Assembly (NCBI RefSeq): GCF_000196895.1
Contig: NC_014297.1
Coordinates: forward strand, 806,001 to 870,000
Length of the DNA: 64,000 nucleotides
Direction: 5' to 3'
Source: Halalkalicoccus jeotgali B3
GTDB lineage: Archaea; Halobacteriota; Halobacteria; Halobacteriales; Halalkalicoccaceae
How positions within the stretch are numbered: the stretch's first letter is position 1; each line of letters starts with the position of its first letter. Of this stretch, positions 1-64,000 are shown piece by piece. Under the pieces are notes generated by a model that had not been told where the DNA came from, made no database searches, and saw only the letters and a list, made by a program, of their open reading frames with translations. Position numbers and translations under genes: made by a program.

Positions 1-674
1 TCGCTACCCGGATCATCGACGTATTCGACGTCGTTGATGTGTGCCCAGTCACCCGGGAAGGGGCCGCCCTCCTCGACCGGGTAGTCCGCCTGGGCGTCCC
101 ACATCCACTCGATGAGTTCGGTTTCGGTGTTGACGATGAAGACCTGGTCGTCGATCATGTCGGCGACGACGAACCGGTTCTCGTCGAGCCGATCGACGTC
201 GTGCCACTCGGCGCCGGTCTCGGTGGCGTCGTAGCGCTCGTAGAGCACCTCCGTCTCGCCGGTTTCGAGGTTCGTGCGCTCGATGGCGTTGACGGCACAC
301 GGCGGCGAGCCACAGGTCGGGCCCTCGCTGTGGATCGTGTCGGTCGTCGCGTACTCGACGGTCAGGGGCTCGCCCTCGACGGGGTCGACGTCGAAGTACT
401 TGGTCCGCTCGTTCTCGTAATAGAGGACGCTCCCGTCGGGGTTGTAGGCGGTGATCGTACCGGCGCGTCCCGACTCGGTGATGACGGTGTGACCGTCGCT
501 CTCGGGCGCGGTCGGTACGTCCTCCTCGGTCGCCGTCGAGAGCCCCCCTGCGGTCGCACCGCTGACGAGAACGGCGATCGAGAGGACGATCAGCACCGCG
601 AAGGCGATCCGCACCTTGTTGCGCGAGACGGCCGACCGAACGCGCTCGGCCCCCGTTGAGGATCGCTCGCTCAC
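1..674 (-). CDS. Arylsulfotransferase-like membrane-anchored protein (3' end cut off)
   Basis: This gene runs off the left edge, so only about the first 224 codons are visible. It starts at a GTG (MSERSST); an upstream ATG at 721 is in another frame and soon stops. Residues about 23-42 form one hydrophobic segment, so the rest is probably outside the membrane. After it come beta-propeller-like phrases such as ITAYNPDGSVLYYENE and EWHDVDRLDENRF, and a cysteine pair (CGSPPC). This layout resembles the haloarchaeal arylsulfotransferase (ASST) family. The catalytic part is probably beyond the window edge, so substrate and activity cannot be judged. Family assignment is from recognition of the pattern only. 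Confidence 0.6.
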   Translation of the reverse strand, partial: MSERSSTGAERVRSAVSRNKVRIAFAVLIVLSIAVLVSGATAGGLSTATEEDVPTAPESDGHTVITESGRAGTITAYNPDGSVLYYENERTKYFDVDPVEGEPLTVEYATTDTIHSEGPTCGSPPCAVNAIERTNLETGETEVLYERYDATETGAEWHDVDRLDENRFVVADMIDDQVFIVNTETELIEWMWDAQADYPVEEGGPFPGDWAHINDVEYVDDPGS

Positions 675-815
675 GGCTTCCTACCCGTCGGGTCTGGTCC
701 CTCCGTTCCTCGAACTGTCATACGTCGCCTTTGGGAATCGTGCGGATATTACTTTCCTTTTTGGCCCCCTCGTGGTCGAACTCCCTTTCAGTCTCGACCG
801 TTACGGTTCGGTCGA

Positions 816-1880
816 ATGGTAACTCTAGAGGTCGTCGCTCGGCTCGTCGCCGGTGTGGGGCTCATCCTCGCGAACGCGTTTTTCGTCGCCATCGAGTTCG
901 CGCTGACCCGCGCCCGGCAGTTCAGCGAAGGGGAGTTCGTCGGGGACAACCAGTCCTTGGAGCGGGCTTGGGAGATGACTCAGAACCTCGAACTGTACTT
1001 GACGACCTGTCAGGTCGGGATCACGGCCTCGAGCATTGCGGTCGGAATCGTCGCCGAACCCGCGCTGGCCGCGCTCTTCGAGCCGCTGTTCGAGGGGACC
1101 CTGCTGGCGTCGGTCGGGTCGGCGGCGATCCTCTCGTTTCTGATCATCAACCTCGTCCACCTGACCCACGGCGAACAGACCCCGACGTATCTGGGCGTCG
1201 AGCGCTCGCGGTGGGTCTGTCGGTACGGGGCGACGCCGCTGTACTGGTTTCACTGGCTGATCTCCCCGCTGATCACGCTCGGCGACTGGGTCGCGAAGGC
1301 GACGCTTTCGCTGTTCGGCATCGAGATGACCGGCGCGTGGCTCGAAACCGAACAGGACGTCATCGAGAGCCGGGCGGACCTCAGGAACCGAATGCGTTCG
1401 CTGCTCGCGGAAGGCGACCTCGACGAGGAGCGATACGAGGAGGTACTGAGCGCGCTTGCGGCCGGCAGGATGACCGTCGGAGACGTCATGGTCGACCGCG
1501 AGGAGATCGTCTTCCTCTCGACGGAACTGCCCCTCGCGGAGAACCTCGAACGGCTCTCGGGATCGCTGCACAACCGCTATCCGCTGATCGGTGAGGAGCC
1601 CGAGGACTTCCGCGGGATCGTCTACGTCTCAGCGGCCCTCGATCGGATCGACGCCCTCCAAGCGGGGGAGACGACCCTCGAGGACATCGCCGCGCCGCCG
1701 CTGACCGTCTCCGAAGACATGACCGTCAGCGACGTCATCGATCGGTTTCAGGACGAAAGCCAGGAGCTCGCGCTCGTTCGCACCGAGAACGGCGATCTCA
1801 TCGGACTCGTGACCGCCACGGACGCGATGGAGGCGGTCGTCGGGGAACTCGAAGACCCCCTCGACGAGGTGGCGGCCTAA
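816..1880 (+). CDS. CNNM/DUF21-CBS membrane protein (hemolysin C family)
   Basis: The 354-residue product has three hydrophobic stretches in its first 120 residues (about 5-25, 60-85 and 95-115), the usual DUF21 transmembrane unit, with HGEQTPT near residue 118 where family members have a GE-x-P-K motif. A cytoplasmic helix region follows, then a CBS pair from about 205 to 340 (RMTVGDVMVDREEI and PLTVSEDMTVSDVI). This family is linked to magnesium or other divalent cation export and is regulated by nucleotide binding to the CBS pair. The C-terminal corrin/CorC-type domain of longer homologues is absent. It is a single gene, tail-to-tail with the stress protein gene. The transported ion is not shown by the sequence. 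Confidence 0.82.
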   Translation: MVTLEVVARLVAGVGLILANAFFVAIEFALTRARQFSEGEFVGDNQSLERAWEMTQNLELYLTTCQVGITASSIAVGIVAEPALAALFEPLFEGTLLASVGSAAILSFLIINLVHLTHGEQTPTYLGVERSRWVCRYGATPLYWFHWLISPLITLGDWVAKATLSLFGIEMTGAWLETEQDVIESRADLRNRMRSLLAEGDLDEERYEEVLSALAAGRMTVGDVMVDREEIVFLSTELPLAENLERLSGSLHNRYPLIGEEPEDFRGIVYVSAALDRIDALQAGETTLEDIAAPPLTVSEDMTVSDVIDRFQDESQELALVRTENGDLIGLVTATDAMEAVVGELEDPLDEVAA

Positions 1881-1890
1881 TTGCTTGTCC

Positions 1891-2307
1891 TCAGAGGACG
1901 AGCACCGGCGTGTCCGTCAGCCGGATCACGCGGTCGGTGACGCTTCCCAACAGTGCCTCCTGAAGCCGTCCGCGCTCTCGTTTTCGCATGACGATCAGGT
2001 CGATCTCGCGGGCGTCGGCGTACGCCACGACCTCTTCGTGGGGCGTCCCCTGAACGACCTCCGTCTCGACCCGAACCGAGTGCTCGCGCGCCCGGTCTGC
2101 GAACCGCTCGGCGGCGTCGGTCGCCTCGGTCTCCAGGGTATCGATCACCTCGCCGCCGAGGTTCGTCACGCTGTCGCGGTTGGTGTCCGCGACCGAGAGG
2201 ACCACTATCGTCGCTCCGTGCTCGCGTGCGAGATCGAAGACGGGCTCGTATCGATCGTCCGGCGACGCCTTTTCGCCGACCGGGAGCAAGAGGCGCTCGT
2301 ACATCAC
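1891..2307 (-). CDS. Universal stress protein (UspA family)
   Basis: This 138-residue protein is one Usp domain of alpha/beta Rossmann-like fold. The start MMYERLLLPVGEKAS matches the first beta strand, and the C-terminal part ERGRLQEALLGSVTDRVIR followed by TDTPVLVL matches the nucleotide-binding loop and last strand. The second glycine spacing (RERGRLQEALLGS) suggests ATP binding but this is not certain. It is monocistronic and ends ten bases from the stop of the CNNM gene. Haloarchaea carry many such paralogues; the specific stress response of this one is unknown. Confidence 0.88.
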   Translation of the reverse strand: MMYERLLLPVGEKASPDDRYEPVFDLAREHGATIVVLSVADTNRDSVTNLGGEVIDTLETEATDAAERFADRAREHSVRVETEVVQGTPHEEVVAYADAREIDLIVMRKRERGRLQEALLGSVTDRVIRLTDTPVLVL

Positions 2308-2526
2308 CCGTCCCTATCGGCCGATCACTTATAGGTGTGCCCACGGTGGCGTTCGCGACCGTCGCAGACGTCCCGTCGACGGGCGTCCGGAGTGACCGAC
2401 AGCGCGCCGTCGGCCGGCCGGTACGGACCCGTTACGGACTCGGCCGGTCCCTACTCCCGCTATGGTCGCAATTACAATCGGGACCCGACCGGTGGACTCT
2501 CCAACGGACGCCGGTCCCGAGATATC

Positions 2527-3243
2527 ATGCACGACGACTCCCGCCACGACGTTCGAGAACCGAACCCGACGGACCCGCCCGCCCGGCAATCCCGCTCCCG
2601 ACCCGCCCCCGCCCGCTCGCGGCGCGACCTGTTGGGGACCCTCGCCGGCCTCGGGTTCGTCTCGGCGTTCGGCACGCGTCCGGTCGCCGCCGAATCCGAT
2701 ATCGGCGACGGGTCGGTCGGATCCAGTGACGACCCCGACGACCCGACCGATCCCGACGAGCGCTATCTCCAGTTGCTGGCCGCTCAGCGCGAGTTGCGCG
2801 CCTCGAACGGGTCGAACCTCGATACGGACGGTATTCGGGCCGTCCTCGAGGAACGCGCCGCCGACTTCGAGGGCCAGTTGCTCTTTTTCGCCGCAAGCGA
2901 CTTCGGCCAGCCCCGCGTGTTCCTCCCGTCGGATCTCTCGGACCCGGACGACGCGCTTCAGGCGGTGCTCGACCGGGTCCACGCGGAGAAGTGGAGCCCG
3001 GATCACGACGGGCTCCGTGCGGTCAGACGGCGGGTGTTCGAGGAGACGACCGGGGTCCACCAGGCGCTTCCGGCGCTGTTCTACGACTCTGGCGACGCCG
3101 AGTACGATCTGACCGGTCCGTGGGACGAGGAGTACAACTTCGTCACGATCCGGCAGGTCGTCGGGCTCGTCGACTGGCTCACCAACGCCGACCGGCAGTG
3201 GGTCGAGGGCCGACGGCTCGTCTACGACGCCCCGAAGGAGTGA
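2527..3243 (+). CDS. Tat-exported protein of unknown function
   Basis: I chose the ATG at 2527, giving 238 residues; the same frame stays open upstream to 2335 but that part reads like non-coding DNA. The N-terminus has a twin-arginine signal (ARSRRDLLGTLAGLGFV) followed by a hydrophobic core and a likely signal peptidase site after PVAA, so the protein is exported folded. The mature part starts with an Asp/Ser-rich linker and then has an alpha-helical acidic domain ending EGRRLVYDAPKE. No enzyme motif, lipobox cysteine or metal site was recognised. It is alone between the UspA gene and the glutaredoxin gene, with about 90 bases to the latter. Confidence 0.7.
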   Translation: MHDDSRHDVREPNPTDPPARQSRSRPAPARSRRDLLGTLAGLGFVSAFGTRPVAAESDIGDGSVGSSDDPDDPTDPDERYLQLLAAQRELRASNGSNLDTDGIRAVLEERAADFEGQLLFFAASDFGQPRVFLPSDLSDPDDALQAVLDRVHAEKWSPDHDGLRAVRRRVFEETTGVHQALPALFYDSGDAEYDLTGPWDEEYNFVTIRQVVGLVDWLTNADRQWVEGRRLVYDAPKE

Positions 3244-3336
3244 GTCCCGTGCCCCGTCAGGGTACGGTGAGCTTACACCCCGCGTGATCTGCTGGCAACA
3301 ACGCGTTTACCTGTCTGCCGGCCCGATCACTACGCG

Positions 3337-3612
3337 ATGAGCGAGACGAGTTCTCCCGACGACCCACCGATCACGCTGTACCGGCTGCAGGCCTGTCCTT
3401 TCTGTGAGCGCGTCGTCCGCGCGCTCGACGAGCACGGACTGGCGTATCGTTCGCGGTTCGTCGAACCCATGCACTCGGAGCGCGACGTGGTAAAGCGAAT
3501 CAGCGGCAAGCGGTCGGTCCCGGCGCTCGTCGACGCCACCACCGGCGTGACGATGTCCGAGAGCGCGAACATCGTCGCGTACATCGAGAACACCTACGGG
3601 GAGGCGGCCTGA
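3337..3612 (+). CDS. Glutaredoxin-like protein with CPFC motif
   Basis: The 91-residue product is a complete small thioredoxin fold. ITLYRLQACPFCERVV carries the CxxC redox site near residue 19, RSVPALVD has the cis-proline, and the end (MSESANIVAYIENTYG) matches the glutathione S-transferase N-terminal/glutaredoxin type. Haloarchaea use gamma-glutamylcysteine instead of glutathione, so that is the likely thiol partner (known biology, not visible here). The stop codon is followed directly by the ATG of the redoxin gene with no gap, so the two are very probably co-translated and may work together. Confidence 0.85.
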   Translation: MSETSSPDDPPITLYRLQACPFCERVVRALDEHGLAYRSRFVEPMHSERDVVKRISGKRSVPALVDATTGVTMSESANIVAYIENTYGEAA

Positions 3613-4128
3613 ATGGAGCTGGAGTTCGACGTCGTCGACCTCGGCGAGGCAGACCACCCCATCGAGGGCGAGGAGGCCCCCGATTTCGTGCGCCCACTCG
3701 TGAACGACGAGTACTGGGAGGACGTCGCCCTCTCGGAGCTGACCGCCGAGGGTCCCGTTCTGCTGGTGTTCTACCCGATGGATGGGGACTTCCCCGCGAC
3801 GTACATCTGGAACGAACTCCGGGATCGCGGGCTCGAAGAGACCGCCGACGTGACGGTCGTCGGCCTCTCGATCTCCTCGCCCTACGAGCACACGACGTTC
3901 ATCGACGAACGCGGGATGGACTACCGCCTGTTCAGCGACCCGCAAAACGGCGTCGCCGAGGCCTACGGGATCGTCAACGACCTCGACGGGATGGCCGGCA
4001 TCAGCGAACCCCGGCCCGCCGTCTTCCTGCTTGATTCCGACCGGACGATCCGGTATGCGTGGGTCGCACGCCAGTGGCCCGATTTCCCCGACTACGACGA
4101 ACTCGAAGCCCGACTCGCGGACCGATAG
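3613..4128 (+). CDS. Redoxin-domain protein without any cysteine
   Basis: The 171-residue product has the AhpC/TSA-type peroxiredoxin fold: PIEGEEAPDFV at the start, LLVFYPMDGDFPATY where peroxiredoxins carry the peroxidatic site, VVGLSISSPYEH in the middle and RPAVFLLDSDRTIRYAWVA near the end. The peroxidatic cysteine is replaced (the active loop reads DFPATYI) and there is no cysteine in the whole protein, so it cannot be a normal peroxidase. Its start abuts the glutaredoxin stop. A role as a binding or chaperone-like partner of the glutaredoxin is possible but is inference. Confidence 0.8.
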   Translation: MELEFDVVDLGEADHPIEGEEAPDFVRPLVNDEYWEDVALSELTAEGPVLLVFYPMDGDFPATYIWNELRDRGLEETADVTVVGLSISSPYEHTTFIDERGMDYRLFSDPQNGVAEAYGIVNDLDGMAGISEPRPAVFLLDSDRTIRYAWVARQWPDFPDYDELEARLADR

Positions 4129-4140
4129 CCCGCCGCCCGG

Positions 4141-4824
4141 TTAGACGCCCAACTCCTCGGCGAGGTCGTAGAACGTCTCGATCGTGCAGTCCGGATCGCC
4201 GCCGAAGGGCTCCCACGGGGTCGCCTTCCGGTCGACCCACACGCCCTGCATCCCGGCGTGGCGTGCGCCGAGCACGTCGAACCAGCCCGCGGTGACGTGT
4301 GCGATGGCCCTGATGGGGGTCCCCGTCCGGGCGGCGGCGTGGCGATACAGCTCCGCGTCGGGTTTGAACGTCTCCACCTCGTCGGCGCTGATGGTGTCTT
4401 CAAGTAAGTCCCCGATGTCGGCGTGTTCGACCATCGATTCGAGCATCTCGGGGTTGCCGTTCGAGACGACATAACAGTCGTATCCGCCCTCGCGCAGGCG
4501 CTCGATGCCCTCGCGAACGTCCTCGAAGACGTCGAGTTCGTGATACACGGCGAGGATCTCGTCGCGTTCGGTCTCGGAGACGTCGGCCCCGTGGACGTCG
4601 AGCGCGTACTGAAGCGCGTCGCGGTTCATCTCGTAGAAGGGTTGGTAGGCGTCGACGTGGTTCGCGACGAAGGTGTATTCGAGCGAGCGGGCCCGCCAGA
4701 GCTTCGAGACCGGTTCGGGTTCCGCGACCCGCTCGGCGAGTGCCGCCTCCGCGGCGTCCACGTCGACGAGGGTGCTATACGAGTCGAACGTGACCGTCTC
4801 GACCGCGCTTGCGTCGAACGTCAT
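4141..4824 (-). CDS. Haloacid dehalogenase type II-like HAD hydrolase
   Basis: The start MTFDASAVETVTFDSYSTLV at 4824 gives 227 residues, normal for this family; the frame stays open further upstream but overlaps the start of the divergent SDR gene. The nucleophile aspartate is in VTFDSYSTL (family DxYGT), the SN motif is VVSNGNPEML, the lysine is FKPDAELY, and the last acidic motif is VTAGWFDVLGARHAG. The type II family hydrolyses short 2-haloacids, but many members act on other substrates. The usual second aspartate pattern is altered (AGWFD rather than NxxD), so substrate is uncertain. It is divergent from the SDR gene. Confidence 0.82.
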   Translation of the reverse strand: MTFDASAVETVTFDSYSTLVDVDAAEAALAERVAEPEPVSKLWRARSLEYTFVANHVDAYQPFYEMNRDALQYALDVHGADVSETERDEILAVYHELDVFEDVREGIERLREGGYDCYVVSNGNPEMLESMVEHADIGDLLEDTISADEVETFKPDAELYRHAAARTGTPIRAIAHVTAGWFDVLGARHAGMQGVWVDRKATPWEPFGGDPDCTIETFYDLAEELGV

Positions 4825-4918
4825 GGACGTCGGTTTGCCGTCCGCGAGGATAACTCCCCGGGCCGCCCGGGTCCCGATGGCACCTACTGTTTTGATCCCC
4901 GCCGCCGTTCGTCCGCCC

Positions 4919-5782
4919 ATGTCGACCGACGAGTTCGACCCGACCGTCCCCGAGTTGACAGCCGACGACCTGCTGGTTCTCGACGATCCCCGCTTCGGCC
5001 CCGGGACCGTCGCCGTCGTGACCGGGGCGGCCTCGGGGATCGGCCGGGCCACCGCCGTCGCGCTCGCCGCCAACGGCCTTACGGTCGTGGGTGCCGACAT
5101 CGACGAAGACGGACTCGAGGAGACGGTCGGGATCGCCGCGGACGTTGGGGCCGCCGGCGAGGTCCGTCCCGTTCGGACCGACCTCACCGCCGACGACGAG
5201 GTCGAGTCGATGGTCGAGGCCGCCGCCGAGGCGGGCGATCTGCGCTACGTCGCGAACATCGCGGGGATGCAACACATCGCCTCGATCCCCGCGTTCCCGA
5301 TGGATCGCTACGACCTGCTTTCGGATCTCATGGTGCGTGCGCCGTTTCTCGTCTCGAAACTCGCGATGCCCCACATCCGCGACACCGACGACGGCGTCGG
5401 CGCGATCGGGAACATGTCCTCGGTCCACGGTCATTACGCTACCAAGGACAAGCCCGCCTACATCACCGCGAAACACGCTCTCAATGGCTTGACACGGTCG
5501 ATTGCCGCCGAGGGCGAGGGCACTCTCAGGGGGTTTTCGGTCAGCGTCGGCTACGTGCTGACGCCGCTGATGGCCGACCAGATAGCGGATACTGCCACAG
5601 AGCGCGGCATCAGCGAGCGCGAAGTCGTCGAGGACGTGATGCTCGGACAGGCCCGCACGACGGAGATGATGGCCCCGGCGGAGGTGGCGAACCTGTTCGT
5701 CTTCGGCTTTTCCTCGCACGCGACCCACCTCAACGGTGGGGATCTGCTGTTCGACGGCGGTTTCACCACGACCTACGAGTGA
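4919..5782 (+). CDS. Short-chain dehydrogenase/reductase, 3-hydroxybutyrate dehydrogenase-like
   Basis: This is a 287-residue classical SDR with an N-terminal extension of about 30 residues. The cofactor motif TGAASGIG is at 35-42, NIAGMQ is the NAG-type motif, a serine lies in MSSVHG, and the catalytic YITAK has Tyr181 and Lys185. VGADIDED after the second strand suggests NAD rather than NADP. The C-terminal part, with GFSVSVGYVLTPLMADQI and SSHATHLNGG, resembles D-3-hydroxybutyrate dehydrogenases. The gene is divergent from the HAD hydrolase and has no partner in an operon. Enzyme class is certain; exact substrate is inference. Confidence 0.85.
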   Translation: MSTDEFDPTVPELTADDLLVLDDPRFGPGTVAVVTGAASGIGRATAVALAANGLTVVGADIDEDGLEETVGIAADVGAAGEVRPVRTDLTADDEVESMVEAAAEAGDLRYVANIAGMQHIASIPAFPMDRYDLLSDLMVRAPFLVSKLAMPHIRDTDDGVGAIGNMSSVHGHYATKDKPAYITAKHALNGLTRSIAAEGEGTLRGFSVSVGYVLTPLMADQIADTATERGISEREVVEDVMLGQARTTEMMAPAEVANLFVFGFSSHATHLNGGDLLFDGGFTTTYE

Positions 5783-5813
5783 CCCGATTCCCTCCGAGCC
5801 GAGGATCGGGGCC

Positions 5814-6347
5814 TCACCGGCTCCCGACAACGACCGGGCGCGGTTCGCTCTCGTCGCGTTCGTCCTCGGAGAAGGCCCCGTCGGTGGAATCCGTCGCCCA
5901 GCGTTCGAGGGTCGCGATCCCGTCCATGACGGTGTAGGTCTGCTCGCCGTCCGAACACGGGAAGACCGCCCGAACGGGGTCCTCGTCGTCCTCCTCGACG
6001 GCGTAGACCACGAGACAGATCAGCGGAAAACTGATGACCTCCTCGCTGCGGTCGTCGACGATCGACTCGCGTCGCTGGCGGTCGAACCCCGGCGTGAGCG
6101 TCCGGTTTCGTCCGGCAGCCCACGACTCGATGACCTCGTAGCGCTCGTGGGCCGCGGTTCGCACGGCGGGGTCCGCCTGCATCTCCCGGCCCCACACTTC
6201 GACGTCGACGGCCTCCAGTAGCCCGGTTTCGAGGACGTTCTCGACCCGCTCGATGATCGCTCCCTGGCGTTCGCTGACGCCGTGGGGTGCGAGCGAACGC
6301 AGGACGATCTCGGCCCGATACGTCTCCGCGCTGGAGTGGCGTTTCAT
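5814..6347 (-). CDS. Haloarchaeal conserved protein, HTH-domain-annotated family
   Basis: The start MKRHSSAETYRAEIVLRSLA at 6347 gives 177 residues; an upstream in-frame Met at 6440 lies in AT-rich promoter-like DNA. The family pattern I recognise is a strand-rich start (RAEIVLRSLAP), then HGVSERQGAIIERVENVL, a central SWAAGRNRTLTPGF, and an end with FPCSDGEQTYTVMDGI. Haloarchaeal genomes hold several copies, often annotated as HTH domain-containing proteins. I see no convincing helix-turn-helix myself. The tail after about 155 is acidic and probably disordered. It is monocistronic; function unknown. Confidence 0.65.
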   Translation of the reverse strand: MKRHSSAETYRAEIVLRSLAPHGVSERQGAIIERVENVLETGLLEAVDVEVWGREMQADPAVRTAAHERYEVIESWAAGRNRTLTPGFDRQRRESIVDDRSEEVISFPLICLVVYAVEEDDEDPVRAVFPCSDGEQTYTVMDGIATLERWATDSTDGAFSEDERDESEPRPVVVGSR

Positions 6348-6532
6348 TGGCGTGTGATGCCCGGGGGCGTCAATAAAGTTAATCGAAATAACACGACAGG
6401 TCAATCGCCGCGGTGTGTAACTTATCCAATCGGTTCGCAAGAATCGCGGGACCGTCCGCCGAACGCGTCGCCCTCGTCCGCTGACCGGTGGTGAAGCTCC
6501 CCGACCAGCGGACCACTCGCGGCCGACGCCGG

Positions 6533-8197
6533 TCAGTCGTCGGCCGACACCCCCGCGACGGTGCCGTCGTCGTTCCAGCCCCGGACCGCGTAGTACTCGC
6601 TGAGGGCGTCGTCGAAGCCCTCCAACTGATCGACGTACGGCAGGGTGTCGTCGCCCCGGTCGAACCCGCGCTCGTTGTTGAACTGGCGTTCCATCCCGAT
6701 GACGCGCGCGCCGACATCGAGCAGGTCCTCGTAGTCGGCCGAGAACAAGTTCTCGTAGCGCTCGGGGTTCATGATCCCTCTCGAAAACCGACAGACGATC
6801 CCGCAGTCCTCCAGTGCCCGGGTGTTCTCCTGGGTGACGACCGCCTCGGGCTTGCCCTCGAAGCCGCCCTGGGGGAACGCGTCGTCCTTCCCCACCAACG
6901 GGTACTCCCAGGCGTAAAACGTCGAGTACATGTGGTCTGCACCGCGGTTCGCGACCGCGTAGGCCAGTCCCTGGCCGTGGAGTGTGCGGCCCTCGTGGCC
7001 CGCAAACGAGAGGTGCTTGACCGTCCAGTTCTCGACGCCGAGGTCCTCGTGAGCGCGGCTGATTCCCTCGGCGAGGGTATCGCCGACGCCCTCCCTGTGG
7101 GCGATCCTTTCCACCGTGTCGTGGATCAACTGTGCGTCGCCGAAGGCGTCCTCGCTCGCGAGATACCCGGCAATAGTGTTGCCACAGGAGATGGTGTCGA
7201 GGCCGAACTCGTCACAGAGCTCGTTCGACTGCATCACGTCGACGATGTCGTCGATCGCGCAGTTCGAGCCGAAGGCCATCACCGTCTCGAACTCGGGGCC
7301 TTCGGTCTCGACACCGCGTTCCTCGTCGCGCGTGGGGAGCTTACAGGCGAAGGCACACGCAGAACAGGTCCCCTTCTTGAACTTCTTCTCCTCGACGCGA
7401 TCGCCGTTGATCCCCTCCGCGCCCTCGAAGCGCTGTTCGGAGAAGTACCGGGTGGGGAGGCCGTTGACCTCGTTCGCGAGGTCGGTCACCGAGGTGGTAC
7501 CCTGGCGTTTCATAATGTGATCGGTCGTCGCGGCCTCGCGATGCACGTCGTTCTGGACGTCGGGGATCTCGATTTCGGGATGTGAATCGCCGTCGAAGGT
7601 GATCGCCTTGACGTTCTTCGATCCGAGAACGGCCCCGAGCCCGCCCCGGCCGAACGCGCGCGATTCGGTGGTCATGATCGAGGCAAACCGCACCAAATTC
7701 TCGCCGGCGGGGCCGATCGCGACGGCGTTCTCCTCGGTGAGGTCACGACTTTCGACGTACTCGGTGACTTCCGAGACGAGTGCACCCGCCAGATCCGGTA
7801 CGGGATCGAACTCGACGCCCTGGTCGGTGATATGGATCGCGATCGGCTCGTCACTCCGTCCTTTGAACTCGATCGCGCCGTAGCCCGTCCCGGCGAGGTT
7901 GCGCGAGACGAACCCGCCGGCGTTCGAGGAGACGAGGCCATCAGTCAGCGGCGAGAGGGCCGTCGCGTTCGTCCGGCCGGTGTAGCTCATCCGGCTGGCC
8001 TGCATCGGGCCGGTGGTGAAGTAGAGCCGGTTCTCGGGGCCCAGCGGGTCGGCGTCGAACGGAACTCTGTCGAAGGCGAGCTTCGTTCCGACGCCCCGTC
8101 CGCCGATAAAACTGGACAAAACGTCGTCGATGTCTTCGGTTTCGACCGTGCGCTCGGTCAGGTCGATCGAGCACAGCGGCCCCTCGGCGTGAAGCAT
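6533..8197 (-). CDS. Aldehyde:ferredoxin oxidoreductase family protein (tungsten/molybdenum pterin enzyme)
   Basis: The 554-residue product starts with the AOR N-terminal domain (CSIDLTERTV, FIGGRGVGTKLAF, FTTGPMQASRMSYTGR) that binds the bis-pterin metal cofactor. The iron-sulfur ligands are Cys278, Cys281 and Cys285 in CSACAFAC, with a fourth from Cys465 or Cys469 in CGIVC. GPEFETVMAFGSNC and DEFGLDTISCGNTIAG are typical. Known members oxidise aldehydes to acids and reduce ferredoxin. At 554 residues it is shorter than the roughly 600 of characterised enzymes, the C-terminus being short. No MoaD-like partner or ferredoxin gene is next to it. The aldehyde substrate cannot be told. Confidence 0.88.
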   Translation of the reverse strand: MLHAEGPLCSIDLTERTVETEDIDDVLSSFIGGRGVGTKLAFDRVPFDADPLGPENRLYFTTGPMQASRMSYTGRTNATALSPLTDGLVSSNAGGFVSRNLAGTGYGAIEFKGRSDEPIAIHITDQGVEFDPVPDLAGALVSEVTEYVESRDLTEENAVAIGPAGENLVRFASIMTTESRAFGRGGLGAVLGSKNVKAITFDGDSHPEIEIPDVQNDVHREAATTDHIMKRQGTTSVTDLANEVNGLPTRYFSEQRFEGAEGINGDRVEEKKFKKGTCSACAFACKLPTRDEERGVETEGPEFETVMAFGSNCAIDDIVDVMQSNELCDEFGLDTISCGNTIAGYLASEDAFGDAQLIHDTVERIAHREGVGDTLAEGISRAHEDLGVENWTVKHLSFAGHEGRTLHGQGLAYAVANRGADHMYSTFYAWEYPLVGKDDAFPQGGFEGKPEAVVTQENTRALEDCGIVCRFSRGIMNPERYENLFSADYEDLLDVGARVIGMERQFNNERGFDRGDDTLPYVDQLEGFDDALSEYYAVRGWNDDGTVAGVSADD

Positions 8198-8238
8198 ACA
8201 CGGGTGTTATCAGCCCGGCAGATAAAGCTGCGCGCGAC

Positions 8239-9666
8239 TCATTCGACGGGGTCCGACGTGTCGGCGAGCCAGCGTTCGAGTTTTTCCCTCGGTGGCGGAC
8301 CGGTCAGGAGACCCACACCGACGAAGAGGACCAGACTCGACGCCAGCCCGTAGATGATCGGGAGGTCCGAGGCGAACCCGTAGGTCGCCATGCTCGCGAC
8401 GACGACGACCGATCCGCCGACGATCGCCGAGAGCGCCCCCTGCCAGGTCGCGCCCTTCCAGAAGAAGGCACCCAGCACGGGGACGAAGATCGCGCCGGTC
8501 AGCAGGTTATAGGCGAGCGTCAGGGCGTTGACCACGTCGCCGATGACGACCGCGGCCCAGATCGAGATGGCCCCGAGCACGACGATACCGATCCGGGAGG
8601 CAGTGGTGTAGCGCTCCTCGCTCGCGTCGGGATCGATAAAGCGCCGGTAGACGTCGTTCGTAAACAGCGTACTCGAAGCGAGCAGGGCCGAATCCGCGGT
8701 CGACATCATCGCGGAGATAAAGCCCGCGAGGATCAGCCCCGCGAGACCGACCGGGACGGTCTCGAGGACCATCGTCGGCAAGGCGAGGTCGGGGTTCTCG
8801 ATCGCCGGGAACAACACGAGGGCGATCATGCCCAACACGGCGGTCGAGATCCCGTAGACCACGGCGTACGCCCCTGTCGCGACGTTACCGACCCGTGCGG
8901 TGCGGGCGCTGTCGGCGGTAAAGACGCGCTGCCAGATGTCCTGGCCGATCATGATCCCGAGGAAATACAGGAGAAAGTAGGTAAACACCGTCCCCCACCC
9001 GATCCCGCCGGGGCTGAAGTAGGAGGGATCGAGCTCCGCCTGCAGGCCGGAGACCCCGCCGACCTCGAGCAATCCCAACGGCAAGGCGAGCGCGAAGATC
9101 CCGACGGTCATGACCAGCCACTGGATGAAGTCGGTGATCGTCACCGAGAGCATTCCCCCGAGCGCCGTATAAAGGACGACGATCACGCCGGCGAGAACGG
9201 TCATCGTCGTGAGGCCGTACCCCGAGAGCGCGCTCAACACGGTGCCGATCGAGATCACCTGCGTGATGGCGATCGTCAGCGCGTAGACGCCCGCGACGAC
9301 CGCGCCCACCGTACCGGAGTACTCGTCGAACCGGCGCTCTAACACCTCCCCGAGCGTGTAGGCCTTGAGGTTCGCGAGCTGCGTCGAAATGAGGAGTCCG
9401 ATGGCGGCGACGCCCAGCCCGAGCCAGACGACGAGCCACGCCCCGGAGACCCCGTACTGGTATCCCAGCCCGGCCCCGCCGATCGTCGAGGCCCCCCCGA
9501 GGATCACCGCCGACATGACCGGGACGTACATCCAGATCGGAATCGACCGCCCGGCGACGAGATAGTCATCTAGGGACGCCGAGCGGCGATATCCCCAATA
9601 TCCGACCCCGATCATGCCGAGGAGATAGAGAACGACGACCCCGCCGTCGATGAGTGTGCCTGCCAT
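8239..9666 (-). CDS. Sodium:solute symporter (SSS family)
   Basis: The ATG at 9666 (MAGTLIDGGVVVLYLLGMIG) gives 475 residues; the frame stays open far upstream but that part is antisense to the ureohydrolase gene. The protein has about 13 hydrophobic segments. SSS hallmarks are SLDDYLVAGRSIP in the first loop, GGASTIGGAGLGYQYG in the second segment, GLAGLILAGFISAMMSTADSALLASS around the sodium-binding segment eight, and the DVYRRF loop. The family imports sugars, amino acids, urea or carboxylates with sodium. It is divergent from the ureohydrolase gene with about 140 bases between, which hints at a nitrogen compound as substrate. Confidence 0.88.
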   Translation of the reverse strand: MAGTLIDGGVVVLYLLGMIGVGYWGYRRSASLDDYLVAGRSIPIWMYVPVMSAVILGGASTIGGAGLGYQYGVSGAWLVVWLGLGVAAIGLLISTQLANLKAYTLGEVLERRFDEYSGTVGAVVAGVYALTIAITQVISIGTVLSALSGYGLTTMTVLAGVIVVLYTALGGMLSVTITDFIQWLVMTVGIFALALPLGLLEVGGVSGLQAELDPSYFSPGGIGWGTVFTYFLLYFLGIMIGQDIWQRVFTADSARTARVGNVATGAYAVVYGISTAVLGMIALVLFPAIENPDLALPTMVLETVPVGLAGLILAGFISAMMSTADSALLASSTLFTNDVYRRFIDPDASEERYTTASRIGIVVLGAISIWAAVVIGDVVNALTLAYNLLTGAIFVPVLGAFFWKGATWQGALSAIVGGSVVVVASMATYGFASDLPIIYGLASSLVLFVGVGLLTGPPPREKLERWLADTSDPVE

Positions 9667-9773
9667 GGCTCGACTGTCGGATCGACCCGTATAACTACAC
9701 CGATTCGGTACACGACACGCCGGATGCTGGACGAACGCCCAGTTCGGATCCGGCCTCGCCTCGATCACGGAAC

Positions 9774-9780
9774 GTATAAG
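9774..9780 (+). promoter_or_regulatory. TATA box of the ureohydrolase gene
   Basis: GTATAAG sits about 28 bases before the ATG at 9805. At the normal archaeal spacing, transcription would start at or next to the start codon, so the message would be almost leaderless. This supports 9805 rather than the earlier in-frame ATG at 9724, which lies upstream of the promoter. Confidence 0.55.
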
Positions 9781-9804
9781 CGCCCGTCGGTCACCTCTCG
9801 GGAC

Positions 9805-10851
9805 ATGGTCGGATCCGACGACGGCGCTCCGGACACGGGCAGTACGGCCGAGGACTCCCCCGCCGCGCGCTTTCGCGAGCGAGTACCCGAATCGAGCGTC
9901 GAACTCGCCTACGCCGGGCTCAACACCTTTCTCAAAGGTGATCCTCGCGACGTGGCGGACCTCTCTGAGAGCGATGTCGGCGTACTCGGCGCGCCCTACG
10001 ACGGCGCAGTGAGCAATCGTCCGGGGGCGCGCTACGGCCCCGAGGCGATCCGCCGGGCCAGCGCGTGGTGGGCGTATCTCTCGGGGTACAAGGGCGGGCT
10101 GACGAACATGGGGACGGGCGAGCAGGTCGACTTCTCGAACCTGTCGATCGCCGACTGTGGCGATATTCCCGTCTTTCCGATGGATCGCGAGACGACCGCC
10201 GAGAGCATCACCGCCCACGTCGCGACGGTCGCCCAGCGGGCGTTCCCGGTCATGCTCGGTGGCGATCACTACTGTACGTACCCCGCCGTCCGGGGCTTCG
10301 CCGAGGGGATCGACGCCGGTTCCGTAGGACTGGTCCAGATCGACGCCCACACCGATACCGTCGCCGAAAGTGCCGTCTTCGGCGAGCATTTTCATGGTTC
10401 TAGCACCCACCACATCGCCGACTCCGAGTACGCGGAGTACGAAAACGTCAGCCAGGTCGCGATTCGAGGCTACGAGAGCCCCGACTTCTTCGACTTCGCC
10501 GACGAAGTGGGACTGAACCTCTTTACCATGAACGCGGTGCGAGAAGAGGGGATCGAGCGGGTGGTCGAGCGGGCGGTCGAAGCCGCAGCGGAAGGCACCG
10601 ACGCGGTCTACGTCACCTTCGACATCGACGCGGTCGATCCGTCCGTGGCTCCCGGGACCGGGACGCCGGTCCCCGGCGGACTGTCGGCCGAGGAGGCGCT
10701 CTCGGTGATGGACGTCTTGGGGGCGAGCGAGGCCGTCGGCGCGGTCGACCTGATGGAGGTCGCGCCGACCTACGACCCGAGCGAGGGGACCGGGCGACTG
10801 GGGGCGTACCTGCTGGTGCGGTTCCTGGAGCAGAAGTTCGCCGCACAGTAG
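9805..10851 (+). CDS. Agmatinase-family ureohydrolase
   Basis: The 348-residue product is a complete manganese or nickel ureohydrolase of the arginase/agmatinase fold. Metal ligands are all visible: GGDHYCTYP, DAHTDT, and DIDAVDPSVAPGTG. HFHGSSTHH follows the second ligand group as in agmatinases, and SNRPGARYGPEAIRRAS is the N-terminal family motif. The first 35 residues are an extension. Family members hydrolyse agmatine, guanidinobutyrate, guanidinopropionate, proclavaminate or guanidine, releasing urea where applicable; the sequence does not decide which. No arginine decarboxylase is near. The divergent sodium symporter is a likely uptake partner. Confidence 0.87.
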   Translation: MVGSDDGAPDTGSTAEDSPAARFRERVPESSVELAYAGLNTFLKGDPRDVADLSESDVGVLGAPYDGAVSNRPGARYGPEAIRRASAWWAYLSGYKGGLTNMGTGEQVDFSNLSIADCGDIPVFPMDRETTAESITAHVATVAQRAFPVMLGGDHYCTYPAVRGFAEGIDAGSVGLVQIDAHTDTVAESAVFGEHFHGSSTHHIADSEYAEYENVSQVAIRGYESPDFFDFADEVGLNLFTMNAVREEGIERVVERAVEAAAEGTDAVYVTFDIDAVDPSVAPGTGTPVPGGLSAEEALSVMDVLGASEAVGAVDLMEVAPTYDPSEGTGRLGAYLLVRFLEQKFAAQ

Positions 10852-10900
10852 CTTAGTCGGGGCCGAACGCTGCGGTGATGTGCGTGGCCGTGATGGCGTG

Positions 10901-10923
10901 CGCCGGGTGGAAAACCCCCGGCG
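10901..10923. other. GC-rich hairpin downstream of the ureohydrolase gene
   Basis: CGCCGGG at 10901 pairs perfectly with CCCGGCG ending at 10923, with a nine-base loop that contains four A. It lies about 50 bases after the ureohydrolase stop and could help end or process transcripts. There is no T-run directly after it on either strand, so a terminator role is weak. Confidence 0.3.
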
Positions 10924-10990
10924 ATGACCGACGGGACCGCCAGTCCGCGGGCCGGGCGAAGCGAGCGCACCCGAGCCGGTAAACGGCCCC

Positions 10991-11401
10991 TCAGAAGACG
11001 CTGTCGGCGGTCGCCGCGCCGACGACGCTGAACACCGCGCCGATACAGATCGCCCGCAGCGCCACCGACCACCCGGCGTCGAAGGCGTCGGGCGCGTCGA
11101 AGAGCACGGCCAGCAGCGCGACGGAGCCAAACGCCACGACCATCAGCGAGACGAACCGCAGCGGGATCCCGCCGACGTCGAGTTCGGCCTCGGGGTCGCG
11201 ATCGCGGTCGGCCGAGTACAGCGCGCCGTAGCCGATCAGTCCGACGAGCCCCGCGGTCGCGAGCGCCTGCCAGCGGGCCATCGTCGCCGCGAGCGTCCAG
11301 ACCTCCTCGGTGACGACGAACGGGCCGGCAAGCAGGAAGCCGCCGACGACCTGCTGGGCGACGTCCGAGGGGCGAAACCGGGGGCGGCGCGGGCGGCGCA
11401 T
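10991..11401 (-). CDS. Small integral membrane protein, DUF2391-like
   Basis: The 136-residue product has four hydrophobic segments: about 15-35 (VVGGFLLAGPFVVTEEV), 45-62, 80-103 and 112-132. A basic N-terminus (RRPRRPRFRPSD) suggests it is cytoplasmic. The VVGGFLLAGPFVVTEEVW phrase resembles the C-terminal half of TIGR02587/DUF2391 membrane proteins, which are of unknown function. It ends 48 bases downstream of the antiporter start on the same strand, so it could be co-transcribed with the antiporter, but no functional link is known. Confidence 0.65.
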   Translation of the reverse strand: MRRPRRPRFRPSDVAQQVVGGFLLAGPFVVTEEVWTLAATMARWQALATAGLVGLIGYGALYSADRDRDPEAELDVGGIPLRFVSLMVVAFGSVALLAVLFDAPDAFDAGWSVALRAICIGAVFSVVGAATADSVF

Positions 11402-11449
11402 ACCGTGGTTCGCCGGTCGAGGCCCTCGATCCTTTCGATCCGCCCCGCC

Positions 11450-13366
11450 TCAGTCGTGGGGGTGGAACCGATCGACGGCCTCACGGACCGCCTCGGTCTG
11501 GCCGAGAAACGTCAGCCGATCGCCATACTGCAGGGTGTCCTCGGCGTCCGGAACGCGGTGATCGCCGTCCCGGCCCAACAGCGCGATCAGACACCCGCTC
11601 GGAAGCTCCGAGCCGAGCGTGCCGATCGTCTTGCCGTCGGTCTCTTCGGAGGTCACCTCGACTTCCTGCACGTCGCCCGAGCGGCCCAATTCGGTCATCC
11701 AGTTCGACAGCGCGGGCCGCTCGATGGCGTTGTCGATCGCCCACGCCGTCGCGTCGGTCCCGGAGATGGTCTGCACGCCGAGTTCTTCGAGCGGATCGAC
11801 GTTCTTCGGGTCGTTCACCCGGGCGATGACGTCCTCGACGTCGAAGGTCGTCCGGGCGAGCTGGGAGACCAGCAGGTTCGTATCGTCGTCGCCGGTGGCC
11901 GCGACCACGGTCTTTGCGTTCTCGATGCCCGCGCTCCGGAGCACGTCCGTATCGGTTCCGTCACCCGATTTGACGGTGAATCCGGCCGAGCGAGAGGATT
12001 CGAGGGTCGCCGCGTCCTCCTCGATGACGACGACGTCCTCGCCACGTTCGACGAGGCGTTCGGCGAGCGATCGACCGACCTTGCCCGACCCGACGACGAG
12101 TACACGCATAGGAAGGACGTCGAGGCGCTCGGCGATCCATCTTGCGGGTCCGCCCTGGAAGACGACCGTGGCGACGATCACCATGAACACCGTGCCGGCG
12201 AGGATGTTCGACTGGGCGATCAGCGACTGTCTGCCCTCCTGGGCGGCCAGATGCTGGAGTTCGAGCGCGAACAGCGTCGCGATCGCCGCCGGGATGATCC
12301 CGCGGGGCCCGATCGCGCTGACGAACAGCTTCTCGCGAAACGAGAAGTCCGTCCCGGTCGTCGAGAGAAACACCAACAGCGGGCGCAACACGAGCGCCAC
12401 GACGATCACGACGGCCACGCCCGCGACCCCTATCGACAGCAGGGTGTCGATGTCGATCAGCGCCGCCAGCGCGATGAAGATAAACGAGAGCACGATCAGC
12501 CGGATGGTGCCTTTGAACTCCTCGATCTCCTCGCGGTAGGGCAACTCGACGTTTCCGAGGACGACCCCGGCGGTCGCGACGGCGGCGACGCCGGCCTCGG
12601 TGGCGATGGTGTTTGCGACCCCGTAGGCCACCAGCGCGCCCGCGAAGGTGATCGACCGGGCGTTCTCGGGGGCGTTGCCCGAGGAGAGGTCGACGTGCGT
12701 GAGGACATACCACAGGACGCCCGCGACCAGCAGGCCCACGCCGACCCCGACGCCCAGTCGCTCGAGGAACCCGACGAGAAAGCCCCGCGGGTCGATCTGC
12801 TGGGCGGTGACGGCCTTGAAGATCACCGCCGCGAGGATCGCCGCAGTCACGTCGTTGACGATCCCCTCGGTTTCGAGGGCGGCCCCGACGGACCGTCGCA
12901 CCGGGACGATCTCGAGGATCGGCGTGATGACCGTCGGCCCCGTCGCGATCAACAGCGCCCCGACGACGAGCGCGATCCCCGGATCGGCACCCAGCAGGTA
13001 GTAGACGGCCGCCGCGGTCCCCAGAAACGAGATCAGCGAACCGAGCGTGACCAGCCGAAACGCCGCCGAGGGCGACTGGCGAAGCTTGTCGACGTGGAGG
13101 TGAAAGGCCCCCTCGAAGACGATGATCGCGACGCTGAGTCCGACGATCGTCGACAGCGAGCCCCCGAAGGCGTCCTGGGTGACCACCCCGAGGACCTTCG
13201 GTCCGAGGACGATCCCCGAGAGGATGAGAAACAGCACGCTCGGCACCTGATAGCGATCGGCAAGCACCTGCGAGAACACCCCGAAGGTGACGATCGAGGC
13301 GACGATCACCAGCAGGGTGGGTTCGAAGTCGATCGGGAGCAACTGCATCGACGGTGCCCCGGTCAT
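11450..13366 (-). CDS. CPA-type sodium/proton antiporter fused to TrkA/RCK domains
   Basis: The 638-residue product has a membrane part of about 12 segments (residues 15-395), with YQVPSVLFLILSGIVLGPKVLG typical of CPA1/CPA2 antiporters and a GIALVVGALLIATGPTVITPIL helix. From residue 419 an RCK N domain starts (MRVLVVGSGKVGRSLAERL) with the GxGxxG dinucleotide site, then an RCK C domain to the end. Ligand binding to RCK gates transport. The protein would exchange Na+ or K+ for protons across the cytoplasmic membrane. A later Met (MQLLPIDF) is an alternative start. Confidence 0.88.
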   Translation of the reverse strand: MTGAPSMQLLPIDFEPTLLVIVASIVTFGVFSQVLADRYQVPSVLFLILSGIVLGPKVLGVVTQDAFGGSLSTIVGLSVAIIVFEGAFHLHVDKLRQSPSAAFRLVTLGSLISFLGTAAAVYYLLGADPGIALVVGALLIATGPTVITPILEIVPVRRSVGAALETEGIVNDVTAAILAAVIFKAVTAQQIDPRGFLVGFLERLGVGVGVGLLVAGVLWYVLTHVDLSSGNAPENARSITFAGALVAYGVANTIATEAGVAAVATAGVVLGNVELPYREEIEEFKGTIRLIVLSFIFIALAALIDIDTLLSIGVAGVAVVIVVALVLRPLLVFLSTTGTDFSFREKLFVSAIGPRGIIPAAIATLFALELQHLAAQEGRQSLIAQSNILAGTVFMVIVATVVFQGGPARWIAERLDVLPMRVLVVGSGKVGRSLAERLVERGEDVVVIEEDAATLESSRSAGFTVKSGDGTDTDVLRSAGIENAKTVVAATGDDDTNLLVSQLARTTFDVEDVIARVNDPKNVDPLEELGVQTISGTDATAWAIDNAIERPALSNWMTELGRSGDVQEVEVTSEETDGKTIGTLGSELPSGCLIALLGRDGDHRVPDAEDTLQYGDRLTFLGQTEAVREAVDRFHPHD

Positions 13367-13474
13367 CGCTGGGGCAGGGGCGGTGGCGACTCGAAGCGCT
13401 CGGCGTGGACTCCCACGGTCTGCGTCATACCGACGGGTAGGGAATCCGGTCGGATAAGCGACTCCCTCGCGGCG

Positions 13475-15418
13475 TCACTCGGCGTAGATCGCCTCGACGT
13501 CGTCGGCGAAGCGTTCGAGGATGTTGCGGCGTTTCTTCTTCATCGTCGGGGTCAACATGTCGTTGTCCTCAGTGAACTCCTCGGGCACCAATCGGAACTG
13601 CTTGATACGCTCGTGGGACTCGACGTTCTCGTTTACGCGCTCGATCTCCTCGTCGATCCGTTCTTTGACCCGTTCGTCCCGACAGAGTTCGCGCTCCCCG
13701 TCTGGCAGGGAAATCCCCTCGCTTGCGGCCCACTCGCGGATGCCCTCGACGTTCGGGACGACCAACGCGGAGATGAACTTCCGGCCGTCGCCCATCACGA
13801 AACACTGCTCGACGAGTTCGCTCGCGGCAAACGCGTCCTCGATGGGCCCGGGCGCGACGTTCTTGCCCGTCGAGAGGACGATGATCTGTTTCGCCCGCTC
13901 GCGAAAGACGACGTAGTCGTCCGGGCGGATCTCGACGACGTCGCCGGTGCGAAACCAGTCTTCCGTGAAGGATTCGGCGGTCGCCTCCTCGTTTCGCCAG
14001 TAGCCCCGCGTGACGTTCGGCCCGCGCACGAGGAGTTCCCCCACCTCGCCGTCGGCGTCCCGGCGCTGGGCCTCGCCGACGACCGACGCGTCGACTCGGG
14101 CCTCCACGTCGGGAAGCGGCGGGCCGATGGTGCCGATCTCGGGGGCCTCGATGGGGTTGACCGAGATCACCGGCGAGGTCTCGGTCAGGCCGTACCCCTC
14201 CAGAATGGGCATCCCCATCCCGTGATACAGCGCACAGAGCTCCGCCGAGAGGCTGCCCCCGCCGCTGATGAGGAACTCGATCTCGCCACCTAAGGCCTCC
14301 TTGACCTGGCTGAAGACGAGTTTGTCCGCGATCGCCTGCTTGCCCGTGAGGACGGGCCCCGGCGAGGGATCACGGTGGTACGCCTTGCCAACGTCGACGG
14401 CCCACTCGAAGATCCGCCGTCTGAGGTCGGACTCGCTGGCTTGCGAGCGGATCGCGTCGTAGATCTTCTCGTAGACGCGGGGTACGCTTGTGCCGGTCGT
14501 GGGCCGCACCGCCTGGAAGTCCTCCTGGAGGGTGTCGGGACTCTCCGCGTACGCGACGGCGGCCCCGCTCGCGAACATCAGAAAGTGCCCGGCGGTCCGT
14601 TCGAGGACGTGAGCAAGCGGGAGAAACGAGACCGTCCGGGTCTCGCCGTCGATCGCTGGCAGTCCCTTTGCCTCCTTGTCGGGCCGGGGGCCGAAGCGTT
14701 TGCGACACTGGGTGACGTTCGCCCGGAGGTTCCGGTGGGTGAGTTCGACGCCCTTCGGTTGGCCCGTCGTCCCCGAGGTGTAGATCAGCGTCGCCAGGTC
14801 CTCGGGCGCGACGGCGTCGACCCAGTCCTCGTAGGCCTCGCGGTCGAACGCCGCCTCGCCCCGGTCGTGGAGCTCCGCGAGCGTCAGGACGTCCTCGCGC
14901 TCGTCGTAGCCCTCGGTCCGGTCCATGACGACGATAAACGAGAGATCGAGTTCGTCCTCGACCGCCAGCACCCGTTCGAGGCGCTCCTTGTTCTCGACGA
15001 CGACGCCGGTCGCGTCGGCATCGGAGAGGAGATACTCGACCTGATTCGGCGAGGAACCGGCGTAGACCGTCGTGACGACCGCGCCGGCGGCGAGCAGTCC
15101 GAAGTCGGTCTGGGCCCACTCCATGCGGGTATCGGCGAAGATCCCAACCCGGTCGCCGGCTTTGGCGCCGAGATCACGAAAGCCGGCCGCGAGGTTCCGG
15201 ACGATATCAGCCATCTCGCCGTAGGTCAGCGTCGTGAACTCGCCGTCGGGGGCCGCCGGAAGCACTCCCGGCGAAAGCGACCGGTCGTAGACGCCGCCCT
15301 TGTACCGCTGGGCGACGCGCTGTTCGTTCCGGGCGACGCTCTCCTCGAAGAGCCGCGCGAGCGTCGACTCGCCGGTCACCGCGTCGGTGTACTCGCGTTC
15401 GGCCTCGCGCCAGTGCAT
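13475..15418 (-). CDS. Long-chain acyl-CoA synthetase (AMP-forming)
   Basis: Starting at MHWREAEREYTDAVTG (15418) the protein has 647 residues, normal for long-chain fatty acid CoA ligases. An earlier Met 14 codons upstream is possible but less like the family. The AMP-binding P-loop TLIYTSGTTGQPKGVELT lies near residue 210, GYGLTETSPVI is the A5 motif, and FRTGDVVEI with the later VLSTGKNVAPGPIED is the hinge and catalytic lysine region. It activates a fatty acid to acyl-AMP and then acyl-CoA for membrane or beta-oxidation use. Haloarchaeal lipids are isoprenoid, so a catabolic role is more likely. It is monocistronic. Confidence 0.9.
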   Translation of the reverse strand: MHWREAEREYTDAVTGESTLARLFEESVARNEQRVAQRYKGGVYDRSLSPGVLPAAPDGEFTTLTYGEMADIVRNLAAGFRDLGAKAGDRVGIFADTRMEWAQTDFGLLAAGAVVTTVYAGSSPNQVEYLLSDADATGVVVENKERLERVLAVEDELDLSFIVVMDRTEGYDEREDVLTLAELHDRGEAAFDREAYEDWVDAVAPEDLATLIYTSGTTGQPKGVELTHRNLRANVTQCRKRFGPRPDKEAKGLPAIDGETRTVSFLPLAHVLERTAGHFLMFASGAAVAYAESPDTLQEDFQAVRPTTGTSVPRVYEKIYDAIRSQASESDLRRRIFEWAVDVGKAYHRDPSPGPVLTGKQAIADKLVFSQVKEALGGEIEFLISGGGSLSAELCALYHGMGMPILEGYGLTETSPVISVNPIEAPEIGTIGPPLPDVEARVDASVVGEAQRRDADGEVGELLVRGPNVTRGYWRNEEATAESFTEDWFRTGDVVEIRPDDYVVFRERAKQIIVLSTGKNVAPGPIEDAFAASELVEQCFVMGDGRKFISALVVPNVEGIREWAASEGISLPDGERELCRDERVKERIDEEIERVNENVESHERIKQFRLVPEEFTEDNDMLTPTMKKKRRNILERFADDVEAIYAE

Positions 15419-15565
15419 GGCGTGTGGGTAGCCGGCACAGCACGAAAAGTATGCCGGCAACGCGACACATCTGTCTCGGAGTTTATTCGCCGGACGCCGC
15501 CCGGTCCTGGGTCGGGGACCTCTCGGAACGCGGACGTTAGACGAGCGCGATGAGGACGAACAGCA

Positions 15566-15688
15566 TCACGACGCTCGCGTGAACATCGCGGGACCGACCG
15601 AAAGCGCCGAGAAGACGGCCCACGCGAGCGCAGTCCGTCCCCGACGAGCAGAATGGGCCAATACCGCCAGCCGGACGGGAAGCGCCAT
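15566..15688 (-). pseudogene. Possible frameshifted small membrane protein
   Basis: In the otherwise gene-free stretch 15419-15715 a short frame starts at ATG 15688 and reads a basic start then hydrophobic ALAWAVFSALSVGP, ending at a stop at 15566. The next frame over continues with SVVMLFVLIALV and stops at 15537, also hydrophobic. Read together they look like one helix-rich peptide of about 50 residues broken by a frameshift. Nothing else was seen in this stretch. The call rests only on composition and may be chance. Confidence 0.2.
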
Positions 15689-15715
15689 TCACACCGCCTA
15701 CCGCGTCGACGTTTG

Positions 15716-16630
15716 TTACTGGTCCGACTCCGCCGACGCGTCCAGATAGCCCAGCACGCCCCGCGTGTTCAGGCGTTCCTCGGCACGGGCCTTTCGCTCG
15801 CCCCAGACCTCGGCCATCTCCGTATTCTCGACGAAATACTCGATCACCGCCTCGTCGTCGAGTTCCCCGCGTTTCTCCTCGACCGCCCCGACCCACTCGG
15901 AGAGGACCTGCTTGTAGGTGTCGAGCAGTTCGTCGCTGGCCTCGGCCGGCCCGAAGTGCCCGAATAGGAGCGTATCAGAGTCGAGCGCGCGGATCGTCTC
16001 GCCGTCGTCGAGGCAGGCTTCGAGGTCGAAGTTCGCCGGCGGGGAGGTCTGGCGCACGGTTTCGAGCTGGGGCACCCAGATGCCTGCGGCGTCGCCGGTC
16101 GCGACGACCGCCGCGTCGGGATCGTAGTAGATCACCTGGTGGGGGGCGTGACCGGGGGCGTGGTACACCTCCAGCGTGCGGTCCCCGAGGTCGATCGTAT
16201 CACCCCCGGAGAGTTCGGTGATCCGCTCTTCAGGAACGGGTTTGGGCTCGGCGTAGTACTCCCACTGGTCCTCGACGGCCGCTTTCGTCCCCGCGATCAG
16301 GCGCTCGGGATCGACGAGATGGGGCGCGCCGATTTCGTGAACATGGATCTCGGCGTTGGGACATTCGGCGGCGAGGTAGCCCGCTCCGCCGGCGTGGTCG
16401 AGGTGGATATGAGTGGGCGCGATGACGGCGAGTTCCTCGGGGGTGATCCCGATTTCGGCCATCGCCGACAGGATGAACTCGTAGTTCGTGCCGATCCCGG
16501 TATCGATCACGGCGGGGCGCTCGGCGTCGACGATGTAGACCGCGCCGTAGCGCTCGGTGTCGTACATGCCGGTATCGAGGTAGTAGTAGTCCTGACAGCC
16601 ATCAACGGGGTAGTAGTCACCGATTGCCAT
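15716..16630 (-). CDS. Metallo-beta-lactamase fold hydrolase
   Basis: The ATG at 16630 (MAIGDYYPVDGCQDYYYLD) gives 304 residues. The zinc site THIHLDHAGG (HxHxDH) is near residue 84, followed by YHAPGHAPHQ and VATGDAAG for the bridging histidine and aspartate, and LLFGHFGP for the last ligand. These residues are what a functional MBL hydrolase (glyoxalase II or RNase Z superfamily type) needs. A C-terminal helical part of about 80 residues follows. The substrate is unknown. It is divergent from serS, 92 bases apart. Confidence 0.87.
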   Translation of the reverse strand: MAIGDYYPVDGCQDYYYLDTGMYDTERYGAVYIVDAERPAVIDTGIGTNYEFILSAMAEIGITPEELAVIAPTHIHLDHAGGAGYLAAECPNAEIHVHEIGAPHLVDPERLIAGTKAAVEDQWEYYAEPKPVPEERITELSGGDTIDLGDRTLEVYHAPGHAPHQVIYYDPDAAVVATGDAAGIWVPQLETVRQTSPPANFDLEACLDDGETIRALDSDTLLFGHFGPAEASDELLDTYKQVLSEWVGAVEEKRGELDDEAVIEYFVENTEMAEVWGERKARAEERLNTRGVLGYLDASAESDQ

Positions 16631-16722
16631 ACTCAACCCCCCGAGCCACGGAGTAAAAACGTTCGTCATCCGGCGGCGAGGCCGATACGCTCTTTTCCCC
16701 GGGCGGCAAATCGCGACCAAGA

Positions 16723-18096
16723 ATGCTCGACCGTTCGATTCTCCGCGAGGATCCCGAGAGGGTGCGCTGGGCGCTCGATGTCAAGGGCGTCGACGTCGAT
16801 CTCGACGAGGTGCTCGCGGTCGACGAGGAGTGGCGCGAACTGAAAGCCGAGGGCGACTCGCTTCGTCACGAGCGAAACGAGGTCAGCAGCGAGATCGGCG
16901 AGCTCAAACAGGCGGGCGAGGAAGAGAAAGCCCAGCAGGCCATCGAGCGATCGAGCGAGCTGAAAGCCGAACTGCAGGACCTCGAGGATCGGGCCGACGA
17001 GCTCGAAGGGCGCTTAGAGGAGGCCCTGCTCGAACTCCCGCAGATCCCCCACGAGTCGGTGCCCGTCGGCGAGGACGAGGACGACAACGTCGAGCGCTAC
17101 CGCGAGGGCTTTTCCGATCTGCGGGACCTCCCAGAGGAGATCGTCCCCCACTACGACATCGGCGAGGAGCTCGACCTGCTCGACTTCGAGCGCGGCGCGA
17201 AGGTCACGGGCGGGGGCTATCAGTTCGTCAAAGGCGACGGCGCGCGCCTCGAACACGCGTTGATCCAGTTCATGCTCGACGTCCACCGCGAGCAGAGCTA
17301 TACCGACGTGTTCCCACCGATTCCGGTCAACAGCGCCTCGATGCGCGGGACCGGCCAACTCCCGAAGTTCGCCGAGGACGCCTATCGGGTGGGAGCTCGC
17401 CAGGAGGACACATACGACGACGACGACCTCTGGTTGCTGCCCACCGCGGAGGTTCCAGTCACCAACATGTACCGCGACGAGATCCTGCTGGACGAGGACC
17501 TCCCGCTCAAGCATCAGGCCTTCACCCCGAACTTCCGTCGGGAGGCCGGCGAACACGGCACCGAAACGCGGGGCTACGTCCGCGTCCACCAGTTCAACAA
17601 GGTCGAGCTCGTCAACTTCGTCCGGCCCGAGGAGAGCTACGACCGCCTCGAAGGGCTCCTGACGGAGGCCGAGGAGGTGCTAAAGCGCCTCGAACTGCCC
17701 TATCGCGTGCTCGATATGTGTACCGGCGACATGGGCTTCACCCAGGCGAAGAAGTACGACATCGAGGTGTGGGCACCGGGCGACGACATGGCGGAGGGTC
17801 CCGAGGAGGGCGGGCGCTGGCTCGAAGTCTCCTCGGTGTCGAACTTCGAGGCGTTCCAGGCCCGGCGGGCGGGCATCCAGTTCCGGCCCGAACACCACGA
17901 GCCCGCCCAGTACCTCCATACGCTCAACGGCTCCGGGGTAGCTGTCCCGCGCGTGATGGTCGCCATTCTCGAGTACTACCAGAACGAGGACGGAACCATC
18001 ACCGTGCCCGAAGCGCTTCGCCCCTACATGGGCGGCCAGGCGGTCATCGAGGGCCACGAGCCGGTCGGCGAGAGCGCACTGGGAACCGGCGAGTAG
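16723..18096 (+). CDS. serS: Seryl-tRNA synthetase
   Basis: The 457-residue enzyme charges tRNA-Ser with serine in the cytoplasm. It is the common (bacterial/eukaryal-like) class II SerRS, not the rare methanogen form. The N-terminal coiled-coil arm (about 30-105, rich in [23 protein letters not shown]) binds the long variable arm. Motif 2 is [14 protein letters not shown] with VHQFNKVE, and motif 3 is [28 protein letters not shown] and [14 protein letters not shown] bind serine and adenylate. It is probably monocistronic; the start is preceded by a short leader. Confidence 0.97.
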
Positions 18097-18162
18097 CGCT
18101 GAACTACCGGAGAGATCGGCATCGACGCGGACGTATTTAGGCATCGGACGGGTGGCCGCGAT

Positions 18163-19311
18163 ATGGAGCGTCGCACCCGCTGGACGGCCGCGATCTTCCT
18201 CTTCGTCGCACTCGACGCCGCCAGCCTCCAGATCCGCGGCGCACTTCTCCCGCAGTTCGAGGCGACCTTTTCGGTCCCGCCGGGGCTCTTGGGCCTCGTT
18301 GCTCCCGCCGGCACGGCCGGCTTCTTTCTCACCGTGCTGGTCGTAGGGTTGGCCGCCGGCCGGATCCGGGTCCACAGAACGCTGCTGCTCGGTGTCCTCG
18401 GTGCCGGCGCGTTCCTGCTCGTGATGAGCGGTGCGCCCGTCTATCCGCTCTTTTTGGGCGCGCTCGTGTGCCACGGGGTCTCGCTGGGTGGGTTCCGTGC
18501 CCTCGACCGGGCGCTGTTGAGCCACCTCTATCCCGAGCGTCGGGGTCGGATATTCACGCTGCACGGGCTCGCGTGGGCGATCGGGGCGGTCTCGGGGCCC
18601 GCACTCGCAGCGCTCGTGATCTGGGTGGCCGACTGGCGGGCGGTGTTCGTCGTGCTGGGACTCGGCTTCCTGCCCGTTGGGCTTTCGATCCGGAACCTCC
18701 CGCTGCCCGAGCGTATGGCGAACGAGCGCCCGATCTCCGTAGACGGTGCGACAGACCTGTTCCGTGATCCGGCCATCCTCGGGATGACGGGCGCGCTGTT
18801 GCTGGTCGGCGGGATCGAAGGCGCGATCTTCACCTGGTTGCCGTACTACGCCGGCACGTCGTTGCCGGCGGCACTCGCGCCGCTTGCGCTTTCCGCCTAC
18901 CTCCTCGCGTACGTCCCGGGACGGATCACCTACACCGTGCTGGCCGAACGCGTCGGCTACGCGCCCCTCTCGCTTGCGCTCGCCCTCCCGGCGATCCCCG
19001 CCATGTACGTCGCACTGGTCGCCACCGAGGGGTACGCGATGCTCGCGGCGGTGTTCGTCCTCGGCCTGTTCATGTCCGGGCAGTTTCCCTTGCTGTCGGC
19101 CGTCGGCGTCGAGGCCGCAAGCGAATACAGCGGGCCCGTAAACGCGATCTCGACGAGCGCGACCTACGTCGGGATGGCGATCGTCCCGACCGTGATGGGC
19201 GTGATCACCGAAACCGACGGGATCGCGAGCGCGATGCTCGTCCCGGTGGTGCTCGTCGTCGGGGCCAGTGGACTGATCGGGGCGACGTGGCTCGCCACCT
19301 ATCGGGAGTAG
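18163..19311 (+). CDS. Major facilitator superfamily transporter
   Basis: The 382-residue protein has about 12 hydrophobic segments in two halves. The loop between segments two and three is AGRIRVHRTLLLG, a degenerate MFS signature, and HLYPERRGRIFTLHG is the loop in the first half. The central loop (LPERMANERPISVDG) carries charged residues. The family moves small solutes with protons or another ion; substrate is unknown. Its last 13 bases overlap the 3' end of the oppositely oriented NTF2-like gene, an unusually tight tail-to-tail junction. Confidence 0.85.
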   Translation: MERRTRWTAAIFLFVALDAASLQIRGALLPQFEATFSVPPGLLGLVAPAGTAGFFLTVLVVGLAAGRIRVHRTLLLGVLGAGAFLLVMSGAPVYPLFLGALVCHGVSLGGFRALDRALLSHLYPERRGRIFTLHGLAWAIGAVSGPALAALVIWVADWRAVFVVLGLGFLPVGLSIRNLPLPERMANERPISVDGATDLFRDPAILGMTGALLLVGGIEGAIFTWLPYYAGTSLPAALAPLALSAYLLAYVPGRITYTVLAERVGYAPLSLALALPAIPAMYVALVATEGYAMLAAVFVLGLFMSGQFPLLSAVGVEAASEYSGPVNAISTSATYVGMAIVPTVMGVITETDGIASAMLVPVVLVVGASGLIGATWLATYRE

Positions 19312-19616
19312 GTGTAGATCGCCGCGATCCCCGCCGTCGAGAACTCGAAGACGTCGACGAAGCCAAAGAGCGCCTCGCCCTCGCTATCGAGGAGTCGCCC
19401 GCGGACCGCAACACCCTCGTCCGCCTCGTAGACGGTGCGAACCTCATGCGAGGTGTCTTTCATCGGGCGCTTCTCGCGCATGAACTCCACGAACCCCTCG
19501 CGGCCCTCGATGGTTCGATCGGGCCGATAGTGGACGAACGCCGGGTCGAGCAGTTCGGAGAGGTCGTCGTAGGCGTGCGAGTCGATCGCGCGGTAGTACT
19601 CGCGGGCCTCGTGCAT
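19299..19616 (-). CDS. NTF2-like/SnoaL-like protein
   Basis: The 105-residue product reads as one cone-shaped NTF2-like domain: helix [20 protein letters not shown], strand [20 protein letters not shown], then alternating strands to [19 protein letters not shown]. It belongs to the SnoaL-like group, which contains isomerases, hydrolases and non-enzymatic ligand binders. I cannot assign an activity. Its 3' end overlaps the end of the MFS gene by 13 bases. Confidence 0.8.
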
Positions 19617-19692
19617 ACCTCGGAGACGACCGGGTACGAGAAGAACGTTCGGGACGGGAGGCTTTTGCTCCCCGACCGTCTTCCCTCTGGCA

Positions 19693-20196
19693 GTGCAGCT
19701 TCACGTCCGCTACGAGGGCGACGACGACCCCGCGAAATGCACGGCCCGGAAGCTCGCGCGGTTCGACCTCGCGGAGCTTCATCGCTCGGATCGGGCAACC
19801 CCCTATGGGATCGTGCTCAATCCACACGCCGAGCAGGCGCTCTCGCCCGCGGATCGCGAGAAAACCGATCGACTCGTCGCCCTCGATTGCTCGTGGGAAA
19901 GCGCCGGCGAGGCGCTGTTCTCGATGGCCGGCGAGCATCGCGCACTGCCCTATCTGGTCGCCGCCAACCCCGTGAACTTCGGCCGACCGTTCCGCCTCAC
20001 CACCGTCGAGGCGCTCGCGGCCGGGCTGGTCGTCCTCGGCGAGCGCGACCACGCCGAGTCGATCCTCTCGAAGTTCCGCTGGGGCCACACCTTCCTCGAA
20101 CTCAACGAGGAACCCCTCGGCCGGTACGCCGACTGTGCGGACTCCTCGGAGGTCGTCGCGGTCCAGGGCGAGTACCTCGATCGAGGACCCGATTGA
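19693..20196 (+). CDS. 16S rRNA aminocarboxypropyltransferase Tsr3 (DUF367)
   Basis: The gene starts at GTG and encodes 167 residues, matching archaeal Tsr3. The N-terminus [23 protein letters not shown] is the RLI/DUF367 start; VALDCSWES and [17 protein letters not shown] are the SAM-binding family motifs; [18 protein letters not shown] is the C-terminal helix pair. Tsr3 transfers the aminocarboxypropyl group of SAM to a modified uridine of small-subunit rRNA (known in yeast and Sulfolobus enzymes). It lies directly upstream of the DUF3311/SSS pair with about 160 bases between, so they are probably separate units. Confidence 0.9.
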
Positions 20197-20355
20197 AACC
20201 CGCTCCCTCGAAACTCGATCGCGACCCGGCGTTCCTCGCGTCCCTCCCCGGGATCGGGCGTTGATCCCCGGCGCTCGATGAGGAGCCGTCCGGCCGTGGC
20301 TCGAACGTGGAAAGTGACAACGCTTATCACCGGCTGGTCGATACTCCCGCCAACG

Positions 20356-20568
20356 ATGGCGTCGAACCTCGATCGATACGCGTGGGGCGTGGTCTTTCTC
20401 GCGCTGATCGTCCTCGCGGTCCCGTGGTTTCTGTGGGGTGATTCGCGGGTCGTTGCGGGTCTGCCGGTCTGGCTCTGGTGGCACATCGGCTGGATGGGGC
20501 TGGCGTCGATCGCCTTCTGGCTGTTCTCCCGGCGCGCGTGGGGGCTCTGGATCGAGGGGACGCCGTGA
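20356..20568 (+). CDS. DUF3311 small membrane protein
   Basis: Start at ATG 20356 gives 70 residues with two membrane helices: YAWGVVFLALIVLAVPWFLW and LPVWLWWHIGWMGLASIAFW. PWF and the Trp-rich second segment are typical of DUF3311, a family found next to SSS transporter genes. Its stop overlaps the GTG start of the symporter (GTGA), so the two are translationally coupled and the small protein is probably an accessory subunit. Function of the family is not established. Confidence 0.82.
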   Translation: MASNLDRYAWGVVFLALIVLAVPWFLWGDSRVVAGLPVWLWWHIGWMGLASIAFWLFSRRAWGLWIEGTP

Positions 20569-22028
20569 GCCTCGGTGTCCAACTCGGGATCGTCGTCGGC
20601 TATCTGTGTTTCGCGCTGGCGATCGGGATCGGCGCCTACCGGCTGACCGAGCGTACCGCCGAGGACTACTACCTCGCGAGTCGGACCCTCGGAACCGTCG
20701 TCCTGCTGTTTACCACCTTTGCGACCCTGCTGTCTGCGTTTACGTTCTTCGCCGGGCCGAACACCGCCTACCGGGAGGGCCCCGAATGGATCCTCGTCAT
20801 GGGCGTCATGGACGGGATCCTCTTTGCCGTGTTGTGGTACCTCGTGGGGTACAAACAGTGGCTCGTCGGGCGCGAGTACGGCTACCTGACGCTGGGCGAG
20901 ATGCTCGGGGACCGCTTCGGCTCTCCCCGCCTGCGGGCGCTCGTTGCAGGAATCAGCCTCTTTTGGCTCTTTCCCTACGTAATGTTACAGCAGATGGGGG
21001 CGGGGAGTGCCCTGTCGGCGCTCACCGACGGGGCGGTACCCTACTGGGCCGGCGCGGGATTGATCACCGTCTTCATGATCGTCTACGTCGTGCTAGCGGG
21101 GATGCGCGGGGTCGCGTGGACGGACACGCTCCAGGGAGCCTTCATGCTCGTCACCGTCTGGGCGGCCCTGTTGTGGGTGCTGTTGTCGGTCGGCGGGCCC
21201 GCCGCGGCGACGGGTGACCTCCTCGGTGTCGCTCCCGAGTTCGCGACACTCGGCGGCGAGTTCTACACCCCGGCGTTCGTCATCACGCAGGCCGTCTCGA
21301 TCGCGTTCGGGGTGGCGATGTTCCCGCAGGTCAACCAGCGCTTTTTCGTTGCTCGGTCGCGGGCGGTGCTCAAACGCACCTTCGCGCTCTGGCCGCTCCT
21401 CGTGCTCGCGCTGTTCGTTCCGGCGTTCATGCTCGGAGCGTGGGCCCGCGGGCTCGGCATCGACGCCGAAGCCGGCACGAACGTCCTGCCCCTGGTGCTC
21501 GCGGAGTACACCCCCGCGTGGTTCGCCGCGCTCGTGATCGCGGGCGCGGTCGCGGCGATGATGTCCTCCTCGGATTCGATGTTGCTCTCGGGGTCGTCCT
21601 ATTTCACACGGGACCTCTATCGCCCGTTCGTCAACCCGGCCGCGAGCGAGCGCCGCGAGGACTCCCTGGGACGCGCGGGGGTGGTCGCCTTCGCGACCGG
21701 GGCCTTTCTCGCGAGCCTGCTTCGACCCGGTACCCTTCTGGAGGTCGGCTCGACCGCCTTCGGCGGGTTCGCCCAGCTCGCTTTCCCCGTTCTGGTCGCC
21801 CTCTACTGGCCTCGAACGACCAGAACGGGGATCACCGCCGGGATCGTCGCCAGTCAGGCGTTCTACCTGGCGAGCGTCTTCCTCCCGTTCGTGCCGGCCG
21901 CCTACGGTGGGTGGGGAGCGTCGCTGGTCGGGATGGCGCTCGGACTCGCCCTGACGGTCGGCGTCTCGTGGGTCACGACGCCCGCGGCGGGCGAAGAGCG
22001 TGCGATCTACTTCGAGTTCGCGGACTGA
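20565..22028 (+). CDS. Sodium:solute symporter paired with DUF3311
   Basis: I place the start at the GTG inside the DUF3311 stop (MSLGVQLGIVVGYLCFALA), giving 487 residues and about 13 hydrophobic segments. SSS motifs are AEDYYLASRTLGT, TTFATLLSAFTFFAGPNTAYREG, and VIAGAVAAMMSSSDSMLLSGSSYFTRDLYRPF for the sodium site. It is the second SSS protein in the window and not closely similar to the one at 8239-9666. DUF3311-paired members group with pantothenate or carboxylate transporters, but the substrate is not shown here. The stop is followed by the eL40 gene 35 bases later. Confidence 0.88.
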   Translation: MSLGVQLGIVVGYLCFALAIGIGAYRLTERTAEDYYLASRTLGTVVLLFTTFATLLSAFTFFAGPNTAYREGPEWILVMGVMDGILFAVLWYLVGYKQWLVGREYGYLTLGEMLGDRFGSPRLRALVAGISLFWLFPYVMLQQMGAGSALSALTDGAVPYWAGAGLITVFMIVYVVLAGMRGVAWTDTLQGAFMLVTVWAALLWVLLSVGGPAAATGDLLGVAPEFATLGGEFYTPAFVITQAVSIAFGVAMFPQVNQRFFVARSRAVLKRTFALWPLLVLALFVPAFMLGAWARGLGIDAEAGTNVLPLVLAEYTPAWFAALVIAGAVAAMMSSSDSMLLSGSSYFTRDLYRPFVNPAASERREDSLGRAGVVAFATGAFLASLLRPGTLLEVGSTAFGGFAQLAFPVLVALYWPRTTRTGITAGIVASQAFYLASVFLPFVPAAYGGWGASLVGMALGLALTVGVSWVTTPAAGEERAIYFEFAD

Positions 22029-22062
22029 GAAGCCTTAACTACGCCGGGAGAAAAACGGGGGT

Positions 22063-22212
22063 ATGGCTTCGTTCGACACCGCAGAGCGCCGGACGCTCGA
22101 GAAGATGATCTGCATGAAGTGCAACGCCCGCAACCCCCCGGACGCGGACCGCTGTCGCAAATGCGGCTACGGCAAGCTCCGACCCAAAGCGAAGGAACGC
22201 CGGTCCGTCTGA
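22063..22212 (+). CDS. rpl40e: Large ribosomal subunit protein eL40
   Basis: This 49-residue protein is the archaeal L40e zinc protein. The sequence [20 protein letters not shown] with a second pair CRKC gives a four-cysteine zinc finger, and the end ([14 protein letters not shown]) is basic as needed for rRNA binding. It corresponds to the ribosomal part of eukaryotic ubiquitin-L40 fusions, without ubiquitin. It follows the symporter gene by only 34 bases but is preceded by an A-rich, promoter-like stretch (CTTAACTACG), so it may have its own promoter. Confidence 0.95.
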
Positions 22213-22278
22213 GGGACCTTTTTACGACTCAGGGTCGCCCCGCGACCCGCTCGGCGCAAAAACCGCCTCGAAAAAGCC

Positions 22279-22297
22279 GGCGCGGCGAAGCCGCGCC
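22279..22297. repeat. Perfect 8-bp hairpin with GAA loop
   Basis: GGCGCGGC and GCCGCGCC enclose a three-base GAA loop between the eL40 gene and tRNA-Leu. It has the same design (perfect stem, three-base loop) as the hairpins at 50614-50733. It could be a transcript end structure for eL40 or a member of a repeated intergenic element. Confidence 0.45.
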
Positions 22298-22383
22298 AGT
22301 CTACCTGTTATTAGTCAGTAGCCGTTGTTCCTCTATTCACGGACCGAAACGCACTTTTGAGCGACCGAGAGAGGGACGTATGC

Positions 22384-22468
22384 GCGAGGGTGGCTGAGCT
22401 TGGCCAAAAGTGGCGGGCTTAAGACCCGCTCCCGTAGGGGTTCGAGGGTTCAAATCCCTTCCCTCGCA
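22384..22468 (+). tRNA. tRNA-Leu (anticodon TAA)
   Basis: An 85-base class II tRNA. The acceptor GCGAGGG pairs with CCCTCGC, the anticodon stem-loop GCGGGCTTAAGACCCGC presents TAA, the variable arm is long as required for leucine, and the T arm is GAGGGTTCAAATCCCTT. The 3' CCA is not encoded (discriminator A). No intron is seen. A hairpin follows three bases after the 3' end. Confidence 0.96.
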
Positions 22469-22784
22469 TGACTGCCGCGAGCAAACCGCGAGCGGCAGTT
22501 CTCGAACGGAGGGTTTGAATCAGGGACTGTAGCGGAGCGACCGTGGTTCAAGTCCTGTCCCGCGAATTTTCACTACGGAACACACGAACCTGGCAATAGA
22601 ACTAACCCGTCCTTAGCCGATTCTGAACTCGATTCTACCGGGAGATTGACAGCCGGTCCTTGATCCCGACTGACCACGCAGCAGACCGCGAACGAATGCA
22701 GAGAGTGAGCGGCTTTTTAGTGCAGGTTTTTGCAAGTGGTTCGAGCGCCCGAAGGGTGCGAGGACCCGCAGCAAAAAAGTGCGG
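22469..22784. other. Gene-free stretch between tRNA-Leu and phoU
   Basis: These 316 bases hold no credible gene. ACTGCCGC at 22471 pairs with GCGGCAGT ending at 22499, directly behind the tRNA. At about 22544-22563 there is a T-arm-like string (GGTTCAAGTCCTGTCCC) whose stem no longer pairs, which could be a tRNA 3' remnant. The following 120 bases are richer in A and T than the surroundings. The right end carries a long hairpin listed separately. No integrase or second tRNA copy is present. Confidence 0.5.
22727..22777 (-). terminator. Stem-loop 8 bases beyond the phoU stop
   Basis: TTTTTGC (22727) pairs with GCAAAAA (ending 22777), and inside it GCGCCC pairs with GGGTGC (one G-T pair) around a three-base GAA. 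On the minus strand the structure lies immediately after the phoU stop, so it is placed to end or stabilise the pst-phoU transcript, with a T-rich stretch after the second arm. The role is inferred from position. Confidence 0.45.
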
Positions 22785-23465
22785 TTAGAACAGGAGTTCG
22801 TCGTCGTTCTCGGCCATATACAGGGTGCGCGCGGCGATGTTGACCGCGTGATCGCCGACGCGCTCTAAGTCGCGGATGGTCAACAGGAGCCGCGAGACGT
22901 CCTGGAGCATCTCCTCGATCTCGTTTTCGTCGGTGCCGTCGCCCAGTTCCGTCTCGATCAGATCCCGGACGACGACCTCGCTCGCGCGCTCGCAGCGCTC
23001 GTCCAATGCGTCGTCGCGTTCCGCGATCTCGTAGCAGTCGGCGACGTTCTCGGTGGCGTAGGCGGCCATCGCCGCTTCGACCATCTCCAGGGTGTCCGAG
23101 CCGATCCCCTGCACGTCGACGTCGGGAAACAGGTCCCGGGTCGCCTGCTTGGTGTACTCGCCGAGGTTGGTCGCGAGATCCGCGACCCGCTCCAAATCGG
23201 TGATGATCTTAAAGGAGGCTGCGATAAAGCGCAGGTCGCCCGCGACGGGCTGTTGGAGCGCGATCAGGTCGGTGCACTCGCGTTCGAGTTCGAGGTACAT
23301 CTCGTTGATCTCGGCGTCGCGGGTGATGACCTCCTCTGCGAGCGCTTCGTCCTTGTCCTCGAGGGCTGCAAGCCCCATCCGGAGGCGCTCTTGGACGATC
23401 TCGCCCATGTAGAGGACGTTCTCGCGCAACTCGTTGAGCTTCTGTTGGTATTCCTTCCGTGCCAT
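22785..23465 (-). CDS. phoU: Phosphate signalling protein PhoU
   Basis: The 226-residue protein has two PhoU three-helix bundles. The start EYQQKLNELRENVLYMGEIV and the repeat metal-binding patterns (MYLELERECTDLIALQQPVAGDLRFI; TIRDLERVGDHAVNIAARTLY) match family E/DxxxD motifs. In bacteria PhoU restrains phosphate uptake and mediates signalling with PstB; no PhoR kinase is present here and haloarchaea use other regulators. It is the last gene of the pst operon, two bases after pstB. Confidence 0.94.
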   Translation of the reverse strand: MARKEYQQKLNELRENVLYMGEIVQERLRMGLAALEDKDEALAEEVITRDAEINEMYLELERECTDLIALQQPVAGDLRFIAASFKIITDLERVADLATNLGEYTKQATRDLFPDVDVQGIGSDTLEMVEAAMAAYATENVADCYEIAERDDALDERCERASEVVVRDLIETELGDGTDENEIEEMLQDVSRLLLTIRDLERVGDHAVNIAARTLYMAENDDELLF

Positions 23466-23467
23466 TC

Positions 23468-24343
23468 TTACCCGAACTTACCGGTGATGTAGTCTTCAAC
23501 CTGCTGATTTTCCGGATTTTCGAAGACCTTGTTGGTGTCGCCGAACTCGACGAGTTCCCCGCCGGTGAGGAACACGGCGGTTTTGTCGCTGATGCGGGCG
23601 GCTTGCTGCATGTTGTGGGTGACGATCACGACCGTATAATCGCGGGCGAGGTCCTCGATCAGGTCCTCGATCTTCGAGGTGGCGACGGGATCGAGCGCGC
23701 TCGCGGGCTCGTCCATCAGGATCACCTCCGGGTCGGGCGCGATCGCCCGGGCGATACACAATCGTTGTTGCTGCCCCCCGGAGAGATCCAGCCCTGAGGA
23801 GTCGAGTTTGTCTTTGACTTCCTCCCAGAGGGCCGCGTGTTTGAGCGCGCGCTCGATCTTCTCGTCGGTGACCTCTTCGCCCTGGACTTTCAGCCCGTAG
23901 GCGACGTTGTCCCGAATGGATTTCGGGAACGGGTTCGGTTTCTGGAAGACCATGCCGATGCGGCGGCGCAGGGCGACGGAATCGACGTCTTGGTCGTAGA
24001 CGTTCTTGCCCCGAAAGAGGAGCTCGCCCTCGACCCGGGCGACGTCGATGAGGTCGTTCATGCGGTTGATCGAGCGCAGGAAGGTGGACTTCCCACAGCC
24101 GGAGGGTCCGATGATCGCCGTGACCTGGTGTTCCGGGATCTCCATCGACGTGGGCTGGAGTGCCTGCTCCTCGCCGTAGTACACCGCTAGGTCCCGGCTC
24201 TCGACGACGCTTCGTGCGCCCGAGGTGTCTTCCCGGGTGGTCGGTTGTGTGCGCGCCTCAGCGAACCCGCCGGGATCCGGACTCGTCGAGGCGGTCGTTC
24301 CGTCGCTTTCGTCCGGGTCCGATGTCGTCATGTCTCGTGTCAT
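23468..24343 (-). CDS. pstB: Phosphate ABC transporter ATP-binding protein PstB
   Basis: The 291-residue ATPase has Walker [10 protein letters not shown], the Q-loop in [13 protein letters not shown], signature [14 protein letters not shown], Walker [14 protein letters not shown] and the switch histidine in VTHNMQ. These are standard PstB sequences. An acidic, probably flexible extension of about 45 residues precedes the domain. The ATG at 24343 overlaps the pstA stop by one base (TAATG); a second ATG four codons later is possible. It drives phosphate import by the PstCA channel. Confidence 0.96.
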
Positions 24344-25230
24344 TATGAACGCACCGTCTGATACTTGTTGCGAATGAGTATCGCGATCGAGTTGATCGAA
24401 AGCAGTACCACCAGCAGCGTCACGACGCCCGCCGAGACCACACCGTACTGGAAGGCCGTATCGGGGTAGCTCGACCAGGTGTAGATCTGCATCGGCATCG
24501 CGCTGAACTTCGCGAACAGGCCGTTCGGCACGCCGAACACGGTGGTCGGCACGCCGATCATGATCAGCGGGGCGGTCTCGCCGATCGCCCGCCCGAGTGC
24601 GAGGATCGTTCCGGTCATGATCCCCGGGAGCGACCGGGGGAGGACGACGTTACGGATCGTCTGGCGCTTGGTCGCGCCCATGCCGTACGAGGCTTCTCGC
24701 AGCGAATCGGGCACCGACCGGATCGCCTCCTGTGCGGAGATGATGACGATCGGGAGGATCAACAGCGACACCGTAAAGCCGGCCACGAGCAGGGTACCGT
24801 AGCCGAAGTTGATCAGTTGGACGAACAGCCCCAGTCCCAACAGCCCGTAGACCACCGAGGGAACGCCCGCGAGGTTCGCGATGTTGAGCTGGATGAACTG
24901 CGTCAGGCGGCCGTCGGAGGCGTACTCTTCGAGATAGACCGCCGCACCGACGCCGAGCGGGAACGTGATCAGCGCGATCAGTACCATCAGGACGATCGAT
25001 CCGACGAGCGCCGGGAAGATCCCCGCCTCTTCGGGGAGCGGGTGGGGTGGACTCGTGAGGAACTGCAGATCGAGCCACCCGACGGCGTCGATGGTGACGT
25101 AGACCAGTAATACCGCCAGGGTGACGATGCCAAAGAGTGCCGCCGCCAGCGTCACGGACTCGAAGATCCGGTCCTTCCAGCGGCTGACCTCGCCGAAATC
25201 GGTCCCTTCGGTTTGGGTTTCGGCGGCCAT
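24343..25230 (-). CDS. pstA: Phosphate ABC transporter permease PstA
   Basis: Starting at [20 protein letters not shown] (25230) the protein has 295 residues and six hydrophobic segments. The cytoplasmic EAA loop, which contacts PstB, reads [20 protein letters not shown], and [18 protein letters not shown] is typical of PstA. It forms the membrane channel with PstC. Its start overlaps the pstC stop by one base (TAATG), and its stop overlaps the pstB start in the same way, showing strict translational coupling. Confidence 0.95.
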
Positions 25231-26165
25231 TAGCGGTACTCCTCCCGGTAGCGCGAGGCTACCCACTCGCTTATCAGGTTCATGGCGAAGGTAATGACGA
25301 ACAGCGTCAGTCCGACTGCAAACAGGCTCCGGTAGGCCAGCGACTGGCCGGTTACGTCGCTCGCACCCAACTGGACCATCGCGGCGGTCATCGTCTGGAT
25401 CGAGTTCAGAAAGATCCCCGCCGGGTCCGTGAGATCGACCAGCCGCGGGGTGTTACCCGCCGCGATGGTGACCGCCATCGTCTCGCCGATCGCTCGCGAA
25501 AGCGCGAGGATGTACGAGGAGGCGATCCCCGAGATCGACGCGGGGACGACGACGCTCGTCGAGACAGTAAAGCGCGTCGCGCCCAGCCCGTAGCTCGCCT
25601 CCCGAAGCGAGTCGGGCACCGAACTCATCGCGTCCTCGCTGATCGAGGAGACCATCGGGATGATCATGATCCCGACGATAATCGAGGCCGACAGCGCGTT
25701 GAACGTGCTGATCGCCGGGAAGACGACGCTCAGCGCAGGCGTGACGTACACCAGCGCGAAGTAGCCATACACCACCGTCGGTACGCCGGCGAGCACCTCG
25801 ATCGCGGGTTTCAGTATCGACCGCACCCGGTCGCTCGCGTACTCCGCGAGGTAGATCGCCGTCAGCAGCCCGACCGGCAGCGCGATCGCGGCCGCGCCGA
25901 ACGTGATGACGAGCGTCCCGGTGATCAGCGGGAGGACGCCGAAACTGACGGGGTCGTTGGCCGGACTCCAGGTCGTTCCGGTCAAAAAGGCGATCGGGGA
26001 GACCTCCGCGAAGAACGTGATCGCGTCCCCAAGAAGTGTCACGACGATGGCGGCCGTCGTGAGGATCGACAGCAATGCACAGGTGAAAAAGACCGCCCGA
26101 TAGACGAATTCGCGGGTGTTCTGTCCGCTCCGCCGCGAGAGATCCGGGGCCGTGGCGTCGCTCAT
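25230..26165 (-). CDS. pstC: Phosphate ABC transporter permease PstC
   Basis: The 311-residue permease starts MSDATAPDLSRRSGQN and has about seven hydrophobic segments. FLTGTTWSPANDPVSFGVLP is the PstC external loop, and the EAA loop [20 protein letters not shown] contacts PstB. GETMAVTIAAGNTP is also characteristic. It is the second gene of the operon after pstS with 58 bases between, a gap long enough for RNA processing or a second weak promoter but with no clear signal seen. Confidence 0.95.
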   Translation of the reverse strand: MSDATAPDLSRRSGQNTREFVYRAVFFTCALLSILTTAAIVVTLLGDAITFFAEVSPIAFLTGTTWSPANDPVSFGVLPLITGTLVITFGAAAIALPVGLLTAIYLAEYASDRVRSILKPAIEVLAGVPTVVYGYFALVYVTPALSVVFPAISTFNALSASIIVGIMIIPMVSSISEDAMSSVPDSLREASYGLGATRFTVSTSVVVPASISGIASSYILALSRAIGETMAVTIAAGNTPRLVDLTDPAGIFLNSIQTMTAAMVQLGASDVTGQSLAYRSLFAVGLTLFVITFAMNLISEWVASRYREEYR

Positions 26166-26223
26166 CGGCGCTCACCCCCCGTCGGGAACGCCCTCGTTCG
26201 ACACGCCCCGACGTCCGATCGGA

Positions 26224-27201
26224 TCATGCGACCTCCTCCAGGGCCGCATCCAGGCGGTCGAGATTCGCTTGCTTTTCCTCCTCGGTGATCGGGACGTAGC
26301 CGACCTCCGAGACGAGATCGGTCGCCGACTTCTCGATGAAGTACCGGACGAACTTCTCGACGGCCGGATCCGCGAGCGCCTCCTTTGCGGCGTAGGTAAA
26401 GAGTGACCGCGAGAGGGGCTGATATCTGCCTGATTTCGCCGTCTCGAGCGAGGGTTCTACGCAGGTCCCGTCGCCGTCGTCGATGGCCAGTGCCTTGATA
26501 GAATCGGGATTCTCGCTGTAGTAGGCGAACCCGAAATAGCCGATCGCGTAGGGCGATCCCCGGACACCTCGGACGATGGTCCGGTCTTTCTCGGTCGCCG
26601 AGTAATCGTTGCGGTGGTTGGCGTCCTCGCCGATGACGGTCTCGCGGAAGTAATCGAATGTGCCGCTGACCGTCGCCGCCCCGTAGAACTCGAAGGGCTC
26701 GTCGGGCCAGTCTTCTCGAACGTCGCTCCAGCGCTCGGCCCCGCCCGTCTGCCAGATCTGTCTGAGCTCGTCGATCGTCACGCAGTCGACCCAGTCGGCC
26801 TCGGGGTTGACGACGACCGTCAGCGCGTCCGTCCCGACGGTGAATTCGATCGGCTCGATCCCGTTGTCGCTACACTGGGTCTGTTCGTCCTCGGCGATGG
26901 ATCGGCTGGCGTTGTTCAGATCGGTCATCCCCGGACAGAAGAAGTTCGAGAACCCCCCGCCGCTGCCGGTCTGGCTGACAGAGACGTTGATGTCCGGGTT
27001 CTCTTGGACGAAGTCCGAGGCGACCGCCTCCGCGATGGGAAAGACGGTGCTGCTTCCGGCGATGTTCACTTCCTTCGGTTCGCTACTGGCCGCCCGCGTA
27101 CAGCCGGCGAGACCGATCGCGCCCGTCACCCCGGTCGCGGCCAAGAAATCGCGCCTGGATACGGAGCGGGGCGCCCACCCCGATGAGTCTCTCGACATCA
27201 T
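26224..27201 (-). CDS. pstS: Phosphate-binding lipoprotein PstS
   Basis: The 325-residue protein has a Tat signal with lipobox: VSRRDFLAATGVTGAIGLAGC, so the mature protein is anchored through Cys about residue 34 on the outer face. The PstS binding fold follows: NIAGSSTVFPIAEAVASDF, SGGGFSNFF, DLNNASRSI, GTDALTVVVNP, and SGTFDYFRE, which supplies phosphate-binding Ser/Thr residues. IGYFGFAYYSENP is typical of the last lobe. It captures phosphate for PstCAB and is the first gene of the operon, behind a TATA-containing promoter. Two adjacent ATG codons are possible starts. Confidence 0.94.
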   Translation of the reverse strand: MMSRDSSGWAPRSVSRRDFLAATGVTGAIGLAGCTRAASSEPKEVNIAGSSTVFPIAEAVASDFVQENPDINVSVSQTGSGGGFSNFFCPGMTDLNNASRSIAEDEQTQCSDNGIEPIEFTVGTDALTVVVNPEADWVDCVTIDELRQIWQTGGAERWSDVREDWPDEPFEFYGAATVSGTFDYFRETVIGEDANHRNDYSATEKDRTIVRGVRGSPYAIGYFGFAYYSENPDSIKALAIDDGDGTCVEPSLETAKSGRYQPLSRSLFTYAAKEALADPAVEKFVRYFIEKSATDLVSEVGYVPITEEEKQANLDRLDAALEEVA

Positions 27202-27243
27202 CCGTCTCTGGCCGTCTCCACACTAAATATCCTACTATTACTA

Positions 27244-27260
27244 CTATATATTGCTAAATA
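27244..27260 (-). promoter_or_regulatory. pst operon promoter region
   Basis: The stretch reads TATTTAGCAATATATAG on the minus strand, 43-59 bases before the pstS start codon. It is a TATA-type element in an otherwise GC-rich region and predicts a leader of about 20 bases. It contains the nine-base string CTATATATT (on the plus strand) that recurs in the divergent promoter at 27388. Phosphate control is expected from known haloarchaeal pst operons. Confidence 0.5.
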
Positions 27261-27387
27261 CCGAGGGCGGGCTGGCGGGACTTCGGCGGTCGGTTCCCCA
27301 TCCAGTCGTCGACCCGACGGTGAGAGACCCGCTAGGCGACCCCACCGGTCCCGCCCGATTAGCGTTATTGGCGTCCACCGACACGAG

Positions 27388-27400
27388 CTATATATTCATA
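27388..27400 (+). promoter_or_regulatory. Promoter of the AbrB-PhoU regulator gene
   Basis: CTATATATTCATA lies about 40 bases before the ATG at 27436. At archaeal spacing the transcript would start near 27420, leaving a short leader that contains GGAG about ten bases before the start codon. The nine bases CTATATATT are shared with the pst promoter. Confidence 0.5.
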
Positions 27401-27435
27401 GCCAGATTTACCTTCCTCGATGGAGACGAGAGGAT

Positions 27436-28434
27436 ATGGACACCAGGAAGGTGCAGGTGACCGGCGGGTCGACTTTCACCGTCTCGATCCCCAAGGAGTG
27501 GGCGACCGACAGCGGCGTCGAGGCCGGCACGGAAGTCGCCTTCTACCCGGATGGCGATTCGTTGTTGCTCTCGCCACGCGGGGACGACGAGGTCGTCGAG
27601 GGGACCCTCGACATCGGCGATCTCCACGGACGGGACCTCACGCGGGCGGTCGTGACGATGTACGTCAGCGGCTTCGACGTCATCCGCCTCGAGACGGGAC
27701 AGGTCACCGCCGAACAGCGCCGCAGCGTCCGGGATGCCACACAAGGGCTCGTGGGACTGGAGGTCGTCGAGGAGACGGGCGAACACGTCGTCCTCCAGGA
27801 CCTGCTGGATTCGGGCCAGCTCTCGGTTCACAACGCGGTCACACGGATGCGCCTGATCGCGACCACGATGCTCGCGGACGCGGTACGCGCGCTGATCGAG
27901 GACGACGACGACCTGGCCGCGGACGTCATCGAGCGCGACGACGACGTCGACCGGCTGTGGTTCATGGTCTCACGGGTTTTCCGTTCCACGCTGCGAAACC
28001 CCGGCGCCGCAGCCGAGATCGGGCTCGGTCGCGAGGCGTGTTTCGACTATCACTCGAGCGCGCGCCAACTAGAACGGATCGCCGATCACTCCGCGAAGAT
28101 CGCCACCATCGCGCTCGACCTCGGGACGGTCCCCGAGGACGTCGGGGCGGGACTCGACGCGCTCCACGAGGACGCGATTGCGGTCGTCGAGCGGTCGATG
28201 GACGCCTTCCTGGAGGAGGACAGTTCGCGGGCGACCCGGCTTGCGAACCAGGCCCGCGAGGACGTCGAGGCGATCGACGAACACACCAGAAACGCCGACG
28301 AACGCATCAGGAACCTCGACGACGCCCATCAGGCGCAGTTTCTCGGGCTCGTCATCGATTCGCTCTCACGAACCGCCGACTACGGGGGCAACATCGCCGA
28401 GACGGCGCTCCAGAAGGCCGCGCCACGGCCGTAG
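27436..28434 (+). CDS. Phosphate uptake regulator with AbrB and PhoU domains
   Basis: The 332-residue protein starts with a SpoVT/AbrB swapped-hairpin DNA-binding domain (RKVQVTGGSTFTVSIPKEWA, residues 1-45) and continues with two PhoU helix bundles (about 115-220 and 230-330; ARQLERIADHSAKIATIAL and SLSRTADYGGNIAETAL carry the metal motifs). This AbrB-PhoU layout is common in archaea, often beside pst genes. Divergent placement against pstS suggests it senses phosphate status through the PhoU part and controls the pst promoter, possibly also its own. The regulatory direction is inferred. Confidence 0.9.
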   Translation: MDTRKVQVTGGSTFTVSIPKEWATDSGVEAGTEVAFYPDGDSLLLSPRGDDEVVEGTLDIGDLHGRDLTRAVVTMYVSGFDVIRLETGQVTAEQRRSVRDATQGLVGLEVVEETGEHVVLQDLLDSGQLSVHNAVTRMRLIATTMLADAVRALIEDDDDLAADVIERDDDVDRLWFMVSRVFRSTLRNPGAAAEIGLGREACFDYHSSARQLERIADHSAKIATIALDLGTVPEDVGAGLDALHEDAIAVVERSMDAFLEEDSSRATRLANQAREDVEAIDEHTRNADERIRNLDDAHQAQFLGLVIDSLSRTADYGGNIAETALQKAAPRP

Positions 28435-28474
28435 TCGGTCCCGATAGGTCGGCGGAGAAACGTACTGCGGTCGA

Positions 28475-28846
28475 CTACTCCTCGAGGACGGCGTTGACCT
28501 GCCCGTCCTGACCGGGTCGGGAGGTGACGCGGGCACGCCCCTCGCTCGTCTCGATGAGCGCACCCTTCGTGATGATGTTCCGACGGACGTAGTTGGGATT
28601 TGCGGGGTTCTCGACGACGTCCTGGATCTCCGCGCTCGTGACCTCGCCGCCGACCGAAACGCTCGCGACGTCCGTCGCGATCGCCCTGACCTTCCGGGTG
28701 TTCCCGCGGGCATCGACGGTCTTGAACTTCTGTTCACCCACTTGGGTCTCGGTCGGCCCGCGCCCGAGCTGGTGTTTCTTTCGCTTTGCCATCGGGCGCA
28801 GTCGCCCGCCGGTTCGCTTGCGCGTCGAACGGCCGTGATCGTTCAT
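28475..28846 (-). CDS. rps8e: Small ribosomal subunit protein eS8
   Basis: The 123-residue product matches archaeal S8e from end to end: RSTRKRTGGRLRPM at the basic start, KKHQLGRGPTETQVGE, DARGNTRKVRAIATDVASV, and NPANPNYVRRNIITKGALIE near the end. It binds 16S rRNA in the small subunit. The start MNDHGRSTRK at 28846 fits the family; a later Met would remove the conserved basic head. It is transcribed alone, tail-to-tail with the AbrB-PhoU gene. Confidence 0.97.
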   Translation of the reverse strand: MNDHGRSTRKRTGGRLRPMAKRKKHQLGRGPTETQVGEQKFKTVDARGNTRKVRAIATDVASVSVGGEVTSAEIQDVVENPANPNYVRRNIITKGALIETSEGRARVTSRPGQDGQVNAVLEE

Positions 28847-28925
28847 ACCTGGGAGGAGCGCCGGTGGCTACTAAAAGGGATCGCATCCGAACCGTTTAGG
28901 GTTCCGCCGCGAGCACTCTCTGGAC

Positions 28926-29378
28926 ATGAGTCTGCGGGTCGCCGTTGCCGCGCCGTTCCGGGAAGCGGGCACGCGCTCGATGGAGGAGAGTCGGTTCGTC
29001 GTGGCGCTCTCGCTGGATCGGGACTGGTTCTCGCCGGATCAGGCAAAACGCCTGATCGACGTGGCCGTCGGCGAGGGACTCCTCGAACGGACCGAGGCCG
29101 GCATCGAAGCGACCTTTCCGGTCGACTCGGTCGGGATCCCCGAGGACTTCTCGCCCGCAGAGGACCTCCTCGCACAGCGCTCGCCCTTCGAACGCGTCCT
29201 CGAACGGGTCGTCGCGGACGGGATCGACAAACGGACCGCCGTCGGCCGGATCAACGAACTCCAGCGGGAAATCGGGATCTCCATCGAGGTGGCAGCAGTC
29301 GTCTTCGCGCGCCGGGAAGGGATCGACGTGAGCGGGGAACTGTCGGCGGTCCGCGGAACGCTGAACCGGGAGGGCTAA
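28926..29378 (+). CDS. DUF2240 family protein
   Basis: The 150-residue product matches the euryarchaeal DUF2240 family: LRVAVAAPFREAGTRSMEES at the start, LSLDRDWFSPDQAKRLIDVA, and an end with RINELQREIGISIEVAAVVFAR. The first part reads like a winged-helix (short helices, SPDQAKRLIDVAVGEGLLER) and the last part like a second small helical domain, so nucleic-acid binding is plausible. Function is not known. It is followed 24 bases later by another small haloarchaeal gene in the same direction. Confidence 0.82.
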   Translation: MSLRVAVAAPFREAGTRSMEESRFVVALSLDRDWFSPDQAKRLIDVAVGEGLLERTEAGIEATFPVDSVGIPEDFSPAEDLLAQRSPFERVLERVVADGIDKRTAVGRINELQREIGISIEVAAVVFARREGIDVSGELSAVRGTLNREG

Positions 29379-29402
29379 CTCCGCGGCGCGGGTAGCGTCC
29401 CC

Positions 29403-29780
29403 ATGGTCGAGGAGCACCTCGCGGACGGACGACGGATCGCCCAGTTGCTCGCAAGCGAGATCGACGGCCGGACCGACGGGTCCCTCGATACACTCTCGGT
29501 GACGGAAGCCAACCCCGACGTCGAACCGACCGCAAACGGCGCGTTCGCCTACGCGGTCGCGGCCGACGGCGAGCGTCTGGCGGGCGTCTACGTCCATCCC
29601 GACCGGGTACACCTCGAGTTCGACGCGGGCCACGAAGCCGCCCTCACCGCGGCCGAATCCGCAACACTGCGGGTGCGCCCGAAAGCGACCCACCCCCCGA
29701 AAACGCTCGTGTTCGTCGAGGACGGTGCGGCGGTGAAACGTGCAGTCGCCGTGATCGAGAGCGCGGCTCAGTCGAACTGA
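29403..29780 (+). CDS. Conserved haloarchaeal protein of unknown function
   Basis: The 125-residue acidic protein has helix EEHLADGRRIAQLLASEIDG followed by an alternating-strand region (GAFAYAVAADGERLAGVYVHPDR, HLEFDAGHEAA) and ends RAVAVIESAAQSN. This alpha-beta layout looks like a complete small domain. No catalytic or metal motif was recognised. It probably shares a transcript with DUF2240, and its 3' end overlaps the HAD gene end on the other strand by 13 bases. Confidence 0.72.
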   Translation: MVEEHLADGRRIAQLLASEIDGRTDGSLDTLSVTEANPDVEPTANGAFAYAVAADGERLAGVYVHPDRVHLEFDAGHEAALTAAESATLRVRPKATHPPKTLVFVEDGAAVKRAVAVIESAAQSN

Positions 29781-30418
29781 GTGATCAGATCGGGCAGGTC
29801 CTCTACGATCGTCTCGCGTTCGACGTGGGCGTTCGCTCGCGGGTCGGGATCGGGACCGCCCGGATACAGCACCTGGACGACGGCCATCCCGATTCCGGCC
29901 GCGCCCGCGATGTCCGTCTCGACGCTGTCGCCGACGTAGACCGCCTCCTCGGGGCTGACCTCGAGCGCGCCCAGGATCGCCTCGAACGCCTCCGGGTGGG
30001 GTTTGCCCCGCTTCAGTTCGCCGGTGATGACCGCCGCATCGAACAGTCCCTCCCAGCCGAGCGTGCGCAGTTTGTCGCGCTGGGCGACGACCGGCCCGTT
30101 GGTCAGCAGGCCGACGGCGTAGCGCTCCTCTAGGGTTCGGACCAGGGACTCGGCGCCCCCGATGGGTTCGAGGTTCGCCGCGATCGCGTTCCGGTAGGCC
30201 TCCGCGAGCGCCTCGCCGTCGCCCTCTTCGAGCAAGTCCGCGAAGATCGGTCCCCGCGTCTCGTGGGCGTGGGCGCGCTGATGGGCCTCGCCGTAGGTCT
30301 CCCGGGAGACCGTCGGCACGCCAACGGTCTCGGAGGCCTCCGCAAGCAGGGTCGACCGGTCGCGTGAAACCACCGCGAGGGTGTAATCGAGATCGAACAC
30401 GACCGCTCTGAGTGCCAT
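29768..30418 (-). CDS. HAD-superfamily hydrolase
   Basis: From MALRAVVFDLDYTLAV (30418) the protein has 216 residues. All four HAD motifs are present: DLDYTLA with nucleophile and acid aspartates, LLTNGP (motif II), LKRGKPHPEAF lysine (motif III), and VYVGDSVETDI (motif IV). A helical cap lies at about 20-85. This is the general small-molecule phosphatase group, close to phosphoglycolate phosphatase and haloacid dehalogenase types. Substrate unknown. Its start is divergent from pyrF. Confidence 0.88.
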   Translation of the reverse strand: MALRAVVFDLDYTLAVVSRDRSTLLAEASETVGVPTVSRETYGEAHQRAHAHETRGPIFADLLEEGDGEALAEAYRNAIAANLEPIGGAESLVRTLEERYAVGLLTNGPVVAQRDKLRTLGWEGLFDAAVITGELKRGKPHPEAFEAILGALEVSPEEAVYVGDSVETDIAGAAGIGMAVVQVLYPGGPDPDPRANAHVERETIVEDLPDLITQFD

Positions 30419-30494
30419 ACCTCCCTTTAGTGGCCCCGGCATTTGAGCGTATCCGAACGGGAACGTTGTAGTTCCCGCTCGCCGAGGTGAGTAT

Positions 30495-31301
30495 ATGCAG
30501 TTCTTCGAGCGTCTCGACGAGCGCATCCGGGAGCGCGACTCGGTCCTCTGTGTCGGTCTCGATCCCGACCCCGACCGGCTTCCCGATCACATGGCCGAAT
30601 ACGACCTCCCGCGGTGGGCGTTCAACCGCCGGATCATCGACGCGACCCACGAACACGCCGCCGCCTACAAACCAAACGCCGCCTTCTACGAGGACCCCGA
30701 CGGCTGGCGCGCGCTCGTCGAGACGATGGCCTACGCCCACGGGAAGGACGTTCCCGTCGTTCTGGACGCCAAGCGCGCCGACATCGGAAACACCGCCCGC
30801 CAGTACGCGAAGCTGCTCGATCGGGCCGACGCCATCACCGTCAATCCCTACATGGGACGCGATTCGCTCGAACCGTTCCTCTCGAAGCCCGAAACGGGCG
30901 TGTTCGTGCTCTGTCGGACCTCCAATCCCGGTGGTGCGGACCTGCAGGACCTCGAACTCGCCTCCGGCGAGGCCGTCTACGAGCGGGTCGCCGCCCTTGC
31001 GGACCTCTGGAATACGAACGGGAACGTCGGCTTGGTGGTCGGTGCGACCGCGCCCGAGGAGCTCGAATCGCTGCGCGAGCAGGTCCCCGACCTCCCCTTT
31101 CTGGTGCCCGGCGTCGGCTCGCAGGGTGGGGACGCAGAAGCCGCCGTCGAGTTCGGGCTCGCCGGCGGAGTCGGGCTGATCAACTCCTCGCGGGGAATCA
31201 TCTTCGCGGGCGTCGGCGGTCCGGAGGGCGGCGAGAACTTCGCGAGCGCCGCTGGCGAGGCGGCAAAGCGCCTCAAACGTCGGTTGAACCGGTATCGGTA
31301 G
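30495..31301 (+). CDS. pyrF: Orotidine 5'-phosphate decarboxylase
   Basis: The 268-residue enzyme converts OMP to UMP, the last step of de novo pyrimidine synthesis. It is the longer type 2 form: FFERLDERIRERDSVLCVGLDPDPDR at the start, and VLDAKRADIGNTARQYAK carrying the catalytic Asp91-Lys93-Asp96 set. LVPGVGSQGGDAE and INSSRGIIFA bind phosphate. It is the first of a two-gene set with the inositol phosphatase-like gene, with 37 bases between them. Confidence 0.96.
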   Translation: MQFFERLDERIRERDSVLCVGLDPDPDRLPDHMAEYDLPRWAFNRRIIDATHEHAAAYKPNAAFYEDPDGWRALVETMAYAHGKDVPVVLDAKRADIGNTARQYAKLLDRADAITVNPYMGRDSLEPFLSKPETGVFVLCRTSNPGGADLQDLELASGEAVYERVAALADLWNTNGNVGLVVGATAPEELESLREQVPDLPFLVPGVGSQGGDAEAAVEFGLAGGVGLINSSRGIIFAGVGGPEGGENFASAAGEAAKRLKRRLNRYR

Positions 31302-31338
31302 CCCCGACTCCCACCCTTATGTGACTCGGCGGTCGCGT

Positions 31339-32142
31339 ATGCCCATGGACGACCTGACGAGACGGGCCGCGGTCGCAGAACGGGCCGCCCGCGCCGGGAG
31401 CGACCTCGCGATGGCCGAGTTCCGGACCGGCATCGCCGTCGAGACCAAAGAGGGCAAGACCGACGTCGTGACGCAGGCGGACCGCGACGCCCAGAACCGG
31501 GTGATCGAGGTCATCCGCGAGGAATTTCCCGACGACGCTATCGTCGGCGAGGAAGAGGACGCGCTCAAGGAGGTCCCCGAGGCGGGTCCCGCGTGGGTGA
31601 TCGACCCAATCGACGGGACGAGCAACTTCGTTCGGGACGTCCCGATCTGGGCGACCAGCGTCGCCGCCGTGATCGACGGCGAACCCGTCGCCGCGACCAA
31701 CGCGATGCCCGCCATCGGGGACTACTACGTGGCCGACGACGAGGAGACGCGGCTGAACGGCGATCCAGTGCAGGTAAGCGACCGGACCGATCCCGAGGCC
31801 TGTACGGTCGCGCCGACGCTGTGGTGGGACTTCGACCAGCGCGAGGTGTTCGCCCGCGTCGTCCGGGCGGTCGTCGAGCGCTTCGGCGACGTGCGTCGCT
31901 TGGGCTGTGCGCAGGCCACCCTCTCGCTCGTGGCCGACGGCGGTCTCGACGGGGCGCTGAGCGACGTCCGCCCGAACCCGTGGGATACCGTCGCGGGCGT
32001 TCACCTCCTGCGGAACGCTGGCGGCGAGGCGACGGACGTCGAGGGCGAGCGCTGGCGCCACGACAGTACGGGACTCGTCGTCTCGAACGGCCGCGTCCAC
32101 GGGACGATCCTTGAGGCGGTCCGGGCCGCGACGGAGCGATAG
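31339..32142 (+). CDS. Inositol monophosphatase-family phosphatase
   Basis: The start at ATG 31339 gives 267 residues; a GTG six codons upstream and another ATG two codons downstream are alternatives. Metal and catalytic motifs are VGEEEDA, VIDPIDGTSNFVRDVPIW (Asp89 onwards) and PWDTVAGVHLLRNAGG. Archaeal members often act both on inositol monophosphate and fructose 1,6-bisphosphate. KEGKTDVVTQADRDAQ is the usual N-terminal motif. It may be co-transcribed with pyrF; the gene ends five bases from the hisS stop on the opposite strand. Confidence 0.9.
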   Translation: MPMDDLTRRAAVAERAARAGSDLAMAEFRTGIAVETKEGKTDVVTQADRDAQNRVIEVIREEFPDDAIVGEEEDALKEVPEAGPAWVIDPIDGTSNFVRDVPIWATSVAAVIDGEPVAATNAMPAIGDYYVADDEETRLNGDPVQVSDRTDPEACTVAPTLWWDFDQREVFARVVRAVVERFGDVRRLGCAQATLSLVADGGLDGALSDVRPNPWDTVAGVHLLRNAGGEATDVEGERWRHDSTGLVVSNGRVHGTILEAVRAATER

Positions 32143-32147
32143 ACGGG

Positions 32148-33446
32148 TTACGCGAGGTCGTCGTAGGTCGGTCGCTCGGATTCGCCGGGGAACGACTCGA
32201 CGGGCGTCGTCGTCTGGTCCCCTGAGTACATGTCCTTGACGGTGACCTCGCCCGATTCCAGGTCGCGCTCGCCGACGATCACGACCGTCTCGGCACCGAT
32301 CGAATCGGCGTAGTTCATCTGTGCGCCGAAACTCCGGTCGGCCAGATCGGTTTCGACGCGGTGGCCCCGCTCGCGCAACTCGCGGGCGATACGGGCGGCC
32401 ACAGGTCGGGTCTCGCCCACCGAGAGGACATAGTAATCGGTGCCGAACGTTCCGGCGGACCGGGCCTCGGCCCGTTCGAGAAGAAGCGAGAGCGTCTCGT
32501 GGCCGACGGCGAACCCTACTGCGGGGGTCGGCTGGCCGCCAAAGCCCTCAATCAGGTCGTCGTAGCGCCCGCCGCCGAAGACCGACCTGCTGACCTCACC
32601 CGCGGAGTCGAAACACTCGAAGACCACGCCCGTGTAGTAATCGAGCCCGCGGGCGGTTTCGAGCGAGATGGTACAGTGTTCGCGCGCGCCGAAGTCCTCG
32701 GCCGCCGCGAGGACGTTTTCGAGGTTTTCGACTGCCGACTGGACCCGGTCGGTGCCCGCGAACTCGACCAGTTCTCCGAGGTCGTCCGTCGAGAGCAGCG
32801 AATCGAACTGCTCGGCCTGCGAGCCGGTCAATCCCGCGTCGGTCAGCAGGCCGTAGTACTCGCCGTCCTCGATCTTCTCGCGCTTATCGACCGCGCGGAT
32901 CGCCTCGCGGGTGTCGACCTCGTCGCCGACCGCGTCGAGAAGCCCCCCGAGGATATCGCGGTGCGAGACGCGAAACTCGAAGTCCTCGCCCGTGAGCCCC
33001 AGTCCGGTTAGCGCGTCCGCACAGTACGCGAGGACCTCGGCGTCGGCTTCGGGCTCCGAGGACCCGAAGACGTCGACGTTGGTCTGGTAGAACTCGCGAA
33101 AGCGGCCCTGCTGGACCTGCTCGTAGCGCCAGAACGGTCTGGTCGAGAACCACTTGATCGGCTTCGAGAGCTCCTGTTGTTTGGCGACGACCATCCGTGC
33201 GACCGTCGGGGTGAGTTCGGGCGTCATCGCCACCTCCCGGCCGCCCTGATCGGTGAAGTGATAGAGTTCGTCGGTGATCTCTTCGCCGCTCTTCTCGACG
33301 TACATCTCCGTCCGTTCCAGGGCGGGCGTCCCGATCTCCCGAAACCCATAGCGCCGGGCGGCCTCCTCCAGTCCGTCGATCACGGCCCGCCGCGACCGCA
33401 TCTCCTCGGGGTAGAAGTCCCGAAAGCCCTTGATCCGCTCGTACAT
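32148..33446 (-). CDS. hisS: Histidyl-tRNA synthetase
   Basis: The 432-residue class II enzyme starts MYERIKGFRDFYPEEM at 33446. Motif 2 is RPFWRYEQVQQGRFREFYQ, the histidine-binding motif is LETARGLDYYTGVVFE, and motif 3 is in SVFGGGRYDDLIEGFGG. The C-terminal anticodon-binding domain (from about 335; YVLSVGETRPVAARIAREL) is complete. It charges tRNA-His. The gene faces the inositol phosphatase and is preceded by the EamA permease gene, 46 bases upstream on the same strand. Confidence 0.97.
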   Translation of the reverse strand: MYERIKGFRDFYPEEMRSRRAVIDGLEEAARRYGFREIGTPALERTEMYVEKSGEEITDELYHFTDQGGREVAMTPELTPTVARMVVAKQQELSKPIKWFSTRPFWRYEQVQQGRFREFYQTNVDVFGSSEPEADAEVLAYCADALTGLGLTGEDFEFRVSHRDILGGLLDAVGDEVDTREAIRAVDKREKIEDGEYYGLLTDAGLTGSQAEQFDSLLSTDDLGELVEFAGTDRVQSAVENLENVLAAAEDFGAREHCTISLETARGLDYYTGVVFECFDSAGEVSRSVFGGGRYDDLIEGFGGQPTPAVGFAVGHETLSLLLERAEARSAGTFGTDYYVLSVGETRPVAARIARELRERGHRVETDLADRSFGAQMNYADSIGAETVVIVGERDLESGEVTVKDMYSGDQTTTPVESFPGESERPTYDDLA

Positions 33447-33492
33447 GGACGTGGGTTCGGGGGAGGGGCGCTTCAATCCTCTCACTCGCGGT

Positions 33493-34353
33493 TCACAGCG
33501 CGATCAGGCCCACCCCGAAGACCGCAAGCACCGCGGCGACCAGCCGCGTGCGAAACGCCGTCTCCCCGAGGAACAGTCCCCCGATGACGACGGCGACGAT
33601 CGCCTGCGTGTTGATGATCGGCGAGGCGATGCTCGCGGGCACGAGTGAGAACGCGAGTGCGGTGAGGTGTTCCGCAGCCGCGACCAGCGTGCCGGCCGCG
33701 AGGAACGCCGGCCAGTCGTCGCCGACCCTGTCCCAGGTCCGGGCGGCGTGTGGCGAGAGGACCAGCGCCATCCCGCTCAGGAGACCGATCACGAGCAGTT
33801 CCGGGGGCAGCGCGAGTTCCTGGAGCGTGACCCGCCGACCCACGTCGCCGACGGCGTACAGCGCCGCGCTGAGCAGCGCGAATCCGGCGGCCGGCGAGCC
33901 AAGCGCGTGGCGGATCGGATCGAGCAGCGAGCCGCCGGTGAAGTTCGCGACGTAGACCGCGACTGTCGCCAGCACGACCCCCACGATCTGGAGCGGCGTG
34001 AGATACGCCCCGAGGAAGACGACCTCGATGGGCAGGACGAACACGGGGACGATCTTGCTGATCGGCGCGACGTAGGAGATCTCGCCGGTCCCGATCGCCC
34101 GGATGAACGCCATGAACGCCAGCGCGTTGGCGACGACGACGACCGCCAGTCCCGGCGCGCCGGCGGCGAGCGCCCCGATCGACCCCGGAGGAACGCGCAC
34201 GAGTGCGACCGGTGCGTACACCGCGATGGCGACCGCGTGGACCACGACGATGATGACGCTCGCCGAGTACGACGAGAAGTACCGCTTGAGCGCGACGAGA
34301 TACCCGCCCCAGAGGAGGGCGGCAAGAACGCTTGCGAGTAATCCGAGGTCCAT
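33493..34353 (-). CDS. EamA/DMT-family permease
   Basis: The 286-residue protein has ten hydrophobic segments in two repeats of five, the EamA (drug/metabolite transporter) layout. The first repeat begins LLASVLAALLWGGYLVALKRYF and the second GFALLSAALYAVGDVGRRV; the end of each has the typical APISKIVPVFVLPIEVVFLG-like and NTQAIVAVVIGGLFLGE segments. Substrate unknown. It is 36 bases downstream of the ATP-pyrophosphatase start and may be transcribed with hisS. Confidence 0.85.
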   Translation of the reverse strand: MDLGLLASVLAALLWGGYLVALKRYFSSYSASVIIVVVHAVAIAVYAPVALVRVPPGSIGALAAGAPGLAVVVVANALAFMAFIRAIGTGEISYVAPISKIVPVFVLPIEVVFLGAYLTPLQIVGVVLATVAVYVANFTGGSLLDPIRHALGSPAAGFALLSAALYAVGDVGRRVTLQELALPPELLVIGLLSGMALVLSPHAARTWDRVGDDWPAFLAAGTLVAAAEHLTALAFSLVPASIASPIINTQAIVAVVIGGLFLGETAFRTRLVAAVLAVFGVGLIAL

Positions 34354-34389
34354 ACGGGCGGGTCGCCGCTGGCCGCCATGAACGGTTCG

Positions 34390-34980
34390 TTATCGAAAGC
34401 CGGTGACGTAGCTCTGTTCGTGGTCCGGAAAGACCTCCTCGACGGCCGCCCGTCCCTCGCGTTTTGCGAGCAGCGCGCGGAGTTCAGCCTCGTAGTCGGC
34501 CCGAGTGATCGCCTCGCTAGGACCGGACTCGACGACGAGGCGAGCGTCGACGAGCCGGTCGATCGCCCCGCGGCCGAACCCCGTGAGGGGTGCGACGTAG
34601 TCGATGCCGTGGCGGTCCTCTAGGCTCTGGGCCTGTGCCCGCGAGACCGCCGGCACCCGGTCGTCCCGGCGGGTCCCGTCCCCGATCGCGTCGAAGTCCC
34701 CCGCAGCGAGCCGCTCCAGGGCGTGCGTGTGGACCTGCTGGATGGCGTTCCGTGGAAAGCCGTCCGCGATCATCCGGTCGACGGCCGCCTCCGCGACGGC
34801 CGGATCGAGATCGAGGGTCCGAAAGTCGAAGTCGGCGGTTTCGGCCGCCTTCCGGGCGTGTTCCCAGTCGTCTGTGATCCCGAAGGTCGCCGTGACGAGG
34901 GTGACGGTGTAGAAGGGATCGAGTGCCAGCGCCGCAAGCGAGGAGTCCTTGCCGGCGCTGTACAGCAACCCGAGGTCCAT
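34390..34980 (-). CDS. ATP-pyrophosphatase domain protein (alpha-hydrolase/PP-loop type)
   Basis: The 196-residue protein opens with MDLGLLYSAGKDSSLAAL, a PP-loop (SxGxDS) for ATP cleavage to AMP and pyrophosphate as in tRNA-modifying, GMP synthetase and Dph6 enzymes. Later motifs are VTATFGITDDWEHAR, IGDGTRRDDRVPAVS and PLTGFGRGAIDRLV. The length is short, with no zinc-finger or tRNA-binding domain added. The family is conserved in haloarchaea but the product is unknown to me. It is seven bases upstream of the PDCD5 gene start region, reading into the same operon direction. Confidence 0.78.
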   Translation of the reverse strand: MDLGLLYSAGKDSSLAALALDPFYTVTLVTATFGITDDWEHARKAAETADFDFRTLDLDPAVAEAAVDRMIADGFPRNAIQQVHTHALERLAAGDFDAIGDGTRRDDRVPAVSRAQAQSLEDRHGIDYVAPLTGFGRGAIDRLVDARLVVESGPSEAITRADYEAELRALLAKREGRAAVEEVFPDHEQSYVTGFR

Positions 34981-34987
34981 GCCGGCC

Positions 34988-35341
34988 TCAGCGCCGCTTG
35001 ATGTCGAAGCTCTGCTGATCCGGCGTGAGTTCCTGGAGCAGCGCCTTCATCTTCTCCTCGTCGATCTTGCCCTGGATGCGCCCGCTCTGGGCGAGCGCGA
35101 GCACCTGGCGCTCGACCTGGTCGGCGAAGTCGGGCTTGCTCATGCGCACGGAGTTGAGCCGCTTTCGCGCGCCGTCGGTGAGGTGCTGGCGCAACATTGC
35201 CTTCTTCTGGGCGTCGGCCTGCTGTTGGGCCTGTTGCTGGGCCTCCTCGGCTTCCCCGCCGCCCTGTTGTTGGTCCTGTAGCTGTTCGAGTTTCTTCTGT
35301 CTGAGCTCCTCCAGTCGCTCGTCGTCGGGGCTATCGCTCAT
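34988..35341 (-). CDS. PDCD5/TFAR19-like DNA-binding protein
   Basis: The 117-residue protein matches archaeal PDCD5: an acidic start [15 protein letters not shown], a Gln/Ala-rich coiled stretch, then the helical core [38 protein letters not shown] and the end [17 protein letters not shown]. The archaeal family binds DNA weakly in vitro; cellular role unclear. It lies downstream of rps19e by 43 bases and upstream of the PP-loop gene by seven, the order commonly seen in archaea for the S19e-PDCD5 pair. Confidence 0.92.
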
Positions 35342-35384
35342 GAGTAGTCGTTCCGACGCGGGCGACAAAACGATTACGGAGCGA

Positions 35385-35846
35385 TCAGGCGTAGCGTTCG
35401 AGTTCGGGACGCTCCGCTGTGATCTCGGCGAGCACCTCGCCGGCGGTCTCGTCGAGCAGGCTGCGGCCATCGGCGCTCAGCACGCGGCCCGCGTCGCCCT
35501 GCTGGGTGACGAGGTCTTCTTCTTCGAGCTGCTGGAGGATCGTCCGGATGAGGTTGTCGCTGCCGTCGGTCTGTTTCGGCGGGGCGACCGTATATCGGTT
35601 CGAGCCGCGCTTTGCGCTCCCGTAGTGGGTCGCGAGGCGCTCGACGCCGACGGGACCGTCGATGGCGACGCGTCGCAGCAGGCTCGCCGCACGGACCGTC
35701 CAGAAGTCCTCGCGCTCGGGCGGGAGTTCGCGGCTCGCGCCGGTCTTGACGTAGGCTGCCCAGTCGGGCGCCTCGAGTCGGTCGGCCAGGCGCTCCGAGA
35801 GCGCCTCGATCAGCTCGTCGGCCGGAACGTCGTAGAGCGTCGTCAT
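35385..35846 (-). CDS. rps19e: Small ribosomal subunit protein eS19
   Basis: From [20 protein letters not shown] (35846) the protein has 153 residues, right for archaeal S19e. [37 protein letters not shown] and [13 protein letters not shown] are the conserved rRNA-binding parts, and the end is a winged-helix. It is in the small ribosomal subunit. It heads a probable operon with PDCD5 and the PP-loop gene, and its promoter region is shared divergently with thiL. Confidence 0.97.
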
Positions 35847-35934
35847 TGCCCGAAGTTCGGCGCTGGCGTGTTTAAAAGCATCGTTGTCACGATTCGACCG
35901 GGCCGTTTTTGCGTTTCTCGGCGGATGGTCTGGT

Positions 35935-36798
35935 ATGGACGAACGGGCCGCCCTCCGGATGCTCTCGGGGGCGCTTTCACACGCCGGCGACGACGCCGCC
36001 GTCGTCGAGGACCTGCTGGTCACAACGGACATGCTTCACGAGACGACCGACTTCCCCGAGGGGACGACGCGCTACACCGCCGGGTGGCGGGCCGTCGGGG
36101 CCTCGCTGTCGGACGTCGCGGCGATGGGCGGGGCGGCCACGGCGGCGGTCGCGGTCTACGCCGCCCCCGCCTTCGAGGACGAACAGCTCCGGAAGTTCGT
36201 CGCGGGCGCGAGCGAGGTCTGCGAGGCCGTCGACGGAGCGTACGTCGGCGGCGATCTCGACACCCACGAGGAGTTCACCGTCGCGACGACGGTCGTCGGC
36301 CGGGCCGCCGATCCCGTCTACCGTTCGGGGGCGCGACCCGGCGAGGCGGTCTGTGTCACCGGGTCGCTCGGACGCAGCGCCGCAGCCCTCGAACTGTTTC
36401 ACGACGGTGAGTACACCCGGGCGAACGACCTGTTCCGGTTCGAGCCCCGGGTCGGCGCCGGGCGCGCGCTCGCGTCCCACGCGAGTTCGATGATGGATTC
36501 GAGCGACGGGTTGGCCCGCTCGCTGCATCAACTCGCCGAGGCGAGCGACTGTGGCTTTGCGATCGAGAGCGGTGTGGTTCCGGTTGCCGGAGCGCTACGG
36601 GAGGTGGTCGAGGACCCCTTCGAGCGGGGCGTGTTCTTCGGCGAGGACTTCGAACTCGTGTTCACGCTCCCGAAGACCGCGGTTTCGACGGTCGAAGGGA
36701 GCTCGCCGACGCCGATCACGGTCATTGGGGAGGTAACCGAGGGGGGCGTCGAGATGGACGGCAACGCGCTCGCAGACCGGGGGTACACCCACGGCTGA
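35935..36798 (+). CDS. thiL: Thiamine-monophosphate kinase
   Basis: The 287-residue enzyme phosphorylates thiamine monophosphate to the diphosphate cofactor. It starts at MDERAALRMLSGALSHAGDD. Metal and ATP-binding acidic motifs are GDDAAVVE, TTDMLHETTDFPEG (family DxLxExxHF), SDVAAMGG, and SSDGLARSLHQLAE, with GEDFELVFTLP near the end. It is shorter than many bacterial ThiL proteins at the N-terminus, where about 20 residues are missing, but all catalytic residues are kept. Tail-to-tail with the site-2 protease gene. Confidence 0.9.
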   Translation: MDERAALRMLSGALSHAGDDAAVVEDLLVTTDMLHETTDFPEGTTRYTAGWRAVGASLSDVAAMGGAATAAVAVYAAPAFEDEQLRKFVAGASEVCEAVDGAYVGGDLDTHEEFTVATTVVGRAADPVYRSGARPGEAVCVTGSLGRSAAALELFHDGEYTRANDLFRFEPRVGAGRALASHASSMMDSSDGLARSLHQLAEASDCGFAIESGVVPVAGALREVVEDPFERGVFFGEDFELVFTLPKTAVSTVEGSSPTPITVIGEVTEGGVEMDGNALADRGYTHG

Positions 36799-36799
36799 G

Positions 36800-37906
36800 T
36801 CAGCCGATAACCTGGATCGGTACCGGCGTGAAACACAGCAGCCCGAGGACGATCGCGAGCACGCCGATCGCGATCCGGCCGGTCCCGAGCTTCCGGTCGT
36901 CGATCGGTGTCGCAGAGCCCACGAAGGAGAACACGAGCGCGAGGACGCCCCAGAACACCCAGATGAACGCGGTGTCGCCGGGGATCTCCCGGACGTAGTA
37001 GAGGTAGGCCGCAAGCGAAAAGAGGATCGCGGGAACGAAGGCGGCGACCCGATCCTGCTCCTCGCCGAGGATCGCTCGCAGGATATGCCCGCCGTCGAGC
37101 TGCCCGACCGGGATCATGTTCAGGAAGGTGACGAACATCCCCACCCAGCCCCCGATCACGACCGGGTTGACGGAGGTCGCGGGGTCGTCGTAGCGAAGGG
37201 GCTGGTCGACGAGCCACGCCAGCCCTTCGAGCAACGGCGGGTAGCCAAGTTCGATTTGGACGGCGTTGGGATCCCCGAGCAGACCGGCGGGCGCGGTCAC
37301 CGGCGGGAGATGCAACCCGACGACGGTGACGACGATCGTGGCTATCAGCCCGGCAAGCGGACCCGCGACCCCGATGTCGAACAGCGCCTTTCGGCTCGGG
37401 ATCTGCCCTTTCATCTTGATGACCGCTCCCATCGTCCCGATGAGGGTCGGAATCGGGATGAAATACGGCAGCGAAGCGTTCACCCGGTGGTACCGGCTCA
37501 ACACATAGTGGCCGAATTCGTGGACGCCGAGGACGCCCATGATCGCCAGGGTAAAGGGCCACGCCCGGAGGACTTCCGAGGAGAAGGGATCGAGGTGGTA
37601 CCACAGCGACCCCGCAAACAGCGTCGAGACGACCGTGGCGGCGAACAGGACGACGTTCGTCCACGGGACGCCGTCGATTCCGATCTCGATCGGCTCGGCG
37701 ACCAGCACCCACTCGCCGTACTCGCGGGTCAGGCGGACCTCGTAACCACGCTCGCGAAACGCCGGCCAGAGCTCTTCGAGTACGGTTTGGCCGGATGTCC
37801 GTGGCGTCCCGTAGTATCGGAGGGCGCCATCGTCCGCGTCGGTCTCATAGACCTCGAAAACCCTCTCGATTCGCGAGACCGGCGGGCCCGTCTGGGGCTC
37901 ACTCAT
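36800..37906 (-). CDS. Site-2 protease family membrane metalloprotease (M50)
   Basis: The start MSEPQTGPPVSRIERVFEVY (37906) gives 368 residues. A soluble N-terminal domain of about 85 residues precedes six or more membrane segments. The zinc site is HEFGH at 129-133 (VLGVHEFGHYVLSRYH), with the third ligand in PVGQLDGGHILRA. ATP-independent intramembrane cleavage is the known family activity. The target is unknown. The gene faces thiL and is followed upstream by the small winged-helix-like gene. Confidence 0.9.
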   Translation of the reverse strand: MSEPQTGPPVSRIERVFEVYETDADDGALRYYGTPRTSGQTVLEELWPAFRERGYEVRLTREYGEWVLVAEPIEIGIDGVPWTNVVLFAATVVSTLFAGSLWYHLDPFSSEVLRAWPFTLAIMGVLGVHEFGHYVLSRYHRVNASLPYFIPIPTLIGTMGAVIKMKGQIPSRKALFDIGVAGPLAGLIATIVVTVVGLHLPPVTAPAGLLGDPNAVQIELGYPPLLEGLAWLVDQPLRYDDPATSVNPVVIGGWVGMFVTFLNMIPVGQLDGGHILRAILGEEQDRVAAFVPAILFSLAAYLYYVREIPGDTAFIWVFWGVLALVFSFVGSATPIDDRKLGTGRIAIGVLAIVLGLLCFTPVPIQVIG

Positions 37907-37959
37907 CACTCCGCGTTCGGCCTCGAGAAATATAAGGGTTCGACGGACGCCCGCTTCGC

Positions 37960-38205
37960 TCAGACCGGACTGACGCGCCAGGTCGTCGCACTCGTATAGG
38001 ACCACTTCTCGATCTCTAGGTCCTCGGCGGAGTCGCTGAGTTTGACCATCAGCGCGCCGATCTCTTTCGCGGAGAGGCCGACGTCGTCGGCGATGAACTT
38101 GCTCTTGAAGTAGAGTTCGCCGTCGGCTGCGCGGCTATTAAGGTACTGTTTAAGTCGCGCTTCCTTCGATTCCTGGGTCATGGAGGGCTGGGTAGTGGTG
38201 CTCAT
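37960..38205 (-). CDS. Small conserved haloarchaeal protein (DUF7123-like, winged-helix-like)
   Basis: The 81-residue product contains KEARLKQYLNSRAADGELYF and KSKFIADDVGLSAKEIGALM, which reads like a small winged-helix domain with recognition helix SAKEIGALMVKLSDS, and ends WSYTSATTWRVSPV. I recall the family as DUF7123, present in nearly all haloarchaea. A transcription-regulatory role is likely but unproven. It has its own TATA-containing promoter and is divergent from an AT-rich intergenic stretch. Confidence 0.75.
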   Translation of the reverse strand: MSTTTQPSMTQESKEARLKQYLNSRAADGELYFKSKFIADDVGLSAKEIGALMVKLSDSAEDLEIEKWSYTSATTWRVSPV

Positions 38206-38237
38206 CGCCTTTCTCGTCCGTCCCTTAACCTGGTGAT

Positions 38238-38250
38238 AATGTTATAAGGG
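38238..38250 (-). promoter_or_regulatory. TATA box of the small winged-helix-like gene
   Basis: On the minus strand the stretch reads about CTTATAACATTAT, 33-45 bases before the ATG at 38205, a good archaeal position with a short leader. Confidence 0.5.
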
Positions 38251-38303
38251 CAGGATGTTTGTCGAGATTTCCTACTACTTCTAGAAAAATTATAGTGAAA
38301 GCA

Positions 38304-38323
38304 ACGTTTCAAAACGCTTCAAA
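38304..38323. repeat. Tandem 10-base repeat in AT-rich intergenic DNA
   Basis: ACGTTTCAAA is followed directly by ACGCTTCAAA (one mismatch), one DNA turn apart. It lies in the 243-base gap 38206-38448, upstream of the winged-helix-like gene promoter, so it may be a site for a dimeric regulator. An additional TATA-like CTTATATCTA stands at 38359-38368 without a gene behind it on the plus strand. Confidence 0.4.
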
Positions 38324-38448
38324 CGAGCCGTAGACGGTTTATCCGACGTTCTCCTTCGCTTATATCTAACTACGGGTTACTCGCATACATACCTGTCGTT
38401 TCCTACCCGATAGCAGGCACGTTTCGTTCAGTTCCGAGTGTGTTCGCC

Positions 38449-39264
38449 TCAAACGCGGGTGTGGACCCAGAACTCCTCGTCGGCCGTCACTTCCTTTTTG
38501 AAGATCGGGACCTCGTCCTTGAGCCGGTCGATTCCGTCCTCGACCGCCCGAAACGCCTCCTTGCGGTGGCCCGCGAGCACGACCACGAAAACGATGTCCG
38601 CGCCCGCCTCGATCACGCCCGTCCGGTGGTGCATCAGGACCTCGTAGATGCCCTCGCGCGCTTCGAGTTCCTCGCGGATCGTCGTGAAGCGCTGTTGTGC
38701 AACCCCTTCGTAGGTCTCGAACTCCAGGAACTCGGTGGGTGCGTCGTCGGCCGAGTCCTTCTTCCGTACCCTCCCAGTGAACGTCGCGATCGCACCCGCA
38801 CGGTCGGCCCGTGGAGAACCCTTCGCGCGCCGAACTAGTGACTCGAGGGTGACGTACGGTTCGGACGCTTCGAGGGCGTCGATGGCACCCTCGGGATCGA
38901 TAGCGTCCCCGCGGTCACCCATCGCGATCGCCTCGCCGGCGTACTCGGCGTCACCCAGCACGACCTGCGGAATCGCCGCCTCGGGAAACCCCTCGACGAG
39001 GGCGTACTCGTGGGTCGGCGCGAGGTCATCGAGCGTCTCGGCGAGGGTTCGGTTCTCGCCGGCGCCGGTCCAACCGTCCTCGGACAGTTCGTAGCTACTC
39101 GTGGCCCCGGATTCGCGGTAGGTGGGGCCCGTCGCCTTGCTCATCTCCGAGCGGGTGCTGGCGATCGTGGCGACGCGGCCGCGGTCGGCGAGACGGTCGG
39201 TAAGCGTTTCGACGAGTCGCGTCGTTTCCACGTCGGCGGTGCCGACGATCCCGAGGACGTGCAT
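38449..39264 (-). CDS. MobB-MoaE fusion: molybdopterin synthase large subunit with GTP-binding part
   Basis: The 271-residue protein starts MHVLGIVGTADVETTRLVET, a degenerate P-loop of the MobB type (usual GxxGxGKTT; here the lysine is replaced), and has the MobB-like GFPEAAIPQVVLGD. From about residue 145 a complete MoaE domain follows: GAIATFTGRVRKKD, TEFLEFETYEGVAQQRFTTI, YEVLMHHRTGVIEAGADIVFVVV, HRKEAFRAVEDGIDRLKDEVPIFKKE. MoaE builds molybdopterin dithiolene with MoaD. The P-loop change suggests the MobB part may not bind GTP. It is divergent from pyrH. Confidence 0.9.
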   Translation of the reverse strand: MHVLGIVGTADVETTRLVETLTDRLADRGRVATIASTRSEMSKATGPTYRESGATSSYELSEDGWTGAGENRTLAETLDDLAPTHEYALVEGFPEAAIPQVVLGDAEYAGEAIAMGDRGDAIDPEGAIDALEASEPYVTLESLVRRAKGSPRADRAGAIATFTGRVRKKDSADDAPTEFLEFETYEGVAQQRFTTIREELEAREGIYEVLMHHRTGVIEAGADIVFVVVLAGHRKEAFRAVEDGIDRLKDEVPIFKKEVTADEEFWVHTRV

Positions 39265-39354
39265 ACCTCGAAAAAGTGGGGTTCGGCCTTGTACGTGTCG
39301 CCGACCGGGAGTTGACAATCCTTAAGCCGGGGACGGGGCTACCCGGGTGCAAGC

Positions 39355-40080
39355 ATGAACGTGGTCGTCTCTATCGGCGGCAGCGTCCTCGCACCGGACC
39401 TCGGCGCGAACCGGGTCGAGGACCACGCCGACGTTATCCGAGAACTCGCCGATGAGGGCTGTTCGATCGGAACGGTCGTCGGTGGCGGCGGGGTCGCACG
39501 CGAGTACATCTCCACCGCCCGGAACCTCGGAGCCAACGAGATCGAACTCGATCAGTTGGGGATCGACGTCACCCGGCTCAACGCCAGACTGTTGATCGCG
39601 GCGCTGGGCGAGGCAGTCGTCCCCGCACCGGTCAAGGACTACGAACAGGCGGGCGAGGTCCTGCGGGACGGCGACGTCTGTGTGATGGGTGGGGTCGCGC
39701 CGGCCCAGACCACCGACGCCGTCAGCGCCGCCCTCGCCGAATACACGAACGCCGACTTGCTGGTGTACGCGACGAGCGTCCCGGGCGTGTTCAGCGCCGA
39801 CCCGAACGAGGACCCCGATGCCGAGCGCTTCGAGGAGATTACTGCCACCGAACTGGTCGACACGATCGCGGACATCGAGATGAGCGCGGGCTCGTCCGCA
39901 CCCGTCGACCTGCTCGCGGCGAAGATCATCGAGCGCTCGGGGATGCGCACGATCGTCCTCGACGGCACCGAACCCGAGCGGATCGCCTCGGCCGTTCGCT
40001 ACGGCGACCACGAGGGGACCGACGTCGTTCCGGAAGGAGTGGGCGACGAGCCGACCTACTGGGCCGAGGATGAGCGCTGA
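39355..40080 (+). CDS. pyrH: Uridylate kinase (archaeal type)
   Basis: The 241-residue amino-acid-kinase-fold enzyme phosphorylates UMP to UDP. MNVVVSIGGSVLAPDL carries the phosphate loop, VVGGGGVAREYIS and LNARLLIAAL are substrate regions, and NADLLVYATSVPGVFSADP with IEMSAGSSAPVDLLAAKII are typical of archaeal PyrH. It is longer at the C-terminus (about 15 residues, ending YWAEDER) than some homologues. Its last 11 bases overlap the start of lysS, so the two are translationally coupled. Confidence 0.94.
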   Translation: MNVVVSIGGSVLAPDLGANRVEDHADVIRELADEGCSIGTVVGGGGVAREYISTARNLGANEIELDQLGIDVTRLNARLLIAALGEAVVPAPVKDYEQAGEVLRDGDVCVMGGVAPAQTTDAVSAALAEYTNADLLVYATSVPGVFSADPNEDPDAERFEEITATELVDTIADIEMSAGSSAPVDLLAAKIIERSGMRTIVLDGTEPERIASAVRYGDHEGTDVVPEGVGDEPTYWAEDER

Positions 40081-41755
40081 GGACGCCCCGGACGCCGATC
40101 CCTACACGCTTCACGACGACGGTGAGGACGGTAAGGGAGAGAACGGAGATCGCGGCTTCGTCTTCTGGGCCGACGAAATGGCCGACGAGGTCGAAGCTCG
40201 GGAGCCCGACGAGCCGATCGTCATCAAGGGCGGGATCTCCCCCTCCGGTGTGCCTCACATCGGCAACGTCAACGAGATCATGCGCGGGTATTTCGTCGCG
40301 GAAGTCCTTCGCGAGCGGGGCCACGAGGTCCGACAGGTATTCACTGCCGACGACAAGGACCGCCTCAGAGGGCTCCCCCGAAAGTTGGCGGATCTGGAAG
40401 GGAACATCGTCGATCTCGGCGAGGTCGACGCCGGCGCGCTCGGACGCAATCTGGGCAAACCGTATACCGCGATCCCGGACCCCTTCGGCTGCTGTGAGTC
40501 GTATGGCGCGCACTTCTCGACGCTGATCGGGCGCAGCGCCGAGCTGCTCGGAGTCCCTATCGACGTCGTGTCGAACACCGCGATGTACGCCGACGGCGAG
40601 TTCGAGGGCAGTACGCGAACCCTCCTCGAACGCCGCGAGCGCGCCCGCGAGGTGCTCGGCGAGTACCAGGACGGCGTCGACGACTCGTATATCCCGTTTC
40701 TCGCCGAATGCGAGAACTGCGGGCACCTGACCGACCGGATCACCGGTGTCGACCTCGAATCGGGGACGGTCGAGTACGAGTGTGTCGACGTCGAGGCCGG
40801 CGAGCAGGTCATCGACGGCTGTGGTCACGAAGGGACCGCGAGCCTGCGCGACGGCAAGCTCCCGTGGCGCTTCGAGTGGGTCGCCCAGTGGCGGGCGCTC
40901 GGGGTAGATTTCGAGCCCTTCGGTAAGGACCACGCCGAGGGCTCTTGGCCGAGCGGGCAGGACATCGCCCGAAACGTCTTCGACTTCGAGCCACCGGTGC
41001 CGATGGTCTACGAGTGGTTCACCCTCGACGGCGAGGCCTTTTCGTCCTCCGCGGGCAACGTCATGCTCGTCTCGGAGGTCCTCGACCTGGTCGAACCAGA
41101 AGTCCTCAGGTACTTCTTCGCGAAGGACCCGAGCCGTGCGCGGGACTTCAACGTCGGGCGGATCGACCTCCTCGTCGACGAGTTCGATAGGGTAGAGCGG
41201 ATCTACTTCGGGGAGGAGGAGGCCGACGAGCGCGAGCGACAGCGAGCCGAGCGGATCTACCCGTTCTGTGTCGAAGACGCCGACACGGACCGGATCCGGC
41301 TTCCCTACACTTTCGCCGCCGTGTTGGGCATGACCGACGACCCCGAGCTCCGCGAGGAGATCGCCCGCCGGGAGGGACACATCCCTGAAGACGCTTCGGG
41401 AGAGTCCATCGAGAACGCCCTCGCACGCGTCGAACTGGCGCGAAACTGGGCGCGCCAGACCGGAAACGAGTACGACTACGACCTCAAGCGAGCGGAGCTG
41501 CCCGCGGTCGCGGTCGACGAGAACACCGAGCGGGCGCTCTCGGAACTCGCCGACTTCATCGAGACGGGCCACACCCCCGAGGAGATCCAGGGCGAGATCT
41601 ACGAGACCGCCAAGCGAAACGACGTCCCGGTCGGTGACTTCTTCGCGACGGGGTATCGCCTGTTTTTCGATCAGGAACAGGGGCCCAAACTGGGCCAGTT
41701 CCTCGGGAAGCTCGACCGGGAGTTCGTCCTCGCGCGACTCCGCCGCGAGCGATAA
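40070..41755 (+). CDS. lysS: Lysyl-tRNA synthetase, class I
   Basis: The 561-residue enzyme is the archaeal class I LysRS. PHIGNVNE near residue 62 is the HIGH-type motif and SSSAGNVML near 325 is the KMSKS-equivalent. Between them are cysteine motifs ECENCGHL and a helical insertion; the C-terminal alpha-helical anticodon domain is complete to the end (LGKLDREFVLARLRRER). It charges tRNA-Lys. It overlaps pyrH by 11 bases. A C-rich then T-rich stretch (CACTTTTCTTTC) follows the stop and may terminate the transcript. Confidence 0.96.
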   Translation: MSAEDAPDADPYTLHDDGEDGKGENGDRGFVFWADEMADEVEAREPDEPIVIKGGISPSGVPHIGNVNEIMRGYFVAEVLRERGHEVRQVFTADDKDRLRGLPRKLADLEGNIVDLGEVDAGALGRNLGKPYTAIPDPFGCCESYGAHFSTLIGRSAELLGVPIDVVSNTAMYADGEFEGSTRTLLERRERAREVLGEYQDGVDDSYIPFLAECENCGHLTDRITGVDLESGTVEYECVDVEAGEQVIDGCGHEGTASLRDGKLPWRFEWVAQWRALGVDFEPFGKDHAEGSWPSGQDIARNVFDFEPPVPMVYEWFTLDGEAFSSSAGNVMLVSEVLDLVEPEVLRYFFAKDPSRARDFNVGRIDLLVDEFDRVERIYFGEEEADERERQRAERIYPFCVEDADTDRIRLPYTFAAVLGMTDDPELREEIARREGHIPEDASGESIENALARVELARNWARQTGNEYDYDLKRAELPAVAVDENTERALSELADFIETGHTPEEIQGEIYETAKRNDVPVGDFFATGYRLFFDQEQGPKLGQFLGKLDREFVLARLRRER

Positions 41756-41795
41756 TCGGGACAACACTTTTCTTTCGTGCTATTGTCTCACAGGC

Positions 41796-41975
41796 ATGAA
41801 CGAGACGTTCGTTCGACTGTTGTGTCCCGACTGCGGGAAATCGTGGGAACGAAAGCCAAAGGAGCTCCCGGCCCACACCGACCAGTTCGCGTGTGACGGC
41901 TGTACGGCACAGCGACGCACCGCCGAGTTCGCCCGGACCGATCGGGATCTGGACGTCCTCAAGCAGTTCCAGTAG
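41796..41975 (+). CDS. Small zinc-ribbon protein
   Basis: The 59-residue protein has two cysteine pairs (LLCPDCGKSW and FACDGCTAQ), enough for one four-Cys zinc ribbon, and an acidic tail DRDLDVLKQFQ. It is of the haloarchaeal small zinc-binding protein type. It could bind nucleic acid or a protein partner; nothing shows which. It lies between lysS and the PDZ protease gene with short gaps on both sides. Confidence 0.78.
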   Translation: MNETFVRLLCPDCGKSWERKPKELPAHTDQFACDGCTAQRRTAEFARTDRDLDVLKQFQ

Positions 41976-42017
41976 CGGAACCAAACCCATTTGAGCGCCG
42001 GCCGCCGAAAGGGGACA

Positions 42018-43766
42018 ATGAGTACGCTCACGTGGGTCCTCGTGGGTCTCGCGCTCTACTGGGCGATCTTGCTCTCGCTTCGCAACCGAGGGCTGTTGCC
42101 CGAGTACGTCGGGACGCAGGGCCCGATCATCACCCTCCATACGAAACGCGGCCGTGTGCTGTTGGATCGACTCGCGCGCCCGAAGCGCTTTTGGCGGGCG
42201 TTTGGCAACGTCGGCGTCGGGATCGCGCTCGTGGTCATGGCGCTGTCGTTCGCGTTCGTCCTCTTTGCGGCCGTTCAGGCGCTCTATACGCCCGAAACGA
42301 CCGCCAGCGTCGTCACCGAGCCTCGCAACGTCGTCGTGATCCCCGGCGTCAACGACTTCCTTCCCCTCTCAGTGGCTCCCGAGATCGTCTTTGGGCTGCT
42401 GGTCGCGCTGGTCGTCCACGAGGGCGCCCACGGGCTTCTCTGTCGGGTCGAGGACATCGACATCGAGTCGATGGGGGTCGCGCTGCTCGCGATCGTCCCG
42501 ATGGGCGCGTTCGTCGAGCCGAACCACGAGAGCCAGGAGAAGGCCGACCGCGGGGGCAGAACGCGGATGTTCGCCGCCGGCGTCACGGCGAACTTCCTCG
42601 TGACGATCATCGCCTTCGCGCTGCTGTTCGGGCCCGTCGCCGGGTCGATCGCGGTCGCGCCCGGCGTCGCCGTCGGGGGGACCTTCGCGGGATCGCCGGC
42701 CGACGACGCGGGCATCGGCCAGGGCGATCGCATCACCGCCGTCGGGAGCCAGCCGGTCGCGGACGACGGCGAACTCGACGACGCGCTCGCCGGGACCGAC
42801 GGCGAGGCGACGCTGACCCTCGACGGCGAGCGGGAGGTGACCGTCGACCGGGAAGTGAGCGTCGTCGAGGCCGTCGAGAGCGGTCCCAGCGGGCTCGCGG
42901 CCGGCGACCGGATCGCCTCGGTGAACGGCCAGCCGGTGACCACCGAATCCGGGTTCCGCGAGGCGCTCGCCGACCGACCGACCGCGACCGTCGAGACCGC
43001 CGCGGGCCAGGAGCGAACGTTCGCCGCGGGCGCCCTCTCGACGGTCGTCGAGGACAGTCCCGCGAGCGAGGCCGGTATGCCCGCCGGTCAGCAGGTGGTG
43101 ATAACGGCGGTCGACGGCGAACGCGTCGTCGACGGCGGGGAACTAACCACCGTTCTGCAGGGCACCGAGCCCGGCCAGACGGTCGAGATCGAGGCCGTCG
43201 TCGACGGCGAGGTCGAGACCTATGGCGTCGAACTCGGCGAACACCCCGAGGGATACGGTCAGGTCGGCATCCAGGTCCAACCCGGCGTGACCGGGCTAGT
43301 CGTCGACGACCTGGGCGTCCAGCCTTACCCCGCCGGGACCTACCTCTCGATCCTCGACGGCGAGGGATCAGCGACGTTCGTCGGCGCGATTGCGGGTGCG
43401 CTGGTGTTGCCGATCGCGGGGATCGGCGGGCTCGGCTTGCCCTTCAATTTCGCGGGCTTTACCGGTCACGTCACGGAGTTCTACGCCGTTGAGGGGGCGC
43501 TCGCGCCGCTCGGTGGCGGCGTCTTCCTGCTCGCGAACCTGCTGTTTTGGACCGGCTGGATCAACCTCAACCTCGGCTTTTTCAACTGCATTCCGGCCTT
43601 CCCGCTCGACGGCGGGCACATCCTCCGAACGAGCACCGAGGCGGTCGTCTCGCGTCTGCCGATCCGGGGCAGCTACGAGCTGACCAAGACCGTAACGATC
43701 TCCGTGGGGGTGACGATGCTGTTCGGACTGCTCCTCATGGTGTTTGGCCAGGGGTTACTCGTCTAG
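42018..43766 (+). CDS. Site-2 protease with two PDZ domains (M50, RseP-like)
   Basis: The ATG at 42018 (MSTLTWVLVGLALYWAIL) gives 582 residues. The membrane part has the zinc motif HEGAH at 134-138 (VVHEGAHGLLCRVEDI). Two PDZ-like regions follow: about 220-280 (GSPADDAGIGQGDRITAVG) and 290-400 (GPSGLAAGDRIASVNGQPVT and later SPASEAGMPAGQQVV). Membrane segments return after about 445, and LDGGHILRTS provides the third metal ligand. It probably cleaves a membrane-anchored regulator or cleans membrane debris. Overlaps the PadR gene end on the other strand by 12 bases. Confidence 0.9.
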   Translation: MSTLTWVLVGLALYWAILLSLRNRGLLPEYVGTQGPIITLHTKRGRVLLDRLARPKRFWRAFGNVGVGIALVVMALSFAFVLFAAVQALYTPETTASVVTEPRNVVVIPGVNDFLPLSVAPEIVFGLLVALVVHEGAHGLLCRVEDIDIESMGVALLAIVPMGAFVEPNHESQEKADRGGRTRMFAAGVTANFLVTIIAFALLFGPVAGSIAVAPGVAVGGTFAGSPADDAGIGQGDRITAVGSQPVADDGELDDALAGTDGEATLTLDGEREVTVDREVSVVEAVESGPSGLAAGDRIASVNGQPVTTESGFREALADRPTATVETAAGQERTFAAGALSTVVEDSPASEAGMPAGQQVVITAVDGERVVDGGELTTVLQGTEPGQTVEIEAVVDGEVETYGVELGEHPEGYGQVGIQVQPGVTGLVVDDLGVQPYPAGTYLSILDGEGSATFVGAIAGALVLPIAGIGGLGLPFNFAGFTGHVTEFYAVEGALAPLGGGVFLLANLLFWTGWINLNLGFFNCIPAFPLDGGHILRTSTEAVVSRLPIRGSYELTKTVTISVGVTMLFGLLLMVFGQGLLV

Positions 43767-44270
43767 GCCGTAGCGCTCGGCGAACTCCTCGGGAGTCTCG
43801 CTGATCCGTTCGAACGCGCCGAAATCACGCTCGTAGTGACGAATTACCTGTTCGGCGATCCACGCGCTGAACTGCTCGTCGAACCGCCATTGCCTCTCAA
43901 CCGGCGGAAGCGAGAACCGATCGTCGGTCGCGAGCGCGACGTAGACGTGATAAAAGCCCAGGATAACGTCGGCGAACTCCCGGCCAGTCTCGGCGGTCGA
44001 TTCGCGCTTTTTTTCGAGTTTCCCCTCGCCCGTCTCCGTGAGCGCGAAGTACTTCCGATCGGGTTCGTCCTCGCGTTCGACCCGCTCGGCCCACCCTTCT
44101 TCCTCGAACTTATACAGGATGGGATAGACCGAGCCGTAAGAGGGCTCCCAGTGGCCACCGCTGATCTCGGTGATCTCTTTCAGGATCTCGTAGCCATAGC
44201 GGGGCTTTTCGTCGAGGAGTTCGAGAACGAGATACGAGATAACCCCCTTCGGCGGCCCACTCTTTCGCAT
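43755..44270 (-). CDS. PadR-family transcriptional regulator
   Basis: The 171-residue protein starts MRKSGPPKGVISYLVLELLD and has the PadR winged helix (residues 5-85): LLDEKPRYGYEILKEITEIS, then WEPSYGSVYPILYKFEEEGW, the recognition helix and wing, and a C-terminal dimer domain with GREFADVILGFYHVY. PadR proteins are dimeric repressors that respond to small ligands. It is tail-to-tail with the PDZ protease and divergent from the PitA cluster, which could be its target (inference). Confidence 0.9.
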   Translation of the reverse strand: MRKSGPPKGVISYLVLELLDEKPRYGYEILKEITEISGGHWEPSYGSVYPILYKFEEEGWAERVEREDEPDRKYFALTETGEGKLEKKRESTAETGREFADVILGFYHVYVALATDDRFSLPPVERQWRFDEQFSAWIAEQVIRHYERDFGAFERISETPEEFAERYGLDE

Positions 44271-44348
44271 TGGCCACAGTTCAGACGGGCGAGGTGAAAG
44301 CGTTTCGTTTCCGACACCCACATCTGTAGTGCTGACCGTTCTCCATCT

Positions 44349-44624
44349 ATGGCCGACCCCGTTCGTGTCTGGCTGGTCGAACGGACCTACTCCGACGACG
44401 AGCAAAACATCATCATCCTCACGTACGCGACGCCCGACGGAAAACGCGACTTCCGGAAGGAACGCGCCCTGCCGAGCTTTTCGGGACCCGGCCGCGAGAC
44501 GAAGGTCTCGCTGGCGGTCGATCCCGACAACCTCGGTCACGTCAGCGATCCCGAGACCCGCGAGGCCTACGCCGCCGAAGTCGAGCGCGTGCGCGAGCGC
44601 CACGACCCCGACGACCCCGTGTAG
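44349..44624 (+). CDS. Conserved haloarchaeal protein of unknown function
   Basis: The 91-residue protein has a compact strand-rich start RVWLVERTYSDDEQNIIILT, then TPDGKRDFRKERALPSFSGP and an acidic helix at the end. It has no cysteine and no catalytic motif I can name. It stands 34 bases before the PitA-like gene in the same direction, so they are probably co-transcribed, but no functional link is known. Confidence 0.72.
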   Translation: MADPVRVWLVERTYSDDEQNIIILTYATPDGKRDFRKERALPSFSGPGRETKVSLAVDPDNLGHVSDPETREAYAAEVERVRERHDPDDPV

Positions 44625-44658
44625 AAAAGTCCTTCCCGCGCGCCTCCCAACGCCCGAT

Positions 44659-46398
44659 ATGGAACGACGCGAACCGCCGAGAACGGAAGAGGGGTTGTAC
44701 GTACTGCACGACCTCCAGCGGGTCGATTGGGACGCCTGGCGCGGAGCCGCCGAACGCGACCGGGAGGCCGCAATCGAGGAGGGGATCGCGTACCTCGAAG
44801 ACCACGCCGCCGTCGAGAAGGGCGATACGGCGGTCTTCAGCGTCCTGGGCCACAAGGCCGATCTACTGATACTCCACCTTCGAGAGACGCTCGAAGAGCT
44901 CGACCGCGCCGAACGCGAGTTCGAGGGCTGTGCGCTCGCGGCGTTCACCGACCGGACGAGTTCCTATCTCTCGATCACGGAGGCCTCGGGCTACACCGAG
45001 GCCGCAGAGGACTACTTCGACCCCGAGGCCGAGGCCGACCCCGGCCTCCAGCGCTACATGGACTCGCGGCTGCATCCCGAACTCCCTGATACGGAGTTCG
45101 TCAGCTTCTACCCGATGTCGAAACGCCGGGACCCCGAGTACAACTGGTACGACCTGCCCTTCGACGAGCGCCGGGAGCTCATGGCCTCCCACGGCGATAT
45201 CGGGCGCGACTACGCCGGCAAGGTCACCCAGATCATCTCCGGCAGCGTCGGCCTCGACGACCACGAGTGGGGCGTCACCCTCTTTTCCGACGACATGACC
45301 GACATCAAGCAGCTGCTCTACGAGATGCGCTTTGACCCCTCCTCCTCGAAGTACGCCGAGTTCGGGCGCTTCTATACGGGACGGCGGTTCGCGCCCGCGC
45401 AACTAGAGGCGTTTCTCGTCGGCGAGTCGGTCTCGTTCGACGGGGCCGAGGGGAGCGAAGACGAAGGGACCGTCGACACCGAGCTCGCAGAGGAGTTCGG
45501 CCGCCTCGGCGTCACCGCCGACGCCCCCGAAGGGGCACACGGGCTCGTCCTCCGGTCGGATGCGGACGTCGAGACGGTGCGAGAGGATGTCGAGGGGCTC
45601 CGCGGGAACTTCGAGCACTACGACAGCCACGTGCTGACCGAGGTGAGAGAGGACCGAGGCAAGGCGGTGATCGTCAGTCTCTGGGCGACCGAACGCGCCG
45701 CGAGCACGGCACGCGGGTTCCTCGAAGAGCTTCCCGGCGTCGAGGAGGTGACGGCGGGCGCGTTCGCCGACGCGGACGTCGAACCGGCAGAAACCGGCGA
45801 GGCCGAGAACGCGGACGACGACATCCGCGGCGAGCTCGCGGATCTCGACATCTACGCCGGCAAACCCCACGGCGAGGACGTCTACGCGATGGTGCTGTAC
45901 TCCGAGGCCGACCCCGACGAACTGGCCCCGGCCGTCGAGGAGCTATCCGAGGGGTTCGACCGCTACGACACCCACGTCAAGACCGCGACCTATCAGGCGG
46001 AGGGTGGGGGTCGATCGGCCATCGTCAGCATCTGGGAGACGGCCGACGCCGCCGACACCGCCGGGGGCTTTCTGGCCGACCTGCCCGGCATCGTCGCCCG
46101 CGCGGGCGAGGAGAGCGGCTTCGGCACGATGGGGATGTTCTACACCGTCAAGCCCGACTACCAGGAGGAGTTCGTCGAGAAATTCGATACCGTCGGTGGC
46201 CTCCTCGACGGGATGGACGGCCACCACGACACCGACCTGATGGTCAACGTCGCCGACGAGAACGACATGTTCATCGCAAGCCAGTGGCGCTCGAAGGAGG
46301 ACGCGATGGCATTCTTCCGCTCGGATGCCTTCCGCGACACCGTCCAGTGGGGCCGTGACGTGCTTGCGGACCGGCCCCGACACGTCTTTCTCGCATGA
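44659..46398 (+). CDS. PitA-like haem protein: chlorite-dismutase/HemQ domain, duplicated middle repeat and C-terminal ABM domain
   Basis: ATG 44659 gives 579 residues. Residues 1-260 form a chlorite-dismutase family domain with the HemQ hallmark YPMSKRR...EYNWYDLPF (Tyr161 and Tyr164) and the proximal haem ligand His178 (LMASHGDIG). Two related segments follow, about 285-365 and 385-470, sharing FEHYDSHV/FDRYDTHV and AVIVSLWATERAAS/AIVSIWETADAAD; then a C-terminal ABM-type domain. This arrangement matches haloarchaeal PitA. HemQ-type members decarboxylate coproheme to haem b. The stop overlaps the small membrane gene start (ATGA). Confidence 0.88.
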   Translation: MERREPPRTEEGLYVLHDLQRVDWDAWRGAAERDREAAIEEGIAYLEDHAAVEKGDTAVFSVLGHKADLLILHLRETLEELDRAEREFEGCALAAFTDRTSSYLSITEASGYTEAAEDYFDPEAEADPGLQRYMDSRLHPELPDTEFVSFYPMSKRRDPEYNWYDLPFDERRELMASHGDIGRDYAGKVTQIISGSVGLDDHEWGVTLFSDDMTDIKQLLYEMRFDPSSSKYAEFGRFYTGRRFAPAQLEAFLVGESVSFDGAEGSEDEGTVDTELAEEFGRLGVTADAPEGAHGLVLRSDADVETVREDVEGLRGNFEHYDSHVLTEVREDRGKAVIVSLWATERAASTARGFLEELPGVEEVTAGAFADADVEPAETGEAENADDDIRGELADLDIYAGKPHGEDVYAMVLYSEADPDELAPAVEELSEGFDRYDTHVKTATYQAEGGGRSAIVSIWETADAADTAGGFLADLPGIVARAGEESGFGTMGMFYTVKPDYQEEFVEKFDTVGGLLDGMDGHHDTDLMVNVADENDMFIASQWRSKEDAMAFFRSDAFRDTVQWGRDVLADRPRHVFLA

Positions 46399-46592
46399 GA
46401 AACGCCGAACCGGCCGAGGGACGTTCCGCCGGGGCGCTCCGGATCGCGGTGATCGCGGGGTTTCCCGTCGCCATCGCGCTACTGATCGGCCTCCTCGGGG
46501 GGAACGTCCGTTCGGGGCTGGTGATCGGCGCGGGGATCGGTCTCGGGCTGGCGCTCGCGATCGCTACGTACGGCCGGTTCGTGGGTTCCTGA
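46395..46592 (+). CDS. Small membrane protein coupled to the PitA-like gene
   Basis: The 65-residue product has two predicted membrane helices, LRIAVIAGFPVAIALLIGLLGG and LVIGAGIGLGLALAIATYG, separated by NVRS. The ATG overlaps the TGA of the haem protein gene, so translation is coupled. It could anchor or assist the haem protein, but this is only inferred from position. A similar two-helix protein is common in haloarchaea without assigned role. Confidence 0.7.
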   Translation: MRNAEPAEGRSAGALRIAVIAGFPVAIALLIGLLGGNVRSGLVIGAGIGLGLALAIATYGRFVGS

Positions 46593-46607
46593 GTCGGTGC
46601 CCGGGTT

Positions 46608-47663
46608 TCAGTCGGCTGGCTGTTTCTCGATGCCCGCCTCACGAAGGTCCTCGCCCTCGACGGAGGAGCGAAGCGAGTCCATCCCGTCGTCGCGCTCGAT
46701 CCCGAAATTCGTCGCATAGAGCTCGGCGACGCGGTCGACCTCCTCCTCTGAGAGTGCCGGGACGTCGCTCGCGGCGGTCCACTCGTCGATGTCGTCGGTC
46801 GTGCGGAAGGTGGGCGTCACGCTCGCGACCGCGTCATGGGCGAGCAGCCAGCGGATCGACGCCTGCCCCATCGTCCGTTCTCCCTCCCGTTCGAGGAATC
46901 GCAGCGTCTCCAGTTTCTCCCAGCCCGTCTCGTACCACGCGTCGGGGCGAAAGCCCCGATGATCGCCCTCGCCGAGCTCGGTCTCGGGAGTGACCTGCTC
47001 GTTGAGCAGCCCCGACGAATGGGGCACGCGGGGGATGAGGCTCGTCTCGGCGTCGAGTTCCTCGATGGTTTCGAGGAAGTGGTTGCCGACCTCCTGTTCG
47101 AAGAGGTTCCAGACCAGCTGGACGGCGTCGAACCCCTCGGCGATGGCCCTGTCGCCCTCGGCGAGCCACCCGATCGAGGGGCCGAGTGCGAGCCCGCGCG
47201 CGCGGATTCGCCCCTCGCTTTCGAGCTCGTCGAGCACGTCGAGCACCTCGGGGGTGAGCTCCCCGACGTCGGCGTTGTGCAACTGGAGGACGTCGACGTA
47301 GTCGGTATCGAGCCGGCCGAGGCTCTTCTCGACGGCCTCGCGGAGGTACTCGGGATCCATCTCCTTGGGGAGCTCGCCGTGGCCTGCCTGGGGGTTGTTG
47401 TAGAAGTCGTAGCCGACCTTGGTGGCGATGGTGACTTCCTCGCGTCGGTCCGAGAAGGCCTCGCCGACCAGTTCCTCCGAGCGGCCGTGGCCGTAGACGT
47501 CGCCGGTATCGAAGTAGGTGATCCCCCGTTCGAGGGCGTGGTCGAGCATCGCGAGTGCGTCCTCGTCGGTCCGGTCGCCCCACCAGTCGGTGCCGACGGT
47601 CCAGGCGCCGAAGCCGACCTCGCTGACCTCGACGTCCGAGTCGCCGAGCGTGCGGTAGTGCAT
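46608..47663 (-). CDS. Aldo/keto reductase
   Basis: The 351-residue protein is a full AKR barrel. The start MHYRTLGDSDVEVSEVGFGA and the catalytic tetrad are visible: Asp and Tyr in YFDTGDVYGHGRSEELVGEAF, lysine in VTIATKVGYD, and histidine in YVDVLQLHNAD. The C-terminal part with MGQASIRWLLAHDAVASVTP and FRTTDDIDE is typical of the NADPH-binding end. It reduces aldehydes or ketones of unknown identity. It is transcribed alone, tail-to-tail with the small membrane gene. Confidence 0.92.
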   Translation of the reverse strand: MHYRTLGDSDVEVSEVGFGAWTVGTDWWGDRTDEDALAMLDHALERGITYFDTGDVYGHGRSEELVGEAFSDRREEVTIATKVGYDFYNNPQAGHGELPKEMDPEYLREAVEKSLGRLDTDYVDVLQLHNADVGELTPEVLDVLDELESEGRIRARGLALGPSIGWLAEGDRAIAEGFDAVQLVWNLFEQEVGNHFLETIEELDAETSLIPRVPHSSGLLNEQVTPETELGEGDHRGFRPDAWYETGWEKLETLRFLEREGERTMGQASIRWLLAHDAVASVTPTFRTTDDIDEWTAASDVPALSEEEVDRVAELYATNFGIERDDGMDSLRSSVEGEDLREAGIEKQPAD

Positions 47664-47800
47664 ACCCCGATTTAGGAGTCGGGATACTTAGCGGATGCGG
47701 ACCGGTCTCGACTGCCGGGAACCGGCTCGGAGTTCACGTGGGCGGTCTGGGTCCTTCCGCAACCGAACCCCATTTGAGTAATCACGCCGAATCGGGTGGC

Positions 47801-48709
47801 ATGACGAAACGCCACGTCTCGCTTCCCGAGGAGGCAGAAAAAGGGGTCGAGGCGTTCATCGCGGCGGTCGACGAGCGGCTGTCGGGCGAGGAGGACACCT
47901 GTGACGTCGTCCGCGATACCCTCGTGGATCTCTACGGGGACCGGGAGGCCTACGAGCGCTGGCAGGCCGGCGAGGAGGTATCGCCCGCACAGCGAGTCCG
48001 TCTGCAGGGCTACGATCCGTGTAACGCCACCCTCGAGAGCGAGTACTACGCCGAGAAGAACGAAGAGAAATTCAGGCACTCGAAACACCTCCAATGGCTC
48101 TGGCGACAGTTCGACGCCACGCCGATGGCCGACAACGTCGAGTTCGCGCTTCGCTTTCGCGCGATGCTCGCGGAGCACCTCTTCTCCGAGTGTGGCGAGG
48201 GCTGTCGCTTCTTCAAGGGGATCACGTTTACCTACGGCCACAACATCACGGTCGGTGACAACACGGTGATCCACGACGACGTCCACCTCGACGACCGCGG
48301 ACGCCTCGAAATCGGGGATCGAGTGTCGATCTCCGACGGCGCGCACCTCTACAGCCACGATCACGACATCGTCGACCAGACGGAGGTGACGAACTTCCTG
48401 ACGCGGATCGAGGACGACGCGCGCGTGACCTACGACGCGATGGTGCGTGCCGGCTGCGAGATCGGGGAAAACAGCATCGTCGGCGCACGCTCCATCGTTC
48501 AGGGCGACGTTCCCGCCCACCACGTCGTCGTCGGGACCCCCGCCAAAAGCGTGCGGGTCAAACCGGGCTTCGAAGACCACGCCCAACCGGTCGGGGAGAA
48601 GCTACCGAACTGCCAATCCGAGCGCGAACTCCCCTACGAGCTCCCGGCCGATCTGGATCAGTTCGACGAGTTCGGCCGGGAGCGGGAGCCGAAAGATACA
48701 GTCAAGTAG
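47801..48709 (+). CDS. Hexapeptide-repeat acyltransferase
   Basis: From MTKRHVSLPEEAEKGVEAFI the protein has 302 residues. The N-terminal 140 residues are helical and acidic, and from about 150 a left-handed beta-helix follows with hexapeptide turns (ITVGDNTVIHDDVHLD, LEIGDRVSISDGAHLYSHDH, and IGENSIVGARSIVQGD ending VVVGTPAKSVR). SHDHD gives the histidine of an acetyltransferase active site. The long N-terminal domain is not usual for maltose or galactoside acetyltransferases. Acceptor unknown; sugar or polysaccharide acylation is likely. Confidence 0.85.
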   Translation: MTKRHVSLPEEAEKGVEAFIAAVDERLSGEEDTCDVVRDTLVDLYGDREAYERWQAGEEVSPAQRVRLQGYDPCNATLESEYYAEKNEEKFRHSKHLQWLWRQFDATPMADNVEFALRFRAMLAEHLFSECGEGCRFFKGITFTYGHNITVGDNTVIHDDVHLDDRGRLEIGDRVSISDGAHLYSHDHDIVDQTEVTNFLTRIEDDARVTYDAMVRAGCEIGENSIVGARSIVQGDVPAHHVVVGTPAKSVRVKPGFEDHAQPVGEKLPNCQSERELPYELPADLDQFDEFGREREPKDTVK

Positions 48710-48732
48710 TGCGGTAGCGTTTCTCATGCGAA

Positions 48733-49440
48733 ATGAGCAGAGCCGTCGCTATCAACGTCGGGGCGAACACCTCCCTCCCGGGGTTTCGAGGGCCGATCTA
48801 TCCCGACGGAACCTTCGAGTATATCCCGATTCCCGAGCGCGAACCCGTCTGTGAGCCAGTTCCGACGTACGCGGATCTCGATCTTCCAGTGGAAATCCCC
48901 GATTCGTTGCTGGATCGGGAGGTCCACCTCGACCCCTCGTTCGTGGAGTATCCCCATTGTGAGGCCTACACCTACGGCGACGAACACGCCGTCAAGGCCG
49001 GCCCGCTCTCGACGCTGTCGGCGGGCGACGTCGTGCTCTTCTACGCGACGCTCTCGACCGTCGACGGGGACCCAGCACCGTGGATCTCCTCCGAGTGGGG
49101 TGCGTACGTTATCGGATCGTTTACCCTCGCGAGCGATCCGATAAGCGGTGAGGAGTATCTCAGCCTACCCGAGGGCGAGCGAGCGCCCTTTTCGAGCAAC
49201 GCCCACTGCAGGCGTGCGGTGTTCGACGCGGAAGTGTTGCTGGCAGGCGATCCCGAGCGCTCGGGGCTGTGGGAGCACGCCCTCCCGCTGTCGGGCGAAC
49301 GGGGAAGAGATCCCAACCGGATCGTCACGGGGCTATCAGCGGATTCGGGGCGCGGCCCGTGGTGGCGCAGACCGCTTCGGTTCGACGAGGCGGCGACCGA
49401 GGAGCTGCTCGCGCTATCGCCGGCCGATCTGGGCCCATAA
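48733..49440 (+). CDS. Nmad3-like protein (nucleotide-modification-associated domain), tentative
   Basis: The 235-residue protein starts MSRAVAINVGANTSLPGFRG, then PIYPDGTFEYIPIPE, and later GDVVLFYATLSTV, WGAYVIGSFTLAS and PFSSNAHCRR. The PDG...IPIPE pattern near the N-terminus and the central FYA strand resemble the Nmad3 family, which is known from genomic neighbourhoods of modified-nucleotide systems. I see no neighbouring modification gene, so the role here is open. It lies between the acyltransferase and an acidic membrane-associated protein, all in one direction. Confidence 0.55.
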   Translation: MSRAVAINVGANTSLPGFRGPIYPDGTFEYIPIPEREPVCEPVPTYADLDLPVEIPDSLLDREVHLDPSFVEYPHCEAYTYGDEHAVKAGPLSTLSAGDVVLFYATLSTVDGDPAPWISSEWGAYVIGSFTLASDPISGEEYLSLPEGERAPFSSNAHCRRAVFDAEVLLAGDPERSGLWEHALPLSGERGRDPNRIVTGLSADSGRGPWWRRPLRFDEAATEELLALSPADLGP

Positions 49441-49501
49441 GCCCGCCTGATCGCCCCTGCCGGTCGTACTTTTAAGCGTCTGGATCGAGTAGCACCGGAC
49501 G

Positions 49502-50089
49502 ATGCAACTACAACAGTACGTGCCGCTTGCGATCTCGTCGGGCGGGGAGGACAAACTGCCGGCGGGCGTACGCTCCGCGATCGAGACCCTGCGGCCGATC
49601 GTCGTCAAACACGGCCGGATGGGGACGCTGTCGCTACTTGCCGGTGGGTTCACGGTGCTGAAAGGGCTGGCCTCGCTTCGCTCGAACAAGGGGCGAGCGG
49701 TTCGTCAGATCGCCGTCGGTGCGGGCTGGATCGCCATCGGGCGTGCCCAGCAGCAGGCCTCCGACGGGGGCGTCGAAGTCAGCGAACCGTGGACCGACGA
49801 CGGCCCCGAGGAGGAAGAGCCAGGCGTGATCGCCGAGGAAAACACCGAGTCGTCGCGGGACTTTGGAGACCCCGAAACGGGCGAGACCCCCGAGGCAGAA
49901 GGCGCAGGCGAGGAAGCCGAGATCGCCGGCCCGACGGAGGGCGACGCGGTGCCCGAGACGGACAAGGAGGGTGGCCCTGCGGGTCACCCCGCCGACGACG
50001 TCGAGATGGTCGATCCCGACCCCGACGAGGCCGAAGAGGGCGAACTGCTGGCGGAGGACAGCGACGACGACGACGAAGACGAGGAGTAG
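49502..50089 (+). CDS. Acidic protein with hydrophobic N-terminal half, unknown function
   Basis: The 195-residue product has a hydrophobic, helix-rich part (residues 40-82: MGTLSLLAGGFTVLKGLA and IAVGAGWIAIGRAQQ) and then a long low-complexity acidic tail (from 95 to the end; EEAEIAGPTEGD and a final run of Asp and Glu). Small repeats of Glu, Asp and Pro make the tail probably unfolded. Such tails are frequent in haloarchaea but the head does not match a known family. It has a good TATA-like upstream stretch (ACTTTTAAGC). Confidence 0.7.
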   Translation: MQLQQYVPLAISSGGEDKLPAGVRSAIETLRPIVVKHGRMGTLSLLAGGFTVLKGLASLRSNKGRAVRQIAVGAGWIAIGRAQQQASDGGVEVSEPWTDDGPEEEEPGVIAEENTESSRDFGDPETGETPEAEGAGEEAEIAGPTEGDAVPETDKEGGPAGHPADDVEMVDPDPDEAEEGELLAEDSDDDDEDEE

Positions 50090-50092
50090 TCC

Positions 50093-50383
50093 TCAGCCGT
50101 CGTCTTCGCTTTCGTTCCCGTTTCCTTCACTCCCGTTTTCCCCGCTTTCGTCAGTGTCGCCCCCGTCAGTGCCGTCCTCGCGGAGCTTCTCGACTTCCTC
50201 GTAGTCCTTCGCAAGCAAGTGAAGCTGTTTGACGGGTGTGAAGCCGTCGTGTTGTTCGTCCTTCTCGAACTCGACCAGCCGGTAGTTCGGCGGGTAGTCG
50301 CTGCCGGTACGACCGTCCCAGCGGATCTCCCAGCCGGCTTCGAGCAGCTCCTTGACGTCGTCCAGTGAGTCGGGTGCTGACAT
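50093..50383 (-). CDS. Conserved haloarchaeal protein of unknown function
   Basis: The 96-residue protein has a compact head SLDDVKELLEAGWEIRWDGR followed by YPPNYRLVEFEKDEQ and KQLHLLAKDYEEVEKL, and then an acidic glycine/serine tail. Its 3' end faces the end of the acidic protein, three bases apart. No catalytic motif was found. The head could be a small helix-strand fold but its role is not known. Confidence 0.7.
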   Translation of the reverse strand: MSAPDSLDDVKELLEAGWEIRWDGRTGSDYPPNYRLVEFEKDEQHDGFTPVKQLHLLAKDYEEVEKLREDGTDGGDTDESGENGSEGNGNESEDDG

Positions 50384-50474
50384 GCGTTATACCGGATGTT
50401 TCTGAAGGACCGTTATAATCGTTGATGGTGGATTTCCGAGAGGTCGTACCCACACCGTAGCTGTTGTGAGCCGA

Positions 50475-50490
50475 GCGAACAGCTGTTCGC
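50475..50490. repeat. Perfect 16-base palindrome
   Basis: GCGAACAG followed directly by CTGTTCGC, 18 bases beyond the 3' end of tRNA-Gly on its strand. It may act as a transcript end or as a dimeric protein site. Confidence 0.45.
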
Positions 50491-50508
50491 GGAGGTGAAC
50501 GGGGAGAA

Positions 50509-50579
50509 TGCGCCGGCCGGGAGTTGAACCCGGGCTATGAGCTTGGGAAGCTCATGTCCTACCACTAGACCACCGGCGC
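50509..50579 (-). tRNA. tRNA-Gly (anticodon CCC)
   Basis: A 71-base tRNA. On the minus strand, acceptor GCGCCGG pairs with CCGGCGC, the D arm contains GTCTAGTGGTAGGAC, the anticodon stem TGAGC/GCTCA encloses TTCCCAA with anticodon CCC, and the T arm is CGGGTTCAACTCCCG. Discriminator A, no CCA encoded, no intron. Its upstream side holds the hairpin cluster and no clear TATA box within about 60 bases. Confidence 0.95.
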
Positions 50580-50613
50580 GCTCAGTCGTGGTCTCCTTCG
50601 CGCGCCGTGGATC

Positions 50614-50632
50614 GCAAATCCGTCGGATTTGC
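50614..50632. repeat. Hairpin 1 of cluster (8-bp stem, 3-base loop)
   Basis: GCAAATCC, loop GTC, GGATTTGC: a perfect inverted repeat. First of four such hairpins between tRNA-Gly and nadE. Confidence 0.6.
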
Positions 50633-50640
50633 TCACCACC

Positions 50641-50664
50641 GGGACACGAGCACGCTCGTGTCCC
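50641..50664. repeat. Hairpin 2 of cluster (11-bp stem)
   Basis: GGGACACGAGC pairs with GCTCGTGTCCC around two bases (AC), extendable by one C-G pair outward. Perfect inverted repeat. Confidence 0.6.
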
Positions 50665-50684
50665 GAGCCCCCGTTCGATTCGTC

Positions 50685-50707
50685 CTCGCGCGGCAAAGCC
50701 GCGCGAG
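50685..50707. repeat. Hairpin 3 of cluster (10-bp stem, AAA loop)
   Basis: CTCGCGCGGC, loop AAA, GCCGCGCGAG: a perfect inverted repeat. The design resembles the hairpin at 22279-22297 (core GCGGC-loop-GCCGC). Confidence 0.6.
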
Positions 50708-50712
50708 CGGTC

Positions 50713-50733
50713 GGGGGTGGCAAGGCCACCTCC
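50713..50733. repeat. Hairpin 4 of cluster (9-bp stem, AAG loop)
   Basis: GGGGGTGGC, loop AAG, GCCACCTCC: inner six pairs perfect, then one G-T pair and two more G-C pairs. Last hairpin of the group before nadE. Confidence 0.55.
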
Positions 50734-50871
50734 CTATTCATGGGGGCACCGGCGCTTACCCAAGCGTACCCCGTCGCGTCACTTGAACGTAGCGCTTCGT
50801 TTCGCTGGACGGATATCCAGTTTCTCGCTCGCGTAGGTGGCTATTAGACGCTGGGGTCGTTATACGTCTCC

Positions 50872-51660
50872 ATGATCGACCTGCGACTTTCCGAAGCGGA
50901 ACTCGATACCGCCCACGACCGCATCACCGGCTTCATCGCCGACACGGTCGCAAACGCGGGCGCTGACGGCGCGGTTCTGGGGCTTTCGGGTGGGATCGAC
51001 AGCACGCTGACCGCGTATCTCGCGGTCGAGGCGCTCGGCAAGGAGAACCTCCGCGGGCTCGTTCTGCCCGGAGAGGTGAGCAGCGAGGCGAACATGAGCG
51101 ACGCCGAGCGCGTGGCACGAGACCTCGAAATCGAGTACGACGTCATCGAGATCAACCCGATCGTCGAGAGCTTCGTCTCGGCGGTACCGGAAGTCGAGGG
51201 CGATCAGGTCGCGGTCGGCAACAGCCGCGCGCGGGTCCGTGCCGTGCTCAACTACCTGCTCGCGAACCACGAGAACCGGATCGTCCTCGGGACGGGCAAC
51301 CGTGCCGAGGCCGCCGTGGGCTACTACACCAAATACGGCGACGGCGCGGTCGACTGTCTCCCTATCGGCAACCTTTACAAACAGCAGGTCCGCCAGCTCG
51401 CCCATCACGTCGGCGTGGCCGAGGATCTCGCGGAAAAGACCCCAACCGCCGAGCTCTGGGAGGACCAGACCGACGAGGGCGAGCTGGGAATCGACTACGA
51501 TACGCTCGATGCGGTGCTCGCGCTGCATATCGATGGGCCGCTTTCGGTCTCGGCGACCAGTGAGGCCGTCGGCTGCGGCGAGGACGTCGTAAGGGACGTT
51601 CGGGCACTATACGAACGGAGCGCCCACAAGCGCGCGATGCCGCCCGCACCCGAACAGTAG
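50872..51660 (+). CDS. nadE: NAD+ synthetase
   Basis: The 262-residue enzyme makes NAD+ from deamido-NAD+ with ammonia. LGLSGGIDSTLTAYLAV carries the PP-loop (residues 39-44), then NSRARVRAVLNYLLANH, GTGNRAEAAVGYYTKYGDGA, and LPIGNLYKQQVRQLAHHVG. It lacks the glutaminase domain of the longer form, so ammonia is its nitrogen source. PTAELWEDQTDEGELGIDYD is the usual loop. The gene starts after the hairpin cluster. Confidence 0.96.
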   Translation: MIDLRLSEAELDTAHDRITGFIADTVANAGADGAVLGLSGGIDSTLTAYLAVEALGKENLRGLVLPGEVSSEANMSDAERVARDLEIEYDVIEINPIVESFVSAVPEVEGDQVAVGNSRARVRAVLNYLLANHENRIVLGTGNRAEAAVGYYTKYGDGAVDCLPIGNLYKQQVRQLAHHVGVAEDLAEKTPTAELWEDQTDEGELGIDYDTLDAVLALHIDGPLSVSATSEAVGCGEDVVRDVRALYERSAHKRAMPPAPEQ

Positions 51661-51663
51661 GCG

Positions 51664-52338
51664 CTACGGACGCTCGTACCGGTCGATCAGCTCGGCGAAC
51701 GCGCTCGCCTCGGCGGCTTCCTGCGTCTCGATCGAGGAGTCATCGTGCAGCCGGTTTTTCGTCAGCGCCAGCGCGTGGTGGTCGTTGCCCGCTGTTTCGC
51801 GTGCGATCGTCTCGGGATCGTCGGTGATACGCGAGATCAAACCCATCCGGAGGGCTTCCTCGGCGTCGATCACCCGCCCGGTGAGCGAGAGGTCGCGCGC
51901 GTCGGCCCCGCCGACAAGGCGTGGAAGACGGACGGTGCCGCCCCATGCGCCGAAGAGGCCGAAGCTCACGCCGGGCTCGCCGAAGCTGGCTTCGGGAGTC
52001 GCGATCCGCAGATCGCAGGCCAACGCCATTTCGAGACCGCCGCCGCGTGCGGGACCATCGATCCCCGCGACGACGACGCTGTCGGCCCGCTCGATGGCGC
52101 GGGCGGTACGCTGGCCGCGCTCGGCGAACTCGCGGCCGTCCTCTAAGTCGGCGACGACATCGAGGTCCGCCCCCGCACAGAACGCCGAGCCCGCCCCCGA
52201 GAGGTAGACGACGGGCTCGTCGGCCGTTTCGACCGCGTGGGCGAGTTCGTCGAGGCCCTCGGGGGTGAGCGCGTTGCGGCGTTCGGGGCGGTCGAGGGTG
52301 ACGTACCGAACATCGCCGCGGGCATGGGTCGTGATCAT
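51664..52338 (-). CDS. Enoyl-CoA hydratase/isomerase family protein
   Basis: Starting at MITTHARGDVRYVTLDRPER (52338) the protein has 224 residues, shorter than the usual 255-260. The crotonase oxyanion-hole motifs are visible: SGAGSAFCAGADLDVV and DGPARGGGLEMALACDLRIA, then FGEPGVSFGLFGAWGGTVRL. One catalytic Glu position of hydratases is replaced in the AWGGT segment, so isomerase or other crotonase activity is possible. Facing nadE, three bases between the stops. It is divergent from the next gene. Confidence 0.87.
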   Translation of the reverse strand: MITTHARGDVRYVTLDRPERRNALTPEGLDELAHAVETADEPVVYLSGAGSAFCAGADLDVVADLEDGREFAERGQRTARAIERADSVVVAGIDGPARGGGLEMALACDLRIATPEASFGEPGVSFGLFGAWGGTVRLPRLVGGADARDLSLTGRVIDAEEALRMGLISRITDDPETIARETAGNDHHALALTKNRLHDDSSIETQEAAEASAFAELIDRYERP

Positions 52339-52391
52339 GCGAACGGGTGGTTTCCAAAGGTCTTTGCCTCTTCCATCCCTATCGCAATCAA

Positions 52392-53036
52392 ATGGAACAG
52401 GCCGAGTCGGCACGCCGGGGCGCGCGTGAGGCCCTCGCCGACATCGAACCACCGAGGCTGGCCGACCGGATCGACTCGCTCCTCGCGACGGCCTCGATGG
52501 CCCCCGGCGCGCTCGTCCTGTTGGTCGCCCAGCGGGCCGACCCCGCAGTCGACCCCGAGGCGCTCGCCGAACGCGCCGCGGGCGTCCAACTCATCTACGA
52601 GGGGCTTCGCCTCACCCGCACGCTCGCCCACGAGGAGCCGTGGGCCGATTCGGAGGACCAGACCGCCGCAAATCTCGACGTGCTGGCCGCCGACATCCTC
52701 GTTTCCCGTGGCTTTTACCTGCTCGCGATGACCGACGCCGCCGACCGGGCCGTCGAGACCATCCGTGCCTTTGGCCGGGATCAGACCCACCGCCGCGAGT
52801 CCGAGGCCGACCGGGCGGCGCTGGACGCCAACCTCGAAGGGGACGTCCTCGAACTGGCGGGCGTCGCCGGCGCGAGCGCGGTCGAACGGTCCGTCTCGCC
52901 GCCCGTCCAGGGTGCCCTCGACCGGCTGGCCAGCCGGGCTGAAGCCCCCCTGCCCGACGCCGCGGCGCTGTTTCGCGGGACGGCGCTCCTTTCGGGCCCC
53001 GACGGCCACGCCCCGCCCTCCGCGACCGACCCCTAA
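52392..53036 (+). CDS. Conserved haloarchaeal protein (DUF7114-like)
   Basis: From MEQAESARRGAREALADIEP the protein has 214 residues, almost entirely alpha-helical and alanine-rich (DRIDSLLATASMAPGALVLL, LDVLAADILVSRGFYLLAMT). The regular helices and ALDRLASRA pattern recall an all-helical enzyme such as polyprenyl synthases, but no aspartate-rich motif is present. I recall the family as DUF7114, restricted to haloarchaea. The gene ends about 60 bases before tRNA-Thr. Confidence 0.75.
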   Translation: MEQAESARRGAREALADIEPPRLADRIDSLLATASMAPGALVLLVAQRADPAVDPEALAERAAGVQLIYEGLRLTRTLAHEEPWADSEDQTAANLDVLAADILVSRGFYLLAMTDAADRAVETIRAFGRDQTHRRESEADRAALDANLEGDVLELAGVAGASAVERSVSPPVQGALDRLASRAEAPLPDAAALFRGTALLSGPDGHAPPSATDP

Positions 53037-53097
53037 CCGTGCGAGGGAACGCGGATGGAAACCCTTAAAAACGTTCCACGGAAAGGAAGCGATGCGT

Positions 53098-53169
53098 GCC
53101 TGGGTAGCTTAGCGGTAAAGCGCGTCCTTGGTAAGGACGAGACCCCGGGTTCAAATCCCGGCCTAGGCT
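53098..53169 (+). tRNA. tRNA-Thr (anticodon GGT)
   Basis: A 72-base tRNA. Acceptor GCCTGGG pairs with CCTAGGC (one G-T pair), the D arm has AGCTTAGCGGTAAAGC, the anticodon stem CGTCC/GGACG encloses TTGGTAA with anticodon GGT, and the T arm is CCGGGTTCAAATCCCGG. The discriminator is T, normal for archaeal tRNA-Thr. The AT-rich island starts within about 10 bases after it. Confidence 0.96.
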
Positions 53170-53262
53170 TCGCACCTAATATTTGTCTTCGCATTTGATC
53201 TCACTAAATATTGCGGGTAACGATATGATATAGTGTTATCAACTGAAGTACACACAACAGAA

Positions 53263-53272
53263 TTATATTTTA
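53263..53272 (+). promoter_or_regulatory. Promoter of the AT-rich island gene
   Basis: TTATATTTTA lies about 25 bases before the ATG at 53293, a spacing that gives a leaderless transcript. The whole stretch 53170-53292 is AT-rich and holds no other feature I can name. Confidence 0.45.
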
Positions 53273-53292
53273 GCCACAATTGACATTCTATA

Positions 53293-54600
53293 ATGAATCA
53301 GCAATTACTAAAATCATGCTCGGGCACTGTTCAGGAGAAATTAGAAGAATTAGAAGAGATATATGTCGATTATTCCAGAGAAGAGATATTAACATTCAAA
53401 GATGGTTTGGATCTTTATATTCTCAGTAAAGTTCAGTCCGATGCAGTGAGACCATACCTGAAAGAATATGATTCAGATTCTTTTTGGAACTGGGATGAAC
53501 TTACTGATGAACCTCACCGGGCTTGGTATGTATTCCGTTTGTTAAATCGATATAATATCGAAGGATGGAGCGAGGTGAATAATATCAAGGAGATTATCGA
53601 TTGGTTTCGTGATCATCAAACTATTCGGGGGGAAATCAATTGGTCAGAGGGTGAAGACCACTCCGGTCCAATGCGTCTGTTTGTAGAGGCATGCCCTAAC
53701 GCGCTAATGACTAAGAAAGCCGTAGAATACTTCATAGGAAACCCGCCTGATATGTATCCTGCGTATAATTTACCAATTGGAATATCAGCAATATGTGATT
53801 ACAATTACTATAATTATGAGGAGGAAATTGAAGATTTATCTGAAGAATTAGTCAGACATCAACATGAGGAAGGGTATTTTACTAACCGTGGCAAACTTTC
53901 ACAAAATCGGAATTACAATGCCAAAGTAACCTCATTTGCAATACAAGCATTGTCGAAGCAGCCAGGATATGAAAGAGAGATAGCGAATGCGGTGAACTGG
54001 CTGGAGAAATCTGGTACTTATTCAGCTACAGTATTAGGTCTCATATTAAGCTACAAAGGCCCGAAAATCCCACAGGCCAAATATGAATGGGAGAATAGAT
54101 TGTCTGAGCAACGACAAAGTATTGTAGGCTCAGATTTTGTAGAAACATCCCCACCGACCGAGTCCGGTACTCATACTACAACGCTCCGCACTGAAGTTGA
54201 GCGGCTAATCCAAGAGACAGAGAATGAATTAAAAATCTGTTCACCTTATATTGATATGCTTCATGAGGATCTTATCGATCTGTCAGAGAATAACGAGTCG
54301 ATAGAAATCAAAGTATTGGCCAAACCAAAAGGAGATATAAGTGGAAACAGAGCTAGATTAGCAAAAAGTGCTATAGAGCAACTCAACAGAGCAAGTAACC
54401 GAGAAGTACGAACAAATTATCTCATTCATTCAAGAATAGTCATATCTGACAACGAATTACTTCTTGTATCTTCTGCTGACTTCACACGAGATCAATTGGT
54501 AGATGAATTTAACGCGGGTCTTACAACAGGTGATGAAGATGCCATTGCATCGGCAACAAACTATTTTGATAACCTCTGGGCATCTTCAGATCCCTTGTGA
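53293..54600 (+). CDS. AT-rich, probably acquired gene: helical repeat domain plus PLD-like domain
   Basis: The 435-residue product has two parts. Residues 1 to about 275 are helical with repeated motifs WFRDHQTIRGEINW, LVRHQHEEGYFTN and AVNWLEKSGTYSAT, like the toroid repeats of terpenoid-cyclase/prenyltransferase folds. About 295-430 form a phospholipase-D-like domain: LIQETENELKICSPYIDML, an IKVLAKP strand, and HSRIVISDNELLLVSSADFT where HKD enzymes have HxKxxxxD, the lysine here being arginine. Base composition is far lower in GC than its surroundings and codons are AT-ended. It is leaderless, alone, and beside tRNA-Thr. Confidence 0.75.
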   Translation: MNQQLLKSCSGTVQEKLEELEEIYVDYSREEILTFKDGLDLYILSKVQSDAVRPYLKEYDSDSFWNWDELTDEPHRAWYVFRLLNRYNIEGWSEVNNIKEIIDWFRDHQTIRGEINWSEGEDHSGPMRLFVEACPNALMTKKAVEYFIGNPPDMYPAYNLPIGISAICDYNYYNYEEEIEDLSEELVRHQHEEGYFTNRGKLSQNRNYNAKVTSFAIQALSKQPGYEREIANAVNWLEKSGTYSATVLGLILSYKGPKIPQAKYEWENRLSEQRQSIVGSDFVETSPPTESGTHTTTLRTEVERLIQETENELKICSPYIDMLHEDLIDLSENNESIEIKVLAKPKGDISGNRARLAKSAIEQLNRASNREVRTNYLIHSRIVISDNELLLVSSADFTRDQLVDEFNAGLTTGDEDAIASATNYFDNLWASSDPL

Positions 54601-54626
54601 ATAGTAGAATTTATACAAATCATAAT

Positions 54627-54737
54627 CTAATCTATTTTCCTTCTTCTCTGATGCTCCTCCAACCCGTGCTCCACTAACTCGTCCCGCTTCTCGAAGCGCT
54701 CGCCACACAACTGGCAGACGAACTGCCGCTCCATCAT
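54627..54737 (-). CDS. Very small C2H2-like zinc finger protein
   Basis: The 36-residue peptide starts at one of two adjacent ATG codons and reads [20 protein letters not shown] then HQRRRKID, a classical CxxC...HxxxxH-type single zinc finger. The ATG overlaps the stop of the pterin dehydratase gene (TGATG), which shows coupling. Its last codons lie in the AT-rich DNA of the island border. Function as a DNA- or protein-binding accessory is likely. Confidence 0.7.
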
Positions 54738-55087
54738 TCCGGTGCGTAGTCGTCGTGGATGCGGTCCATCCGCGCGGCCATCACGAAGTCGCCCTTGTGG
54801 AGGCCGTCGATCTTGTGGGTCCACATCTCGACTCGTACCTCCCCCCACTGGAGATGCAGGTCCGGATGGTGCCACTCCTCTTCTGCGAGTTCGCCGACCT
54901 CGTAGGTGAACTCCAAGGCATCTCGGAAGTCCTCGAACGCGTAGGCTCCCTCCAAATGGTGGCCCTCTACTACCTCCCAGACCTCGTCGTCGAGTTCCGT
55001 CAGATACTCCGCGTACCCCTCCTCGGAGAGCGGTTCGTCCTCGGAGGTACAGGCCTCACATTCCTGATCCGCGAGTCGCTGTGCCAT
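54734..55087 (-). CDS. Pterin-4a-carbinolamine dehydratase
   Basis: The 117-residue protein is a full PCD domain. [20 protein letters not shown] and [20 protein letters not shown] give the conserved histidine triad, and [13 protein letters not shown] is the last helix. An N-terminal extension of about 20 residues contains three acidic pairs and CEACTSEDE with two cysteines. In animals and bacteria the enzyme recycles tetrahydrobiopterin; no aromatic amino acid hydroxylase is visible here, so the substrate is open. It is 42 bases downstream of mnhG. Confidence 0.88.
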
Positions 55088-55129
55088 ACTCGATGGTAGA
55101 TCGCCCCGGTGTTTGTAGCTTCGCCCCGG

Positions 55130-55471
55130 TCAATCCCCGTCCTCGTCGGCGGGATCGGGCCAGGTCACGCCCTCCATGAACGGCACGCCCATGCGCTGGG
55201 CTGCCAGCGCGATCATGTGTGCGCCCGTGGGCACCGTCAGGAACAGAAAGAGGATGCCGATCAGCGAGGCCAGCCCGGCCCCACCGGGGCCAAAGCGGAC
55301 GAACCCCGCAAGGAAGATCGCGGCGGTGCCCAGCGTCGTGGGCTTGCTGGTGGCGTGCATCCGGTTGTAGACGTTCGGAAACCGGAGTAAGCCGATGGTC
55401 CCAACCGTCAGGAAGAAACACCCGACGGCGATCAGTACGGTGATCAGAACCGATTGGAGCATGCTGACCAT
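55130..55471 (-). CDS. mnhG: Cation/proton antiporter subunit MnhG
   Basis: The 113-residue protein has three membrane helices (SVLITVLIAVGCFFLTVGTIG; TTLGTAAIFLAGFVRF; ASLIGILFLFLTVPTGAHMI). LLRFPNVYNRMHATSKPTTLG is the conserved MnhG/MrpG loop. It is the last gene of the mnh operon, with its ATG overlapping the mnhF stop (TAATG). It is a small subunit needed for assembly of the antiporter complex. Confidence 0.93.
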   Translation of the reverse strand: MVSMLQSVLITVLIAVGCFFLTVGTIGLLRFPNVYNRMHATSKPTTLGTAAIFLAGFVRFGPGGAGLASLIGILFLFLTVPTGAHMIALAAQRMGVPFMEGVTWPDPADEDGD

Positions 55472-55767
55472 TATTCGATGATGTCCCCCTCGGTGACGAA
55501 CTTCGCGACGCTGACGGTGGTGATGAAGCCGATGATCGCGAGCACCAGCGCGCCCGTGATGAAGAGGCTCCGGCCGGTCTGGAGTGCGAACAGCACGGCG
55601 ATGGCGACCACGTTCGTGACGACGGCGTCGATGGCGACGACCTGGTCGGGGACCGTCGGCCCGGCAATCACCCGGTAGGCACAGAGGATACACAGCGCGC
55701 TGACGACCACCAGCCCGGCCCGGACCGCGAGCACCACGAACTCGGGCTCGGCGCCCTCAGCGGCCAT
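55471..55767 (-). CDS. mnhF: Cation/proton antiporter subunit MnhF
   Basis: The 98-residue product (ATG at 55767, an upstream GTG at 55776 is an alternative) has three helices. AGPTVPDQVVAIDAVVTNVVA is the conserved MrpF/MnhF motif between helices one and two. The start lies 11 bases inside the end of mnhE. MrpF is thought to help conduct ions or stabilise the complex. Confidence 0.92.
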   Translation of the reverse strand: MAAEGAEPEFVVLAVRAGLVVVSALCILCAYRVIAGPTVPDQVVAIDAVVTNVVAIAVLFALQTGRSLFITGALVLAIIGFITTVSVAKFVTEGDIIE

Positions 55768-56329
55768 CCGTCTCACCCCCGTCGACGACGATCTCCGGGG
55801 CCGGTGACCCGGGTTCGAGCTCTTCGTCGAAGATCAACAGCGCGTAGTCCTCCCAGGTGCGAATGGGTGCGACCACGGCTTCGGGATCGCGTCCGTCGAT
55901 CACGTGGACGTACAGCGCGTTTCGTTCCGCGTCGTAGTCTTGGGTGATCGTCCCCGGAGTGATGGTGATGCTGTTTGCGATGGTCGTCACCCCGAAGTCG
56001 CTTTCGACCCGCAGCGGGATCAGGATCACTTCGGGTTCGATAGTCGATCCCGGCGCGAGCACCCGGTAGGCGACGTCGACGTTGGCGACGATCACCTCCC
56101 GGGAGAACGTAAGCAGGTACAACAGGGCGTAGGGCACCGCGTGCAGGAGTCGCCGGAGGTCGATACGGTCGTCGTAGAACCGCCGGAACAGGAACGCGAT
56201 CGGTAGGCCGACCGCTAGGCCTCCGAGGAACTGCCCGAAGAGGGGTGCGAGGGCGAGTTCGGCGTCGCGGACGAACAGCCACAGTACGGCCAGTCCCACA
56301 CCGACGACGGGCCAAGTTCGTACCCTCAC
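55757..56329 (-). CDS. mnhE: Cation/proton antiporter subunit MnhE
   Basis: The 190-residue protein starts with a GTG that overlaps the mnhD stop (GTGA). It has an N-terminal hydrophobic pair (VVGVGLAVLWLFV; LFGQFLGGLAVGLPIAFL), YLLTFSREVIVANVDVAYRV as the membrane-associated family motif, and a soluble C-terminal domain with IANSITITPGTITQDYDAE. The acidic tail after 165 is haloarchaeal. This is the MrpE-like assembly subunit. Confidence 0.93.
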   Translation of the reverse strand: MRVRTWPVVGVGLAVLWLFVRDAELALAPLFGQFLGGLAVGLPIAFLFRRFYDDRIDLRRLLHAVPYALLYLLTFSREVIVANVDVAYRVLAPGSTIEPEVILIPLRVESDFGVTTIANSITITPGTITQDYDAERNALYVHVIDGRDPEAVVAPIRTWEDYALLIFDEELEPGSPAPEIVVDGGETDGR

Positions 56330-57909
56330 GCGCCCTCACCCCCGCTCAGGCCGACGGCCTCGATGTAGGCACCCCGGTCGGTCGCCGCGCTCGCTGCGGC
56401 GTCGGCGAAGCGATAGACCGGATCGAACCCGAGGCCGACCACGAGGATGCAGGCCGAAAGCGCCACGACCACTGCGATTTGGAGCCGGGCGGGGCTGGAC
56501 GCCGAGACGGCCGGTGTCTCCGTTCCCCAGAACGCCCGGTTCCACATCCGCGTCGTGTAGGCGATGGTCAGGCCGGTCCCGCCGAGCAACAGCGCCAGCC
56601 CGAAGGCCGCCTCCGCGCGCAACGCCACGTCGAACACCAGTAGCTTGCCGAAAAAGCCCGTCAGCGGTGGGATCCCGACGAGCGAGAGCGCCGCGACGAA
56701 CACGACGCCCGCCAGCGCGGGCGAGCGCGCGGCGATCCCGCCCAGATCGTCGAGACGACTCGTCCCGATCGCGCTCCTGACGGTGCCGGCGGCCATAAAG
56801 AGGGTGCTCTTGGCCAGCGCGTGATTGAGCGCGTAGACGAGCGCCGCGAGCACCCCGAGGTGCTGGATCGCCGGGACCGAGGAGGCGGCCCCGATCGCCA
56901 GTGGGATGACGATGAAGCCGATCTGGCTGATCGAGGAGTACGCGAACACCCCTTCGAGCGAGGCGGCGTCGAGCGCACCCAGTCCTCCCACGAGGACGCT
57001 TGCGGTCGCCAGACAGAGCAGAACGATCCCGTAGAAGGCAAGCACCGTGTTCCCGTCCGTGCCGGGGATCGAGACCGTGAGTTCGGTGCCCCCAAAGACG
57101 GTGAAGTACAGCCGGACGACGGCGTACAGGCCGACCTTCTTGGTGACGCCCGCAAGCAGCGCCGTGACCGGCAGGGGCGCGGCGCGGTAGGCGGCGGGCA
57201 CCCAGAACTGGAAGGGGACCAACCCGGCCTTGAGCGCGAAGACAACGAACAACAGCGCCGAGAGACCCACGACGGCCCCGACTTCGATCCCGAAGGTCGC
57301 GGGGGCCGCGAGCCGGCGGGCCATGTCAGCCATGTTGAGCGTCCCCGTGACCGCGTACAGGCCGCCGATGGCGACCAGCATGACGACGCTACCGATCAGG
57401 TTGAGCACGACGTACCAGAACGCCGCACGGGTGTGTTTCTTCTTGCCGTAGAAGGCGACGAAGACGTAACTCGACAGCAACATCACCTCGAACCAGACGA
57501 AGAGGTTGAACAGGTCGCCGGTGAGAAACGCGCCGCTGACGCCCAGCAACAGGCAGTGAAACAGCGGGTGGTAGAACACGCGCTGTTCGTCGGGATTCAT
57601 GTAGCTCACCGAGAAGACCAGCGCCGCGGGGCCCACGATCGCGACCATGCTCAGCATGAACGCCGAGAGGGCGTCCGCGACCAGCGTGATCCCGAACGGT
57701 GCGGGCCAGCCCCCGAGCTGGTAGGTCGCGGGGCTCGCCGTCGCCGAGAAGACGACCCGTCGGACGATCACGAGGACCGTTCCGGCATAGGCGAGCGCGC
57801 CTGCGACGCTCAGGGCGATCTGTGCCCCGAGACGCCGACGGGTTCCGAGGGTGGCGACGATGGTGACGAGCGCCACGAGCATCGGCGCGACGACGAACTG
57901 GTCGGTCAT
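56326..57909 (-). CDS. mnhD: Cation/proton antiporter subunit MnhD (complex I ND4/NuoN-like)
   Basis: The 527-residue protein has about 14 membrane segments of the Proton_antipo_M fold. Typical stretches are FVWFEVMLLSSYVFVAFYGKK (conserved Glu of the first half), FALKAGLVPFQFWVPAAYRAAPLP with a key lysine, VFAYSSISQIGFIVIPLAIG, and YALNHALAKSTLFMAAG with the second-half lysine. Together with MnhA it forms the ion-translocating core. The start overlaps the mnhC stop by four bases (ATGA). Confidence 0.95.
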   Translation of the reverse strand: MTDQFVVAPMLVALVTIVATLGTRRRLGAQIALSVAGALAYAGTVLVIVRRVVFSATASPATYQLGGWPAPFGITLVADALSAFMLSMVAIVGPAALVFSVSYMNPDEQRVFYHPLFHCLLLGVSGAFLTGDLFNLFVWFEVMLLSSYVFVAFYGKKKHTRAAFWYVVLNLIGSVVMLVAIGGLYAVTGTLNMADMARRLAAPATFGIEVGAVVGLSALLFVVFALKAGLVPFQFWVPAAYRAAPLPVTALLAGVTKKVGLYAVVRLYFTVFGGTELTVSIPGTDGNTVLAFYGIVLLCLATASVLVGGLGALDAASLEGVFAYSSISQIGFIVIPLAIGAASSVPAIQHLGVLAALVYALNHALAKSTLFMAAGTVRSAIGTSRLDDLGGIAARSPALAGVVFVAALSLVGIPPLTGFFGKLLVFDVALRAEAAFGLALLLGGTGLTIAYTTRMWNRAFWGTETPAVSASSPARLQIAVVVALSACILVVGLGFDPVYRFADAAASAATDRGAYIEAVGLSGGEGA

Positions 57910-58259
57910 GGCTCGCCCCCGAGAGTCGTGAGATCGAGCGTGTGGTGCTCCTGGTAGACGCGATAGGTCAACACGAGTGCGAAGGCTGTCATGGCGAAAC
58001 TGATGACGATCGCCGTTAGGACGAGTGCCTGAACGAGTGGGTCGGTCGTCTGGGGAACGTGTCCGCCGTGACTCGCGAGGACGGGGACGCCCTCGGCCGA
58101 CGGCTCGACGATGCCGCCCATCGTCACGAGGTAGACGTTGGCGGCCTGACTGAGGATCGTCACCCCCCAGACGACCCGCAGGAGGTCACGGCGAAGGAGG
58201 AGGTAGGTGCCCGCCGCAAAGAGCAAACCGAGAACCGTTGCGAGGGCGAAGGCGGTCAT
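57906..58259 (-). CDS. mnhC: Cation/proton antiporter subunit MnhC (NuoK-like)
   Basis: The 117-residue protein has three helices. LLRRDLLRVVWGVTILSQAANVYLV is the NuoK-like start with the conserved VWG (family GxxL/N) and PLVQALVLTAIVISFAMTAF carries the second-half motif that matches MrpC. The start overlaps the mnhB stop (ATGA). NuoK-like subunits form part of the proton path. Confidence 0.94.
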   Translation of the reverse strand: MTAFALATVLGLLFAAGTYLLLRRDLLRVVWGVTILSQAANVYLVTMGGIVEPSAEGVPVLASHGGHVPQTTDPLVQALVLTAIVISFAMTAFALVLTYRVYQEHHTLDLTTLGGEP

Positions 58260-58714
58260 TCGGCCCCCACCACCGAGAGGATCGTGAGAAGCCCCCCGAC
58301 GACCACGAGGAACACGCCCAGATCGAAGACAAGCGCGCTCGCGAGTTCGAGTTCGTGATAGAGAGGGACGTGATGGAGGATCACGTACGTCTGCGAGAGG
58401 AAGGACAGATCGAACAGCAGGGGGACGAGCCCGCCCCCGAGCGCGATCACGAGCCCCAGCAGGAACGTCCGTCGGTAGCCGACGACGATGGGGTCCTCGA
58501 AGACGCTCTCGGTCGGTTCGATCTCGTGGCCGAGCACGCGGGGGAAATCGAGGCCGTAGGCGATGTAGATCAGCGCGAACGCCGTCGTGGTGAGCACGCC
58601 ACCGATGAACCCGCCGCCGGGCAGGTTGTGCCCTTGGATAAACAGCGAGATCGAGACGACGAGGATGATCGGGACCACGACCCGCGCGGTCGTCCGCATG
58701 ATGACCGTCGTCAC
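58256..58714 (-). CDS. mnhB: Cation/proton antiporter subunit MnhB
   Basis: The 152-residue protein starts with a GTG overlapping the mnhA stop (GTGA). It has four helices; GHNLPGGGFIGGVLTTTAFA is the conserved MnhB/MrpB signature. The C-terminal helix ALVFDLGVFLVVVGGLLTIL is also typical. Separate from the MnhB-like region fused at the end of MnhA. Confidence 0.94.
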   Translation of the reverse strand: MTTVIMRTTARVVVPIILVVSISLFIQGHNLPGGGFIGGVLTTTAFALIYIAYGLDFPRVLGHEIEPTESVFEDPIVVGYRRTFLLGLVIALGGGLVPLLFDLSFLSQTYVILHHVPLYHELELASALVFDLGVFLVVVGGLLTILSVVGAE

Positions 58715-61065
58715 GTAGCCTCACCTCCCTCGCGCATGGTCATAAGTGCAAGCACGGCGATGGCGGCGATCGCGATCACCGTGATCTCTCCGAGCGTGTC
58801 GAACCCGCGAAAGTCGACGAGGATCACGTTCACCACGTTGCTGCCGCCCCCGCCGGGGACCGCCTGCTCGGTGAAGTACCGCGCGATCGAATTGCCCCCG
58901 CCCGGTGGTGTACGCGTCGTCAGCAGGACCGTCAGGAAGACGGTCGCGCCGACGACCGCCGAAAGACCCACGTCGCGGATCGCGACCCGTCGGTCGAGGT
59001 CGCCGTAGTACTCGGGGACCTGCTCGATGATCAGCAGAAAGACGAGCAGCGCGAGCGTCTCGACGACGAGTTGCGTCAACCCGAGGTCGGGCGCGCTCGC
59101 GAGCACGTAGAAGACCGCGATCATGACCCCGAGGACCGAGACCGTGAGCACGCCCGCGATGTGCGAGGGCGCGACCGTGACCGCGACGGCCACCGCGACC
59201 CCGACGGTCAGTATCAACAGGATCGAGAGCGGGACGCCGATACCGTCGTAGGCCGGCAGCGAGACCCCGGCCACGGCGTATCCCGCAAGCGTGAGGACGC
59301 AGGCCGCGCCGAGAAACCACGTCACGTACGTGCGCAACAGGCCGTTTTGAATCGTCGGGATCACTCGCGCGCTCCCCGAGTCGAGCCCGGCGAACACTGT
59401 ATCGTACCACCAGTTCGGACGCAGGGCTCGGATCGAGGCGAGCGATCGGACGGCGTCGTGAACACGGGTGTAAAACGGGTAGGTGACTGCCCCGAGCCCG
59501 ATCGCTGCAATCGACATCACCACCGGCGGGGAGAGCGAGGTGGGCAGGCCGGCGTGCATCTCGTGGGCCTCCAGTGCGGTCGGCTCGACGGCCCAGCCGA
59601 CGAAGTTGTCGACGGCGAACTGGGGGGCGATTCCGACGAGGGCCGCGACCGCCGCGAGCACGGCCGGCGGAACCAGAAGTGTCTGGGAGGGCCGGTGGAC
59701 GGTCCCCAGCCCCTCGGGACGGGCCCCGAAAAAGAGCGCGAGGAATCGCAACGAGTACAACACCGTAAAGACGCTCGCGAACACCGCAACGAGGGGATAG
59801 AGCCACGCCAGCCCGCCCGCCGCGTGGCCGACTTCGTAGGCGGCCTCGAACAGCAATTCCTTCGAGTAAAAGCCGTTAAAGGGTGGGAATCCGGCCATAC
59901 CGAGTGCTGCGATGACGGTAATGAGCGCCGTGAACGGCAGATCATGGCGAAGCCCGCCCAACTCGTCGATCCGTCGGGTGCCGACCTCGTGGGAGACGAT
60001 CCCGGCGACGAGAAAGAGCGGGGCCTTGAACAGCGCGTGGTTCAGCAGGTGAAAGACCCCGGCCTCGCCACCGTAGGGAACCGTAAAGCCGAAGCCGGCG
60101 ATCATCAACCCGAGATGGCTCGCCGTCGAATAGGCGAGCAGCTCCTTGATGTCGGTCGCGGCGACCGCAAGCATGGCGGTGATGGCCATGGTCGCAAGCC
60201 CGAGGGTCGCGAACAACAACATCCACTCGGAACTCTCCAAGAGTGGCCTGAGCCGCCCGACGAGGTAGACGCCGACTTTCACCATCGTCGCCGAGTGGAG
60301 GAACGCGGAGACGGGCGTAGGCGCCTCCATCGCGTTGGGCAGCCAGAAGTGAAGCGGGACCTGCGCGGATTTCGAGGCCGCCCCAACTGCGATCAGGGCC
60401 AACACGGGAACGAACAGGCCCGCCTCCCGCAGCGCCGCCCGCATCGCTTCGGGCTCTTCGAGCATCGCGGTCAGCGAGAGGGTCTCGGTTCCGAGCGCGC
60501 TCCCGGAGACGACGAACAGCGCGAGAAACCCCACGAGGACGAACAGCCCGCCCCCGACCGTGACGACCATCGCCATCCGGGCGGCGTACTGTGAGGACGC
60601 CTCCTCGGAGTGGTGGCCGATCAGCAGGAACGAACAGACGCTCGTCAGCTCCCAGAACAGAAAGAGCGCGATCAGATCCCCCGCCAGCGCGACCCCGAGG
60701 ATCGAACCCATAAAGGCGAGCAGCGCCCCGTAGTACCGGACCAGTCCACTCTCTCCGTGCATATACCCTACCGAGTAGGTAAACACCAGCGCGCCGATCC
60801 CACTTGCGAGCAGGGCGAAAAGTAGCGCCCAGCCGTCGACGTGGAGTTCGAACGCGACGCCAAGCGCCGGGATCCACGGGATCGAGACGGTCGCCTCGGT
60901 GCCGACAAGCGTCGACAGAAGTCCGAAGCAGACGAGCGCGACACCCACCCCGACGTAGCCCGTTCGCTCCCCGAGCGGCCGGTAGAGGGCGGGAATCAGT
61001 GCCGCGCTGAAAAAGGGCAGACAGATCACGAGGAACGCGACCTCGGGTCCCGGGGAGAAAGCCAT
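58711..61065 (-). CDS. mnhA: Cation/proton antiporter subunit MnhA (ND5/NuoL-like)
   Basis: The 784-residue first subunit has about 20 membrane segments. The NuoL-like part runs to about 500: LFLFWELTSVCSFLLIGHH with the conserved Glu, KSAQVPLHFWLPNAMEAPTP with the lysine, and LLNHALFKAPLFLVAGIVSHE. The remaining 280 residues correspond to the MrpA C-terminal MbhD/MbhE-like region (VTVAPSHIAGVLTVSVLGVM and LTQLVVETLALLVFLLII). It is the first gene of mnhABCDEFG; the operon probably starts at its own upstream promoter facing the methylase gene. Confidence 0.95.
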   Translation of the reverse strand: MAFSPGPEVAFLVICLPFFSAALIPALYRPLGERTGYVGVGVALVCFGLLSTLVGTEATVSIPWIPALGVAFELHVDGWALLFALLASGIGALVFTYSVGYMHGESGLVRYYGALLAFMGSILGVALAGDLIALFLFWELTSVCSFLLIGHHSEEASSQYAARMAMVVTVGGGLFVLVGFLALFVVSGSALGTETLSLTAMLEEPEAMRAALREAGLFVPVLALIAVGAASKSAQVPLHFWLPNAMEAPTPVSAFLHSATMVKVGVYLVGRLRPLLESSEWMLLFATLGLATMAITAMLAVAATDIKELLAYSTASHLGLMIAGFGFTVPYGGEAGVFHLLNHALFKAPLFLVAGIVSHEVGTRRIDELGGLRHDLPFTALITVIAALGMAGFPPFNGFYSKELLFEAAYEVGHAAGGLAWLYPLVAVFASVFTVLYSLRFLALFFGARPEGLGTVHRPSQTLLVPPAVLAAVAALVGIAPQFAVDNFVGWAVEPTALEAHEMHAGLPTSLSPPVVMSIAAIGLGAVTYPFYTRVHDAVRSLASIRALRPNWWYDTVFAGLDSGSARVIPTIQNGLLRTYVTWFLGAACVLTLAGYAVAGVSLPAYDGIGVPLSILLILTVGVAVAVAVTVAPSHIAGVLTVSVLGVMIAVFYVLASAPDLGLTQLVVETLALLVFLLIIEQVPEYYGDLDRRVAIRDVGLSAVVGATVFLTVLLTTRTPPGGGNSIARYFTEQAVPGGGGSNVVNVILVDFRGFDTLGEITVIAIAAIAVLALMTMREGGEAT

Positions 61066-61212
61066 ACAAGTATGCTGGCCGTCGGTCGGCCTTAGCTATT
61101 GTCCATTCGTCCGAACCCACCCCCGGCTCACACCGCGCCGGTCGATGTCGACCCCGTTTAATCAAGATACACGATAGGAGCATATAACCCGCTGGGGACG
61201 AACGGATCGTGT

Positions 61213-62244
61213 ATGCGGACCGAACACGCCCTCCACGTCGGCGACGCGCGCGACCTCGCGTTACCCGACGAATCGGTCGATCTGGTCGTCACCTCGCCGC
61301 CGTATCCGATGATCGAGATGTGGGACGACGTGTTCGCCGGCCTCGATCCCGGGATCGAGGAGATGCTCGCCGCCGGGGAGGGCGAGCGGGCCTTCGAGTC
61401 GATGCACGCGATCCTCGATGCGGTTTGGGACGAACTCGAGCGCGTACTCCGGGAGGGTGCGATCGCCTGCATCAACGTCGGGGACGCGACCCGCACCGTC
61501 GAAAACACCTTTCAGACGTACCCGAACCACGTCCGGATTACCGAGGCGTTTCGCGACCGGGGGTTCGTCTCGCTTCCGGGAATCCTCTGGCGGAAACCCA
61601 CGAACAGCACGGCGAAGTTCATGGGCTCGGGGATGGTCCCGACCAACGCCTATCCGACCCTCGAACACGAACACGTGCTGATCTTTCGGAAGGGTGGCCC
61701 CCGCCGTTTCGAACCCCACTTGGAGTCCCGCTACGAGAGTGCGTACTTCTGGGAGGAGCGAAACCGGTGGTTCTCGGATCTCTGGAGCGATATCAAGGGG
61801 GTCGACCAGCGTCTCGACGGCGAGGCACGCGAGCGCTCGGGGGCGTTCCCCTTCGAACTACCCTACCGGCTGATCAACATGTTCTCGATCCACGAGGATA
61901 CGGTCTGTGACCCGTTTTGGGGGACCGGAACGACGACGCTGGCGGCGATGGTCGCCGGGCGCGAGTCGGTGGGCCACGAACTCGATCCCGGGCTGGTCGA
62001 GGCGTTCGACGGGCGACTCGCGGACCTCCCCGCGTTCTCCCGGGAGGTGATCGAGAACCGCCTCGCGGACCACAGGGCCTTCGTCGAGCGGGTGGGTGCG
62101 GAGGAACTCGGCTACGACGCCGTCCACTACGAGTTCCCAGTCCGGACGAAACAGGAACGAACCCTCCGACTGTACGCCGTCGAGACGATCGAGGAAACCG
62201 ACGCGGGCTACGAGATCACTCATCGACCCGCCGACGCCGAGTGA
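61213..62244 (+). CDS. Orphan DNA methyltransferase (beta-class, CTAG-type candidate)
   Basis: The 343-residue protein has motif IV TSPPYP at 27-32 and, later, the SAM-binding motif DPFWGTGTTTLAAM starting at Asp233. This circular order is the beta class of N4-cytosine or N6-adenine methylases. The length and HALHVGDARDLALPDESVDL start fit the haloarchaeal conserved orphan methylase (Zim type, known to act at CTAG). No restriction endonuclease gene is next to it. It is divergent from mnhA. The target sequence is inferred from family knowledge only. Confidence 0.85.
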   Translation: MRTEHALHVGDARDLALPDESVDLVVTSPPYPMIEMWDDVFAGLDPGIEEMLAAGEGERAFESMHAILDAVWDELERVLREGAIACINVGDATRTVENTFQTYPNHVRITEAFRDRGFVSLPGILWRKPTNSTAKFMGSGMVPTNAYPTLEHEHVLIFRKGGPRRFEPHLESRYESAYFWEERNRWFSDLWSDIKGVDQRLDGEARERSGAFPFELPYRLINMFSIHEDTVCDPFWGTGTTTLAAMVAGRESVGHELDPGLVEAFDGRLADLPAFSREVIENRLADHRAFVERVGAEELGYDAVHYEFPVRTKQERTLRLYAVETIEETDAGYEITHRPADAE

Positions 62245-62295
62245 GGGACGAAAACGGGGGCCAACGTTTTTCTAGCGGGTCGTCATAGAAGAGTC

Positions 62296-62970
62296 ATGAA
62301 GTTCGTTATCGTCGGCTACGGACGGGTCGGAATGCGGACGGCGCGAATCCTCGACGAAGAGGGTCACGAGGTCTTCATCGTCGACAACGACCACGACAAG
62401 GTCGAGCGCGCCCGGAAGGCCGGATTCGACGTCGTCGAGGGCGACGGCAGCAACGAGACGATCCTCGAGGAGGTCGGTGTCGAGAGTGCGGACGCGCTGG
62501 CGGGACTGACGGGCGACCTCAATACCAACTTCGCGGCCTGCATGGTCGGCAAGCACCACGACTGTCGGACGGTCATGCGGATCGACCACGACTACCGCGA
62601 GGAGATCTACCAGAAGTACGCGGACGACGTCGACGAGATCGTCTACCCCGAGCGACTGGGCGCGGCGGGCGCGAAAACCGCGCTGCTCGGGGGCGATTTC
62701 AACCTCGTGGCCGACCTGACCGAACGCCTCCAGCTTATCACCATCTCCGTGCCCGAGGAGTCGCCTGCGATCGGAAAACGCGTCAGCGAGATCGATCTCC
62801 CGGACGGGGCGCGAATCTACGCACACGGAACGAACCATGGAGCGATGACGATCCCGCTGCCACGAACGTCGATCGATGAGGGCGATAGCGTCGCCGTCAT
62901 CGTCGAGCAAGAGAGTGTGGAGGGTGTCAGGACGGCGCTCCTCGGAACCGAGGAGCCCGTGGGCGCGTGA
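62296..62970 (+). CDS. TrkA-like potassium channel/transport regulator (RCK domains)
   Basis: The 224-residue protein is an RCK N domain (KFVIVGYGRVGMRTARILDE with the dinucleotide glycines, VFIVDNDHDKVERARKAGF with the ribose-binding Asp) followed from about 140 by an RCK C domain. It has no membrane segment, so it would act as a cytosolic gating ring for a separate potassium channel or TrkH-type transporter that is not in the window. Osmotic potassium control fits the halophilic lifestyle. A G-rich run follows the stop. Confidence 0.9.
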   Translation: MKFVIVGYGRVGMRTARILDEEGHEVFIVDNDHDKVERARKAGFDVVEGDGSNETILEEVGVESADALAGLTGDLNTNFAACMVGKHHDCRTVMRIDHDYREEIYQKYADDVDEIVYPERLGAAGAKTALLGGDFNLVADLTERLQLITISVPEESPAIGKRVSEIDLPDGARIYAHGTNHGAMTIPLPRTSIDEGDSVAVIVEQESVEGVRTALLGTEEPVGA

Positions 62971-63037
62971 CGTGTGGGTGGGTGGGGGAGTGATCTCGCG
63001 CCCTATAGAGGCAATCGACCCGTTGAGACTTAAGGTT

Positions 63038-63157
63038 ATGTCAGACGATCGCACGACGCATATCAGCTGGTGGGAGTTGTTCGAGCGCGCCGACCCGACC
63101 GTCGAGCGCGAGACGATCCGGCGACGACTTGCCGACCTCCGCGATGAACGAGCCTGA
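63038..63157 (+). CDS. 39-residue partner of the PIN-domain gene
   Basis: The tiny product (MSDDRTTHISWWELFERADP... with the end RETIRRRLADLRDERA) is one or two helices, the second half like a short arginine-rich recognition helix. It overlaps the following PIN-domain gene by 14 bases, so the two are translationally coupled. That layout resembles an antitoxin before a toxin, but no complete DNA-binding domain is present and the frame is short enough to be a chance reading. Confidence 0.5.
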   Translation: MSDDRTTHISWWELFERADPTVERETIRRRLADLRDERA

Positions 63158-63614
63158 TCTCACCCGCGTGGTCGTCGACGCCGACGTCCTCGTTGCCGAT
63201 CTCGCGGGCGACGGGGCCGCCCGCGAGGCGATGGACTGCATCAGGCGCCACTCGTGGCTCACGCTCGTCGTCACGGAGCGACTGCTCGAGGACGCCCAGA
63301 CGGTGATCCGCGACCTGTGGGACGCCGACCTCGCACTCGCGTGGCGCGACCGAATCGAGGACCTCGCACGGACCGTCGAGCAGCCCCCGGGCGACCACCC
63401 CGCACTCGCGGCGGCCTACCACGGCGACGCCGCCCAGATCCTCTCCTTCGACGAGGAACTCCGGAGCGTGCGGACGGGTGCTCGACTCAAGGCCCGCCTC
63501 TCGACGACCGTTCGCTCCCCCGATGCCTTTCTGACGGTCTTCGACCCCGAACGGCTCTATCCGGTGGTGGCGGACGAACCCTATCCAGGGCCCGATCTGG
63601 ACCCCCGAGACTAG
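63144..63614 (+). CDS. PIN-domain-like protein
   Basis: The 156-residue protein starts at MNEPDLTRVVVDADVLVADL. The first PIN acid is in VVVDADV (Asp12, Asp14), VVTERLLEDAQ has Glu45, and ILSFDEELRSV has Asp103, a set of acids spaced as in PIN endonucleases. A short C-terminal extension ends PYPGPDLDPRD. PIN proteins cleave RNA in toxin-antitoxin systems or in rRNA processing. The small partner upstream supports, but does not prove, a toxin role. Confidence 0.72.
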   Translation: MNEPDLTRVVVDADVLVADLAGDGAAREAMDCIRRHSWLTLVVTERLLEDAQTVIRDLWDADLALAWRDRIEDLARTVEQPPGDHPALAAAYHGDAAQILSFDEELRSVRTGARLKARLSTTVRSPDAFLTVFDPERLYPVVADEPYPGPDLDPRD

Positions 63615-63653
63615 CCACAACAAATATATATTCTTATTTCTATATTCAATATT

Positions 63654-63863
63654 ATGTTAAGTGTGGTAGGTAAAGAACGAACCGGAGCAGCGATATTCGG
63701 CGGCGTGGCGATCAGCGGGCTGATGGTCGTCCTCGTCGCGGTCGGTCTGGCCGGGGTCGTCGGACCGGCACTCGGGACCGGAACGACGACCGCCGACGCC
63801 GGGCCGCCGATCGCCGCCGTCGGCGTCCTGCTCTCGACGGTCGCACTCGCTCGCTCGGGCTGA
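63654..63863 (+). CDS. Small two-helix membrane protein
   Basis: The 69-residue product has two hydrophobic segments: AAIFGGVAISGLMVVLVAVG and PPIAAVGVLLSTVALARS. The intervening loop is small and Gly/Thr-rich (GTGTTTADAG). A strongly AT-rich promoter (AATATATATTC, TTCAATATT) lies just upstream. The family is common in haloarchaea with no assigned function. Confidence 0.68.
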   Translation: MLSVVGKERTGAAIFGGVAISGLMVVLVAVGLAGVVGPALGTGTTTADAGPPIAAVGVLLSTVALARSG

Positions 63864-64000
63864 TCAGCGTTCGGCCAGCCAGTCGCCGAACGCCGCGAGC
63901 GCGCGCCCGCGGTGAGAAACGGCGTTTTTCTCCTCGGGGCTCATCTCGGCGAACGTCTGCCCGCGGTGTTCGAAAATCGGATCGTAGCCAAAGCCGCCCG
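63864..64000 (-). CDS. Non-canonical purine NTP pyrophosphatase, C-terminal end only
   Basis: Only the last 45 codons are visible; the rest lies beyond the right edge. [19 protein letters not shown] is the RdgB/HAM1 signature, and [18 protein letters not shown] has the lysine and SHR motif that bind the nucleotide. The enzyme removes inosine and xanthosine triphosphates. The end (DWLAER) is normal. It faces the two-helix membrane gene tail-to-tail. Confidence 0.9.

Follow-up and report, generated by a model that had tools for sequence, protein, structure and literature searches.

The locus raises the question of why four small-loop hairpins are packed into 120 bases between nadE and the tRNA-Gly(CCC) gene of Halalkalicoccus jeotgali B3. 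The hairpins were analyzed within a 64,000-nucleotide stretch of this genome, referred to here as the window. An earlier note, made from the letters of the window, offered structural RNA, cruciform sites or a protein-binding array as candidates. These are possible consequences of the arrangement, and a dispersed palindromic DNA element fits the distribution of the hairpins better. We consider it likely that the cluster arose by insertion of a short two-hairpin palindromic repeat belonging to a dispersed haloarchaeal family that is probably mobile or was once mobile.

Hairpins and promoter box at the tRNA-Gly(CCC) gene

All four inverted repeats claimed for positions 50614-50733 are present, with sizes slightly off the 8-11 bp stems and 2-3 base loops given for them (Table 1). 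The window contains five perfect stems of ≥9 bp with loops of ≤3 nt, three of which fall within 120 bp here. Sixty dinucleotide shuffles of the window gave a maximum of one such stem per 120-bp stretch, and this outcome (0 of 60 with more than one) rules out chance clustering. The arms of H1 extend to 16 nt (50607-50622 and 50624-50639) and are 81% complementary. Two features had been overlooked: a fifth arm pair (50574-50581 with 50600-50607), one arm of which reaches into the first bases and acceptor strand of the tRNA, and a leader copy of the tRNA 5′ end (50747-50755). These two ends of the cluster are more informative than the hairpins themselves. Loci L131 and L123 have a hairpin of other sequence at the position of H2.

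Table 1 Features of the nadE/tRNA-Gly(CCC) region, in window coordinates
Feature	Position	Strand	Remarks
tRNA-Gly(CCC)	50509..50579	-	Right-hand target copy T formed by its first bases, GCGCCGGTGG (50579-50570)
Complete family unit (model R1)	50570..50646	-	37.2 bits, E 3.3e-7
Hairpin 2 (fifth arm pair)	50574..50607	-	Arms 50600-50607 (T′) and 50574-50581 (tRNA 5′ end), 18-nt loop
tRNA-type core (model R2)	50602..50646	-	67.2 bits; this copy is among the 14 in the model
H1 (hairpin 1 of the family unit)	50614..50632	-	9 bp stem, loop 1; compensated in relatives
H2 (upstream of the unit)	50640..50665	-	12 bp, loop 2; its end supplies the left T (CCCGGTGG)
Outer hairpin enclosing H3 and H4	50662..50752	-	Arms 50662-50672 and 50742-50752, 82% complementary; also in the RNA fold
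H3	50685..50707	.	10 bp, loop 3; inside the loop of the outer unit
H4	50713..50733	.	8/9 bp, loop 3; inside the loop of the outer unit
Leader copy of the tRNA 5′ end, GCGCCGGTG	50747..50755	-	Insertion edge on the promoter side; 25 nt from the box
Promoter box of tRNA-Gly(CCC), CGAAGCGCTACGTTCAAGTG	50780..50799	-	Conserved in relatives; putative function, from conservation and position
nadE	50872..51660	+	Divergent neighbor, open frame; name from the earlier note

The hairpins had been placed where the promoter should be, with no TATA box seen. This claim is not supported: a conserved box is present ~200 nt upstream of the tRNA (50799-50780, minus strand), at this distance because the insertion displaced it. 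Box spacing was compared at 30 tRNA-Gly loci chosen by the tRNA alone and at three exact-pattern loci added for the distances (33 rows), and the box, GCGCTACGTTCAAGT or a close form, was recognized in 21 rows. At loci without the extra copy the box is mostly 25-28 nt from the tRNA (25 nt in G004, a relative of the same genus that lacks the insertion, 25 in G055, 26 in G025, 27 in G011 and 28 in G027), with longer gaps in G016 (44 nt) and G003 (75 nt). At filled loci the box is 25 nt from the leader copy in the window genome (G000), G001, G002, G052 and G006 and 26 nt in G047. The tRNA itself is 80-201 nt from the box in these genomes, the window genome having 201 nt, and the first gap is longer, at 31-90 nt, in seven further filled loci. 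The difference in spacing between filled and empty loci indicates that the window leader gained ~176 nt. Judged from these spacings, the hairpin cluster sits in a ~176-bp insertion between the promoter and the tRNA-Gly(CCC) body.

Two other features of the window were recorded. A perfect 8-bp hairpin (GGCGCGGC-GAA-GCCGCGCC, 22279-22297) located 86 nt before tRNA-Leu(TAA) is H3-like in style and lacks the H1 family flanks. The stretch 52000-56000 has a G+C content of 0.56-0.57 compared to 0.63-0.69 in most of the window, adjoins tRNA-Thr(GGT) (53098-53169), has an open reading frame from 53293 and is perhaps an integrated element.

Architecture and distribution of the repeat family

The family unit consists of T (CGGYGG), TGA, hairpin 1, GATCCWC, T′, a spacer and a second T, where T′ is the reverse complement of the local T and the right T of tRNA-type units is the tRNA itself. 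Hairpin 1 is 17 nt long in most coding copies and 19 nt in most tRNA copies. T′ pairs with the right T and mostly also with the left T. Its sequence is GCGCCG at most glycine loci and GTGCCG in G012, whose tRNA begins GTGCCGG, and it is TCCCGT for Gln, CCGCCG for Thr and CCGACG in coding copies; in this genome the copy ahead of tRNA-Gln pairs imperfectly. Inspection by eye found leader units of some class at 15 of the 30 tRNA-Gly loci. Some filled loci have a different hairpin between T and T′, and in the G032 leader a 63-bp unit is repeated in an array of 3.2 copies. Nested copies occur at L115 and L133 and tandem copies at L122, L124 and L128. Fragments of the tRNA-Gly 3′ end (21-27 nt) were also observed to recur ~80-260 nt from the tRNA on the same strand in G035, G021, G031, G015, G052, G012 and G002.

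The covariation check suggested at the outset bore out compensation of stem changes in relatives. Changes on both sides were found in 9 of 16 pairs of the tRNA-type alignment (96.9% of cells paired) and in 4 of 14 pairs of the coding-type alignment (95.8%), figures that are inflated because the copies were partly picked for having the stem. Five of 33 rows had been dropped from the architecture alignment as unlike the family (L021, the second row of L084, L101, L115 and L145). A weaker result came from 28 copies that were selected on hairpin 2 with its flanking sequence, at loci retrieved with a motif or a model, and that include five without a usable left edge: at the positions checked, hairpin 1 was full or one pair short in 13 of them. 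Coding copies often have an imperfect hairpin 1. The GA/GA tandem flanking hairpin 1 resembles a kink-turn, but no fitting bulge was seen and this reading was set aside.

Compensated stems are also expected of a conserved functional leader RNA of certain tRNAs, in which the hairpins and 5′-end copies would guide how the precursor folds or is processed by RNase P, the coding copies being secondary. The predicted fold of the leader is strong (z = -6.8 with the tRNA and -5.6 alone), with the GCGCCGG leader copy paired to the 3′ acceptor strand of the tRNA and the true 5′ end held in hairpin 2, and the unit recurs at the same tRNAs in several families. However, it is missing from about half of the 30 tRNA-Gly loci, including same-genus G004, is present in anything from one to three or more copies, and also occurs inside unrelated protein genes. 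Rfam matches at the gathering score were to tRNA only, which rejects a known structured RNA family. A conserved leader RNA is therefore an improbable origin of the array. The fold model suggests that a leader unit may nevertheless affect the tRNA through competition between the 5′ copy and the 3′ acceptor strand.

Profile searches connected the tRNA-leader and coding copies. Model R1 (left T, hairpin 1, T′, spacer and right T) was built from 12 coding copies only, three tRNA-type rows of the same length being excluded. R1 detects the complete unit of the window (Table 1), where the next best place scores 16.1 bits (E 0.041), and genome-wide it also recovers the copies at tRNA-Gly(TCC) and tRNA-Thr(CGT). 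Detection of tRNA-leader copies by a coding-only model identifies both types as one family. The arrangement described in the earlier note is real and its shape is kept more than the stem sequence, but its statement that the hairpins are not copies of one repeat is true within the window only and fails beyond it, because H1 is a member of a dispersed family in which the flanks (GGTGGTGAGC ... GCGATCC) are conserved and the stem is variable.

The common core bears on a reading in which there is no mobile element and each array is local, made by template switching (T copied, T′ from the other strand, T again) followed by tandem slippage. A double template switch would be expected to produce the T-x-T′-y-T order, and T′ agrees with its local T in the Gly, Gln, Thr and coding copies, GTGCCG of G012 among them. 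A local process cannot, however, yield the core TGAGC ... GCGATCC that the profile finds across types in tRNA leaders and many unrelated genes, so a purely local origin has little probability.

There are six dispersed family copies in this genome, four before tRNAs and two in or at the end of open frames. H1 was matched 5′ of tRNA-Gly(TCC) and tRNA-Thr(CGT), with a shorter-stem match 5′ of tRNA-Gln(TTG). The tRNA survey covered 44 of 46 places, the other two having given no ARAGORN tRNA; no such unit was seen upstream of the other 40 of the 44. The 5′ ends of the four unit-bearing tRNAs, Gly(CCC), Gly(TCC), Thr(CGT) and Gln(TTG), are GCGCCGGTGG, GCGCCGGTGG, GCCGGTGT and AGTCCCGTGG, respectively. 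These are four of the six tRNAs in this genome with a 5′ end within one mismatch of CCGGTGG; two tRNA-Lys (GGGCCGGTAG) are equally near and have no unit. The copy at C1:54528 is inside an open frame, and the copy at C1:1983981 lies close to where an open frame with DAO and BFD domains ends, an arrangement also found in G006 (L211).

R1 matched 34 of 58 genomes at E ≤ 0.01 (own genome included), with up to 17 matches in one relative. At E ≤ 1e-4 in a phylum-wide draw it matched 16 of 196 genomes, all of them among the 34 own or same-order genomes listed; the 160 genomes of the draw without a match are not listed singly. The exact tRNA-type pattern occurs at nine loci (Natrinema, Halorhabdus, Halalkalicoccus, Natrialba, Halopiger and two MAGs), seven of which continue into tRNA-Gly or tRNA-Thr(CGT), one of which runs into Ns after the tRNA start and one of which has no tRNA. 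Viral contigs gave no exact match to one coding-type pattern that would point to a viral carrier. L251 of Natrialba swarupiae has the promoter box and leader unit followed by no tRNA-Gly body and only a stretch like the tRNA-Gly 3′ end, and is possibly a decayed tRNA-Gly(CCC) gene. A dispersed intergenic repeat of ~250 bp in G045 and G034 (L297, L298, L299, L307 and L308) has a unit-like core and the motif GAGCGGTCGGCCCCTTCC, and may be a composite or a longer relative of the unit.

Copies inside protein genes

The 42 matches in 40 further loci comprise 12 clearly intragenic copies and 30 at gene ends, intergenic or unclear. Of 20 open frames searched, 19 match Pfam families, including TmcA, SdhA, Amt-PII fusions (three), antiporter subunits (three), a tetrapyrrole methylase and SRAP. 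The intragenic copies are sense frame 0 in nine cases, sense in the next phase in one, where the aligned copy has one extra base at its left, and antisense in two (L293 and L325). The nine frame-0 genes gained 51 or 57 bp. Copies without a coding signal on either side include some with lengths that three does not divide. The coding target GACGGYGG supplies Asp-Gly-Gly codons and the coding copies translate roughly as DGGERS-x-GSRSSSD-xx-SDGG. Insertion in frame into protein genes of unrelated kinds is a trait of the Rickettsia palindromic repeats known as RPEs, and it is found here; the two antisense copies and the one in another phase, of 12, count against the insertion reading.

Empty sites in orthologues, also an RPE-like trait, were found in sdhA. 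The site was readable at 17 of 30 sdhA loci, of which two are filled (G025 and G047), five have another insert and ten have none. The filled genes have DGG codons at both ends of the insert, and the GACGGYGG site is empty in G038, G000, G004 and G006. The sdhA of G003, G001, G005, G014 and G041 (L169, L170, L174, L178 and L181) have other DGG-flanked inserts at or next to the site that are unlike R1 units, and the sdhA linker may be an insertion hot spot. The boundary of the TmcA insert cannot be fixed because the site is in a variable-length linker (orthologues read at 20 of 30 loci). An AlphaFold model of G025 SdhA (28 sequences) was poor, with a mean pLDDT of 43.9, and was left out of the argument.

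Proposed spread of the element and related systems

The preferred reading, insertion of a dispersed palindromic repeat, would start with an element that moves as DNA and inserts at CGGYGG-type targets, either the 5′ ends of tRNA-Gly, tRNA-Thr(CGT) and tRNA-Gln(TTG) or GACGGYGG in proteins. A target copy at each end leaves the tRNA 5′ end intact and keeps the protein frame with a gain of 51 or 57 bp. Transcription of the leader array would then start at the displaced promoter, with RNase P trimming the transcript. Such sites would persist since they do little harm, either before a tRNA with a restored 5′ end or in a protein linker. With relatives in front of other tRNA genes and in frame inside proteins, the element looks like selfish DNA persisting in harmless places. 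Counting against mobility, no case of insertion was observed between isolates of a single species.

A fixed mobile sequence alone would not provide a T′ that fits every new target, and some further process must act. The agreement of T′ with the T of each locus points to a remaking of the arm by hairpin-templated correction once the unit has arrived, and hairpin-directed correction or template switching would maintain this agreement. A bolder and rather doubtful version is a target-mirroring element without a transposase of its own, whose T′ is rewritten to the reverse complement of the target by template switching on its own hairpins, and which serves restored tRNA 5′ ends and in-frame protein loops alike.

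The source of mobility could also be a Y1 transposase acting in trans on an IS200/IS605-type remnant (PATE or REP-like). PATEs are described in Haloquadratum (PMC3119063), and the unit has the hairpins near both ends, the short target at both ends and the lack of inverted terminal repeats that mark IS200/IS605-derived elements. Against this, Y1_Tnp (PF01797) is found in only 22 of the 58 genomes and is missing from ten genomes that have 6-17 copies (one of the ten being only 71% complete), which leaves Y1 unsupported as a general mobilizer, although these genomes may have had it in the past, and there is no longer, transposase-bearing version among the copies read. A Y1-mobilized remnant is thus very unlikely. 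REPs of bacteria are extragenic and tied to Y1-type transposases. They are likewise small dispersed palindromes, but the haloarchaeal unit is commonly intragenic and its genomes often lack Y1.

Known systems were compared by description. The PATEs, MITEs and small mobile repeats (SMRs) of Haloquadratum walsbyi are likewise small palindromic repeats without a transposase (PMC3119063). As described there, SMR-A inserts into the palindromes of other elements, like the nested copies here, and the SMRs (~80-110 bp) and MITEs have inverted terminal repeats, whereas the unit ends in direct copies of T. Terminal inverted repeats, a MITE trait, are absent from the coding copies read, which start at TGAGC and end at CGGYGG with T recurring directly. 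The closest precedent is the Rickettsia RPE, described in PMC2229807 as short palindromic repeats of 105-146 bp in frame in many unrelated proteins and also in tmRNA and RNase P RNA. The haloarchaeal unit differs in its length of 51 or 57 bp, its CGGYGG-type target, its target-matching arms and its presence in tRNA leaders rather than in RNA interiors. Coding palindromic elements are also known from Wolbachia and reported for Methanocaldococcus jannaschii (PMC2996958, PMC2229807), the latter being palindromic repetitive elements with coding potential and likewise archaeal coding palindromes, in another lineage. Searches of open-licence papers brought up no haloarchaeal element that fits the unit.

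The CGGYGG-target palindrome family would account for some of the insertions flanked by Asp-Gly-Gly in proteins of haloarchaea, and for the lack of a TATA box before some tRNA genes. Sister genomes with filled and empty sites offer a way to test how tiny elements spread. With this family, the selfish coding palindromes known from Rickettsia gain a clear archaeal counterpart, one that has tRNA leaders as an additional habitat.

Follow-up and report, generated by a model that had tools for sequence, protein, structure and literature searches.

Within the window, that is, the whole 64-kb stretch of Halalkalicoccus jeotgali B3 DNA analyzed here, one gene differs sharply in composition from its surroundings (39.4% GC vs 65.6% in the window; third codon positions 33% GC). 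What is a lone AT-rich gene doing behind a tRNA gene, and what might its two-part protein do? The original prediction had named it a solitary acquired gene that joins a toroid-like repeat to a phospholipase D (PLD)-like domain, and a candidate single-gene defence system. The locus comprises the following features:

53098-53169, plus strand: tRNA-Thr(GGU) at the left boundary of the variable site; five congeners have the same tRNA
53170-54647, no strand assigned: AT-rich insert, 38% GC, from congener alignments
53263-53272, plus strand: TATA-box-like TTATATTTTA, read from the sequence, about 26 nt upstream of the ATG
53293-54600, plus strand: toroid-PLD gene, 435 aa, ORF call with Pfam PLDc_2 match (E 1.9e-10)
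53311-54078, plus strand: predicted alpha/alpha toroid domain, residues ~7-262 (AlphaFold model, VIA-align, homologue profile match)
54166-54597, plus strand: predicted PLD-fold domain, residues ~292-435 (Pfam, predicted fold, fold comparison)
54427-54513, plus strand: motif H379-x-R381-x4-D386-x6-S393-xx-D396 ... N407, present in 17/17 family sequences

The toroid-PLD gene occupies a variable tRNA-Thr site

The toroid-PLD gene is the sole ORF in a 1.48-kb AT-rich insert that reaches from tRNA-Thr to a conserved downstream gene. Its length lies far beyond chance: the open run spans 436 codons, whereas 500 shuffled versions of the insert gave at most 171. The ATG is located 123 bp beyond the 3' end of the tRNA, and TTATATTTTA may provide the gene with its own promoter and a leaderless transcript.

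Congener alignments stop at 53169-53177 and restart at 54648-54734. Five congeners have the left flank in common as far as the end of the tRNA, and conserved sequence sets in again at about 54648. The site is empty in L063 and L064, with spacers of 302 and 493 bp only. Other congeners carry cargo of a different kind. L060 (1291-3912) holds 2.6 kb at 34-41% GC, encoding proteins of 642 and 189 aa; the larger has a NERD/Card1-like endonuclease domain (Pfam 4.8e-6; PADLOC CARF_PDDEXK 1.8e-8), and the smaller lacks a Pfam match. This cargo is a candidate for another defence cassette. A KAP NTPase in pieces was found in the 2.7 kb of L061 (PADLOC PifA, 6e-27 and 1e-34), while the 8 kb of L062, at near-normal GC, encode diacylglycerol kinase-like and Usp proteins. 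Flanking repeats of the kind expected at an att site were not found around the insert. Computational comparison thus shows that the toroid-PLD gene was acquired by lateral transfer at a variable tRNA-Thr site, whose AT-rich cargoes look like defence genes, in three cases only. The alternative cargoes, including the PifA-like gene and the endonuclease-domain protein, support the idea of a defence role, and haloarchaeal defence genes may be exchanged singly at this site.

Structure prediction yields a toroid joined to a PLD fold

A full-length AlphaFold model was built using a ten-member family alignment (mean pLDDT 79.6). Fold comparison with VIA-align matched residues 7-262 of this predicted model to drimenyl-diphosphate synthase with a Z-score of 18.4 (rmsd 3.4 over 233 residues), to squalene-hopene cyclase with a Z-score of 17.0 and to the complement TED with a Z-score of about 16.5. 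Furthermore, the homologue L022 passes the Pfam gathering score for SQHop_cyclase_C (E 2.1e-11), and a profile search of the homologue L030 gave a Prenyltrans match (E 7e-4). The N-terminal half is therefore predicted to be an alpha/alpha toroid on the basis of its fold, together with profile support from a homologue. In the family alignment, none of the toroid columns conserved in 93% or more of the sequences is an Asp, and the catalytic Asp motif of cyclases was hence not found. Conserved toroid positions are scattered and include Q109/G113 of a QW-type repeat.

For the C-terminal half, Pfam PLDc_2 covers residues 304-429 (E 1.9e-10, 41.1 bits compared with a cut-off of 27). Modelled by itself (pLDDT 77), this domain was closest, among solved structures, to two nucleases, NucT (Z-score 18.2, with an rmsd of 2.3 across 146 residues) and Nuc (Z-score 18.1). 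The next matches were PLD-fold proteins of viruses, eukaryotes and archaea, TrmB and TrmBL2 among them. Fold and profile match together place it in the PLD superfamily. Structure prediction, fold comparison and homologue profiles thus agree with the predicted pairing of both domains in one solitary acquired gene, and no fold other than PLD emerged for the C-terminal half. Searches of PHROGs with the protein gave chance-level matches only, and the whole-family sequence profile retrieved from the PDB a single weak match, Mus81, which is probably due to chance. We also considered TbsP as the identity of the C-terminal half and rejected it; the similarity is weak, and the TbsP of the same genome has no His motif.

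A sparse family with mixed neighborhoods

Full-length members were found in 7 of 391 sampled haloarchaeal genomes, indicating a sparse family. A copy on a Haladaptatus plasmid shares 58% identity with the window gene and is named "phospholipase D-like domain-containing protein" in RefSeq. Other members come from a Methanosarcinales MAG, Methanoperedens, an Anaerolineales bacterium (Chloroflexota) and further same-phylum genomes of one family, with ANME/Methanosarcinales-like archaea among the hosts. Together with the plasmid copy from Haladaptatus, the window gene groups in the tree with a methanogen/ANME-like/Chloroflexota clade (support 100/99) and stands apart from the other haloarchaeal copies, a pattern that fits repeated lateral transfer. 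Homologues were not found in phage records or in viral contigs, the latter searched using few seed patterns, and we therefore claim no viral origin.

In Methanoperedens (L029:3413-6298) the gene seems to be split, with a 401-aa ORF, perhaps an insertion element, between the parts. A second type of protein (L071-L081), present once per genome in many of the sampled members of a single archaeal family, combines a membrane-like N-terminal region with a canonical HxK/N/E PLD domain. These proteins are possibly the sister group of the family's PLD domain.

The original prediction would have been refuted by homologues confined to metabolic neighborhoods. This is not the case, as some homologues stand beside defence-type genes, but several others are found among ordinary ones. 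Fragments from the C-terminal part of a Type IIG restriction-modification gene adjoin the homologue in L023, L025 and L026, with a longer copy in L025, and the L026 homologue also lies beside HmaB/HmaC-like genes. In L104, proteins with Mrr_cat (Mrr-like endonuclease) and SLFN_AlbA_2 (Schlafen) domains are encoded in one AT-rich island. L030 has a C5 methylase neighbor, and L028 a phage-type integrase and an IS66 transposase nearby. In Haloferax, a precise 2.9-kb insert in L024, which also contains a 238-aa ORF of unassigned kind, is absent from the congener L094. The surroundings in L022, L027, L099, L100 and L103 are ordinary, with a tRNA-Ala upstream in L103. Across the loci, no conserved neighbor was found other than restriction-modification remnants, pieces resembling mobile elements and some small ORFs. 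Because several homologues lie among ordinary genes, the neighborhood evidence for a defence role is suggestive, not universal. The proposed single-gene defence system is backed by the variable site with its PifA-like and endonuclease-domain cargo and by defence-type neighbors at some loci, and may be regarded as a candidate.

Several further arrangements were observed. The Type IIG fragments are repeated, as if cassettes had been added past the 3' end of the homologue. In the Methanosarcinales MAG (L022:5129-9642) the gene begins 39 bp past an A-type ATP synthase subunit gene. In the ANME-like L099, L100 and L069, the homologue is followed by a conserved ORF with a Cys cluster that resembles an endonuclease III-type protein, at a distance of 2-18 bp in L099/L100. 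This likeness was judged by eye, and the ORF gave no Pfam match at E 1e-3.

The active site is uniformly altered

Canonical PLDs carry H, K(+2), D(+7), G/T(+14), N(+17) and E(+28), and the Nuc active site uses these positions. Instead of the canonical HxK(x)4D(x)6GSxN, the family has HxR(x)4D(x)6SxxD. The Arg for Lys that had been pointed out in the HSR motif is indeed present (H379-S-R381). The term "degenerate", however, does not fit a motif that is kept uniformly: all 17 members have H-R-D-S-D-N, 2 of them with one residue less between D and S, whereas the 27 sampled outgroup PLD domains, taken from DrmC-like haloarchaeal and other archaeal PLD proteins, all have H-K-D-[GT]-N-E. A Glu homologous to +28 is also visible in mitochondrial cardiolipin hydrolase within the profile alignment. 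At +2, +17 and +28, the family thus has R, D and N in place of the canonical K, N and E. The first change preserves charge, and the other two exchange amide and acid.

Across the 17 sequences, which span two phyla, H, R, D, S, D, N and G are invariant, a figure that may be slightly inflated because one family scan was seeded with S[ST]AD; members L065-L068 were instead recovered by searching translated genomes with a profile. On average, pairs of sequences are 41% identical in the PLD half and 24% identical in the toroid half, which hence diverges faster. Invariant site positions despite low overall identity argue that the active site is under selection. Since a site that had lost its function would hardly keep the His plus all partner residues fixed, and since amide and acid have been exchanged between +17 and +28, the sequences suggest an active site that was re-wired and did not lose catalysis. 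The same K→R change ("HRD") occurs in BrxL-fused HKD nucleases of a BREX survey, for which sequence analysis judged activity to be likely kept (PMC12839542). AgaP, a haloarchaeal PLD protein of an Argonaute immune system, is toxic through H105/K107; its +17 residue is likewise Asp, but it relies on a remote GSxN (PMC11442185). Asp at +17 alone therefore leaves catalysis unsettled.

A candidate defence factor and its alternatives

We somewhat favor the reading that the gene encodes an undescribed, horizontally moving one-gene defence factor, in which a toroid sensor is combined with a predicted nuclease-type PLD half. The toroid would sense or bind an infection-related partner or ligand, or would keep the protein inactive. 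Upon a trigger, the single-motif PLD domain could be released and, as a homodimer resembling Nuc/NucT, could cleave nucleic acid of the invader (or host), with H379 forming a phospho-histidine intermediate. In this scheme R381 would take over from the canonical lysine, and D396 and N407 would stand in for the canonical N/E pair. Dimerisation is typical of one-motif PLDs. While architecture and folds are predicted from models, we infer H379 catalysis, dimerisation, the sensor or latch function and the anti-virus or anti-element role. Counting against this reading are the negative charge that Asp brings to +17, where the phosphate-binding Asn normally sits, the lack of a defence neighbor at about half of the loci (L022, L024, L027, L099, L100, L103) and one cargo in the same tRNA site (G200) that is not defence-like.

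The chief rival, which we consider unlikely, is a pseudo-enzyme whose PLD half has only a binding function, for DNA like that of TrmBL2 or for a ligand like that of TrmB; the protein would serve as a regulator or decoy of acquired elements. Replacement of the canonical Lys and Asn, the rank of TrmBL2 among the top fold matches and weak Regulator_TrmB profile matches in several homologues speak for it. However, the putative nucleophile His and six more site positions are kept in every member at ~27-32% overall identity, which would not be required of a domain that only binds, and no wHTH domain was detected in the protein. A DNA-repair or housekeeping nuclease is improbable. The adjoining ORF in the ANME-like loci would suit such a role, but its identity as endonuclease III-like lacks profile support, and the gene is sparse, AT-rich in haloarchaea and present or absent at homologous sites. 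Least probable is a lipid or isoprenoid enzyme acting on archaeal lipids: terpene cyclases are fold neighbors of the toroid, and PLD-fold proteins include lipid hydrolases and phosphatidyltransferases, but the conserved columns contain no Asp-rich cyclase motif, the toroid fold also occurs in the complement TED and other non-enzymatic domains, and the neighborhoods are not lipid operons.

If the gene is a defence factor, it would be a compact candidate for archaeal immunity, a field in which few single-gene systems are known. We tentatively raise the possibility of an undescribed archaeal/bacterial single-gene immune family, in which a toroid sensor would directly control a PLD nuclease whose coupled K→R, N→D and E→N re-wiring possibly alters substrate choice. 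The conserved triple substitution also poses a clean question for PLD enzymology: can R/D/N stand in for K/N/E?

Comparison with known systems

The open-access literature yielded no report of a defence protein that combines an alpha/alpha toroid with a PLD nuclease. The family is not covered by a PADLOC model, and the top PADLOC matches are partial ones to DrmC, the PLD-like protein of DISARM. Among defence profiles, DrmC fits the C-terminal half best (NCBIfam 8.3e-9; PADLOC 2.7e-7), but the score of 35.3 bits stays far below the curated NCBIfam cut-off of 133 for an equivalog, and DrmC-like haloarchaeal relatives retain H-K-N-E, unlike the toroid-PLD family. The insert, whose sole ORF is the toroid-PLD gene, is also too small for drmA/drmB partners as in DISARM, and its flanks are common to congeners. 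TrmB and TrmBL2 combine an N-terminal winged HTH with a PLD-like domain, whereas the N-terminal half here is a predicted alpha/alpha toroid. This half shares the fold of class II terpene cyclase and TED toroids (Z 16-18), and differs from the cyclases by the missing conserved catalytic Asp motif, a single barrel and the PLD fusion.

Among defence-linked PLD domains, the BrxL-HKD fusion of BREX likewise has K→R (PMC12839542). It differs in its AAA+ fusion inside BREX loci, and the comparison made here covers the K→R position; five haloarchaeal BrxL proteins that we examined did not contain the HxK/R(x)4D motif. AgaP (pAgo-PLD, APAP) is also a haloarchaeal defence PLD with an unusual motif and shares the Asp at +17, but it keeps the Lys, has the remote GSxN and a partner Argonaute, and no toroid is described in the available part of the report (PMC11442185). 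Finally, the C-terminal domain has the fold of Nuc and NucT across nearly its whole length (Z ~18) and, like them, one HxK/R motif per chain. Unlike Nuc and NucT, the family has R, D and N for K, N and E at +2, +17 and +28, and its PLD domain is fused to an N-terminal toroid.
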